Source: Spirochaetes bacterium ADurb.BinA120
GTDB taxonomy: Bacteria > Spirochaetota > UBA4802 > UBA5368
DNA length: 37,905 nt
Assembly: GCA_002069125.1 (NCBI GenBank)
Contig: MVZN01000025.1
Location: 1-37,905, forward strand
Direction: 5' to 3'
Below the pieces are notes generated by a model. It searched no databases. It was not told the DNA's origin and saw only the letters and a program-made list of their open reading frames with translations. Shown piece by piece: positions 1 through 37,905 of this stretch. The position numbers were made by a program, and so were the translations under genes. Positions within the stretch are counted from its first letter, which is position 1. Each line of letters opens with the position of its first letter.

Positions 1-1
1 G

Positions 2-1183
2 GTGACGGTATACCTCGCTCCAGGATACGACAAGCTCAATAAAAAGGAAATACAGGGGATAATGTACCTGGTTTCCCGCGCGGTCGGAGGCAAGCTGAAG
101 CCGGAAAATGTCGTGGTCACCGATGAATACGGAAAGATCATATCGGATTTCGACAACGAATTCGACAGGGCAAAGGAGGAGTACACGCTCCTCGAGTACC
201 GCAAGAAAATCGAGGAAAAGGCGCGTGTCCAGCTTCTTCACGACATTCGAAAGGGCCTCGAAAGGGTCTATACGCCCGACCGCATTCAGATAGTCAGGCT
301 TAATATGGACTTCAACTGGGACAAGATCTCTGAGGAGAGGGAAGAGTACACTCCGATAGAGATGGAACCGGACAACCCGGAAACCCCGTACTCCGAGCGC
401 AAGGTAAAGGATTCCCTGGTCGTTTCGGAAAAGAGCGCCAGGGAGCACTTCCAGGGACACGGCTGGAACCCCGAGGGGCCTGCCGGTACCGAAGGGAACA
501 AGCCTCCCGGGTACAAGGCGAGCGACGACCAGTTCGCAAAGTATGATAAAGAAGAAAATATACGGAATCACGCCGTAAACAAGGCGTTGAAAAAGATACA
601 GCGCGATCCCTTCGATGTAACGGGCGTGTCGGTGGCGATAGCGATAGACGGCTTCCAGGACCTGCCCAGGACCCCCGAGGGCGATTACGACCTCGATCCG
701 GCCAAAAAGCCCGTGCAGATCGGGCTTACGCCGGATGAGCTCAAGCAGGCCGAGAACATAGTAAAGAAGGCCATAAACTTCAACGCCGCCCGGGGGGACC
801 AGGTTGCCGTAGAGAACATCATGTTCGACAGGACCAAGGACTGGAACCGCGTGCGCGAGGAGTTCCAGCGCAAGGAGCAGCTCAAGCGAATATTGCTCGC
901 AAGCCTCATTGGCGTGTTCGCGCTCTTCCTCGGAATGGTGCTCTTCCGCGCCATAAACAAGGAGCTTGCGCGCAGGCGCCGGCTCAGGGAAGAGCAGCTC
1001 GCCCTGGAGCAGCAGCGAATGCGCGAGGCCGCGCTTAGGGCCGCGGAGGAGGAGGGAATCGACGTCGAGCTTTCGCTCGAGGAAAAGGCCCGCCTCGAGC
1101 TCCAGACCAACGCGGTCAGCCTGGCGCGCGAAAGACCGGACGATGTGGCCCAGCTTCTGCGCACATGGCTTGCCGAGGAGTGA
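2..1183 (+). CDS. fliF: Flagellar MS-ring protein FliF, C-terminal part (5' truncated by window)
   Basis: This is the last 393 codons of FliF, the inner-membrane MS-ring protein that anchors the flagellar rotor and export gate. The full protein is usually about 530-570 residues, so the N-terminal part lies before the window. The fragment opens inside the periplasmic ring-building region (KLKPENVVVTDEYGK-like), has a long acidic, proline-rich middle typical of FliF, one C-terminal membrane helix at about residues 297-318, then a charged cytoplasmic tail. The last 20 residues (ARERPDDVAQLLRTWL) are the classic FliG-binding motif. It is followed 126 bp later by fliG on the same strand. Identification is secure; the first GTG in the window is not the true start. 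Confidence 0.95.
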   Translation: MTVYLAPGYDKLNKKEIQGIMYLVSRAVGGKLKPENVVVTDEYGKIISDFDNEFDRAKEEYTLLEYRKKIEEKARVQLLHDIRKGLERVYTPDRIQIVRLNMDFNWDKISEEREEYTPIEMEPDNPETPYSERKVKDSLVVSEKSAREHFQGHGWNPEGPAGTEGNKPPGYKASDDQFAKYDKEENIRNHAVNKALKKIQRDPFDVTGVSVAIAIDGFQDLPRTPEGDYDLDPAKKPVQIGLTPDELKQAENIVKKAINFNAARGDQVAVENIMFDRTKDWNRVREEFQRKEQLKRILLASLIGVFALFLGMVLFRAINKELARRRRLREEQLALEQQRMREAALRAAEEEGIDVELSLEEKARLELQTNAVSLARERPDDVAQLLRTWLAEE

Positions 1184-1195
1184 GTTGCGGGCCCG

Positions 1196-1226
1196 AACGG
1201 GCGTCATATTTAATTTGACGCCCGTT
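1196..1226 (+). other. Hairpin between fliF and fliG (11-bp perfect stem)
   Basis: The arms AACGGGCGTCA (1196-1206) and TGACGCCCGTT (1216-1226) pair perfectly over 11 bp with a 9-nt A/T loop. No T-run follows, so it is not a standard intrinsic terminator. It may be an mRNA processing or stability element that lets fliF and fliG be expressed at different levels; that role is inferred. Confidence 0.6.
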
Positions 1227-1270
1227 GGCGCATGGATGTACCTTTAGGACGATGGCGCTGAAGGACGGGG

Positions 1271-1293
1271 CCATCCCGCCGCCGGCGGGATGG
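1271..1293 (+). other. GC-rich hairpin directly upstream of the fliG ribosome binding site
   Basis: CCATCCCGCC (1271-1280) and GGCGGGATGG (1284-1293) form a perfect 10-bp stem with a 3-nt loop. The fliG Shine-Dalgarno (GGGGAGGA) begins a few bases after it, about 15 nt before the ATG. A stem here could protect the 5' end of a processed fliG message. Function is inferred only. Confidence 0.6.
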
Positions 1294-1309
1294 ACGGGGA
1301 GGAAGAGCG

Positions 1310-2326
1310 ATGCTTCAATCTAAAAAGTCCCAGTTGACCGGGAGGCAGAAGGCCGCCATTTTTCTGGTGTCCCTGGGCTCGGACGTATCCTCCGAGATAT
1401 TCAAGCATCTTCGCGAGGACGAGATCGAACAGCTCACCTTCGAGATCGCCCGGCTCGACAGGATCGAGCCCGAGGACAAAGACAAGGTCCTCATGGAGTT
1501 TCAGGAGATGATGATGGCGCAGGACTTCATCGCCTCCGGCGGAATTGACTACGCGCGGGAGGTGCTGGAACGGGCCCTGGGCACACAGAAGGCCATCGAC
1601 ATCGTAAACCGGCTCACCTCGAGCCTGCAGGTGCGCCCGTTCGACTTCATCCGCCGCACCGACCCGTCGCATCTATTGAACTTTATACAGGGCGAGCACC
1701 CCCAGACCATCGCGCTCATACTCGCTTACCTCGATGCCGCCAAGGCCGCGCAGATACTCTCAGGCCTCAGCCATCAGATACAGGCCGACGTCGCCAAACG
1801 CATCGCCACCATGGACAGAACCTCCCCGGACGTGCTCCGCGAGGTCGAGCGGGTTCTCGAGCGCAAGCTCTCTACGCTCGCCTCCGAGGACTACACCTCC
1901 GCCGGCGGCATAGACTCGATCGTCGAGGTGCTGAACCAGGTAGACCGGGGAACGGAAAAGATCATCATCGAGGCCCTGGAGGAGGAGGACCCGGAGCTTG
2001 CCGAGGAGATAAAAAAGAGGATGTTCGTGTTCGAGGACATCGTACTGCTCGACGACCGCTCCATACAGAAGGTGCTTCGCGAGGTCGACACGCAGGATTT
2101 GGCGAAGGCCCTCAAGGGCGTGGACACGGAGGTGCAGGAAAAGATATTCCGAAACATGTCGAAGCGCGCATCCTCGCTCCTGAGGGAGGACATGGACTTC
2201 ATGGGACCAATCAGGCTGCGTGACGTCGAGGAGTCACAGCAGAAGATAGTAAACATAATACGCAAACTCGAGGAAGCCGGAGACATCATAGTCGCGCGCG
2301 CCGGCGAGGAGGAACTCGTTGTCTAA
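1310..2326 (+). CDS. fliG: Flagellar motor switch protein FliG
   Basis: FliG forms the upper part of the cytoplasmic C-ring, binds the FliF tail and takes torque from the MotA stator. The 338-residue length is normal for the family. The N-terminus (LTGRQKAAIFLVSLG) is the standard FliF-binding opening; the middle carries the EHPQTIALILAYLD segment; the C-terminal third (VFEDIVLLDDRSIQKVLREVD, residues about 240-260, then MSKRASSLLREDM) holds the charged torque helix. The ATG at 1310 has a strong GGGGAGGA ribosome binding site. The stop overlaps the start of fliH, indicating tight coupling. Confidence 0.97.
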   Translation: MLQSKKSQLTGRQKAAIFLVSLGSDVSSEIFKHLREDEIEQLTFEIARLDRIEPEDKDKVLMEFQEMMMAQDFIASGGIDYAREVLERALGTQKAIDIVNRLTSSLQVRPFDFIRRTDPSHLLNFIQGEHPQTIALILAYLDAAKAAQILSGLSHQIQADVAKRIATMDRTSPDVLREVERVLERKLSTLASEDYTSAGGIDSIVEVLNQVDRGTEKIIIEALEEEDPELAEEIKKRMFVFEDIVLLDDRSIQKVLREVDTQDLAKALKGVDTEVQEKIFRNMSKRASSLLREDMDFMGPIRLRDVEESQQKIVNIIRKLEEAGDIIVARAGEEELVV

Positions 2327-3245
2327 ACTGGTATTCAAACCGACCGAGGTGGTCATTACAGGCGCGCCGAAACAGATCGAGCTTCCCGAAAAGTATCAGA
2401 AGAACATCATATCCGATGAGGAATACAGGGAGTTCGAGGTCGACGAGGCCGGTAATCCCGTAGACGTATATCAGGGGCCTTCTATCGAGGAGATGGAGGC
2501 CGAGCTCGAACGCTACCGGCGCGAGACGGAGGAGGAGGTGCGCCGGCTTCAGGAGGAGGCGCACGAGCGTGTCCGCAAGATAGAGGAGGACGGCAAGTCC
2601 GCGGCCTTCCGCGAGCTGCAGCAGGCGCGCGAGCAGATCAAGATCGATATGGAGCGCTTTCAGCAGGAGTCCGAGCGCGAGGTGGAGCGCGGCAAGTTCG
2701 AGGCGGAGAAGATGATAAAGGACGCCGAGCTAAAGGTGTCCGAGATCGAACACGAGGCGTATAAAAAGGGCTACGAGGCCGGCCGCGAGGAAGGATACAA
2801 GGAGGGGCAGGCGGAGGTGATGCGCCTCATAGACCGGCTTGGAACCATAGTGTCCACGGCGGTCGATATACGCGACGACATCATCCGCTCCTCCGAAAAG
2901 CTGATGACCGAGATGATACTCATGATAGCGCGAAAGGTCATAAAGGACGAGATAGTGGAACGGCGCGAGGTGGTGATAAACAACATCCGCGAGGCGATCA
3001 AGCGGGTAAAGGACAGGGACCGCATAGACATCCGCGTCAATTTCGCCGACCTCGATATGACCACGGCCCACAAGGACGAGCTTATCAAAATGATGGAATC
3101 CCTGAAGAAGGTGAACATTTACGAGGATTCCAGGGTCGACCGGGGCGGCTGCATTATCGAGACCGACGTGGGGGCGATCGACGCGAGGATTTCGAGCCAG
3201 CTCGACACCATAGAGGAGGCCATCCGCAACGCCAGCGCGCTGTAG
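2319..3245 (+). CDS. fliH: Flagellar export apparatus negative regulator FliH
   Basis: FliH binds and restrains the export ATPase FliI and links it to the C-ring and export gate. The protein has 308 residues: an N-terminal peptide (SKLVFKPTEVVI), a long charged coiled-coil rich in Glu, Arg and Gln (about 65-150), a Gly-spaced segment (KKGYEAGREEGYKEGQ, about 148-163) typical of FliH/YscL, and a C-terminal globular part. The start is TTG at 2319, inside the last codons of fliG and preceded by GAGGAGG, so translation is coupled. No better ATG is available for the conserved N-terminus. It precedes fliI, its partner, by 12 bp. Confidence 0.93.
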   Translation: MSKLVFKPTEVVITGAPKQIELPEKYQKNIISDEEYREFEVDEAGNPVDVYQGPSIEEMEAELERYRRETEEEVRRLQEEAHERVRKIEEDGKSAAFRELQQAREQIKIDMERFQQESEREVERGKFEAEKMIKDAELKVSEIEHEAYKKGYEAGREEGYKEGQAEVMRLIDRLGTIVSTAVDIRDDIIRSSEKLMTEMILMIARKVIKDEIVERREVVINNIREAIKRVKDRDRIDIRVNFADLDMTTAHKDELIKMMESLKKVNIYEDSRVDRGGCIIETDVGAIDARISSQLDTIEEAIRNASAL

Positions 3246-3257
3246 CGGGCAACAGCC

Positions 3258-4670
3258 ATGATAAAAATCCTGCCCCACGAACGCGTAGACATTCTCTCAA
3301 AATACAAGTCGATCATAGACGAGGTCAATGTCGTACAGTTCACCGGAAAGGTGGAGCGGGTGGTGGGGCTGACCATCGAGTCCTCCGGACCGGCCGTCAA
3401 ATACGGAGAGCTGTGCCGCATACGTTTGGGCGAGGGCAAGTACCTGTATGCCGAGGTTGTCGGATTCAACCGCAACAGGGTCATCTTAATGCCGATCGGC
3501 GACATGAAGGGGGTGCTCCCCGGGGCTGAGGTCATAGCCGCCGGCTCATCGCTTACGGTGCCGGTGGGAGACCAGCTTTTGGGGCGCGTGATCTCCGGCG
3601 TAGGCAAACCCCTCGACGGCCGTGGAGAGATCTTCACCGGTCTCCGGTACCCCGTTGAGGGCAGGCCGCTAAACCCCCTCGAAAGACGGCTAATCACCGA
3701 GCCGCTGTCGGTGGGTATACGCGCCATCGACGGCCTCAACACGATAGGGAAGGGGCAGCGAATAGGGATTTTCTCGGGCTCGGGCGTCGGCAAATCGACG
3801 CTCCTTGCGATGATAGCCCGCTATACGAACGCCGATGTAAACGTCATCGCGCTCATCGGCGAACGAGGCCGCGAGGTGCGCGACTTCGTCGACAAGGAAC
3901 TGGGACAGGAGGGGCTTCGCCGCTCGGTCGTGGTCGTCGCCACATCGGACCAGCCGCCGATGCTCCGTATCCGCGGCGCGCTTTTGGCGCACGCAGTCGC
4001 CGAGTATTTCCGCGACCAGGGAAAGGACGTCAATTTGATGATGGATTCCGTGACCCGTTTCGCCCTCGCCCAGCGGGAGGTCGGCCTCGCCGCGGGTGAG
4101 CCGTCGGCCACCAGGGGCTTCCCGCCGTCGGTCTTCTCGCTTCTTCCGAGGCTTTTGGAGCGCTCCGGGACTCGCGAGGGCTCCGGAAGCATAACCGGCA
4201 TCTATACCATCCTGGTCGAGGCCGACGACATGAACGAACCGATTTCCGACGCGGTGCGGGGCATTCTCGACGGCCATATAGTGCTCGACCGCAAGCTCGC
4301 GCACAAGGGGCATTATCCCGCCATCGACGTGCTTGGCTCCATCTCGCGCTGCATGAAGGACGTCGTGGAGGACGGCCACGCTAAAGCCGCCGCGGAGATG
4401 AGGGAGGTGATGGCGGCCTACGCGGACGCGGAGGACCTCATCAATCTCGGGGCTTACGCACGGGGGTCCAACCCGATTATAGACCGGGCCATCGAAATGA
4501 AACCGCGCATGGACGCTTTTTTAAGGCAGGGCATCCACGAGCGCGACGGCTACGACGCCATTATCGAGAAGCTGGAGTCTATGTTTACGAAAAAGAAGGA
4601 CGGCGCGCGAGAGGCCGGTGCGCGTGATTATGTCGCATCCACCCCCTATTTCGCGCGGATGCGTAGATAG
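3258..4670 (+). CDS. fliI: Flagellum-specific export ATPase FliI
   Basis: FliI is the F1-beta-like ATPase that unfolds and feeds substrates into the flagellar type III export gate. Length is 470 residues, as expected. It shows the N-terminal beta-barrel domain, the P-loop GSGVGKST at 174-181, the IGERGREVRDF segment, the Walker B strand in VNLMMDSVTRFALAQREVGLAAGEPSATRGFPPS, and a small C-terminal helical domain that ends in PYFARMRR. All catalytic motifs look intact. It lies between fliH and fliJ, which encode its direct regulators. Confidence 0.97.
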   Translation: MIKILPHERVDILSKYKSIIDEVNVVQFTGKVERVVGLTIESSGPAVKYGELCRIRLGEGKYLYAEVVGFNRNRVILMPIGDMKGVLPGAEVIAAGSSLTVPVGDQLLGRVISGVGKPLDGRGEIFTGLRYPVEGRPLNPLERRLITEPLSVGIRAIDGLNTIGKGQRIGIFSGSGVGKSTLLAMIARYTNADVNVIALIGERGREVRDFVDKELGQEGLRRSVVVVATSDQPPMLRIRGALLAHAVAEYFRDQGKDVNLMMDSVTRFALAQREVGLAAGEPSATRGFPPSVFSLLPRLLERSGTREGSGSITGIYTILVEADDMNEPISDAVRGILDGHIVLDRKLAHKGHYPAIDVLGSISRCMKDVVEDGHAKAAAEMREVMAAYADAEDLINLGAYARGSNPIIDRAIEMKPRMDAFLRQGIHERDGYDAIIEKLESMFTKKKDGAREAGARDYVASTPYFARMRR

Positions 4671-4684
4671 GAGGGCGGCCGGCA

Positions 4685-5161
4685 ATGAAAAGCTTCAAAT
4701 TCCGCCTTCAGAGGCTTCTCGATATCCGCGAGGCGAGGGAGAGGGACATCAAAAACGAACTCGCCGCCATTCTGACGGTGCAGAACCGAGAACGACTGAA
4801 GCAGGAAAAGTATCGCAGGAGCGTGGAGGAGCAGCACGCTAAGTTTGCGGGTCTCATCAAGGCCGGCAGGTATTCGTATTCGGCCGCCTCGGCCTTCGAG
4901 CGTTACATCGACTTCGCCCATAAGGTGATCCGCGACCAGCAGGAGCGCATCGAGGCCATGGAGCCCGAGATAAATAAAGTCCGCGACAGGCTTGTGGAGG
5001 CATCGAGGGAGCGCAAGGTGGTCGAGAAGCTAAAGGAACGGCGATGGAACGAGTTCATGTACGAGTACAACCGGGAGGTTGCCAAGGAGAACGACGACAC
5101 AAATCAGAAGATTTTCGTTAAAAAGCGGATAGAGGAAGCGATGTCGGAGGGCCGGGCATGA
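4685..5161 (+). CDS. fliJ: Flagellar export chaperone FliJ
   Basis: This is a 158-residue, almost entirely alpha-helical protein starting KSFKFRLQRLLDIREARERD, the typical opening of FliJ. FliJ inserts like a gamma-subunit stalk into the FliI hexamer and helps hand over export chaperones. It has two long antiparallel coiled-coil stretches rich in Glu, Lys and Arg. The ATG has a GGAGGG ribosome binding site 8 nt upstream. Sequence identity in this family is low; the call rests on length, coiled-coil, N-terminal motif and position directly after fliI. In Borrelia this locus is named flbA. Confidence 0.88.
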   Translation: MKSFKFRLQRLLDIREARERDIKNELAAILTVQNRERLKQEKYRRSVEEQHAKFAGLIKAGRYSYSAASAFERYIDFAHKVIRDQQERIEAMEPEINKVRDRLVEASRERKVVEKLKERRWNEFMYEYNREVAKENDDTNQKIFVKKRIEEAMSEGRA

Positions 5162-5733
5162 TCGACGACATGTACGCGGTTATGGGGAGGATCACCGAGA
5201 TCAAAAAGCGCTTCGGCCTCATAAAAAGGACGCATGCCCCGGCCCAGCCGGACGAATTTCAAAGGCGGACACTTCAGGCCGCGGAAGAGAAAAAAGCAAA
5301 GGCCGCGGCGGAGGAAAAGCCGGCGGCCGGCTCCAGGGCTATGAGCGTTCCCGAAATGCGTGAAATCGCCCGAATGGCCGCCGTGCGTAACGGTGTTCCG
5401 CCGGGCCTGGTCGACGCGGTCATACGGGCGGAAAGCTCGTATAACCCGAAAGCGGTCTCCGCGAAAGGGGCAAAAGGGCTAATGCAGCTCATGCCCGAAA
5501 CGGCCGGAACGCTTGGTGTGAACGATCCGTTCTCCCCTAAGGAGAACATTGACGCGGGAGTGGGGCTGTTGAAGAGCCTGCTCGATAAATACGGCGGCGA
5601 TTACAAAAAGGCGCTCGCAGCCTATAATGCAGGCGAAGGGGCGGTGGACAGAAACGGGGGCGTGCCCCCATACGATGAGACAAGGGAATACGTCAAACGC
5701 GTCATCGAGCTGTATCTAAGGAACAGCGAATAA
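5158..5733 (+). CDS. Lytic transglycosylase (SLT domain) inside the flagellar operon
   Basis: The 191-residue protein has an N-terminal region (1-60) ending in an Ala/Lys/Glu-rich linker, then a goose-type lysozyme/SLT domain: VDAVIRAESSYNP with catalytic Glu92, AKGLMQLMP, the NIDAGVGLLKSLLDKY helix and LAAYNAGEGAV. The active site appears complete. Family members cut peptidoglycan, here probably to let the rod pass the cell wall. It starts with an ATGA overlap on fliJ. No clear signal peptide is seen at the chosen start, so export may use the flagellar or another route; that is inferred. It sits between fliJ and flbB, which are adjacent in the Borrelia operon. Confidence 0.9.
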   Translation: MIDDMYAVMGRITEIKKRFGLIKRTHAPAQPDEFQRRTLQAAEEKKAKAAAEEKPAAGSRAMSVPEMREIARMAAVRNGVPPGLVDAVIRAESSYNPKAVSAKGAKGLMQLMPETAGTLGVNDPFSPKENIDAGVGLLKSLLDKYGGDYKKALAAYNAGEGAVDRNGGVPPYDETREYVKRVIELYLRNSE

Positions 5734-5757
5734 AAGCGGTGGTTTTCGGAGCCTGAA

Positions 5758-6357
5758 ATGAGAATGTTATCGGACAGGACCAAACTGATCTATCTGATCG
5801 CGCTTATACTTTTTATCGTGGCCGCTGGCCTTTTCTGGCTCGATTACATCGGGCTTCTGGACATGGAAAAAAGGCTCTCGGGCCTGTTCGGGAGGGAGGC
5901 GCCGCTGGTGCTCGACGCCAAGGACGACGAACCCTCGCTTATCGAGCGCGAGGAGTTCGAAAAGGAAAAGCAGAAGTTCATGGAGCGCGTCGAGGACCTC
6001 GACTTAAGGGAGGCGAAGATCGTCGAGGCGGAGAAAACCCTGGAGTCGGAGAAGGAAAAGCTGGACGACATCCGCAAGGGCCTCGACATAGAAAAAAAGA
6101 GGCTGGAAAGCGAAAAGAAGCGGTACGCCGGATACGAACGAAACGTGCGCGATCTCGCCGGCAAGGTTACCAGCATGAGGCCCGAGGAGGCTGTCGAGAT
6201 AATGATCAAGTGGGAGGAGCCCCTCATCGTGGACGTCCTGAGGCGCATAGACGCGGACGCGGTCGAACAGGGCCGAAAGAGCATTTCGCCCTTCCTCATC
6301 TCCCTCATGCCTCGCGACAAGGCGAGCAGAATCCTCTATCTTATGACCCAGATCTAA
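5758..6357 (+). CDS. flbB: Periplasmic flagellar collar protein FlbB (MotE/MgtE-N-like)
   Basis: The 199-residue protein has a short cytoplasmic start, one membrane helix (about residues 9-29), a long charged coiled-coil (about 60-130) and a small C-terminal helical domain (MRPEEAVEIMIKWEEPLIVDVLRRID...PRDKASRILYLM) resembling MotE/MgtE-N repeats. In Borrelia, FlbB is the base of the collar around the periplasmic motor and follows fliJ in the same operon; that position is matched here apart from the intervening transglycosylase. The ATG at 5758 has GGAG 7 nt upstream; a second ATG two codons later is also possible. It is the last flagellar gene of this run. Confidence 0.85.
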   Translation: MRMLSDRTKLIYLIALILFIVAAGLFWLDYIGLLDMEKRLSGLFGREAPLVLDAKDDEPSLIEREEFEKEKQKFMERVEDLDLREAKIVEAEKTLESEKEKLDDIRKGLDIEKKRLESEKKRYAGYERNVRDLAGKVTSMRPEEAVEIMIKWEEPLIVDVLRRIDADAVEQGRKSISPFLISLMPRDKASRILYLMTQI

Positions 6358-6485
6358 AGACCCCCGGCCGGCCCTGTTCGAGTAAAAATTGGTTGATTTA
6401 GTTGCGCGGCCGATGTATTGACGTATCCAGTGGCCCGCGACGCGCTTTCTCGAACGCTCGCGGATTGGATGGGGCAGTCCATTAT

Positions 6486-7700
6486 ATGACAAGCCTTCGA
6501 AAGGAAAAATGCTCTCTTCTCGCCTCGGTGACGCTTGCGCTCTGCGTCGTTTTGTCAGCCTGCGGTTCGCTCGGCGGGCGCGGCGAAAATAGCGCGCGTT
6601 CGGCGAAGACCTACGCATCCGCCGGCGAGTACGATGAGATGGAGGGGGCGTCCGGAATGCTCGGCCGCCAGATGAAGGCCGAACGCGCCGCCCCGTCTCC
6701 GAAGCGCGGCGTGAAGTCCGAACCCGCGCCGAGTGAGAGGATGGTCGTGTACACGGCGGACTTCTCTCTGGAGGTCGAGAGCATCCGCCAATCCCTTGAC
6801 AGAATAGAGGGCCTGGCCAGGGGCCTGGAGGGCTTTATCGAATCGGTTGGAACATCGGACTCTTACAGGGGCGCTCGCGTGGTGCTCAGGGTCCCGGTAA
6901 AGAAATTCGAGAAGGCCCTGGAGGAAGTCGAAAAGCTGGGCGCCGTAGCGGACAGGAGCGTTACGGCCTCCGATGTCACGATGGAGTTCAACGATATAAC
7001 GCTTAGGCTCGAAACGACCACGCGGGTGAGGGACCGCATGTACGAGCTCCTCAAGCGCGTAGGCAAGGTCGAGGAACGCGTAAAAATCCTGCGCGAAATA
7101 CAGCGGCTGACCGAACAGATCGACCTCCTCACCGCGCGCGTGAACTACCTGGCGGGCAGGGCGCGCTTTTCCACCATAAGCCTGAATCTCAAAGCCGCCG
7201 TGAGGGACACTGTACGTTCGTTCATTCCGTCGCCGTTTCCATGGATTGCGGGGCTGTCTCCGGAAAAAAGAAGCGTCTTCGATGACGGAAAAAAAGTGTC
7301 GTTCGACGTACCCGCCGGTTTTTTCTCGATGAAAAGGGATTATTACGAGGGGAGCTCTCCGTTCCTGTTCTCGGCCCCGGATGGCTCTCTTGGCGTGCGC
7401 CTTGGACTTGTCGAGAACTACCCTCCCGCGGACATTCGCTTCTGGGTCGAGGCGTTCGAAATCGATGTGAAGAATCGCATGTACAGGCTGGAAAAGTCGG
7501 ACGAGCTCTCCGGGCAGCACGGTCTCTCCTTCAAACGCTATCTTTTTGTGCGAGCGGACGGCGGCCTCTATATGGTCGCCTTCGCGGAGGCCGGCGGTTA
7601 TATCTGGGTTGCGGAGGCCGTTTCGCGCTCCGGGGAGGATTACAGGCGGAACGCGGCCGCCATAGAATCGTTCATCAAATCGGTACGAGGCCAGCAGTGA
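6486..7700 (+). CDS. Lipoprotein with DUF4349 domain and C-terminal extension
   Basis: I place the start at ATG 6486 because it gives a lipoprotein signal peptide (lipobox LSAC, Cys26); a longer reading frame open from 6402 adds 28 unlikely residues. The mature protein (404 residues with signal) has a low-complexity linker, then a DUF4349 module (about 85-235): paired strands (MVVYTADFSLEVE, ARVVLRVPVKKFEKALEEV) and a long coiled-coil (EEVRVKILREIQRLTEQI-like). The last 160 residues form a separate alpha+beta module ending in ESFIKSVRG. It heads three genes that overlap by 4 bp each. It is probably anchored in the envelope; the molecular role is unknown. Confidence 0.75.
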   Translation: MTSLRKEKCSLLASVTLALCVVLSACGSLGGRGENSARSAKTYASAGEYDEMEGASGMLGRQMKAERAAPSPKRGVKSEPAPSERMVVYTADFSLEVESIRQSLDRIEGLARGLEGFIESVGTSDSYRGARVVLRVPVKKFEKALEEVEKLGAVADRSVTASDVTMEFNDITLRLETTTRVRDRMYELLKRVGKVEERVKILREIQRLTEQIDLLTARVNYLAGRARFSTISLNLKAAVRDTVRSFIPSPFPWIAGLSPEKRSVFDDGKKVSFDVPAGFFSMKRDYYEGSSPFLFSAPDGSLGVRLGLVENYPPADIRFWVEAFEIDVKNRMYRLEKSDELSGQHGLSFKRYLFVRADGGLYMVAFAEAGGYIWVAEAVSRSGEDYRRNAAAIESFIKSVRGQQ

Positions 7701-8305
7701 TCAAGCGACTGTTCGCCGCTTTTATCGTATGTCTCCTTTATACCGGGGCCGCGCCCGCGGGCGGGGACAGCTTCTCCCAGGAATTTTCATATTCAATGCT
7801 GGCGCCGGATCGGGACAGGGCGATCAAGAGGCTTCTAAGGTTTGCGACCGAACAGAACGGCTACGTAAAGTCCTATTCCAACGAAAACGTGGTTCTTCGT
7901 CTGCCGGTGGAGCGCGTCCCGCGCGTTCGGGAAGCGATACTCGATGTCGGGTTCATAGGTGACGAGCGGATAAAGCGTACGGACATGGGCGAGGCGCTCG
8001 TGGAGTTAAGGACGCGGCTTAAGATTAGGGAAACGCTTCTGGCCAACCTGTATAAATTGTTCGAAAACGCGGCCGTCGAACAGACCCTGGAGATCGAGAA
8101 GGAGCTGGGCAAGGTGGTTATGGAGATAGAGGAGATAAAGGGCAAGACCGCCTATCTCGAGGACAGGATAGCCATGGCCGAGGTGACCGTATCGATCAAT
8201 GCGCGGCCAGGAGCGCGAAAAGGCCCGTCCGGTGAACGTGCGCGCTGGGAGTGGATGAATTCCATGGGGATCGAACATCTCATGTCCTCCGGAGACTGGC
8301 GATGA
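7697..8305 (+). CDS. Secreted DUF4349-type protein
   Basis: A 202-residue protein with a cleavable signal peptide (hydrophobic 5-20, probable cut after APA near residue 21). The rest resembles the DUF4349 module of the gene before it: a first strand (FSQEFSYSML), a second strand (VVLRLPVERVPRVREAI), then a coiled-coil (about 100-150) and a closing strand (VTVSINARPG). It lacks the C-terminal module of its neighbour. The GTG start lies in the previous gene's stop (GTGA overlap), so the two are translationally coupled. The function is not known; association with its lipoprotein neighbours at the envelope is inferred. Confidence 0.65.
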   Translation: MIKRLFAAFIVCLLYTGAAPAGGDSFSQEFSYSMLAPDRDRAIKRLLRFATEQNGYVKSYSNENVVLRLPVERVPRVREAILDVGFIGDERIKRTDMGEALVELRTRLKIRETLLANLYKLFENAAVEQTLEIEKELGKVVMEIEEIKGKTAYLEDRIAMAEVTVSINARPGARKGPSGERARWEWMNSMGIEHLMSSGDWR

Positions 8306-8778
8306 ATCCACGGGCCGCAATCCCTGTCCTCATCGGTATCCTAATCGCCGGCATGCTTTGCGGCTGCCGCCCCGCCGGCACGAGCTGTCGGGTGGATCCC
8401 CCTCCGGGATTTGCGGTATATTCAAGGGATACCGACTCGTTTCGCTCCATAGCCTCCGATGGGCTCCGCATCCGGATCCGCCGGGTCGACAACGAGCCGA
8501 GGGGCAACGCCGCCATGTGGGCCCAGGCCATAGAGGCTTATTTGAAAGAGGGGGGATATCACCGTATATCCGAGGAGAAGATCGTCTCGGGCGACGGCCG
8601 GGAGGGGATCTTTACGGAGTACGCGTGCCGGTTCAACGCCGAGGATTTCCGCTACGCCGTCACAGTCTTCGCCGGCGCGGACCACCTTTACCTCGTCGAG
8701 GCCGGCGGCACGGCCGAAAGCTTTGCGCGCAAGCGCGACGGCATCCTTGGGTCCATCCGCACCTTCCGCGCGGAATGA
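8302..8778 (+). CDS. Small lipoprotein related to the C-terminal module of the gene at 6486
   Basis: I start this at ATG 8302, which overlaps the previous stop (ATGA) and gives a lipobox LCGC with Cys22; the frame is open further upstream but without signal logic. The 158-residue protein (PPPGFAVYS..., MWAQAIEAYLKEGG, YAVTVFAGADHLYLVEAGG, DGILGSIRTF) aligns by eye with the last 140 residues of the first gene of the trio (FDVPAGFFSM, FWVEAFEIDVKNR, YMVAFAEAGGYIWVAEA, IESFIKSV). I recognise no named family. It is likely an envelope protein made with its two partners. Confidence 0.65.
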   Translation: MNPRAAIPVLIGILIAGMLCGCRPAGTSCRVDPPPGFAVYSRDTDSFRSIASDGLRIRIRRVDNEPRGNAAMWAQAIEAYLKEGGYHRISEEKIVSGDGREGIFTEYACRFNAEDFRYAVTVFAGADHLYLVEAGGTAESFARKRDGILGSIRTFRAE

Positions 8779-8839
8779 TGGCCGCATAAAGGATTGACGA
8801 ATTTCAGACATGATGTCTTCCTGAAAAGAGGGTCTGCCC

Positions 8840-8859
8840 CCGAAGGCTTCGGCCTTCGG
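8840..8859 (+). other. Small hairpin between the lipoprotein trio and the epimerase gene
   Basis: CCGAAGG (8840-8846) and CCTTCGG (8853-8859) pair around a 6-nt loop CTTCGG. No T-run follows, so termination here would not be canonical. The rest of the 158-bp gap shows nothing else I can support. Confidence 0.35.
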
Positions 8860-8936
8860 AATGGCGTACTGTACGGTATGCCCTCTCCGATCGCGGCACA
8901 GGGCGAATCCCGGCAAATACCGACAATGGAGCGTAT

Positions 8937-9953
8937 ATGAGAATTCTGGTCACCGGTTCCGCCGGCTTTATAGGATCGTTTACGGCCGCGCGCCTGATGG
9001 AGGACGGGCACGAGGTGGTCGGCGTAGACAACCTGAACGATTATTACGATGTCGGACTGAAAAACGACAGGAACGAACGCCTTAAAAGCCTTTTTCCATC
9101 GTACGCGTTTGAAAGGATGTCGATCGCCGATTATGGAGCGCTCGACGGGCTTTTCCGCTCCAGCGGTTTCGAGTACGTAATCAACCTGGCGGCGCAGGCG
9201 GGCGTGCGGTACAGCATTACAAACCCGCTCACATACGGAGAGAGCAACCTCTCCGGCTTTCTAAACGTGCTCGAATGCTGCAGGAGGCACGGCGTGCGCC
9301 ATCTCGTGTTCGCTTCCTCGAGCTCCGTGTACGGGCTTAACGCCAGGGTGCCCTTTTCGGTGCACGACAACGTCGACCATCCGGTATCGCTCTACGCGGC
9401 CACGAAGAAATCGAACGAGCTCCTGGCGCATTGTTACGCGCACCTGTACGGCATCCCGACGACCGGACTGCGGTTTTTCACCGTGTACGGGCCGTGGGGA
9501 AGACCCGACATGGCCTATTTTTTGTTCACCAGGGCCATACTCGAGGGGCGGCCAATCGACGTGTTCAATAACGGAGATATGGAACGGGATTTCACCTATA
9601 TCGACGATATCGTCGAGGGCGTCTGCCGGACACTGTGGAGGGTCCCCTCGGCCGATCCTGCCTGGAGCGCGGAGAGCCCCGATCCCGCCACGAGCAGCGC
9701 CCCGTATCGGATTTATAACATCGGCAACAACAACCCGGTCAGATTGACGCGTTTCATAAAGGTTATCGAAGAGGCGCTGGGGAGGAAGGCGAAGATCAAT
9801 TTGCTGCCGATGCAGCCAGGCGACGTAAAAAGGACCTGTGCGGACATAGACGATCTCGTTCGGGACGCGGGGTACGCCCCAGCTACCGCGTTGGAGAAGG
9901 GGATCGGCGAGTTTGTGCGCTGGTATAAGGAGTACTATCGTATAGATGTATGA
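8937..9953 (+). CDS. NAD-dependent epimerase, probable UDP-glucuronate 4-epimerase
   Basis: An extended SDR of 338 residues. It has the N-terminal NAD motif TGSAGFIGS (6-14), the acidic D31 after the second strand, NLAAQAGVRYSI (83-94), the catalytic set SSSS/Y153xxxK157 (YAATK) and the FFTVYGPWGRPDMA segment that is typical of UDP-glucuronate 4-epimerases (CapI/LpsL type) rather than GalE. The likely reaction is UDP-GlcA to UDP-GalA in the cytoplasm, for surface polysaccharide. The next gene encodes UDP-glucose dehydrogenase, which makes its presumed substrate. Substrate choice is inferred from motifs and neighbour; GalE-like activity is the alternative. Confidence 0.85.
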   Translation: MRILVTGSAGFIGSFTAARLMEDGHEVVGVDNLNDYYDVGLKNDRNERLKSLFPSYAFERMSIADYGALDGLFRSSGFEYVINLAAQAGVRYSITNPLTYGESNLSGFLNVLECCRRHGVRHLVFASSSSVYGLNARVPFSVHDNVDHPVSLYAATKKSNELLAHCYAHLYGIPTTGLRFFTVYGPWGRPDMAYFLFTRAILEGRPIDVFNNGDMERDFTYIDDIVEGVCRTLWRVPSADPAWSAESPDPATSSAPYRIYNIGNNNPVRLTRFIKVIEEALGRKAKINLLPMQPGDVKRTCADIDDLVRDAGYAPATALEKGIGEFVRWYKEYYRIDV

Positions 9954-10014
9954 CGATAACCCGGCCGTAAAAGTGTCTTGACTAATCGCCGAGGTGATTT
10001 CTCATAGCATTCCG

Positions 10015-10029
10015 CCGCCCGATGGGCGG
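10015..10029 (+). other. GC-rich hairpin in the epimerase-ugd gap
   Basis: CCGCCC (10015-10020) and GGGCGG (10024-10029) form a 6-bp stem with a 3-nt loop, not followed by a T-run. A TTGACT at about 9979 could be a -35 box but no convincing -10 box lies at the right distance. The 195-bp gap (9954-10148) otherwise shows nothing clear. Confidence 0.3.
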
Positions 10030-10148
10030 TGTGGTCGTATTAATCGCCATTATACCGGATTTAACGCGCGGCCCGGCCGGCTGCGCATCTGGCGGCGCAT
10101 CGACTTTATTACATATCAACGCCCATGGCGTTAAGTAAGGAGGAAAGC

Positions 10149-11471
10149 GTGAAGGTAACCGTTGTCGGATCGGGCTATGTGGGCCTTGTCACCGGCGCCT
10201 GTTTTGCGGAGATGGGAAACGACGTATATTGCGTCGATATCGACCGGAAAAAAATAGAAAACCTGGAAAATGGGATTCTGCCAATTTACGAGCCCGGCCT
10301 GGAGGAGATCGTCAAACGCAACCACTCCGGCGGCCGGCTTCGTTTTACGACGGAGATCAAAGACGGCCTCGACGATTCGTTGTTCGTGTTCATCGCGGTG
10401 GGCACCCCGCCCGACGAGGACGGTTCCGCGGACCTGCAACACGTGCTCGCCGTGGCGCGGGACATCGGCAGAAAGATGGAAAAGTACGTTATAATCGTAA
10501 ACAAGTCCACCGTTCCGGTCGGGACGGCCGACCGTGTGCGAGAGGCCGTGCGCGAGGAGTTGACCAGGCGCGGCCGGAACGACCTCGAATACGATGTGGT
10601 ATCCAACCCGGAATTCCTCAAAGAGGGCGCGGCTATAGAGGACTTCATGCGGCCGGACCGTATAATAGTGGGCACCGACAACGTGCGGACCGGCGAGCTC
10701 ATCAAGGAGCTTTACGCCCCCTTCGTGCGCAACGGACATCCGGTGTTCATTATGGGGGTCCGGTCGGCCGAGCTCACCAAGTACGCGGCGAACGCAATGC
10801 TGGCGACGCGCATCAGCTTTATGAACGAGCTCTCACGGCTCTGCGAGAAGAGCGGCGCGGACATCGAGAGCATCCGTGAGGGGATCGGTTCGGACAGCCG
10901 GATCGGCATGCCTTTTCTGTACGCGGGGCTGGGATACGGCGGCTCCTGTTTTCCCAAGGACGTAAAGGCGCTCATACAGACATCGAAGGAATTCGGTCTG
11001 GAGGCCAGGGTCCTTAAGGCGGTCGAGGAGATCAACCGCGAACAGCGTTTCCGTTTCGCCGAGAACGTAAAGAAGCATTTCGGCGGAGAGGTAAAGGGCA
11101 GGACCTTCGCGGTGTGGGGGCTTTCCTTCAAGCCCCAGACCGACGACATGCGCGAGGCCCCGGCGATAGACATCATCAACGCGCTGCGGGACGCCGGCGC
11201 GAGCTTCAGGGCCCACGATCCCATAGCCATGGAGGTGGCGAAATCGATCATTGGCGATGAGAGCGTCGAGTACGTGGATAATTACTACGACGCCCTGGAG
11301 GGCGCAGACGCGCTGCTTCTTCTGACTGAATGGAACCAGTTCCGAAAGCCCGATTACGAAAGAATGAAATCGCTGCTTAAAAAGCCCCTCATCTTCGACG
11401 GCCGCAATCAATACGAGCCGGCAAAGATGAAGGAGCTGGGGTTTACGTATTACTGCATTGGACGGCCCTGA
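10149..11471 (+). CDS. ugd: UDP-glucose 6-dehydrogenase
   Basis: This enzyme oxidises UDP-glucose to UDP-glucuronate with two NAD+. I choose the GTG at 10149 because AAGGAGGA sits 5 nt upstream and the protein then begins directly with the NAD-binding strand VKVTVVGSGYVGLVTG; an in-frame ATG 24 bp earlier has no ribosome binding site. The 440-residue protein shows STVPVGT, the NPEFLKEG motif, KYAANAMLATRISFMNE and the catalytic cysteine Cys267 in GYGGSCFPKD, then the C-terminal UDP-binding domain (FAVWGLSFKPQTDDMREAP). All key residues are present. It pairs with the upstream epimerase. Confidence 0.96.
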   Translation: MKVTVVGSGYVGLVTGACFAEMGNDVYCVDIDRKKIENLENGILPIYEPGLEEIVKRNHSGGRLRFTTEIKDGLDDSLFVFIAVGTPPDEDGSADLQHVLAVARDIGRKMEKYVIIVNKSTVPVGTADRVREAVREELTRRGRNDLEYDVVSNPEFLKEGAAIEDFMRPDRIIVGTDNVRTGELIKELYAPFVRNGHPVFIMGVRSAELTKYAANAMLATRISFMNELSRLCEKSGADIESIREGIGSDSRIGMPFLYAGLGYGGSCFPKDVKALIQTSKEFGLEARVLKAVEEINREQRFRFAENVKKHFGGEVKGRTFAVWGLSFKPQTDDMREAPAIDIINALRDAGASFRAHDPIAMEVAKSIIGDESVEYVDNYYDALEGADALLLLTEWNQFRKPDYERMKSLLKKPLIFDGRNQYEPAKMKELGFTYYCIGRP

Positions 11472-11495
11472 GGCCGTCCGCCCCTCTCGGGGGGC
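11460..11495 (+). other. Two tandem hairpins at the 3' end of ugd
   Basis: GGACGGCC (11460-11467) and GGCCGTCC (11472-11479) pair perfectly with the ugd stop codon in the 4-nt loop. A second stem follows, GCCCC (11480-11484) with GGGGC (11491-11495). The pair is followed by a run of nine A, not T, on the plus strand, so it does not fit a standard terminator on either strand. It may end the transcript by another route or protect the 3' end. Confidence 0.5.
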
Positions 11496-11586
11496 AAAAA
11501 AAAACGATTGATTATTTCGACACGCTGCTTTCATACGATAGCTGCTTTTGCACGAAAACATAAAGAGAAATGAAGAAGCGGCCGAA

Positions 11587-12966
11587 ATGAAAAATCCCAT
11601 CCTGATACCCGAACTCAGGGAGCTCTTGAGAAAGAGGCGGTTTTCCGTTTTGCGTGAATTCATCGAGGAGCGCCACGAGAGGGAAATCGCGGAATACCTC
11701 GGGCTTCTGCGCCCGGATGAAATACTTAAAATACTCAACCTCGTCGATCTCTACCGGCGTGCGGAGATATTCAGCTATCTCGACATGGACGTGCAGGTCG
11801 CCCTTGTGTCCGGCGAATCCAAAAAAAATATCGCGGAATTGCTTATGCAGATGTCGCCGGACGACCGCGCCGACCTCTTCCAGCACCTCGAAAAGGACAT
11901 AGCCGACAGGCTGCTTCTTCTGCTTCCGTTAAACGAGCGGCTCGACGTAATCCGGCTGACATCGTACCTGGAAGAGACGGCCGGGGCCATTATGACCACG
12001 GATTACGCCACGCTGCTCGAAACCGACCGGGTGGAGCAGGCGATAAAAAAGCTCCGCAAAGAAGCGCCATCCAAGGAGACCATCTATTACAGCTACGTCA
12101 CCGATGAGGCCGGAAGGCTTATAGGCTTCGTGTCCCTGCGGAACCTCATCCTGGCGCGGCCAAGGCAGCGGGTGGAAAGCGTCATGAAGCGCGATATTAA
12201 ATACGCGCACGTGGACGACGACCAGGAAAAGGCCGCCAGGATGATCGCCGAGTACGACCTCATCGCCCTTCCGGTGGTGGATTTGAACGAACGCCTGGTG
12301 GGCATCATCACCTACGACGACGCGATAGACATCATACGCGACGAGCAGACCGAGGACATGGAACGCCTGATGGCCATAAGCGGGGCCGTTGAGGACAAGC
12401 CATATCTGGACATCCCGGCCGTTACCCATTTCAAAAAGAGGGTGGTATGGGTGGTCATTCTCGCGGTACTCGGGCTGGTCTCCGGTTTGATCATAGAGGG
12501 CTTCAAGGACGCGCTCGAAAAGCTCATCATCCTGACCTTCTACATGCCGCTCCTCGCCGCGACCGGGGGGAACACCGGTTCGCAGTCGGCCACCGTGGTG
12601 CTTCGCGCTATAGCGCTAAACCAGCTTCATCCGGAGGACATCGGCAGGGTGGTTTTAAAGGAATTCGTCGTAAGCGCCATGCTCTGCGTCTGCCTGGGGG
12701 CGCTGACCTACGGGCGGGTCCTCCTCTTGTCCCACGGCGCGGACATCCCGCCGCACTTTACTCTGAGCTCCATCGCGGCCGTCATCTCCATCGCCCTCGC
12801 GGTCCAGGTGGTGTGGTCGACCGTGTTTGGGGCTGTCATTCCCATCGCCGCCATCAAGCTCAAACTGGATCCCGCGGTGATTTCGAGCCCCACTCTCGCG
12901 ACGCTCGTCGATATGGGCGGAATAACGATCTACTTCACCATCGCACGGCTGATTCTTGGAATATAG
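11587..12966 (+). CDS. mgtE: Magnesium channel/transporter MgtE
   Basis: MgtE is a Mg2+-gated Mg2+ channel of the inner membrane. The 459-residue protein has the superhelical N domain (about 1-125, including LLMQMSPDDRADLFQHL), two CBS domains (about 130-255: GAIMTTDYATL..., VMKRDIKYAHVDD), a connecting helix and five membrane helices (about 280-459). The pore motif LATLVDMGG with Asp442 and the ATGGNTGSQSATVVLRA loop are intact. I use ATG 11587 because the longer frame begins at a TTG with no ribosome binding site. No Mg2+ riboswitch fits in the short leader. It stands alone between ugd and the DRTGG genes. Confidence 0.94.
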   Translation: MKNPILIPELRELLRKRRFSVLREFIEERHEREIAEYLGLLRPDEILKILNLVDLYRRAEIFSYLDMDVQVALVSGESKKNIAELLMQMSPDDRADLFQHLEKDIADRLLLLLPLNERLDVIRLTSYLEETAGAIMTTDYATLLETDRVEQAIKKLRKEAPSKETIYYSYVTDEAGRLIGFVSLRNLILARPRQRVESVMKRDIKYAHVDDDQEKAARMIAEYDLIALPVVDLNERLVGIITYDDAIDIIRDEQTEDMERLMAISGAVEDKPYLDIPAVTHFKKRVVWVVILAVLGLVSGLIIEGFKDALEKLIILTFYMPLLAATGGNTGSQSATVVLRAIALNQLHPEDIGRVVLKEFVVSAMLCVCLGALTYGRVLLLSHGADIPPHFTLSSIAAVISIALAVQVVWSTVFGAVIPIAAIKLKLDPAVISSPTLATLVDMGGITIYFTIARLILGI

Positions 12967-12988
12967 GCGGCCTTTGCCCAATTAGTTC

Positions 12989-13018
12989 TTGACGAAATAC
13001 GACTTAATTAATTTCATT
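12989..13018 (+). promoter_or_regulatory. Possible sigma-70 promoter for the DRTGG gene pair
   Basis: TTGACG (12989-12994) is followed at an 18-bp spacing by TTCATT (13013-13018) in a locally A/T-rich stretch that stands out from the GC-rich surroundings. The -10 match is weak. It would leave a leader of about 110 nt before the gene at 13137. Confidence 0.3.
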
Positions 13019-13136
13019 AAAATGGATTGTCGAAAATTTCCGTCAGGAGCGGGAGAGGGCAGACAAAGGGCGCCGGCCCGGGCGGGCGGAGAGAAACAAT
13101 CGGCGGCCGCACATCACCGAATGGGAAAACTCTGAA

Positions 13137-13496
13137 ATGAAGTTATCCGAAATTAAAAAGATGTTGAACGCGGACCTCATCTTCGGCGAGGAGCTGATCG
13201 ACCAGGTGGAGGTGGAAACCGCGTTTGCGTCCGACCTGCTGAGCGACGTTCTTGCCTACTCCAAGGAAAACGCGCTTTTCCTTACGGGGCTAACGAACCC
13301 ACAGGTGATTCGAACCGTGGAGGTTCTCGACCTGGTGGGAGTTGTCTTCGTGAGGGGGAAGGTGCCCCAGATGGAGACGGTTGAGCTAGCCAAAAGAAAG
13401 GGAATTCCGCTTCTTCGCACAAAATGCATCATGTTCGAAACGTGCGGGAGGCTGTACGGGGCCGGGATCAAGGCGTCCAGGATCATGGTAGACTGA
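13137..13496 (+). CDS. DRTGG-domain protein
   Basis: A 119-residue single-domain protein (KLSEIKKMLNADLIFGEELID..., VETAFASDLLSDVLAY, GLTNPQVIRTVEVLDLVGVVFVRGK). This matches the DRTGG fold, a small domain first defined in HPr-kinase-type and phosphotransacetylase-type proteins. In clostridia and Thermotogae such genes sit beside anti-sigma-type ATPases, often near NADH-linked hydrogenase genes. Here the next gene, 7 bp on, is such an ATPase fused to a second DRTGG domain. A ligand-sensing role is inferred; the ligand is unknown. No hydrogenase gene is in the window. Confidence 0.75.
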   Translation: MKLSEIKKMLNADLIFGEELIDQVEVETAFASDLLSDVLAYSKENALFLTGLTNPQVIRTVEVLDLVGVVFVRGKVPQMETVELAKRKGIPLLRTKCIMFETCGRLYGAGIKASRIMVD

Positions 13497-13503
13497 AGAG
13501 CCG

Positions 13504-14292
13504 ATGCGCCCGATCCAGTTCTATTACATAAAAGGCAGGGACTTCTTCAATGCAGGGCGTACATCCACAACGATAAAACGCCATTTGAGGGAAAAGGAGT
13601 ACCCGCCGGGCGTGATCCAGCGGGTGGCCATCATCGCCTACGAGGCGGAAATCAATATCGTCTGTTATACCGATCACGGGTATTTTTTCCTGTATTTTCT
13701 CGATGACCGCGTGCGAATCATCGTGAAGGACAGGGGACAGGGGATCGAGGACATAGACCTCGCGATGCAGGAGGGGTTTTCGACCGCCTCGGATGAAATA
13801 CGTAAACTCGGTTTCGGGGCGGGAATGGGGCTGGCGAACATAAAGAAAAACGCCGACAGGCTCGCCATCCGATCGGTGCCGGGCGTCGGCACCGTCCTCG
13901 AAATAGACGTACTGACCAATTCCGAAGGAAGGAGCGACAGCATGGGCACAACCCTCCGGGAAGTGATGGACAGGGCCAACCTGGAATTTCTAACCGACGG
14001 GCTCGATATCGACAGGGAACTGACGGGCGGATACGCCGGGGACCTCCTTAGCGACGTCAACGCCAATTCATCCGCCGGCAATGTCTGGGTTACCGTGCTC
14101 ACACATCCGAACGTTACGGCCGTCGCCGGGCTGAAGGAGCTCGCGGGCGTGATTATCGCCGGTGGGATCCGGCCCGGGGCCGACTTCATAGAGAAGGCCT
14201 ACTCGGAAAAGATACCCATCCTTTTCACCGAGATGAACGCCTTCGATGTCGTCGCGATGCTGGCGTCGCTTGGCGTTACCGGAAATTCCTGA
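13504..14292 (+). CDS. Anti-sigma-factor-type ATPase fused to a DRTGG domain
   Basis: The 262-residue protein has two parts. Residues 1-137 form a GHKL ATPase of the RsbW/RsbT type: N-box region YEAEIN (46-51), G1 motif DRGQG (76-80) and G2 region GFGAGMGL (103-110). Such proteins phosphorylate or sequester a partner such as an anti-anti-sigma factor. Residues 147-262 form a DRTGG domain paralogous to the upstream gene (shared DLLSDV, GLKELAGVIIAGG versus VLDLVGVVFVRGK, KIPILFTE versus GIPLLRTK). The join (residues 138-146) is a short polar linker. A strong ribosome binding site precedes Met147, so the second half may also be made alone. No STAS or PP2C partner is nearby. Confidence 0.78.
   Translation: MRPIQFYYIKGRDFFNAGRTSTTIKRHLREKEYPPGVIQRVAIIAYEAEINIVCYTDHGYFFLYFLDDRVRIIVKDRGQGIEDIDLAMQEGFSTASDEIRKLGFGAGMGLANIKKNADRLAIRSVPGVGTVLEIDVLTNSEGRSDSMGTTLREVMDRANLEFLTDGLDIDRELTGGYAGDLLSDVNANSSAGNVWVTVLTHPNVTAVAGLKELAGVIIAGGIRPGADFIEKAYSEKIPILFTEMNAFDVVAMLASLGVTGNS
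13925..13944 (+). promoter_or_regulatory. Internal ribosome binding site and start codon inside the ATPase/DRTGG fusion
   Basis: AAGGAAGGAG ends at 13934, 7 nt before an in-frame ATG at 13942 (Met147), exactly at the domain boundary. It would start a free 116-residue DRTGG protein. It is either a working internal start or the remnant of formerly separate genes. Confidence 0.5.
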
Positions 14293-14308
14293 TACGGGCC
14301 CCTTCCCG

Positions 14309-15082
14309 TCAGTCGAGCGTCAGGCCGAACATGCGGCGGGCGTTTGCCGTGCCCGCCTCCGCGACCATCTCCTCGCTTAGGCCCAGTATCTCCGAGGCCG
14401 CCCTGAGGTTGTAGAGTATATTGGCGGGCACGTTGGGGCCGGGCTTTGCCTCCACCGGGGGAATGTCCGGGCTGTCGGTTTCGAGCATAAAACGGTCCGG
14501 ATACACGGCCTTTAGCACCGCCTCCTTCTTTTTGCTGTTACGGTAGGTAAGGGCCCCGCCGAAAGAAAAGCTGAATCCCTGTTTAATGAGCTCCGCCGCG
14601 ATCTCGACGCTTCCGGAAAATGAATGGATCAGGCCCCCGCGCGCCGAAAGCCCGGTCTTTTTGACGCAGGCGCGCAGCTCGTCGAAGGCGCCGCGGCAGT
14701 GTACTATAACCGGAAGGTCCAACTCGCGCGCTATGGCGAGCTGGCTATCGAAGAGGCTCTTCTGCCGCTCCAAAGGTACGGGACCGGACTTTTTGTCCAA
14801 TCCGATCTCGCCAATGGCGACGGCTCCACACTCCCGGGCGCGGGAAAGGGCCTCTACCCGTTCCTCGTCGCCCTCCTTTATGTACCAGGGGTGCACTCCA
14901 AGCGCAAACTCAACCTCCGGGTAGCGGCGCGCGATGGATTCGGAAAGGCCCCACTCCTCCGGTACGATCGAAGAGGTGATGAGCCGCACTATGCCGGCCT
15001 CCCTGGCGCCGGATATGATGGAATCGAGCCTTCCCTCGAAGTGTTTGCTTTCGAGGTGACAGTGGACGTCGACCAGGCGCAC
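14309..15082 (-). CDS. tatD: TatD-family metal-dependent hydrolase (DNase)
   Basis: A 257-residue TIM-barrel amidohydrolase. The metal ligands expected for TatD are visible: HCH at His7/His9, Glu92 in IGEIGLD, His128 in VIVHCRG, His153 in LIHSFSG and Asp203 in ETDSPD. TatD proteins act as 3'-5' exonucleases or DNases; the family members differ and the substrate is not certain here. The start is GTG at 15082, with GGAG about 8 nt upstream within the end of yjbQ, so the two minus-strand genes are coupled. The gene ends 16 bp from the convergent ATPase/DRTGG gene with no visible terminator. Confidence 0.92.
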   Translation of the reverse strand: MRLVDVHCHLESKHFEGRLDSIISGAREAGIVRLITSSIVPEEWGLSESIARRYPEVEFALGVHPWYIKEGDEERVEALSRARECGAVAIGEIGLDKKSGPVPLERQKSLFDSQLAIARELDLPVIVHCRGAFDELRACVKKTGLSARGGLIHSFSGSVEIAAELIKQGFSFSFGGALTYRNSKKKEAVLKAVYPDRFMLETDSPDIPPVEAKPGPNVPANILYNLRAASEILGLSEEMVAEAGTANARRMFGLTLD

Positions 15083-15083
15083 C

Positions 15084-15503
15084 TCATTCTCCTATTATCT
15101 TTACCATAACCCGCTTGGGGCGCTGTCCATCGAACTCGCCGTAGAATATCTGTTCCCACGGGCCGAAATCCAGCCTGCCTTTGGTGACGGCAACCACCAC
15201 CTCGCGCCCCATGATGGTGCGCTTGATGTGGGCGTCGCCGTTGTCCTCGCCGGTGCGGTTGTGCCGGTAGCGGCTGATCGGCTCGTGCGGGGCAAGGCCC
15301 TCCAGGAAATCGTCGAAATCCTGTATAAGGCCGCTTTCGTTGTCGTTTATAAAAACGGACGCCGTGATGTGCATGGCGTTTACAAGGCACAGGCCCTCGC
15401 TGATTCCGCTTTTCGTCACCAGATCCTCGACCGTGCGCGTGATGTTGATGTAATCCCTCTTTTTCTTCGTCGTGAAGACGAGATGCTCGGTGAGTGATTT
15501 CAT
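15084..15503 (-). CDS. YjbQ/UPF0047 family protein (reported secondary thiamine-phosphate synthase activity)
   Basis: This is a compact 139-residue single-domain protein. The start at 15503 is chosen because GGGGGAG lies just upstream and the family begins there; the frame is open 36 codons further without support. Family signatures are [15 protein letters not shown], the [13 protein letters not shown] loop and the [19 protein letters not shown]-terminal motif. Family members are homotrimers; E. coli YjbQ has weak thiamine-phosphate synthase activity but the natural role is unsettled. It is co-transcribed with tatD. Confidence 0.9.
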
Positions 15504-15620
15504 GCTCTCCCCCGCTTGGAAATATCGCCCGTAGCTCAATACGCCGGACGATTCGATGATCGTCCATTCCCCCGGGCGCGTCAACCAGATAACGGTCCAG
15601 CGCCCTTGCATGAATCATGA

Positions 15621-15647
15621 TTGACATATACGGAATACTCTGATAAT
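15621..15647 (+). promoter_or_regulatory. Sigma-70-like promoter for the iron-ADH operon
   Basis: A perfect -35 box TTGACA (15621-15626) is followed by GATAAT (15642-15647, 5 of 6 consensus) at a 15-bp spacing; the overlapping TAATAC at 17 bp is the alternative. It points to the ADH gene, leaving a leader of about 190 nt. Confidence 0.55.
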
Positions 15648-15654
15648 ACTACTT

Positions 15655-15842
15655 TCGACAGGAAAACGTTTCGGTCCTAAAGCCGGCGCGGCAGGGCCCA
15701 TACCCCGATTGAATAGATAAAAGAGGGGGCCCGACTGGAGCGCCTTTTTGCGGTTAGGGACGCAAGCCGAACGGTAAACCGGCCGAAAGAGCGGCCCTGT
15801 CGCTCGACTTCAGGTGTTATCTTCTGACTAAAGGGAGCGTAT
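15655..15842 (+). other. Long structured leader of the iron-ADH operon
   Basis: About 190 nt with no gene. Potential stems: GGGCCC repeats bracketing an A/T-rich segment; GCGCC pairing with GGACGC around a T-rich loop; and GGCCG/CGGCC with loop AAAGAG near 15781-15797. The stretch GGGACGCAAGCC resembles the core of the c-di-GMP-I riboswitch, but the matching 5' half (GGGCAAACC plus GNRA hairpin) is absent, so I do not call a riboswitch. A real ribosome binding site (AAGGGAG) ends the leader. Confidence 0.35.
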
Positions 15843-15843
15843 C

Positions 15844-16989
15844 ATGCAATCACCCGCTTACTACGAGTATTTGGGCCGGCCCAAAATGATTTCCGGCAAA
15901 AGGGCGCTGGAGCAGATTCCGGCGGAGCTGGAGGGCTATGGGGCGTCAAGGCCCCTCGTCATGGTGGAGGGCGCGACACCGGGCGTAGGTGCGGCCATTA
16001 CGAAGGCCATGTACGATTCGAACCTCGTCATAGGGGCCCTTTTCGACGGTCATGTGGCCGGCTCCACCTCTGGAATCGTTCGGGAGCTCGCCGGGCTCCA
16101 TGCGGCTCGTAAGTGCGATTCCATAGTCGTTGCGGGCGGAGGCCCGCTGGTGGACGCGGCAAAATGCGTAAATATCGAGCTTACTCAAAAGAAGGCGGCC
16201 ATACAGTTCTCCGGAGAGAACAAAATTCCCAAGGAGCTTGGCCCCTTCGTCCTTGTGCCCGTTGCGCTCGTCTCCGGATACGAGGCCTCTCGTTACGCCT
16301 TCATCGATGGGAAGATGTGCGGCTCGGATTTTCTGTCTCCGGACATGGTGATCATCGATTCCCGTGCAAGCTCTAAAGCCGCTCCGGCCCAGACGCTTTC
16401 ATCCGGGCTCATAGCCCTGGCGCACGCCATAGAGGCTATACTCTCGCCGCAAGCCAATCCCATAATGGGCTCCTATGCCTACGCCGCGATACGGCTGTTG
16501 AGCGAGAATCTGCCCGCGGCGGTCAGAAAGCCCAAAGACGGCAAAAAATCCGTCGCGGTAGCCAACGGATGCGCGATAGCCGCCACGGCCTTTTCGAACG
16601 CGCCGGCAGGGGTGGTCCATTGCCTTGCCGAGGCCCTTTCCGACGCCACCGGCGTGGACCCGGGCGTTTACATGGGAATTTTGGTGCGCTCGCTGGTGCG
16701 AAAGCGCATGGAGGACAAAGCGGGGCTTGGCGACGAGCTATGCCTGGCCCTGTCTGGCCCGGCGGTCTATTCCGTAAGCGAGGCCAAAAGGCGGCCGGAG
16801 GCCGCTCTTCAATCCCTTAATTCCGTTTTCGGGGAGCTTGGAAACGCCGTCCCCGCGGACCTGGCCGCTACGGGTACGCCAGAAGGTCAATTGGGCCCGG
16901 CGGCTAAAAATGCCGTTAAGGCGAGTTCCGCAAAGCTGTCCGAAAAGGAATGCATGGACCTGCTCGAAAGAGCCTGGGGCGGGAAATGA
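15844..16989 (+). CDS. Degenerate iron-containing alcohol dehydrogenase homologue, probably inactive
   Basis: A 381-residue protein of the iron-ADH fold, clearly related to the gene at 17613 (opening PAYYEYLGRPKMISGKRAL versus PDYYEFCARVKTVAGHRAL). The catalytic features are lost: the nucleotide loop GGGSVMDTAK is GGGPLVDAAK; the TTSGTGSE motif is ALVSGYEA; the metal ligands expected as Asp-His-His-His read Ile190, His194, His259 and Pro273; the catalytic-site His is Glu263. The reading frame is intact and the ribosome binding site (AAGGGAG) is good, so it is maintained. It probably serves as a regulatory or structural partner of the active enzyme; that is inference. Confidence 0.8.
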   Translation: MQSPAYYEYLGRPKMISGKRALEQIPAELEGYGASRPLVMVEGATPGVGAAITKAMYDSNLVIGALFDGHVAGSTSGIVRELAGLHAARKCDSIVVAGGGPLVDAAKCVNIELTQKKAAIQFSGENKIPKELGPFVLVPVALVSGYEASRYAFIDGKMCGSDFLSPDMVIIDSRASSKAAPAQTLSSGLIALAHAIEAILSPQANPIMGSYAYAAIRLLSENLPAAVRKPKDGKKSVAVANGCAIAATAFSNAPAGVVHCLAEALSDATGVDPGVYMGILVRSLVRKRMEDKAGLGDELCLALSGPAVYSVSEAKRRPEAALQSLNSVFGELGNAVPADLAATGTPEGQLGPAAKNAVKASSAKLSEKECMDLLERAWGGK

Positions 16990-17023
16990 GCCCTGTTCAA
17001 ATAAAGCACTACGGGAGCAAGTT

Positions 17024-17569
17024 ATGAACCACGATTCATATCCGGAGATAAAACCGGGGAAAAAGACGCTCAAAAGGATATACATAGCGGTGATGCTTCT
17101 TATCGTCGGAAGGGCGATACAGGCTGCATGCCGTACCGACTCCACGGTAAAAAAGGAGTTCCAGAATTTTAAAGACGGTTTCGCCTTTTCCCTCGGCGTG
17201 CACCCTTTCGGGCCCTGGATGATTGTGGGGCGCGACGAAAAGGGGCGGGCCAAATACCTTGGCTGGAAACCGGAAGGCAAAAAGATATCTCTTAAAATGA
17301 ACATAAAGAACGTCGAGGCGGCCATGCTGGTCTTTACGTTCATGGAATCGACTTCCGTGGCCTTCGCGCGGAACCGTTTTGTAGTCGATGGCGATCTCAT
17401 CGACGCTCTGGCCATAGTGCGCGTTCTCGACCTTGTGGAGGTTTATCTGCTTCCAAAGCTTATCGCCGGGCTCGCGGTCAAACGCTATCCCAAGTGGTCC
17501 GAACTCTCTCCGGTAAAAAAGCACCTGGGCAGGATCGTGATCTATACGCGCGCGCTCCTCGGCTTCTGA
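17024..17569 (+). CDS. SCP2-like (sterol carrier/lipid-binding) protein
   Basis: A 181-residue protein whose start is ATG 17024 (GGGAGCAAG upstream). It has a basic N-terminus with a hydrophobic stretch (IYIAVMLLIVGRAI, about 24-37), then an SCP2-like pattern: a beta strand ISLKMNIKNVEAAMLVFT, followed by RFVVDGDLIDALAIVRVLDLVEVYLLPK, which fits the closing GD-helix of SCP2 lipid-binding domains. It ends in a basic helix. SCP2 domains bind acyl chains or other lipids. It lies between two iron-ADH homologues in one operon, suggesting a hydrophobic alcohol or aldehyde substrate. The family call is by eye and moderate. Confidence 0.5.
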   Translation: MNHDSYPEIKPGKKTLKRIYIAVMLLIVGRAIQAACRTDSTVKKEFQNFKDGFAFSLGVHPFGPWMIVGRDEKGRAKYLGWKPEGKKISLKMNIKNVEAAMLVFTFMESTSVAFARNRFVVDGDLIDALAIVRVLDLVEVYLLPKLIAGLAVKRYPKWSELSPVKKHLGRIVIYTRALLGF

Positions 17570-17612
17570 GCGGCGCGAAGACGCGGAAAATTTCAACTTA
17601 AAGGAGTCCGCT

Positions 17613-18863
17613 ATGTTTCTTCCCGATTATTATGAATTCTGCGCGAGAGTTAAAACCGTGGCCGGTCACAGGGCGCTTGACAGAATACCGGAGCTGCTTT
17701 CCTCGCTCGGATCCTCCCGGCCCATGATAGTTACGGACAGGGGCGTGGTTGGGGCCGGCCTCATCAAGCTCGTAAACGCCGCCATGAAGGGCTCTAAGGC
17801 GAAGATCGGGGCGCTCTACGACGAGACGCCGCCCGATTCCGAATATACCGTGGTGAACTCGGTGGCAAAACTCTACCGCGCGAAAAAATGCGATTCGATT
17901 CTGGCCGTGGGCGGGGGTTCCGTAATGGACACGGCCAAGGGGGTGAACATACTCGCCTCCCTTGGCGGGTCGAACATTCAGGATTACGAGGGGGCGGGAG
18001 CCGTAAGACGAAAGCTCAAGCCCCTGATAGCCATCCCGACCACCTCGGGTACGGGTTCCGAGGTGACCCTGGTGGCCGTAATCGCCGACCATAAGCGAAA
18101 GGTAAAGATCCCCTTTACATCCTATTTTCTACTTCCGGACATAGCGCTCCTCGACTCGCGCATGACGAAAACCCTTCCGCCATTTCTTACCGCACCCACA
18201 GCCATGGACGCGCTTACGCACGCCTGCGAGGCCTACTATTGCCTGGCCAAAAACCCGCTGAGCGACGCGACGGCCATCGCCGCGATAAGGCTTATAAGCG
18301 CCAACCTGCTCAAGGTCATAAAAAAGCCGGGCGACCTCCAGGGGAGGCTGGACCTGGCCAACGGCGCCATCCTTGCCGGAATGGCGTTCTCGAATTCCAT
18401 GGTCGGCATAGTGCACAACCTGGGGCATGCCACAGGCGGCGTTTGCGGAGTGCCGCACGGCGTGTGCATGAGCCTTTTCCTGCCATACGGTTTGGAATAC
18501 AATCTGCACAAACGCGCCGGCGAGATAGGAGAGCTTTTGTTTCCGCTGGCAGGTCCCGAGGTTTATGCCGCCACCCCGGTAAAGCAGAGGCCGGAGAAGA
18601 CGATAGAATATATTCGCGGGATGAACCAGGACCTCCACGACGCCACAGGGGGGCGTCACGCGCGCTTTTTAAAAGAGATCGTGGACCGGGATGGAAGGCA
18701 GCTCGTACCGGTGGAAAAGCTTCCGGAAATAGCGAGGACCGCCCAGGGGGACGGGACAAAGGTTTACAATCCCGAGGATGTAAGCTACGACGACGCCCTC
18801 ATGGTGCTCGAACACGCCTATGAGGGAAAGCCGCTCGACAGGAAAAGGATAAAGAAGGGCTAA
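17613..18863 (+). CDS. Iron-containing alcohol dehydrogenase
   Basis: A complete group III, iron-dependent alcohol dehydrogenase of 416 residues. It shows the NAD(P) motif GGGSVMDTAK (100-109), IPTTSGTGSE (141-150), the metal ligands Asp199, His203, His268 and His282 (in MDALTHACEAY and VHNLGHATGGVCGVPHG), and the helical C-terminal domain. The likely reaction is reversible NAD(P)-linked reduction of an aldehyde or ketone in the cytoplasm; substrate is unknown. An AAAGGAG ribosome binding site precedes the ATG. It is the third gene of the operon, after an inactive homologue and the SCP2-like gene, and is followed by a strong hairpin. Confidence 0.92.
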   Translation: MFLPDYYEFCARVKTVAGHRALDRIPELLSSLGSSRPMIVTDRGVVGAGLIKLVNAAMKGSKAKIGALYDETPPDSEYTVVNSVAKLYRAKKCDSILAVGGGSVMDTAKGVNILASLGGSNIQDYEGAGAVRRKLKPLIAIPTTSGTGSEVTLVAVIADHKRKVKIPFTSYFLLPDIALLDSRMTKTLPPFLTAPTAMDALTHACEAYYCLAKNPLSDATAIAAIRLISANLLKVIKKPGDLQGRLDLANGAILAGMAFSNSMVGIVHNLGHATGGVCGVPHGVCMSLFLPYGLEYNLHKRAGEIGELLFPLAGPEVYAATPVKQRPEKTIEYIRGMNQDLHDATGGRHARFLKEIVDRDGRQLVPVEKLPEIARTAQGDGTKVYNPEDVSYDDALMVLEHAYEGKPLDRKRIKKG

Positions 18864-18881
18864 AGCCGAAAACCGGCCGCG

Positions 18882-18910
18882 TCGGGAGGCGTTTTCAAGA
18901 CGCCTCCCGA
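18882..18910 (+). terminator. Hairpin after the iron-ADH operon
   Basis: TCGGGAGGCGT (18882-18892) pairs perfectly with ACGCCTCCCGA (18900-18910) around a 7-nt loop, 19 bp after the ADH stop codon. There is no T-run, so it may be a terminator of an unusual kind or a 3'-protecting stem. Confidence 0.5.
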
Positions 18911-18923
18911 TGCCTAAAGGATT

Positions 18924-18979
18924 CGGCAAAACGCCGTTAAAGCGCCGTGACGGATTTTGGCGAAGAACGCCGTAAGGCG
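18924..18979. repeat. Palindromic extragenic repeat-like block
   Basis: The arms CGGCAAAACGCCGT (18924-18937) and ACGGATTTTGGCG (18950-18962) form an imperfect inverted repeat, followed by a short stem CGCC-GTAA-GGCG (18968-18979). The core CGCCGT occurs three times in 40 bp. It looks like a REP-type extragenic palindrome; no other copy was found in the window. Confidence 0.3.
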
Positions 18980-18991
18980 GGGTAGTTTTTC

Positions 18992-19019
18992 TTGACAATG
19001 GAGAGGGGGATGAGCTAAT
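18992..19019 (+). promoter_or_regulatory. Promoter for tRNA-Arg
   Basis: TTGACA (18992-18997) and GCTAAT (19014-19019) are spaced by 16 bp and end 37 bp before the tRNA. The -35 box is perfect, the -10 box matches 4 of 6. Confidence 0.5.
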
Positions 19020-19056
19020 GCCCACGGCGCGAGCGACCCGCTTCGCCGCCATACAC

Positions 19057-19130
<74 letters not shown>

Positions 19131-19141
19131 CAACTAGTGGA

Positions 19142-21223
19142 TCAGCCCTTTTTCCGCCGTTTGTTTTCAGATGACTCGGAAGGCTCTTCGGCTTTCGATG
19201 TCCCGGCGGCCCCGGTGGCGTCCTGTGGCATCTCTCTTATCACCCCGAATACCCTGTTGGTTGCCCTGCTGTACTCGGCCTGTGAATGTACCACAAGTAC
19301 GGACTTGTCGGCCCTGCGTATCTTGAAGACCACCTCGTACTTTTCATTGTGTTTTACGAGCCTCTCAAGCGCTTTGTCGAGCATGGGGCGGTATTCGGGC
19401 AGGGCCAGGTTCTGGACATCGGCCAGTGGAAGGTCGCCGTCCCCAAGCCCGTAAATCCGCCTGGACTCCGATGAGCCGGTTGCCACGCGCCTCTCGAGGT
19501 CGAACTCCCAGTACCCAAGACCGAACATGTCGAACGCGCGCTCCATGAGGCTCTTGTTGGATTTCAATTCATCGTGCGCATTGCGGATATCGGTGATGTC
19601 GGTGAATGATGTGAAGACCATGTAGGGCCACTCTTCGGCCTCCCTGAAGATGGGATTCGCGCTTACCGAGAGCCATCGGTATGTGTCGATTTCAGGATTA
19701 TATACTCCCATGATGAAGTTTTCAACCCTCTTGCCGGTCGCCAGAGAAAGCATGGAGGGATGCTCTTCGCCGGGGAGGACCGAGCCGTCCTCGCGTATAG
19801 CCTTCCATCGAGGGTCGGCGGATGTGCGCCCCATAAGCTGGTCCATGGTCATGCCGAGCAGCCGCGCCGCCGCCGGATTGGCGTCTATAATGGGGCCCTC
19901 CGCGGACTGGTAAACGACCCCCTGGGACATGGTTTCGAAAAGGGAGCGGAATTTTTGTTCCGAGGCCTGCAGCGCCCTGTCGAAGATTATTCGGTCGGTT
20001 ATGTCCCTGAACAAGGTGGCGAATTGTCCCCGGACGGGGCTGAAGGCCACCACCTCGTAATGGCAGGCGAGCGGAGCGGAAAAATATTCGAAGTGATCGG
20101 GCTTCATGGAGAGGGCCACGGCCCCGTATCGCTCTATCAATTCCGGTTCGGCGCCTGGCAGTACTTCGAGCACGGTCCTGCCGACTATGTCCGCCGCCTT
20201 TAGCCCGGTAAGCCTTTCGAACGCCGGGTTGACATGGAGGAAGCGGTAGTCGATGGGCCTCTCCTTTTCGTCGAGGATTATCTCGTGCACCGCGAAGCCA
20301 CTGAGCAGGGATTCGAAGAGCAGGCGGTAATCGCTTTCGCTTTTTGTGAGCGCTTCCAGCGTATGAATAAGCTCCTCGTTGGTGACCTCCTGTTCCTCTA
20401 TGGCGGCCTGAAGCTCTTCGTTGGCCGCGGTAAGCTCCTCGTTTGCCTTTAGCAGCGCCTGTCGCAGCCTGAGCTCTTCGGTAATATCCTCTCCGATTTT
20501 GCTGGTTGCAAGAGGCTCCCCGCCGGGACCGTACAGTATCGTTCTATTCCAGCGGACAATCATCGGCTTCCCGGCCTTGTTGACGAGTGTTTCGTCGAAG
20601 TGAAGGGGCAGCCGGTCGGTTCGAAGCGCTTCCCGGCGTGACCGCCGCAACTCCTCCGGGTTATTGCCGGAATGAAAAACGGCGAACCAGTCCGAGCCGA
20701 GCAATTCGTCCCTCGTATAGCCCGTAGTTTCGAGCATGTAGTCGTTGCAGAAGAGTATGGTCCCGTCCATGTCGAGCTGTACGGCGAAGAGTCGGGCGTT
20801 GGCGAGCGAATCGCGGAACCTGCGCTCGCTTTCGCGGAGTTTGGCTTCCGCGCGGTGCAGCACCACGGCGGACTCTATATTGGAGTACAGGTCGCGTTCG
20901 TGGATTGGCTTGTTGAGGTAGGTGTAAGGCAGCGTGTCCTGGGCCCGGTCCACGGTCGCCCTGTCGGCGTTGGCGGTTAGATAGATTATGGGGATGTCCC
21001 GATTCCTTCGGATCGCCCTTGCGGCCTCGATTCCGTCCATCTTCCCCGCAAGAAGAATGTCCATCAATATGATGTCCGGGTCGAGCGAAAGGGCCTTCTC
21101 GATTGCGGCCTCGCCTGTCGCGGCTGTCCCGGCGACCTCATAGCCGAGCCCGACAAGAATGCTTTGCACGTCGAGCGATATTATGGTTTCATCTTCAACG
21201 ATGAGGACACGGGTTTTTCTCAT
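19142..21223 (-). CDS. Response-regulator receiver with four PAS domains, no output domain
   Basis: The start is ATG 21223 (GGAAG upstream, promoter at the right distance); a further upstream frame is discarded. The 693-residue protein begins with a CheY-like receiver: acidic pocket Glu10/Asp11, phospho-acceptor Asp55 in IILMDILL, and Lys105 in YLNKP. Four PAS segments follow (about 135-255, 310-415, 435-550 and 565-670), with a coiled-coil rich in Glu/Asn (ANEELTAANEELQAAIEEQE) after the first. The protein ends in a Ser/Glu/Lys-rich tail. No histidine kinase, GGDEF, EAL or DNA-binding domain is present. It may pass a phosphorylation signal to a partner by protein contact; that is inferred. 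Confidence 0.85.
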   Translation of the reverse strand: MRKTRVLIVEDETIISLDVQSILVGLGYEVAGTAATGEAAIEKALSLDPDIILMDILLAGKMDGIEAARAIRRNRDIPIIYLTANADRATVDRAQDTLPYTYLNKPIHERDLYSNIESAVVLHRAEAKLRESERRFRDSLANARLFAVQLDMDGTILFCNDYMLETTGYTRDELLGSDWFAVFHSGNNPEELRRSRREALRTDRLPLHFDETLVNKAGKPMIVRWNRTILYGPGGEPLATSKIGEDITEELRLRQALLKANEELTAANEELQAAIEEQEVTNEELIHTLEALTKSESDYRLLFESLLSGFAVHEIILDEKERPIDYRFLHVNPAFERLTGLKAADIVGRTVLEVLPGAEPELIERYGAVALSMKPDHFEYFSAPLACHYEVVAFSPVRGQFATLFRDITDRIIFDRALQASEQKFRSLFETMSQGVVYQSAEGPIIDANPAAARLLGMTMDQLMGRTSADPRWKAIREDGSVLPGEEHPSMLSLATGKRVENFIMGVYNPEIDTYRWLSVSANPIFREAEEWPYMVFTSFTDITDIRNAHDELKSNKSLMERAFDMFGLGYWEFDLERRVATGSSESRRIYGLGDGDLPLADVQNLALPEYRPMLDKALERLVKHNEKYEVVFKIRRADKSVLVVHSQAEYSRATNRVFGVIREMPQDATGAAGTSKAEEPSESSENKRRKKG

Positions 21224-21259
21224 GTAGTATCGTCTTCCCTTATGGATAGGTTGGACACT

Positions 21260-21287
21260 ATTATATCGCGCTTGACGATGATTGCAA
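21260..21287 (-). promoter_or_regulatory. Promoter of the REC-PAS gene
   Basis: On the minus strand a TTGCAA box (21282-21287) and a perfect TATAAT (21260-21265) are 16 bp apart. The -10 ends 36 bp before the ATG at 21223, which supports that start. Confidence 0.65.
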
Positions 21288-21330
21288 GCAGATTTGCTGA
21301 CGGTTGTCATCTATCGAATTTCATGCCATC

Positions 21331-21359
21331 TTGACTTTAAGCCCGGGCCATGGTATGCT
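21331..21359 (+). promoter_or_regulatory. Promoter of the SDR/radical-SAM gene
   Basis: TTGACT (21331-21336) and TATGCT (21354-21359) are exactly 17 bp apart. Transcription would begin near 21366, so the ATG at 21350 could not be used and the start at 21383 is favoured. It is divergent from the REC-PAS promoter. Confidence 0.65.
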
Positions 21360-21382
21360 TTCGACTTCAATGGAATTTTATC

Positions 21383-23278
21383 ATGCCTTCGCGATATGAT
21401 TATTACGGAAAGGCCGTTCTTTTGACCGGGGCCAGCGGCGGGCTGGGCTCGTCGCTCGCGCGCATGCTCGCCGGAGAGGGGGCGCGCCTCATCCTTTCGG
21501 CCCGGTCCAAAACGGCGCTCGGGGAGCTTCGTTCCTCGCTCCCCGATCCCGGTGCCGCGCATATCCTCACGGCGGACCTCTCCGTACCCGGCGAGGCGGT
21601 CAGGCTGGCTAACGAGGCCGTGGCGGTTTTAGGCGGGGTCGATGTTGTATTTAACAACGCGGGCCTTGGGTACTTCGCCACCATGGAGGAGGCGGACGAG
21701 GGACGGCTGAGATATCTTTTCGAGGTGAACCTGTTCGCTCCGCTTGCCATCGCTCGCGCTCTGGCGCCGGACATGAGGAGGCGGGGAAGCGGGCGAATCG
21801 TAAACATTGTCAGCTTCGCCGGACGTGTGCCGATCGTTACGAACGGCGCCTACGGCGGTAGCAAGTCGGCCCTGGCCATCATGATGAATACCATGCGCCT
21901 TGAGCTTGCCGGGACCGGTGTCGACGTGCTGAACATCTACCCCGGCACCGCGGCCACCTCCTTCGAGGAAAACGCGCTTCGCGAGCCTGGACGCGACAGG
22001 CTGTGCCCAAGGGAGAGCTGCGGAGAGGGGCGCGACGATGTGGCCCGTGCCGTGTTCGAGGCTTCCAAGGGCCCGCCCGGCGAGAAGTGGCTGGACCGCG
22101 GCGGCCGCATGATGGCCATACTCGCCCTGTTGTGGCCCCGTCGCGTGGAGAAAAGGCTCGAACCGTTAAAGCTTCGCGCCGTGGGCGGCCCCGGAGGCCG
22201 GGCGAGGCCGCGTAAATGGCGGCTCTGGCAGGTCGAGACATCCATAGCCTGCAACCTGAACTGCGTCATGTGCCCATGGGGAAGCGAACGCGTCGCTGCG
22301 GGGGCCGGAGGCCTCATGAAGGAGGAGGTGTGGGCCGCGCTTAGGGGCCGCCTTTCCGAGGTATCCTCCATCGATTTTTCGGGAGGCGGCGAGGCGCTCC
22401 TCAATCCGGAGCTTCCCCGCTGGATTCGCGAGGCCAGGGACGCCGGGTGCGAAACCGGCTTTCTTACTAACGGCCTGCTTTTGGACAGCGGCCGCGCCCG
22501 CGCAATCATCGACGCTGGCGTCGACTGGATCGCAATCTCTATCGACGGCGCCACGGCCGATGTTTACGATTCCATCCGAAGGGGAGCGAGCTTCGAGAGG
22601 CTGATTGCGAACCTGGAGGGTCTGGTTTCGCTCATAGCAGGGGGCCGGCCGCGCCTAATCATCAACTTTGTAATGATGGAGAGCAACATCCACCAACTCG
22701 AGGACATGGTAAGGCTGGCGGCCCGCTATTCATTCGGACGGATCAATTTCAAGCAGTGCGACGTAATTCGCGGGGAATCGGGGAAGGGATATGGCCTCTT
22801 CGGCGGCTCGCGCAGTCGGGAGATTCGAAGCTACGAGAGGATAATGAAAAAGGCGCACCGCCTGGGGAGGCGGCTGGGGGTGGAGGTTGCCGGCTTTTCG
22901 TTCGTGCCGGAGGAACAGCCCGTCTGCGCTCAGGATCCCCGGTCCTCGCTCTTTGTTCGTTTCGACGGCCATGTAGCTCCCTGTGTCAACCTGGCCTATG
23001 GCGGCAGGACCACCTGGCTTGGAAAAGACGTAACGATGCCGACCATTCACTACGGCAGGCTTCACGACCACGGCATCGACGCTCTGTGGGAGACCCCCCT
23101 TTGCGGATTATACCGCACCCGCTTCGAGGAGAGGGAGAGGGCCTATAATGAAAAGCTCGCCACCTACGACCGCGAGCCCTCGCTCGAGCACCTCAGGCGC
23201 CTGGAGGAGGAGGCGCTTAGGTCCATGCCCGAACCGCCCGAGGGCTGTGGTGTCTGCCATTATCTCTACGGTATTTAA
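21383..23278 (+). CDS. Fusion of short-chain dehydrogenase/reductase with radical-SAM/SPASM-like enzyme
   Basis: A single open frame of 631 residues. Residues 1-250 are a classic SDR: TGASGGLGS (15-23), NNAG (91-94), catalytic Ser144, Tyr157 and Lys161 (YGGSK), and YPG (186-188). Residues 280-480 are a radical-SAM domain with the cluster motif Cys290-x3-Cys294-x2-Cys297 (ACNLNCVMCPWG), the SGGGEALL SAM-binding strand and SIDG. The C-terminus has extra cysteines (515, 534, 574, 622, 625) as in SPASM or auxiliary-cluster proteins. Both halves look catalytically complete. One product might make a radical-modified intermediate that the other oxidises or reduces; substrate unknown. No peptide substrate gene is visible nearby. 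Confidence 0.85.
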   Translation: MPSRYDYYGKAVLLTGASGGLGSSLARMLAGEGARLILSARSKTALGELRSSLPDPGAAHILTADLSVPGEAVRLANEAVAVLGGVDVVFNNAGLGYFATMEEADEGRLRYLFEVNLFAPLAIARALAPDMRRRGSGRIVNIVSFAGRVPIVTNGAYGGSKSALAIMMNTMRLELAGTGVDVLNIYPGTAATSFEENALREPGRDRLCPRESCGEGRDDVARAVFEASKGPPGEKWLDRGGRMMAILALLWPRRVEKRLEPLKLRAVGGPGGRARPRKWRLWQVETSIACNLNCVMCPWGSERVAAGAGGLMKEEVWAALRGRLSEVSSIDFSGGGEALLNPELPRWIREARDAGCETGFLTNGLLLDSGRARAIIDAGVDWIAISIDGATADVYDSIRRGASFERLIANLEGLVSLIAGGRPRLIINFVMMESNIHQLEDMVRLAARYSFGRINFKQCDVIRGESGKGYGLFGGSRSREIRSYERIMKKAHRLGRRLGVEVAGFSFVPEEQPVCAQDPRSSLFVRFDGHVAPCVNLAYGGRTTWLGKDVTMPTIHYGRLHDHGIDALWETPLCGLYRTRFEERERAYNEKLATYDREPSLEHLRRLEEEALRSMPEPPEGCGVCHYLYGI

Positions 23279-23354
23279 TGAATAAGGGGAAATCGGTGCC
23301 TCCGGATGACGAAAAAAATAAAATTCACCGAAAAATTTGCCTTTCGATTTGCTT

Positions 23355-23383
23355 TTTCCAGGGACATGCGCTACATTTATATT
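23355..23383 (+). promoter_or_regulatory. Promoter of a small transcription unit
   Basis: TTTCCA (23355-23360, 4 of 6) and TATATT (23378-23383, 5 of 6) are spaced by 17 bp in an A/T-rich stretch after the SDR/radical-SAM gene. The expected start site is near 23390. Confidence 0.5.
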
Positions 23384-23427
23384 GAGACAGGGGATACATA
23401 AGGTAAGAGAGGGTAGGTAGAGAGTAG

Positions 23428-23490
23428 ATGGATCAACAGAGTGGTCCCCCACAGGTGAGGGGGAAGGTTCGTACCGCGAAGGGCTTATAA
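23428..23490 (+). CDS. Possible 20-residue small reading frame within the small RNA
   Basis: ATG at 23428 is preceded by GGTAGAGAG and opens a frame MDQQSGPPQVRGKVRTAKGL that stops at TAA 23488-23490, inside the 5' arm of the terminator hairpin. A ribosome ending here would disturb the hairpin, as in attenuation. No homologue is known to me; it may be chance. Confidence 0.2.
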   Translation: MDQQSGPPQVRGKVRTAKGL

Positions 23491-23525
23491 TCCGGACTCG
23501 GAAAGATTATAAGCCCTTCGTCTTT
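23477..23525 (+). terminator. Strong intrinsic terminator (15-bp perfect stem)
   Basis: CGAAGGGCTTATAAT (23477-23491) pairs without mismatch with ATTATAAGCCCTTCG (23506-23520); the 14-nt loop can pair further (CCG/CGG). It is followed by TCTTTTATAAT. This is the clearest terminator of the window. It ends the small unit and any read-through from the radical-SAM gene. Confidence 0.85.
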
Positions 23526-23587
23526 TATAATGTCCATTTTTCCCCCGCTCACTCATTTTTTATTCCGGCCGACGATTCTTTAATGGC

Positions 23588-23617
23588 TTGACCTCGACAT
23601 TCAAACTCCGCTATCCT
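23588..23617 (+). promoter_or_regulatory. Promoter for the lipoprotein gene at 23662
   Basis: TTGACC (23588-23593, 5 of 6) and TATCCT (23612-23617, 4 of 6) are spaced by 18 bp, just after the terminator and 45 bp before the start codon. Together they insulate the downstream genes from the small RNA. Confidence 0.5.
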
Positions 23618-23661
23618 TTTCCAATCAACGAATTCAAGGGATTTCCGGAGAACTCGCGTTC

Positions 23662-24189
23662 ATGAAAACACTCTTTCGCAGCGCCCTAAAGATGTCCATT
23701 GTCCCGATTTTGGCGCTTGCCGCCTCGTGCACAATTTGGAACGCCCGCCAGTGGGAGAACCTGGAGGACAGGTCCTTCTACTTCCAGAGATTCTCCTATT
23801 ACCTAAAGGGAGCGGACCGGCGTACGGCCTTCGAATTTATGCGCGATTTTCCCCTGGACGACGCCCTTCGTATAGTCGCCGAGAGGTACTCGATCGTAAT
23901 AGACTCCTCGGAATTCCGGTCCTTTATGGAGGATCCGGAAAACGAGCGGCGTCTCGAGGTGTACGGGGTGATATTGAGCGAACGGTTTACATGGCGGTCC
24001 AAAAACGCCAACGATAATACGATCGAACTGGAATACGCCAACGAGTTCAAGGAGGAATCGACCGATACCATAAGGCGCTATTCGCTTACCTTAAGGTCGG
24101 GCGGCAAGGTCCGCGCGGTTTTAGGCGACACGGTGGATAAGCGCGAGGACGTTCCGTCCAGCCTCTCCGAGATTTCGCGGCGCAGATAA
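23662..24189 (+). CDS. Hypothetical lipoprotein
   Basis: A 175-residue protein with a lipoprotein signal peptide (basic N-terminus, hydrophobic 12-21, lipobox LAASC with Cys23). The mature part is a mix of short helices and strands, rich in Arg, Glu and Asp (RFSYYLKGADRRTAFEFMRDFPLDDALRIVAERYS; TIELEYANEFKEES). No family is recognised. A GGAG sits about 12 nt before the ATG. The hydrolase gene follows after 15 bp, so the two are probably co-transcribed. Envelope location follows from the signal peptide; nothing more can be said of function. Confidence 0.7.
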   Translation: MKTLFRSALKMSIVPILALAASCTIWNARQWENLEDRSFYFQRFSYYLKGADRRTAFEFMRDFPLDDALRIVAERYSIVIDSSEFRSFMEDPENERRLEVYGVILSERFTWRSKNANDNTIELEYANEFKEESTDTIRRYSLTLRSGGKVRAVLGDTVDKREDVPSSLSEISRRR

Positions 24190-24204
24190 GGTATGGGTGG
24201 CGGC

Positions 24205-25008
24205 ATGAGTCAAAACCGGCATAACGATTATTCCATCTTTGACCGCCCGGAGATACTGATGTATCTTTTCCACCCCCGGCCCGAAACCGGTTTCGGACCG
24301 GGAAACGGCTACAAGGAGATTTTTATCCCCGTGTCCGGGGGCGAGCGCATCGGCGGCCGTTTCTACGCGGCCGGAACCATGTCGCCGACGCTGTTGTTCT
24401 TCCACGGCAACGGGGAGATCGTCGAAGACTATCACGACCTTGGCCCCATTTACGCCCGCATGGGGCTCAATTTTATGCCGGTGGATTATCGCGGCTACGG
24501 AAGGTCCACCGGTACGCCAACCGTTTCGGCGATGATGAGCGACTGCCACGCGATATTCGAATTCGCGATCGAACATCTGGCGGCCGGGGGCCACAGCGGT
24601 CCGCTGATAGCCATGGGGCGCTCGCTCGGCAGCGCCTCGGCGATCGAACTGGCCTTTCATTATCCGGAGAGTATCGGCGGGCTTGTGGTGGAGAGCGGGT
24701 TCGCGCGGATAGTGCCGCTTCTTCGCCTGCTCGGCATCGACGCGAAGCGCTGCGGCATAACCGAGGAGGGTTCGTTCGACAACGGCCAAAAGATCGCGGC
24801 GTACGGGGGGCCGACCCTCATCATCCATGCCGAGAACGACCATATCATCCCCTTCGAGGACGGGCTTATGCTCCATTCGATGAGCGGCTCAGCGAACAAG
24901 CGATTGCTGAAAATCAAAAAGGCCGACCATAACACCGTGTTCCAATACGGACTCAAGGACTATATGGAGGCCGTCGCCCGGCTGGCCTCCGACGCCGCCA
25001 AGGCCTGA
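24205..25008 (+). CDS. Alpha/beta hydrolase (serine hydrolase)
   Basis: A 267-residue alpha/beta hydrolase. The oxyanion region LFFHGNGE, the VDYRGYGRSTG segment, the nucleophile elbow GRSLGSAS (Ser), the acid Asp in HAENDHIIP and the His in KADHNTV form a full catalytic triad. This pattern (HGNGE, DYRGYGxSxG) is common in the DUF-type BEM46/YqkD-like hydrolases. Substrate is unknown; there is no signal peptide. I choose ATG 24205 over an ATG 12 bp earlier, where the GG-rich ribosome binding site would be too close. It probably shares a message with the lipoprotein upstream. Confidence 0.85.
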   Translation: MSQNRHNDYSIFDRPEILMYLFHPRPETGFGPGNGYKEIFIPVSGGERIGGRFYAAGTMSPTLLFFHGNGEIVEDYHDLGPIYARMGLNFMPVDYRGYGRSTGTPTVSAMMSDCHAIFEFAIEHLAAGGHSGPLIAMGRSLGSASAIELAFHYPESIGGLVVESGFARIVPLLRLLGIDAKRCGITEEGSFDNGQKIAAYGGPTLIIHAENDHIIPFEDGLMLHSMSGSANKRLLKIKKADHNTVFQYGLKDYMEAVARLASDAAKA

Positions 25009-25164
25009 CGGCGCCCGGCCACGGGCCCATGGCGCGTGCGGTGGAGGTTTTAAAGGCCTCCATGCCCCGGCGGAAGAAAATGATTGACGCTTGACCCTTT
25101 AAGGATTCTGCTTTGGTTTCATCCCCGCATGCATAGACGCGGCATGAACTAAAGGCCGGAGAAA

Positions 25165-25860
25165 ATGGATCTAATACTTACGGGAATCGTGGAGGCCTTC
25201 CGCCTTCTTGTAACGCTGGACGACGAGATACTTCGCGTTACGCTTCTGTCGCTACAGATCTCGGGCAGCGCGACCCTCGTAAGCCTCGTGCTGGGAGTAA
25301 GCTCAGGCACCGCCATCGCTCTTTCCGAGTTTCCCGGCAAACGCCTTGTCGTGAGCGCCATAAACACCGGCATGGGGCTTCCGCCGGTGGTCGTTGGCCT
25401 CTTCGTCACGATATTCATATGGCGCAACGGGCCGTTCGGATTTCTCGGCATGCTGTACACCCCGTCGGCCATGGTGCTGGCGCAGGCCATCATCGCAACG
25501 CCCATCGTTACCGGCATAAGCTTTGCGGCCATTCAGCACCTTCCCGACAAGCTGAGGCTGCAGATTCTGTCTCTCGGGGCCACCAGAGCGCAGATGGTCT
25601 GGATGCTCATGCGCGAGGCGCGCCTTCCTATACTGGCGGCGGTGATGGCCGGTTTCGGGGGAGTGATCTCGGAGATAGGCGCCTCCATCATGGTGGGGGG
25701 GAATATCAAGGGGTACACAAGGGTGCTGACTACGGCCACGGTAATGGAGACCAGCCGGGGTAATTTCGATGTAGCCATCGCCCTGTCGATCATTCTGCTC
25801 ATGCTTACCTTTACGATCAACTACATACTGACGTCCATCCAGCAGAGGGGCGGCCGGTGA
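25165..25860 (+). CDS. tupB: Tungstate-type ABC transporter permease TupB
   Basis: A 231-residue integral membrane protein with about five to six membrane helices. It matches the TupB/WtpB-like permeases of tungstate importers: N-terminal TLLSLQISGSATLVSLVLGVSSG, central LPPVVVGLFVTIFIWRNGPFGFLG, and the EAA loop LGATRAQMVWMLMREARLPILAAVMAGFG that docks onto the ATPase. TupB delivers tungstate (sometimes molybdate) across the inner membrane for molybdo/tungsto-enzymes. ATG 25165 has GGAG upstream. The next gene overlaps by 4 bp (GTGA). The periplasmic tungstate-binding protein TupA is not next to it. Confidence 0.85.
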   Translation: MDLILTGIVEAFRLLVTLDDEILRVTLLSLQISGSATLVSLVLGVSSGTAIALSEFPGKRLVVSAINTGMGLPPVVVGLFVTIFIWRNGPFGFLGMLYTPSAMVLAQAIIATPIVTGISFAAIQHLPDKLRLQILSLGATRAQMVWMLMREARLPILAAVMAGFGGVISEIGASIMVGGNIKGYTRVLTTATVMETSRGNFDVAIALSIILLMLTFTINYILTSIQQRGGR

Positions 25861-26954
25861 AGCGCGGGGGCAAAACCGCCCTCACGGTAAACGGCCTGCT
25901 GGTTGAGGTTGGCGGGACGGTGATACTAAATGTACCCCGGCTCGCCCTTGCGCCCGGAGAGGTGCTGGCGATAATTGGGCCGAACGGGGCCGGTAAAACC
26001 ACGCTGCTTACCTCGGTTTTGGGCATTCAGAGATATAAAAGCAAAGGGATCGTTACCCGGGGAGATCTGGCTTTTCCCGGCACGCCCCCGCACATCTATA
26101 GGCGCGGGTTCTCCATGGTCTTTCAGGATTCGCTGCTTTTCAACGCCTCGGTTTTCGACAACGTGGCCTCCGGCCTGAGGATTAGAGGTGTGGGGCGCTG
26201 GGAAGTGAAGAAGAGGGTCGACGAACAGCTCGAGCGCTTCGGTATAGCCGCGCTTGGCGAAAGAAGGGCCCTCTCGCTCTCCGGCGGCGAGGCCCAGCGT
26301 GTAAGCCTCGCGCGGGCCATGGCCACCTCTCCGGAGGTTCTGCTTCTGGACGAGCCCTTCGCGTCGCTGGATACCCCGACACGGGAATCCATCCTCGACG
26401 ACCTGGAGAGGGCGCTCTCCGGATCGGGCACGGCGGTAATGCTTGTAACTCACGACCGGGTGGAGACGCTGCGCCTTGCCGACAGGGTCCTGGTGCTGGA
26501 AAAGGGAAAGATCCTGCAGGAGGGCGAGACTATCGATGTTCTCCGGCGGCCCGCCAGTGAATTTGTGGCGTCTTTCGCGGGCACCGAAACCGTCCTGGCC
26601 GGAAGGGTGGCGCGAAGCGGAGGCGGCATCGTCGTTGTCGCGGCCTCGGGCCTGGAGGTGGAGGCGGCCGGGGAGGCGAACAAGGGTCAGAGGGTGGCGC
26701 TCTGCATACGGCCGGAGAATATCGTCCTGGCCTCGGCGGGCAGGACGAAGACCAGCGCGCGCAATACATACCAGGGCAGGGTGGAGCGGCTTATGCCGAT
26801 GGCGCATTATTACAAGGCCGTTATCGATTGCGGTTTTCCGCTGGTTGCCTACGTTACGCAGCAGTCCATGGATGAGATGGGCCTTCGCGAAGGGCTTCGC
26901 GTCCATGCCTCGTTCAAGGCGACCTCCGTGCATCTGATTAAAAAAGAGCATTAG
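25857..26954 (+). CDS. tupC: Tungstate-type ABC transporter ATPase TupC with C-terminal regulatory domain
   Basis: A 365-residue ABC ATPase that powers TupB. It starts with GTG in the overlap GTGA. Motifs: Walker A GPNGAGKTT (41-49), Q-loop MVFQDSLLFN, signature LSGGEAQRVSLARA, Walker B LLLDEPFASLD and the switch His in VTHD. Residues about 240-365 form a TOBE/MOP-like domain (LAGRVARSGGGIVVVAASGLEVE..., VALCIRPENIVLA) of the kind that binds oxyanions in ModC and may regulate uptake. Assignment as tungstate rather than molybdate ATPase is by its partner TupB. Confidence 0.85.
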   Translation: MKRGGKTALTVNGLLVEVGGTVILNVPRLALAPGEVLAIIGPNGAGKTTLLTSVLGIQRYKSKGIVTRGDLAFPGTPPHIYRRGFSMVFQDSLLFNASVFDNVASGLRIRGVGRWEVKKRVDEQLERFGIAALGERRALSLSGGEAQRVSLARAMATSPEVLLLDEPFASLDTPTRESILDDLERALSGSGTAVMLVTHDRVETLRLADRVLVLEKGKILQEGETIDVLRRPASEFVASFAGTETVLAGRVARSGGGIVVVAASGLEVEAAGEANKGQRVALCIRPENIVLASAGRTKTSARNTYQGRVERLMPMAHYYKAVIDCGFPLVAYVTQQSMDEMGLREGLRVHASFKATSVHLIKKEH

Positions 26955-26958
26955 GGCG

Positions 26959-27813
26959 ATGATAGATCTCCACACCCATACGAGCGCCTCCGACGGCCTG
27001 CTTCGCCCGTCCCGGCTGGTGGAGCTGGCCGCCCGGCAGGGCGTACGGACGCTCGCCGTTACCGACCACGACACAATGGATGGTGTAGACGAGGCCCTTG
27101 CGAGCGCGGCGGAGCACGGCATTAGGCTTATACCCGGAATCGAGTTCAGCGTGGAGTATCCCTCGGGCTCGTTTCATCTGGTGGGGCTTTTCGTGGACCA
27201 CCTTTCCCCCGCCATCACCGCCGCGGTGGAGAGGCTGAAGGCCGTTCGGGAGAACAGAGGGGGACTAATAATCGCCGAGCTCGAAAATTCCGGGGTGAGC
27301 ATTCCCCTGGAGGAGGTCGTCGCCGAGGCGGCGGGCGGCGCGCTCGGAAAACCGCACTTCGCGCGCGTGATGGTGCGCCGCGGTTACGCCGGCAGCGTGG
27401 AGGAGGTGTTCGAACGGTATCTCGTCGACGGCAGGCCCGGGGACGTGCCGAAGAAAAAAATTCCACCATCGGAGGCCATAGGCCTGGTGCTGGAGGCCGG
27501 CGGCCTTCCCATCCTGGCACACCCGTCCTCGCTCGGCCTGCCATCCTTCGAGGCCTTCGGGGAATTGCTCGATGAATTGCGGGCGATGGGCCTTGCAGGA
27601 ATTGAGGCCTACGCGGCCCTGCACACGGAAGAGGAGGTCCGCCGCTACGAGGCGATTGCGCTCGGGCGCGGCCTCCTCGTCTCCGGCGGGAGCGATTTCC
27701 ACGGGGAGGCGGGCGAACGGCCCGGTTATTACAGGATCGGCCTGCCCATACCGACCGGGCTTATCGACGAGATGGACCGGTTTCGCGGGGAGCGGACTTC
27801 CGGCCCGGCCTGA
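26959..27813 (+). CDS. PHP-domain phosphoesterase (TrpH/RNase AM-like)
   Basis: A 284-residue PHP protein. Metal-binding motifs are in order: DLHTHTSASDG (N-terminal), TDHDT, PGIEFS, the GKPHFAR segment, HPSS and SGGSDFHG near the C-terminus. The family (E. coli YciV/TrpH) hydrolyses 3',5'-nucleoside bisphosphates and trims 5' ends of RNA; this activity is inferred from similarity. It begins 5 bp after tupC and may be co-transcribed with it by chance of neighbourhood. It ends 24 bp from the convergent argC gene. Confidence 0.88.
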   Translation: MIDLHTHTSASDGLLRPSRLVELAARQGVRTLAVTDHDTMDGVDEALASAAEHGIRLIPGIEFSVEYPSGSFHLVGLFVDHLSPAITAAVERLKAVRENRGGLIIAELENSGVSIPLEEVVAEAAGGALGKPHFARVMVRRGYAGSVEEVFERYLVDGRPGDVPKKKIPPSEAIGLVLEAGGLPILAHPSSLGLPSFEAFGELLDELRAMGLAGIEAYAALHTEEEVRRYEAIALGRGLLVSGGSDFHGEAGERPGYYRIGLPIPTGLIDEMDRFRGERTSGPA

Positions 27814-27837
27814 GGAGCGGCCCGGTTTCCGCCCAAA

Positions 27838-28884
27838 TTATGGATAGAAGGGCAGCGCCGAAAGCCCCGCCGTCTCGTCGAAGCCCAGCATGAGGTTGGC
27901 GTTCTGAACGGCGTTTCCGGACTGGCCCTTGATTAGGTTGTCGATAACGGATGTTATGAACAGCTTTCCGGTGCGCTCGTCGACCATTGCGCGTATCTCG
28001 CAGCGGTTCGATCCGCGCACATCGGTGGTGTTGGGCGAGCTGTCGGTGATGTAAACGAACGGCCTGCCCTTGTAGTACTCCCTGTACAGCGATTGCGCAT
28101 CGGCCGTGGTCATGCCGGGCGCGCAGTCGGCGTAGATGGTGGTCAGTATGCCGCGGTTCAGCGGAACTATCTGCGGAACGAACAGTATGCGGTGCTGGTT
28201 TTCCGTGCGCGCGTTCAGCACGTTCTCCACCTCCACAATGTGCTGGTGTCGTCCCTCGCGGTAGGTATTGACGTTTTCGTACCGCTGTGGATAGAAGTTC
28301 GTCTCTCCCGGGTTTTTGCCCGCGCCGGAAACGCCGGTTTTCCCGTCGCAGATGATTGTCGGGCCCTCTATTATGCCCTTTTCCACCGCGGGCAGAAGCC
28401 CGAGTATCATCGATACCGCAAAGCAGCCAGGATTGCCGACGAGGCGGGCCGAGCGTATACGCTCCGCGTTGATCTCGGGCAGGCCGTACACGGCCTGTGT
28501 GAGCATGTCGGCCGCGGAGTGGGAGGTCTCCATCCCCTTGTTCGCCGCGTAGACCGTGTAGTCGGCCTCGTTCTCGAACCTGAAGTCGCCGCTGAAGTCG
28601 ATGACGGGGACGGCGTGGCGGTTGAACTCCCTGATAAGGCTCATCCCCGCCCTGTCGGGGGTGGAAAAGAACGCGATGTCGATGTCCCCGTAATCGATGT
28701 TTTCGGGCGGTTCTACGAGCATATCGCAGTGTCCCCTGAGGTGGGGAAAGACCCTGCTTATCGGTGCGCCGGCGTCCTTTCTCGCGACGAGCTGTTTGAT
28801 TTTGATTCCCGGATGACGGAGGAGTATCTCGATGAGGCCGAGCCCTCCGAAGCCGGTGGCCCCCACGATCAGCGCCTTTTTCAT
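27838..28884 (-). CDS. argC: N-acetyl-gamma-glutamyl-phosphate reductase ArgC
   Basis: ArgC reduces N-acetylglutamyl phosphate to the semialdehyde with NADPH in arginine synthesis. The 348-residue protein has the NADP motif GATGFGGLGL (8-17), the catalytic Cys154 in GNPGCFAVS, VSGAGKNP, the substrate segment REGRHQHIVEVE and the C-terminal KGQSGNAVQNANLM motif. All are intact. It stands alone on the minus strand with its own promoter; no other arg genes are in the window. The ATG is near the promoter and has a GAGAGG sequence upstream. Confidence 0.96.
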   Translation of the reverse strand: MKKALIVGATGFGGLGLIEILLRHPGIKIKQLVARKDAGAPISRVFPHLRGHCDMLVEPPENIDYGDIDIAFFSTPDRAGMSLIREFNRHAVPVIDFSGDFRFENEADYTVYAANKGMETSHSAADMLTQAVYGLPEINAERIRSARLVGNPGCFAVSMILGLLPAVEKGIIEGPTIICDGKTGVSGAGKNPGETNFYPQRYENVNTYREGRHQHIVEVENVLNARTENQHRILFVPQIVPLNRGILTTIYADCAPGMTTADAQSLYREYYKGRPFVYITDSSPNTTDVRGSNRCEIRAMVDERTGKLFITSVIDNLIKGQSGNAVQNANLMLGFDETAGLSALPFYP

Positions 28885-28913
28885 TTCAGCCTCTCACTAC
28901 GATAGTGAACGCC

Positions 28914-28942
28914 ATAATGGCGCCGCGCCCGAAATTTGTAAA
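28914..28942 (-). promoter_or_regulatory. Promoter of argC
   Basis: On the minus strand TTTACA (28937-28942, 5 of 6) and CATTAT (28914-28919, 4 of 6) are exactly 17 bp apart. Transcription would start about 20-25 nt before the argC ATG. No ARG box is obvious. Confidence 0.55.
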
Positions 28943-28979
28943 TAATTATCCTTGATGATGTTTATGTCCGGAACGCGGT

Positions 28980-29390
28980 TTACTTGTACACGCTGCCCAT
29001 CGAGGAGACGGCCTTTTGAACGGCAGCGTCGTCCGGGTAGCGCATAAGTATATTGGTTAGGGCGTCATCGCGCAGAGCGGCCGTCCTGTTTAGGGCCGCC
29101 ACAAGCTCCTTAAGCTCGAGAGGAAGATCTTCCGGGCGGAGCAGTTCCGGGTATTTCTTTTCAAGTTCCTCGTAGCGGGGTCCGAGTTTTTTCATGCGGC
29201 TTTCGAGTGAAGTGATCGATAGCGCGGCCGTCCGCGGGCAATCAGCCCGTTCGGCATCGGCGACAAACGTCTCACGGGCCTCGATCATTTCGCGTATGAC
29301 GATCTTGATGTCCGCGTACTTGCCCGTGCCGCAGCCGCATTGGAGCATGAACGCCGCGATGCCAAGAAAACCGGTGAATAGTCGGTACAT
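28980..29390 (-). CDS. Small hypothetical lipoprotein
   Basis: A 136-residue protein with a short hydrophobic signal (FTGFLGIAAFML) and two cysteines at 18 and 20 (LQCGC), which fits the loose lipoboxes of spirochaetes although it is not a textbook one. The mature part is all-helical with heptad-like spacing (VIREMIEARETFVADAE, LESRMKKLGPRYEELEKKYPELL). No family is recognised. It lies upstream of argC on the same strand but argC has its own promoter. Expression and function cannot be judged from sequence. Confidence 0.55.
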   Translation of the reverse strand: MYRLFTGFLGIAAFMLQCGCGTGKYADIKIVIREMIEARETFVADAERADCPRTAALSITSLESRMKKLGPRYEELEKKYPELLRPEDLPLELKELVAALNRTAALRDDALTNILMRYPDDAAVQKAVSSMGSVYK

Positions 29391-29515
29391 CCGGCACCTC
29401 CCTGTTGGTTTAAGACCACTGTATATATGCCGGGAAGCTCGTTGTCAAACAGAAATGGGCTCCTGGCGCGGAACGCTGAAAACCCCTAAATTTTCCAAGG
29501 TCCACCCGATTATCC

Positions 29516-29700
29516 TTGACAAACGAAGGGTCCCGTCGTTGCTATTCATTTTACTTGAATGTGTTTGTATTGAACACAATACCCGGTCTGTTGTTTTACC
29601 GGACGTTTTGGGAGGGTTCTTCCCATCGAGGGAGGGGCCCTCTCGACGCAAACGGGCTTTGGCGCGACGGCCGGTTTGTATCGACAAGGACCAGAGGAGG
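29516..29700 (+). promoter_or_regulatory. Promoter region and structured leader of asd
   Basis: The 317-bp gap 29391-29707 holds a perfect -35 box TTGACA (29516-29521) without a convincing -10 at 17 bp (GCTATT at 19 bp is the best). Downstream are two overlapping inverted repeats that cannot form together: TGTGTT/AACACA (29560-29578) and GTATTG/CAATAC (29567-29582). Further stems are CCGGT/ACCGG (about 29584-29603) and TCGAGGG with CTCTCGA-type pairing near 29627-29647. No lysine riboswitch core is recognised. The palindromes could be a repressor site or an RNA switch. Confidence 0.4.
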
Positions 29701-29707
29701 TACGCCG

Positions 29708-30724
29708 ATGAAAAAGTACAATGTAGTAATCCTCGGGGCTACGGGAGCCGTGGGCATCGAATTCCGCAAGATACTGCTCGAGCGGAAATTCCCCATTGAC
29801 AAAATCCGTTTCCTCGGATCCTCGACGGTCGGAAAACAGATCGATTTCGGCGGACGCACAGTGACGGTGGAGGCGGTCGGCGATGATTCGTTCAAGGGTT
29901 TCGATATCGCCCTGTTTTCCGCCGGCGCGTCGATAAGCAGGCAGGTCGCGCGACAGGCGGCCGAGGCTGGCTGTATAGTGGTGGACAACAGCTCGGCATG
30001 GCGGATGGAGCCGGACGTTCCGCTCGTGGTGCCCGAGGTAAATCCCGATGACGTGGATTGGAACAGGGGAATCATCGCCAATCCCAACTGCTCGACCATA
30101 CAGATGGTGGTGGCGCTTAAGCCCATCCATGACCGCGCACGGATAAGGCGCGTCGTTGTGAATACCTACCAGGCCGTTTCCGGTACCGGGCTAAAGGCGA
30201 TCGAAGAGCTCGATTTGCAGGTGAAGGACCTGGTGCAGGGCGGACAGGGGGCCCAGCGAAAGGTCTATCCGCATCGCATCGCGTTCAACTGCCTTCCGCA
30301 TATCGACGTATTTCTTCCCAACGGGTACACCAGGGAAGAGATGAAGATGGTGAACGAAACCAGAAAGATACTGGGCGACGACTCTATTCGGGTGACTGCG
30401 ACGACCGTCCGCGTGCCGGTTTATCACGGACATTCCGAAAGCGTCAATATAGAGACCGAGAAGAAGATCACGGCGGAGGAGGTCCGGGAGCTGCTTCGCG
30501 GCGCGCCCGGAGTGACCGTTGAGGACGATCCCTCGCGGAACATGTATCCCCTCGCCATAAACGCCGCCGGTAAAGACGACGTGTTTGTGGGCAGGATACG
30601 CGAGGACGAGTCCATCCCGAACGGTATCAATATGTGGGTGGTGTCGGACAATATACGCAAGGGCGCCGCGCTCAACACAGTGCAGATAGCGGAGCTCCTC
30701 ATAAAAAAGGGACTGGTCAAGTAG
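29708..30724 (+). CDS. asd: Aspartate-semialdehyde dehydrogenase
   Basis: Asd reduces aspartyl phosphate to aspartate semialdehyde with NADPH, the branch to lysine/diaminopimelate, threonine and methionine. I use the ATG at 29708, preceded by AGAGGAGG; the frame is open 64 codons further upstream without reason. The 338-residue protein shows GATGAVG (10-16), VDNSSAWRM, the catalytic Cys128 in NPNCSTIQ, the NTYQAVSGTG loop and RVPVYHGHSE with the active-site His. It is complete. It lies alone between divergent and convergent neighbours. Confidence 0.96.
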   Translation: MKKYNVVILGATGAVGIEFRKILLERKFPIDKIRFLGSSTVGKQIDFGGRTVTVEAVGDDSFKGFDIALFSAGASISRQVARQAAEAGCIVVDNSSAWRMEPDVPLVVPEVNPDDVDWNRGIIANPNCSTIQMVVALKPIHDRARIRRVVVNTYQAVSGTGLKAIEELDLQVKDLVQGGQGAQRKVYPHRIAFNCLPHIDVFLPNGYTREEMKMVNETRKILGDDSIRVTATTVRVPVYHGHSESVNIETEKKITAEEVRELLRGAPGVTVEDDPSRNMYPLAINAAGKDDVFVGRIREDESIPNGINMWVVSDNIRKGAALNTVQIAELLIKKGLVK

Positions 30725-30736
30725 ACGGCGAGGGAC

Positions 30737-31951
30737 TCACTCCGTTTCGGGATAGCGCTGCCGGATAGAGCGGATAAAGTCCAGATTCTCGAAAAAGACT
30801 TCGACAAGCTCCGGGTCGAACTTTCGGCCCGAGAGCTTTTTTATCTCATCGAGCACGGAATCCTCCTCCCAGGCCTCCTTGTAGACTCGGCGCGACGACA
30901 GCGCGTCGTAAACGTCGGCAAGGGCGACGATGCGTCCGTATAGTGGAATCTCCTCGCCTCGAAGCGGGGTCCCTTCGGGGTCGGGAAGGCAGGTGTTATC
31001 GTCCACCCTCCCCGGGTAACCGGTTCCATCCCAGTTCTCGTGGTGCGTAAGGGCCACCACCGCCGCGACCTCATCGAATTCCGACTGCCGGTCCCGGAAG
31101 AGCCTGGCGCCCAGGTAGGTGTGGCTCTTCATGATCTCGTATTCCTCGTCGGTGAATCTGGCGGGCTTTTTTAAAATGAGGTCCGAAATGGCCACCTTGC
31201 CCACGTCGTGAAGCATGGACGCCATTCGGAGTATATCGCGGTTACGGTCGATGGTTTCTCGGGGCACGCCGCGCCGCTGGGCCCAGCGCTCGTAAAGCTC
31301 GACCGAGTACGAAGCTACCCTGTTGACGTGCGCGCCGGTCTCCTTTGGGTCGCGCAGCTCGGCCATGCCGATCATGCGCAGCAGGAGGGCGCGGGTCATC
31401 TGCGCGCGCTGCAGCACCATTCCGGCGATACCGGCGAAATGCAGCACGTAGGGTTCGAGTCCGCTGTCGAACGGAATGAAGGCGCCCGAATCGTCCATGG
31501 CGTTTATGATCTGCAGAACGCCTATGATCACCTCGCGGCTCGTTTTGAGCGGCACGGTCAGCACCGAGGTGGTGCGGTAGCGGGATATTTTGTCGTAGTT
31601 AGAGTCGAAATGGTAAGGGGCTTCGGGCGGTATGACGTAGACGTCGGGGGTGTTGACTATCTCGCCGGTCGAGGCTACATAGCCCGCAAGCGACCGCTGA
31701 TTGATGGGCAGCCTGAATGTCGTATAGATGAGCTTCTGTCCCTCGGGCAGCTTCCTCTGAAGGGTATCGTTCTGCGAATGGCTGAAAACGAGGTGGTCGC
31801 CGTCGCGGATGTAAATCGAGCCGGCATCGGCGTTCACTACTTTTCTCGCCTCGGACAATATCCGCTCGAGCAGGATGTCGAGGTCCCGGATGTCGTTGAG
31901 CTCCGAACCGATGCGGATGATGTCGTCCAGTCTGCCGGCGTCCCTGCCCAT
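30737..31951 (-). CDS. GAF-HD-GYP cyclic-di-GMP phosphodiesterase
   Basis: A 404-residue cytoplasmic protein. Residues about 20-180 form a GAF sensor domain (ILSEARKVVNADAGSIYI..., LTVPLKTSREVIIGVLQIIN). Residues about 185-395 form an HD-GYP domain: the HD pair His248/Asp249 in SMLHDVGK, HHENWDGTGYPG with His303, His304, Glu305 and GYP (311-313), and LADVYDALSSRRVYK. All catalytic residues are present, so it should degrade c-di-GMP. Spirochaetes use c-di-GMP to control motility and attachment. ATG 31951 has GGGGGT upstream. It converges with asd with only 12 bp between stops. Confidence 0.93.
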   Translation of the reverse strand: MGRDAGRLDDIIRIGSELNDIRDLDILLERILSEARKVVNADAGSIYIRDGDHLVFSHSQNDTLQRKLPEGQKLIYTTFRLPINQRSLAGYVASTGEIVNTPDVYVIPPEAPYHFDSNYDKISRYRTTSVLTVPLKTSREVIIGVLQIINAMDDSGAFIPFDSGLEPYVLHFAGIAGMVLQRAQMTRALLLRMIGMAELRDPKETGAHVNRVASYSVELYERWAQRRGVPRETIDRNRDILRMASMLHDVGKVAISDLILKKPARFTDEEYEIMKSHTYLGARLFRDRQSEFDEVAAVVALTHHENWDGTGYPGRVDDNTCLPDPEGTPLRGEEIPLYGRIVALADVYDALSSRRVYKEAWEEDSVLDEIKKLSGRKFDPELVEVFFENLDFIRSIRQRYPETE

Positions 31952-32065
31952 CGTACCCCCGTGTAATTTCCAGTTTCGGCCCCGAAAGCGGTCGGTGCGG
32001 GCTTTCGGAAAAACCTTGACCCCGATACCACCGCGTTGAAGGCGTCAATGGAGCGCGGAGATTAT

Positions 32066-32156
32066 TAGACTTGTTGCATAACTGGAAAGGAGAGCCCACT
32101 TTCCCCCGCCTACGGCGGGGGAAAGAGCGATCATTCCGGGTTTGGCAACAACTCTA
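32066..32156. mobile_element. MITE-like inverted repeat with central hairpin
   Basis: A 91-bp element. Its ends TAGACTTGTTGC (32066-32077) and GCAACAACTCTA (32145-32156) are near-perfect inverted repeats; similarity reaches about 22 bp inward. The centre is a perfect 12-bp hairpin CTTTCCCCCGCC/GGCGGGGGAAAG (32099-32125). Ends begin with TA, as in elements that duplicate a TA target, but no clear longer duplication is seen. No coding capacity. Confidence 0.5.
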
Positions 32157-32352
32157 TTAAATTATCGGAAAAGCCATAAATGAAAATAAGCGGGCAGGGG
32201 GTGGAAATCAAGCAGGAGGAGGACTTTATCATAATTAAATGAATTTTTTCAGTATTTGACACGAAAATAATACTATACCGCGAAAACGATTCGTGTTACA
32301 GTTATGACGGTCAACGCGGCGCACGATTATCGAAGGGGCTCCAAGAGGCCGA
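32157..32352. other. Intergenic A/T-rich region upstream of fapA
   Basis: This stretch is far more A/T-rich than its surroundings. It has TTGACA (32256-32261) but no -10 box at the proper spacing (TACTAT and TATACC are too close). A control site for fapA is expected here; I cannot define it. No gene, RNA or terminator is seen. The region 31952-32065 holds only a 7-bp stem CCGAAAG/CTTTCGG (31982-32008). Confidence 0.35.
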
Positions 32353-34083
32353 ATGAAGCTCGCACTGTGTTATTTCGATACCGCCGTCTCCAGGATGTTT
32401 GTGGAGAAAACGGATGAAAAAGGGGAAAAGACGGTACTGCTGTCTTCTCCATATAATTTCGTTTACCGCGACGAAATAGTCGCTAAAATAATCAACGTCG
32501 ATGACCCCGAAGAGGCGAAACTTCAGATCGACGAGGGATACTCGTTCCATGTCGTTATGAAAAACCCCACCTTCAAGGCCGGAGAGGGTGTATATTACGA
32601 CCAGTTTTCCTCCACGTACAAGGCGTCGGCCTATGGTTTCGTAATCCTGGACCGGAACACCCAGAGGATCCGGGTCATCACTCCCATCCAGATGTCAAAG
32701 GACAAGGTGCGCGCCTATTATGTAACCTTCCCGACGAAATTTCTAAAGCTCCCCTCCTATGCCGACATCGAACACACCCTTCAGGAGAAGAAGATACTAG
32801 CCATCATGGACAAGGAGGAGATCGAGGACCAACTCCTTAAAATCGATCTCAACGAGCCGAGGGTAAACCGCGTCATGGTGGCGAGGGGAAAGGAGCCGGT
32901 AACCGGCTATGACGAGTATTTTATCCCTCTCGTCAAGCTCGAGAAGAAGGCCGGAAAGGTGCTCGAAGACGGTCGGATCGATTTCAAGGAGATCGACTCC
33001 ATCATAGAGATCAAGCGCGGCCAGGAGGTGCTGAGGAAGATCCCTGAGGTGAAACCCGTAGACGGCATGGATATATACGGCGAGAAGGTGGACGCCGATT
33101 TTGAGGCAAAGGAGGGGTACATCAAGGGGGAACATATCGTAGAGTCGATAGGGGACGCTTCGATATTCGTTTCCGATATTGACGGTTGCCTGAATGTGGA
33201 GGGAAAGAAGATTTCGGTCTCGCCGTTCGCCATCATCAAGGGAAACGTGGATTACGATTCGGGCAATGTCGACTTTAACGGTTCGGTGCACGTGCTCGGT
33301 TCGGTGCTGCCGGGTTTTTCCGTAAAGGCAAAGGGCGATATAATCGTGGACAAGAACGTGGACGACGCCTATCTCGAGGCGGATGGCGACGTTACGGTAA
33401 AGCACGGGATCTCCGGCAAGGGGTCCATGATTATAATCGCCGGCGGGAGGGTGCGTTCCAAGTACATATTGAACTCCACGGTGGAAGCGGTCAAGGAGAT
33501 AGAGATCGAGGATTCCATAATCAACAGCAAGGTGTTTTCGAACGACCGCATCTCCGTAACGGCGCGCAACGGGAAGATAATAGGCGGTGAGATAATAGCG
33601 CGCCACGAAATAGTAGTGAACGTGGCGGGCGTGCCGAAGGAGAACGTCACCAGGCTTACCGTCGGCGAGAGCCTGTTCGTCGAAAGGGAGCTTATAGAGA
33701 TCCGAAGGGAGATAGATTCGGTCAAAATTGTCGTCCAGGACATAATGCGCAAGATAAAGGCCAGCTTCGGGGAGGGGCTTTTCGAGGACCCCAAAAAGTT
33801 CCTTTCCATTCTGCCGCCTATCAAAAAGAAGAACTGCCTGCTGCTGCTCCAGGAGCTTACGGCCCATAACAGGGAGCTTGGCGAGATAAATAAAAAGCGC
33901 CAAGAGGTCGAGGCCAAGCTCAAGCTTGAGCGCGACCCGGTTGTCATAGTCACGGAAGAGGTGTTTCCCGGGACCGTGATAAGCATAAAGAAGCGCAAAC
34001 GGCGCATCGATGAAAAGCTGGTCAACGTGAAGTTCTACGAGGATCCATCCGATCGGGAGATAAGATACACGGCGGCGGTGTAG
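32353..34083 (+). CDS. FapA (DUF342) polymer-like beta-helix protein
   Basis: A 576-residue FapA/DUF342 protein. It opens with a variable N-terminal domain (1-170), then the FapA core: DGMDIYGEKV, a right-handed beta-helix (about 260-430: IIKGNVDYDSGNVDFNGSVHVLGSVLPGFSVKAKGDIIVDKNVDDAYLEADGDVTVKHGISGKG) and a C-terminal coiled-coil (about 435-525), closing with a short beta domain (EVFPGTVISIKK). The family is widespread in flagellated bacteria and linked to flagellar assembly and polar placement; exact action is not settled. It is encoded 26 kb from the flagellar operon of this window. Confidence 0.88.
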   Translation: MKLALCYFDTAVSRMFVEKTDEKGEKTVLLSSPYNFVYRDEIVAKIINVDDPEEAKLQIDEGYSFHVVMKNPTFKAGEGVYYDQFSSTYKASAYGFVILDRNTQRIRVITPIQMSKDKVRAYYVTFPTKFLKLPSYADIEHTLQEKKILAIMDKEEIEDQLLKIDLNEPRVNRVMVARGKEPVTGYDEYFIPLVKLEKKAGKVLEDGRIDFKEIDSIIEIKRGQEVLRKIPEVKPVDGMDIYGEKVDADFEAKEGYIKGEHIVESIGDASIFVSDIDGCLNVEGKKISVSPFAIIKGNVDYDSGNVDFNGSVHVLGSVLPGFSVKAKGDIIVDKNVDDAYLEADGDVTVKHGISGKGSMIIIAGGRVRSKYILNSTVEAVKEIEIEDSIINSKVFSNDRISVTARNGKIIGGEIIARHEIVVNVAGVPKENVTRLTVGESLFVERELIEIRREIDSVKIVVQDIMRKIKASFGEGLFEDPKKFLSILPPIKKKNCLLLLQELTAHNRELGEINKKRQEVEAKLKLERDPVVIVTEEVFPGTVISIKKRKRRIDEKLVNVKFYEDPSDREIRYTAAV

Positions 34084-34125
34084 GCTTGCCTTCGTAACTT
34101 TTTCGTCAGGCGAAAGTAAGCTTTT
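34084..34125 (+). terminator. Possible terminator after fapA
   Basis: GCTTGC (34084-34089) pairs with GTAAGC (34116-34121, one G-T pair), with a further short stem inside, and is followed by TTTT. It begins directly after the fapA stop codon. The stem is imperfect. Confidence 0.35.
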
Positions 34126-34355
34126 AAAACTCACCCCTAACCCCGCTTCGACAAGCTCAGCGCGGCGCCTCTATCTTTAAACGAAAGAGAGGGGGGATCG
34201 TAGCATGATCAATAAAAAATGGCAGAAGCACATTTAGAGACAATTTTATTAAGAGCCGCTACTGCCGGCAGGATATCGGATATCTCCAGAAAGCCTTATG
34301 TCTACCCCCCCTTCTCTTATTCGAAGAGAAGGGGGTCGGGGAGATGAGTTTAAAG
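34121..34355. mobile_element. Second MITE-like element, about 235 bp
   Basis: The left end CTTTTAAAACTCACCCCTAA (from 34121) and the inverse of the right end (CTTTAAACTCATCTCCCCGA, ending at 34355) are similar inverted repeats. Inside the right end is a perfect 12-bp hairpin CCCCCTTCTCTT/AAGAGAAGGGGG (34307-34335). No coding sequence. It differs from the element at 32066. The middle (34160-34300) carries no gene. Confidence 0.4.
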
Positions 34356-34542
34356 AACTTCCTGGGACTTGGATTACTTTTCTCCGCAGCCGCCAACATC
34401 AAACCCTTTTTTTATGAATTTATTAATTTGACAAAACGGCGCTCTCCTGTAAGACGGAGCCCTGTCGTCTATATGGTCGAGGATGATGGGTTCGAATCAG
34501 GACCCCGCTTTGACCATTACCTTTTCGAGTCTGGAGGTCGCC
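34356..34542. other. Region between the repeat element and tatA
   Basis: It contains TTGACA at about 34427-34432 without a matching -10 box, a short stem around CTCC/GGAG (about 34443-34460) and a GGTTCGAATC motif at about 34490 that recalls a tRNA T-loop. No full tRNA fold could be drawn. A promoter for tatA-fdhE is expected but not identified. Confidence 0.3.
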
Positions 34543-34707
34543 ATGGGAATGCCTGGGATCTGGGAACTGGTTTTCATCTTCCTTATCGTCCTGCTCGTTT
34601 TCGGCGCGGGTAAGATTCCAAAGATCGCGAAGGACGTGGGAAGCGGTATTCGCGAGTTCAAGAAATCCATATCCGGCGAAAACGAAAACGAGGACAAGAA
34701 AAAGTAA
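34543..34707 (+). CDS. tatA: Sec-independent (Tat) translocase protein TatA
   Basis: A 54-residue protein, short but typical: MGMPGIWELVFIFLIVLLVFGAGKIPKIAKDVGSG, i.e. one N-terminal membrane helix (about 5-20), the FG hinge, an amphipathic helix and a charged tail. TatA forms the channel for folded, cofactor-bearing proteins. ATG 34543 has GGAGG 6 nt upstream; upstream in-frame ATGs lack such a site. fdhE follows by 6 bp, so it is likely co-transcribed. No tatC is in the window. Confidence 0.9.
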   Translation: MGMPGIWELVFIFLIVLLVFGAGKIPKIAKDVGSGIREFKKSISGENENEDKKK

Positions 34708-34713
34708 AAGCGA

Positions 34714-35562
34714 ATGCTTAAACATCGCGATTACCTGCAAGAGGCGTTGAAGCGCGGTGCAGGCCGGGGAAATTCCGCATCCGGCACGCTCGAGTTTTAC
34801 AGCGCCTTGTACGAGCATCAGGCAAAGCGCTTCGAGGCGTACAGATCCCTTCCGCTGGAAGGCGCCTGGGTTCGTCCGCTGGAGATGCCAGTCGTCGACG
34901 GGGCGCGCCTTTCATTTACGGAGGCGGAAGGCGCGGCCCTCTTCGAAGGGCTTAATCTTTTACTCGATGTGCTTTCGAGCTTTCATCCGGGGATGAACTT
35001 CGATCGTGTGCGGGCGGCATTCGCGGAAGGGGCCGGCGCCGTCGAAAGGACCGCCCGTGCCCTGCTAACAAGGGATTTCGACGCCATTTCTGCGTATGCG
35101 GGCGATTATCAGATTGGAGTGGAGGAGTACATCTTCATACTGGTCAATTGGTTCAAGCCCTACTTCGCCGCGCTTGCGGAAAAATATGGCCCGAAGATCG
35201 GGCAGGACGATTGGATGGAGCCGCGATGTCCGGTGTGCGGTTTTTACTCCGACATGGCCAGGATCGCCGGGACCGGGGACGGCAGGCGTTTTCTGCACTG
35301 TGCGCTTTGCGAATACGAGTGGCATTTCAAGCGGATCGCGTGTCCGATATGCGATAACGAAGACGCCGAAAAACTCGGCTATTTTACGGTGGCGGACGAA
35401 AGGGCGTACAGGGTCGATTACTGTGACGAATGCAGGGGATATATAAAGACGGTCCTTCCGGAGAGGCTGCGGATATCCGGCCCTTGCGATCTGACGGTGG
35501 AGAACATCCTCACCGTCGAAATCGACGCCGCCGCCATGGGGAAGGGGTATTCGAGGCCGTAA
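34714..35562 (+). CDS. fdhE: Formate dehydrogenase accessory protein FdhE
   Basis: A 282-residue protein. The C-terminal half has four CxxC pairs: Cys172/175, 196/199, 210/213 and 237/240 (RCPVCGFY, HCALCEYEW, CPICDN, YCDECRGY), the rubredoxin-like metal sites of FdhE. The N-terminal half is helical and variable as in the family. FdhE binds the catalytic subunit of respiratory, Tat-exported formate dehydrogenase and helps its maturation. Its direct link to tatA supports an exported enzyme. The ribosome binding site is weak. Confidence 0.9.
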   Translation: MLKHRDYLQEALKRGAGRGNSASGTLEFYSALYEHQAKRFEAYRSLPLEGAWVRPLEMPVVDGARLSFTEAEGAALFEGLNLLLDVLSSFHPGMNFDRVRAAFAEGAGAVERTARALLTRDFDAISAYAGDYQIGVEEYIFILVNWFKPYFAALAEKYGPKIGQDDWMEPRCPVCGFYSDMARIAGTGDGRRFLHCALCEYEWHFKRIACPICDNEDAEKLGYFTVADERAYRVDYCDECRGYIKTVLPERLRISGPCDLTVENILTVEIDAAAMGKGYSRP

Positions 35563-35606
35563 TTTTTTTTGCCCCGTCGGTAGCATGAAATTGATATTTG
35601 TATTAT

Positions 35607-35690
35607 CCGGCGCTGCTATTTGCGACGAAGGCGCATACGCCGCCGGCAGGGGGCGGTAAGCGGCGACCACGGACGATTAAGTCCGTTCAA
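35607..35690 (+). other. Structured leader of the ECF transporter operon
   Basis: The 145-bp gap 35563-35707 contains CCGGCG (35607-35612) that can pair with CGCCGG (35641-35646) and a 6-bp stem ACGGAC/GTCCGT with loop GATTAA (35669-35686). TATTAT at 35601-35606 could be a -10 box without a good -35 box. Such leaders can be riboswitches for vitamins, but no known riboswitch core (TPP, B12, FMN, THF) is recognised. Confidence 0.3.
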
Positions 35691-35707
35691 AACGACAAGG
35701 TGGATAC

Positions 35708-36268
35708 ATGCATGACCGCATCGATATAAGCAATCTGCTTCTCGCCGTCGTCTTCAGCGCGCTGGGAATCGCGGTGCCGGTGCTGTTTCATGCGCTCGGC
35801 CTCGGTTCCGTATTCTTGCCCATGTACCTCCCTCTGGCCGTCGGCGCCTTTCTGCTCAGCCGCACGAACGCGCTTATGCTCGGTTTCTTTACGCCATTGT
35901 TTTCGGCCCTGCTCACCGGCATGCCGCCCTTCTATCCGCCGGTGGCCTTCATTATGATGATTCAACTGCCTGTATTCTGTTTCACCATATCGGTACTGTC
36001 GCATCGGCGCACGGGAAGCGTAATACTACCGCTGGCCGCCGCAATTCTGCTCGACAGACTTCTGCTCGTCGCCCTTTTCTATTTTATTTATCCCCTGTTC
36101 TCGATAGATGCGCGAATAATAACGCTGTACGATCTTTTAAAATCGCTTCCGGGGGCGGCGCTTATGTTCGTCGTTACTCCTCTGGCCGTTCCGCGATGCG
36201 TGGACCTGCTTGAAAGAAATTCCCTGCGTCTCTTCGAGCACGGGGGAGGTGAAAACCATGAGCGCTGA
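35708..36268 (+). CDS. ECF transporter substrate-binding (S) component
   Basis: A 186-residue integral membrane protein with about five to six helices. The N-terminal helix shows small residues (AVVFSALGIA) as used for contact with EcfT, followed by LGSVFLPMYLPLAVGAFLLSRTNALMLGFFTPLFSALLTGMPP, a pattern found in S components of group II ECF transporters. It probably captures a vitamin or metal ion; the substrate is not visible from sequence. It overlaps the next gene by 11 bp. The T and A components follow two genes on. Confidence 0.75.
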   Translation: MHDRIDISNLLLAVVFSALGIAVPVLFHALGLGSVFLPMYLPLAVGAFLLSRTNALMLGFFTPLFSALLTGMPPFYPPVAFIMMIQLPVFCFTISVLSHRRTGSVILPLAAAILLDRLLLVALFYFIYPLFSIDARIITLYDLLKSLPGAALMFVVTPLAVPRCVDLLERNSLRLFEHGGGENHER

Positions 36269-36878
36269 TTCGCGCGCCGTAAAGGCGGACTATTTCCACG
36301 GCCTGGCGCCGGGCTGGGACGAAAAGGTGGGCAACAACGACGCCAGGCGCCGGAAGCTGCGCCGTGTGTTCGACATGATAGGTATTCGCCGGGGCGACCG
36401 TGTGCTCGACGTGGGCTGCGGTTGCGGGGTCCTTTTCCCTTTCATCGAGGAAAAAACAGGGCCTGATGGCAATATTCTTGCGATGGACCCGGCCGCCGGC
36501 ATGATAGAGTGCGCGAGGGAGCTACACCGGCAGTTCGGCAATATCGAATACAGGGTGGATTTTATCGAAGACGCCGCTCTTCCGGAGGGCGGCTTCGACG
36601 TTGCCCTGTGCTACGCGGTGCTTCCGCACATTGACGACATCCCCCGTTCGCTCGGCGCGCTTTTCCGTTGCCTTGTCCCCGGGGGACTCCTTTACATTTT
36701 CCATCCGGACGATACGCGCACGCTCAACAAATTTCATGCAGGATTGAACGCTCCGGTGAAACACGACATGCTGCCAGAGGAGGACGCCCTTCGCAAGCTC
36801 CTCGAGGATGCAGGTTTCAGCGTGCTACGCTACATCGACGAACCGGGCCTCAATTTTTTGGAATGCCGGAAGGGGTGA
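36258..36878 (+). CDS. Class I SAM-dependent methyltransferase
   Basis: A 206-residue methyltransferase with the Rossmann SAM motif VLDVGCGCGVLFPF (motif I), the acidic end of beta-2 (LAMDPAAGM), FDVALCYAVLPHIDD (motif II) and LFRCLVPGGLLYIFHPD (motif III). ATG 36258 has GGGGGAGG upstream and lies within the S-component gene, so it is translated with the transporter. Its stop shares bases with the EcfT start (TGATG). Substrate unknown; the setting suggests it acts on, or on a product of, the compound the transporter imports. Confidence 0.85.
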   Translation: MSADSRAVKADYFHGLAPGWDEKVGNNDARRRKLRRVFDMIGIRRGDRVLDVGCGCGVLFPFIEEKTGPDGNILAMDPAAGMIECARELHRQFGNIEYRVDFIEDAALPEGGFDVALCYAVLPHIDDIPRSLGALFRCLVPGGLLYIFHPDDTRTLNKFHAGLNAPVKHDMLPEEDALRKLLEDAGFSVLRYIDEPGLNFLECRKG

Positions 36879-37561
36879 TGGCCGCCGTCGTTAAGCTGCT
36901 TCTAATTTTCGCATCGGCCCTGTCTCTGGCTGTCGCTCCCGCTAAGCCCCTCACGTTCGTCTCGGCCCTGCTAATGTTTTCGCTTATGGCGCTTTATACG
37001 CAAACAGGCCCGAAGCGCCTGCTTGCGCGAAACGCGCTCGTAGCGCTCTTTGCGTTCTTCTTTATGGGGATGGCCGCCGTCTCCGCCTTCGTCAGAGGCG
37101 AAACGCCGTCCGTGGCGGTCCCCCTGTTAGGCGCGCGGATCCTGTTGATATTCAACGCGATATACTTAGGGGGCCGGTGGATCGGCCGCTTCGGAGCGCT
37201 CAGGCTGATCGACCTTGTCCCATCCGAGCGTGTGCGCCTGTTCCTTTTTCTTCTTGTCAAACAGACTCATTCCCTCCTCGCAGCCAACCGCACCGTCATC
37301 GACGCGCTGCGTTCACGCATCGACATGGACAGGCGCGGCAGGCGGGTGGTAGCGCGGCATTATATTCAGAACATGCTTTATCGCGAGCTACGTTCCATCC
37401 GAAACCTCCAGGCCGCCATGTACGTAAGGCTTGCGGACGGACTCGGCCTTTATCACCGCCCTGACGTGTTCGGCCTTACGGACGCCCTTATAGCCGTAGC
37501 CGCGCTAAGCTGCGTTTTTGCCGCGATGCCGGACCGATGGTTCCAGGCGTGGATGCCATAG
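36878..37561 (+). CDS. ECF transporter transmembrane component EcfT
   Basis: The start is ATG 36878, overlapping the methyltransferase stop; a longer frame is not used. The 227-residue protein has four or more membrane helices (VVKLLLIFASALSLAVA, TFVSALLMFSLMALY, ALVALFAFFFMGMAAVSAFV, ILLIFNAIYLGG), then a cytoplasmic coupling region (TVIDALRSRIDMDRRGRR and LQAAMYVRLADG) resembling the two Ala-Arg-type coupling helices of EcfT. It links the S component with the ATPase. Similarity is moderate, but position between S and A supports the call. Confidence 0.75.
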   Translation: MAAVVKLLLIFASALSLAVAPAKPLTFVSALLMFSLMALYTQTGPKRLLARNALVALFAFFFMGMAAVSAFVRGETPSVAVPLLGARILLIFNAIYLGGRWIGRFGALRLIDLVPSERVRLFLFLLVKQTHSLLAANRTVIDALRSRIDMDRRGRRVVARHYIQNMLYRELRSIRNLQAAMYVRLADGLGLYHRPDVFGLTDALIAVAALSCVFAAMPDRWFQAWMP

Positions 37562-37569
37562 GGGGGTGC

Positions 37570-37905
37570 ATGAACAAGGCCCTGGTTGTAAGAAACCTAA
37601 TATACTCCTATCCCGACGGCCGCGCAGCGCTTAAGGGCGTGGACCTGGAACTGGAACAGGGCATGCGGCTGTGCCTGGCTGGGCCAAACGGCAGCGGAAA
37701 GACCACGCTTTTCCTGAATATCGACGGGCTTCTGGACGGCAAGGGCCACATAGAGATTATGGGAGTGGTGCGGAGCGCGAAAACCATATCCGACATGCGC
37801 AAAATGGTCGGATTTCTCTTCAGCCAGGTCGAGCACCAGTTCATAATGACCGACCTCTTGAATGATATTATTCTAAGCGTAGGCGATGAGGCCGCTGATA
37901 TCGCA
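37570..37905 (+). CDS. ECF transporter ATP-binding component (3' truncated by window)
   Basis: The first 112 codons of an ABC ATPase, cut by the window end. It shows LVVRNLIYSYPDGRAALKGVDLEL, Walker A GPNGSGKTT and the Q-loop FLFSQVEHQFIMTDLLNDI, which is the typical Ecf/Cbi pattern (F-Q-x-x-x-x-Q). The ATG at 37570 follows GGGGGGT. The signature motif, Walker B and H-loop are beyond the window. It energises the S/T components upstream. Confidence 0.85.
   Translation, partial: MNKALVVRNLIYSYPDGRAALKGVDLELEQGMRLCLAGPNGSGKTTLFLNIDGLLDGKGHIEIMGVVRSAKTISDMRKMVGFLFSQVEHQFIMTDLLNDIILSVGDEAADIA

Follow-up and report, generated by a model that had tools for sequence, protein, structure and literature searches.

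Two described systems are precedents for the chemistry proposed for the gene reported here. BtrN converts a secondary alcohol into a ketone by radical oxidation (PMC9012708), and in AprD4/AprD3 a radical-SAM enzyme and its dedicated NADPH-dependent partner reductase work on one substrate (PMC5461906). The twitch domain of BtrN holds one fully ligated cluster, with a cysteine on either side of a beta-hairpin and a further two beyond helix alpha-2'. The SPASM domain is defined by a motif of seven cysteines, CX9-15GX4C-gap-CX2CX5CX3C-gap-C, and possession of a twitch domain does not predict reaction type (PMC6231123). Short-chain dehydrogenases (SDRs) and radical-SAM enzymes are both very common enzyme families. 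A single chain containing both was found in none of the curated family libraries, solved structures, plasmids and open papers searched, and the pairing described here is real, conserved and lineage-restricted and appears to be undescribed.

An SDR and a radical-SAM domain in one gene

The window (the whole stretch of 37,905 nucleotides that was analyzed) is the entire contig C25 of its source genome, which comprises 3.5 Mb in 216 contigs and is an estimated 96% complete. An ORF of 631 aa at 21383-23278 (+) translates without internal stops, and translation, Pfam searches and homolog alignment agree with the original prediction that an SDR and a radical-SAM enzyme are encoded by this single gene. 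Both Pfam domains are above cut-off, with adh_short (PF00106) on residues 10-197 (E=8.6e-43, 146.5 bits against 26.6) and Radical_SAM (PF04055) on residues 286-445 (E=4.9e-17, 63.0 bits against 29.5). The SDR domain spans residues ~5-265 (21395-22177, +) and is that of a classical SDR, with a TGASGGLG cofactor loop, NNAG, the Ser-Tyr-xxx-Lys residues S144-Y157-K161 (aligned with those of 26 SDRs), a basic SARS stretch after beta-2 and C-terminal helices. Because the end of beta-2 is basic and not acidic, SDR rules suggest that this half prefers NADP(H). A hypervariable interdomain linker (residues ~266-279, 22178-22219, +) is followed by the radical-SAM core (residues ~280-460, 22220-22762, +), a PF04055 member with CxxxCxxC at residues 290-297 (22250-22273) and an SGGGE motif, and then by a twitch-like auxiliary-cluster domain (22880-23275, +).

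Alignments of all four fused homologs begin at the 21383 start, and an alternative in-frame ATG at 21350 overlaps a -10-like hexamer at 21354-21359. A consensus scan gave a sigma-70-like promoter, TTGACT-17-TATGCT with a TG extended -10 (21331-21359, +). The gene thus plausibly has a candidate promoter of its own, as had been claimed, in the form of a consensus match only.

Whole-genome searches placed the fusion in 4 of 393 Spirochaetota genomes. These are the window's own genome (G000), its congener G001, and G005 and G007, which form a second genus of the same family; all are MAGs of uncultured spirochaetes. Identity to the window protein is 82-83% for G001, 74% for G005 and 73% for G007 over the full length. 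A short-peptide-pattern scan of one genome per species across 84,980 prokaryote species, the reach of which is close relatives only, returned just two loci, and both were full-length fusions in Spirochaetes MAGs (G001 and G007, at 82% and 73% identity). No match to the fusion was found in viral contigs, and although 3,645 plasmid records match one half, none spans 80% of the fusion. A 645-aa open frame in G043 that holds an SDR (L103) was rejected as a further fusion because only its SDR part is a recognizable protein.

One concern is the fact that the named sources are MAGs, so that two genes could have been joined by sequencing or assembly error. This is extremely improbable, since the same junction occurs in four independent assemblies at 73-83% identity and in two genomic contexts. 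Such an error would have left separate-gene homologs elsewhere; the search instead recovered full-length fused homologs in three further MAGs, and no split version exists in either carrier genus. Pairwise dN is ~0.10-0.22 and dS ~0.7-1.5 in either half (dN/dS ~0.1-0.2). The claim that both halves keep their catalytic motifs also held, as each of the four fused proteins has Ser144/Tyr157/Lys161, Cys290/294/297 and Cys356/515/534/574/622/625; Cys290/294/297 are invariant in a stand-alone homolog from G006 as well. The common junction, the low dN/dS and the conserved catalytic residues together exclude chance or assembly error as the source of the fusion.

Linker residues 266-279 are only 28-78% identical among the fused proteins and show raised dN. 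Equal purifying selection on both halves with a free linker fits two working catalytic domains that are kept together, and the sequence bears the mark of two domains that fold and are under selection, joined by a flexible tether. An AlphaFold2 model made with 48 sequences (mean pLDDT 86, pTM 0.70) showed a disordered linker at 269-275 (pLDDT <50); a model from 5 sequences was poor (pLDDT 55). The core region is badly aligned for the distant stand-alone radical-SAM sequences in the 48-sequence alignment, and confidence there comes mainly from the fused and G006 sequences. A Foldseek search gave only SDRs among the best 50 of at least 2,000 PDB candidates, led by 3m1a, HSD17B13 and an Rv0851c ortholog, and the fold matches also include 11beta-HSD1. 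These last similarities bear on another explanation, in which both halves are active on different substrates and the fusion serves for co-expression or as a membrane-binding or dimerization module. An SDR resembling the membrane-associated HSD17B13/11beta-HSD type might anchor the protein or bind a hydrophobic alcohol, and the HSD17B13 and 11beta-HSD1 matches, the C-terminal helices that the model places at 239-267 and the long flexible linker are consistent with this. However, the SDR catalytic residues are intact in all copies and the fusion is unsplit throughout both carrier genera, which makes this explanation improbable.

The radical-SAM clade and its auxiliary-cluster domain

The nearest NCBIfam models over the radical-SAM core are TIGR04311 (rSAM_Geo_metal, 130 bits against a cut-off of 400) and TIGR04317 (W_rSAM_matur, 113 against 380). 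Both are putative maturases of metalloenzymes or tungsten enzymes, and genomes of the host family carry many AOR-type enzymes, with 4-8 in each, so it could be proposed that the fusion modifies a peptide or protein, as a RiPP or metalloenzyme maturase to which the SDR adds a second change. This is quite improbable. Scores so far under the cut-offs led to rejection of membership in either family, and none of the AOR homologs of the genome is on the window's contig. The same genome does encode a genuine TIGR04311 protein (553 bits), on contig C21 and divergent from an adjoining AOR gene, but in the tree it lies apart from the fusion. Furthermore, the domain at the N-terminus is an SDR instead of a peptide-binding one, the full SPASM motif is absent, and the fusions have no conserved small ORF beside them. 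A nearby RiPP precursor was also rejected, as no small ORF is common to the genera and the within-genus matches resemble antisense echoes of neighboring REC-PAS and transporter genes.

Maximum-likelihood analysis places the fused proteins in one group (support 100/97) with stand-alone proteins from G006, G048, G060 and G100 and a paralog on contig C80 of the window genome, and this group is placed apart from TIGR04311 members of the same genus. These sequence comparisons indicate that the radical-SAM half belongs to an uncharacterized clade separate from TIGR04311/TIGR04317. G006, which represents a third genus of the family, carries the radical-SAM half alone (365 aa, 45% identity), beside histidine-kinase and Dsr/Hmc-like redox genes. 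No SDR lies within ~9 kb on either side of it, and no close relative of the SDR half was found in the G006 genome at E<=1e-25; the nearest unfused SDRs in the phylum are only ~28-41% identical to that half. As the radical-SAM half occurs by itself in the third genus, the likeliest history is that an SDR was joined once, at the N-terminus, to a radical-SAM gene that already existed, either before the two carrier genera diverged or ahead of a transfer from one to the other. A reverse history, in which the SDR was lost in G006, is less likely. On contig C31 of G006 (L021), the redox genes by the radical-SAM gene are DsrMKJOP-like and Hmc/Tmc-like, as assigned mainly by eye from sequence.

The five additional C-terminal cysteines of the original prediction were all found (515, 534, 574, 622 and 625), in the conserved pattern C515-x18-C534, then C574, then C622-x2-C625. 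C515, C534, C622 and C625 are shared with the stand-alone members of the clade, and C574 with G006 only. Cysteines 515 and 534 and the CxxC at 622-625 flank predicted strands 522-532 and helices 572-614. With five conserved C-terminal cysteines and a SPASM (PF13186) match on residues 515-578 that is just below cut-off (20.9 against 21.5 bits), SPASM-domain membership was rejected. The pattern fits the one-cluster layout of the BtrN twitch rather than SPASM, and a single auxiliary cluster is predicted.

Gene neighborhoods of the fusion

A gene for a REC and PAS protein does lie divergent from the fusion (19142-21310, -; Pfam), as had been noted, but the suggestion that it places the fusion under sensory control was not supported. 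An ortholog occupies the equivalent locus in G003 and G004, both of which lack the fusion, and no orthologous REC-PAS gene is found beside the G005 and G007 fusions. Pfam detects no output domain in the protein. The REC-PAS gene is therefore a neighbor and not a specific partner, and synteny rules it out as a dedicated regulator of the fusion. Genes for an MttB-type methyltransferase and a corrinoid protein lie beside REC-PAS in G003 and G004 and past the fusion in G001; this cluster occurs by REC-PAS in the congeners (L041:3600-6070, L026:3786-5870 and L040) and is missing at this position in the window. Two tandem homologs of iron-type alcohol dehydrogenases are found further upstream in the window (15844-16989 and 17613-18863, +), of which the first is shorter, scores much lower on all Fe-ADH models and may be diverged or catalytically altered.

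On the 3' side, the fusion is followed by homologs of V_hyp, an alpha/beta hydrolase, TupB and TupC. These are colinear in relatives without the fusion, and an operon with the tungstate transporter or the alpha/beta hydrolase was rejected on that basis. The TupB/TupC-type genes (25165-26954, +) have no directly adjoining binding-protein gene; other contigs of the genome encode several AOR-type (tungsten enzyme) homologs. A conserved structured intergenic element at 23392-23530 (+), upstream of the gene at 23662, has a 15-bp stem, a T-rich tail and a fold z of -3.6; it recurs with 81-91% DNA identity at the equivalent position of G002, G003 and G004 and matches no Rfam family. It is a candidate small RNA of the genus and is not tied to the fusion. 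A sulfonate link through an Xsc gene 8 kb from the G005 fusion was also set aside, since Xsc belongs to the core gene set of the family, being present in 7 of 8 genomes, which makes its proximity uninformative.

Comparison of homolog neighborhoods, which had been proposed as a check, revealed two different contexts across the genera and one recurring neighbor of the clade, a PF03601/YeiH-like transporter. In G005 and G007 it is tail-to-tail with the fusion (~100 and 80 bp apart), in G048 and G060 it precedes the stand-alone radical-SAM gene by 58 and 83 bp, and in G006 it is ~11 kb away. These transporters occur in several arrangements (L018:11590-13125, L010:4778-6370, L024:7945-9261 and L023:19-1089), and most have long N-terminal extensions. 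Of 59 relatives, 8 have a PF03601 match above cut-off, whereas for the 6 carriers of the radical-SAM clade counted among these relatives (G000, G001, G005, G006, G007 and G048) the figure is 5, giving a Fisher p of 6e-5 with kinship ignored and p of ~0.07-0.08 within and outside the family taken separately. The transporter is a possible functional partner of the clade. However, there is no PF03601 match in the window's own genome, so the link is a lead and not a requirement.

A possible two-step reaction and its nearest parallels

The original suggestion that one substrate passes through two steps on the fusion is reasonable, given that co-translation is conserved and that the two halves are equally constrained. 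In the best-supported reading, which is still tentative, the protein would be a single-gene oxidoreductase with two active sites: a ketone would be formed by radical oxidation or by dehydration and then reduced by the fused SDR. The radical-SAM/twitch half would cleave SAM to form a 5'-deoxyadenosyl radical, which would abstract a hydrogen from the carbinol carbon of a small alcohol, a polyol or a lipid-like alcohol. The substrate radical would then become a ketone, either by oxidation through the auxiliary [4Fe-4S] cluster (as in BtrN) or by loss of water (as in AprD4), and the tethered SDR would reduce the ketone with NADPH. The net outcome would be a hydroxyl that is inverted (epimerization) or removed (deoxygenation). 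Cluster binding, cofactor preference, the order of steps and a common substrate are what we infer in this scheme. No conserved partner gene or small ORF common to both genera was found beside the fusion, so both steps would have to occur in one chain or through general metabolism. The stand-alone G006 version, with no SDR nearby, counts against this reading, as the radical step does not always depend on a reductase of the fused type. The remark that no known pathway suggests itself still stands.

The best PDB sequence matches of the radical-SAM half are BlsE (E=1.8e-10), PqqE, SkfB, MoaA, DesII and BtrN. The sugar-acting BlsE, DesII and BtrN are in line with the radical oxidation and SDR reduction proposed above, though as a counterpoint the BtrN similarity is weak. 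All are similarities at the level of the core that do not fix the reaction. The radical-SAM half could instead perform other small-molecule chemistry, such as a BlsE-like decarboxylation, C-C bond formation or a rearrangement, with the SDR oxidizing the substrate before or reducing it after. BlsE, a decarboxylase, is the top match, and twitch sequence does not reveal reaction type (PMC6231123), but the BlsE match is limited to the core and no biosynthetic cluster surrounds any fused homolog. This alternative is somewhat unlikely. If the reading with radical oxidation and SDR reduction in turn is correct, an oxygen-sensitive radical step and an ordinary hydride step are coupled in one chain, the search for the substrate is simplified to one gene without an operon, and a ready-made two-step catalyst is available that inverts or removes unactivated hydroxyl groups. 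A more far-reaching and unlikely reading is a natural bifunctional enzyme of anaerobic spirochaetes that covalently couples radical-SAM oxidation or dehydration to NADPH-dependent SDR reduction for net radical epimerization or deoxygenation of an alcohol, possibly a metabolite carried by a PF03601/YeiH-type transporter. The finding also draws attention to a functionally uncharacterized radical-SAM clade tied to a PF03601 transporter.

The fusion differs from each of the known systems nearest to it. TIGR04311 and TIGR04317 are the closest curated models over its core, but it reaches about one third of their cut-offs, falls in a separate clade and coexists with a genuine TIGR04311 member elsewhere in the genome. 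The stand-alone G006, G048, G060 and G100 proteins share its clade but have no SDR domain. PRK06181/PRK09072 and HSD17B13-type SDRs are the best NCBIfam and fold neighbors of the SDR half, yet it is below the curated cut-off of the former (147 against 215 bits) and none of these SDRs has a fused radical-SAM domain. BtrN likewise has a radical-SAM core followed by a similar four-cysteine layout, but it is 250-270 aa long, lacks an SDR and acts on 2-deoxy-scyllo-inosamine, whereas the fusion additionally has conserved C574 and, towards the C-terminus, a longer helical insert. Its match to the fusion (E=0.0017, 20.7 bits) is restricted to the core and not full-length, and membership in the BtrN/2-DOIA dehydrogenase family was rejected. 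The apramycin enzymes AprD4/AprD3, a radical-SAM diol dehydratase and its reductase, are likened to the fusion by functional analogy only; they are two partner enzymes of an aminoglycoside pathway, whereas the window protein is one chain.
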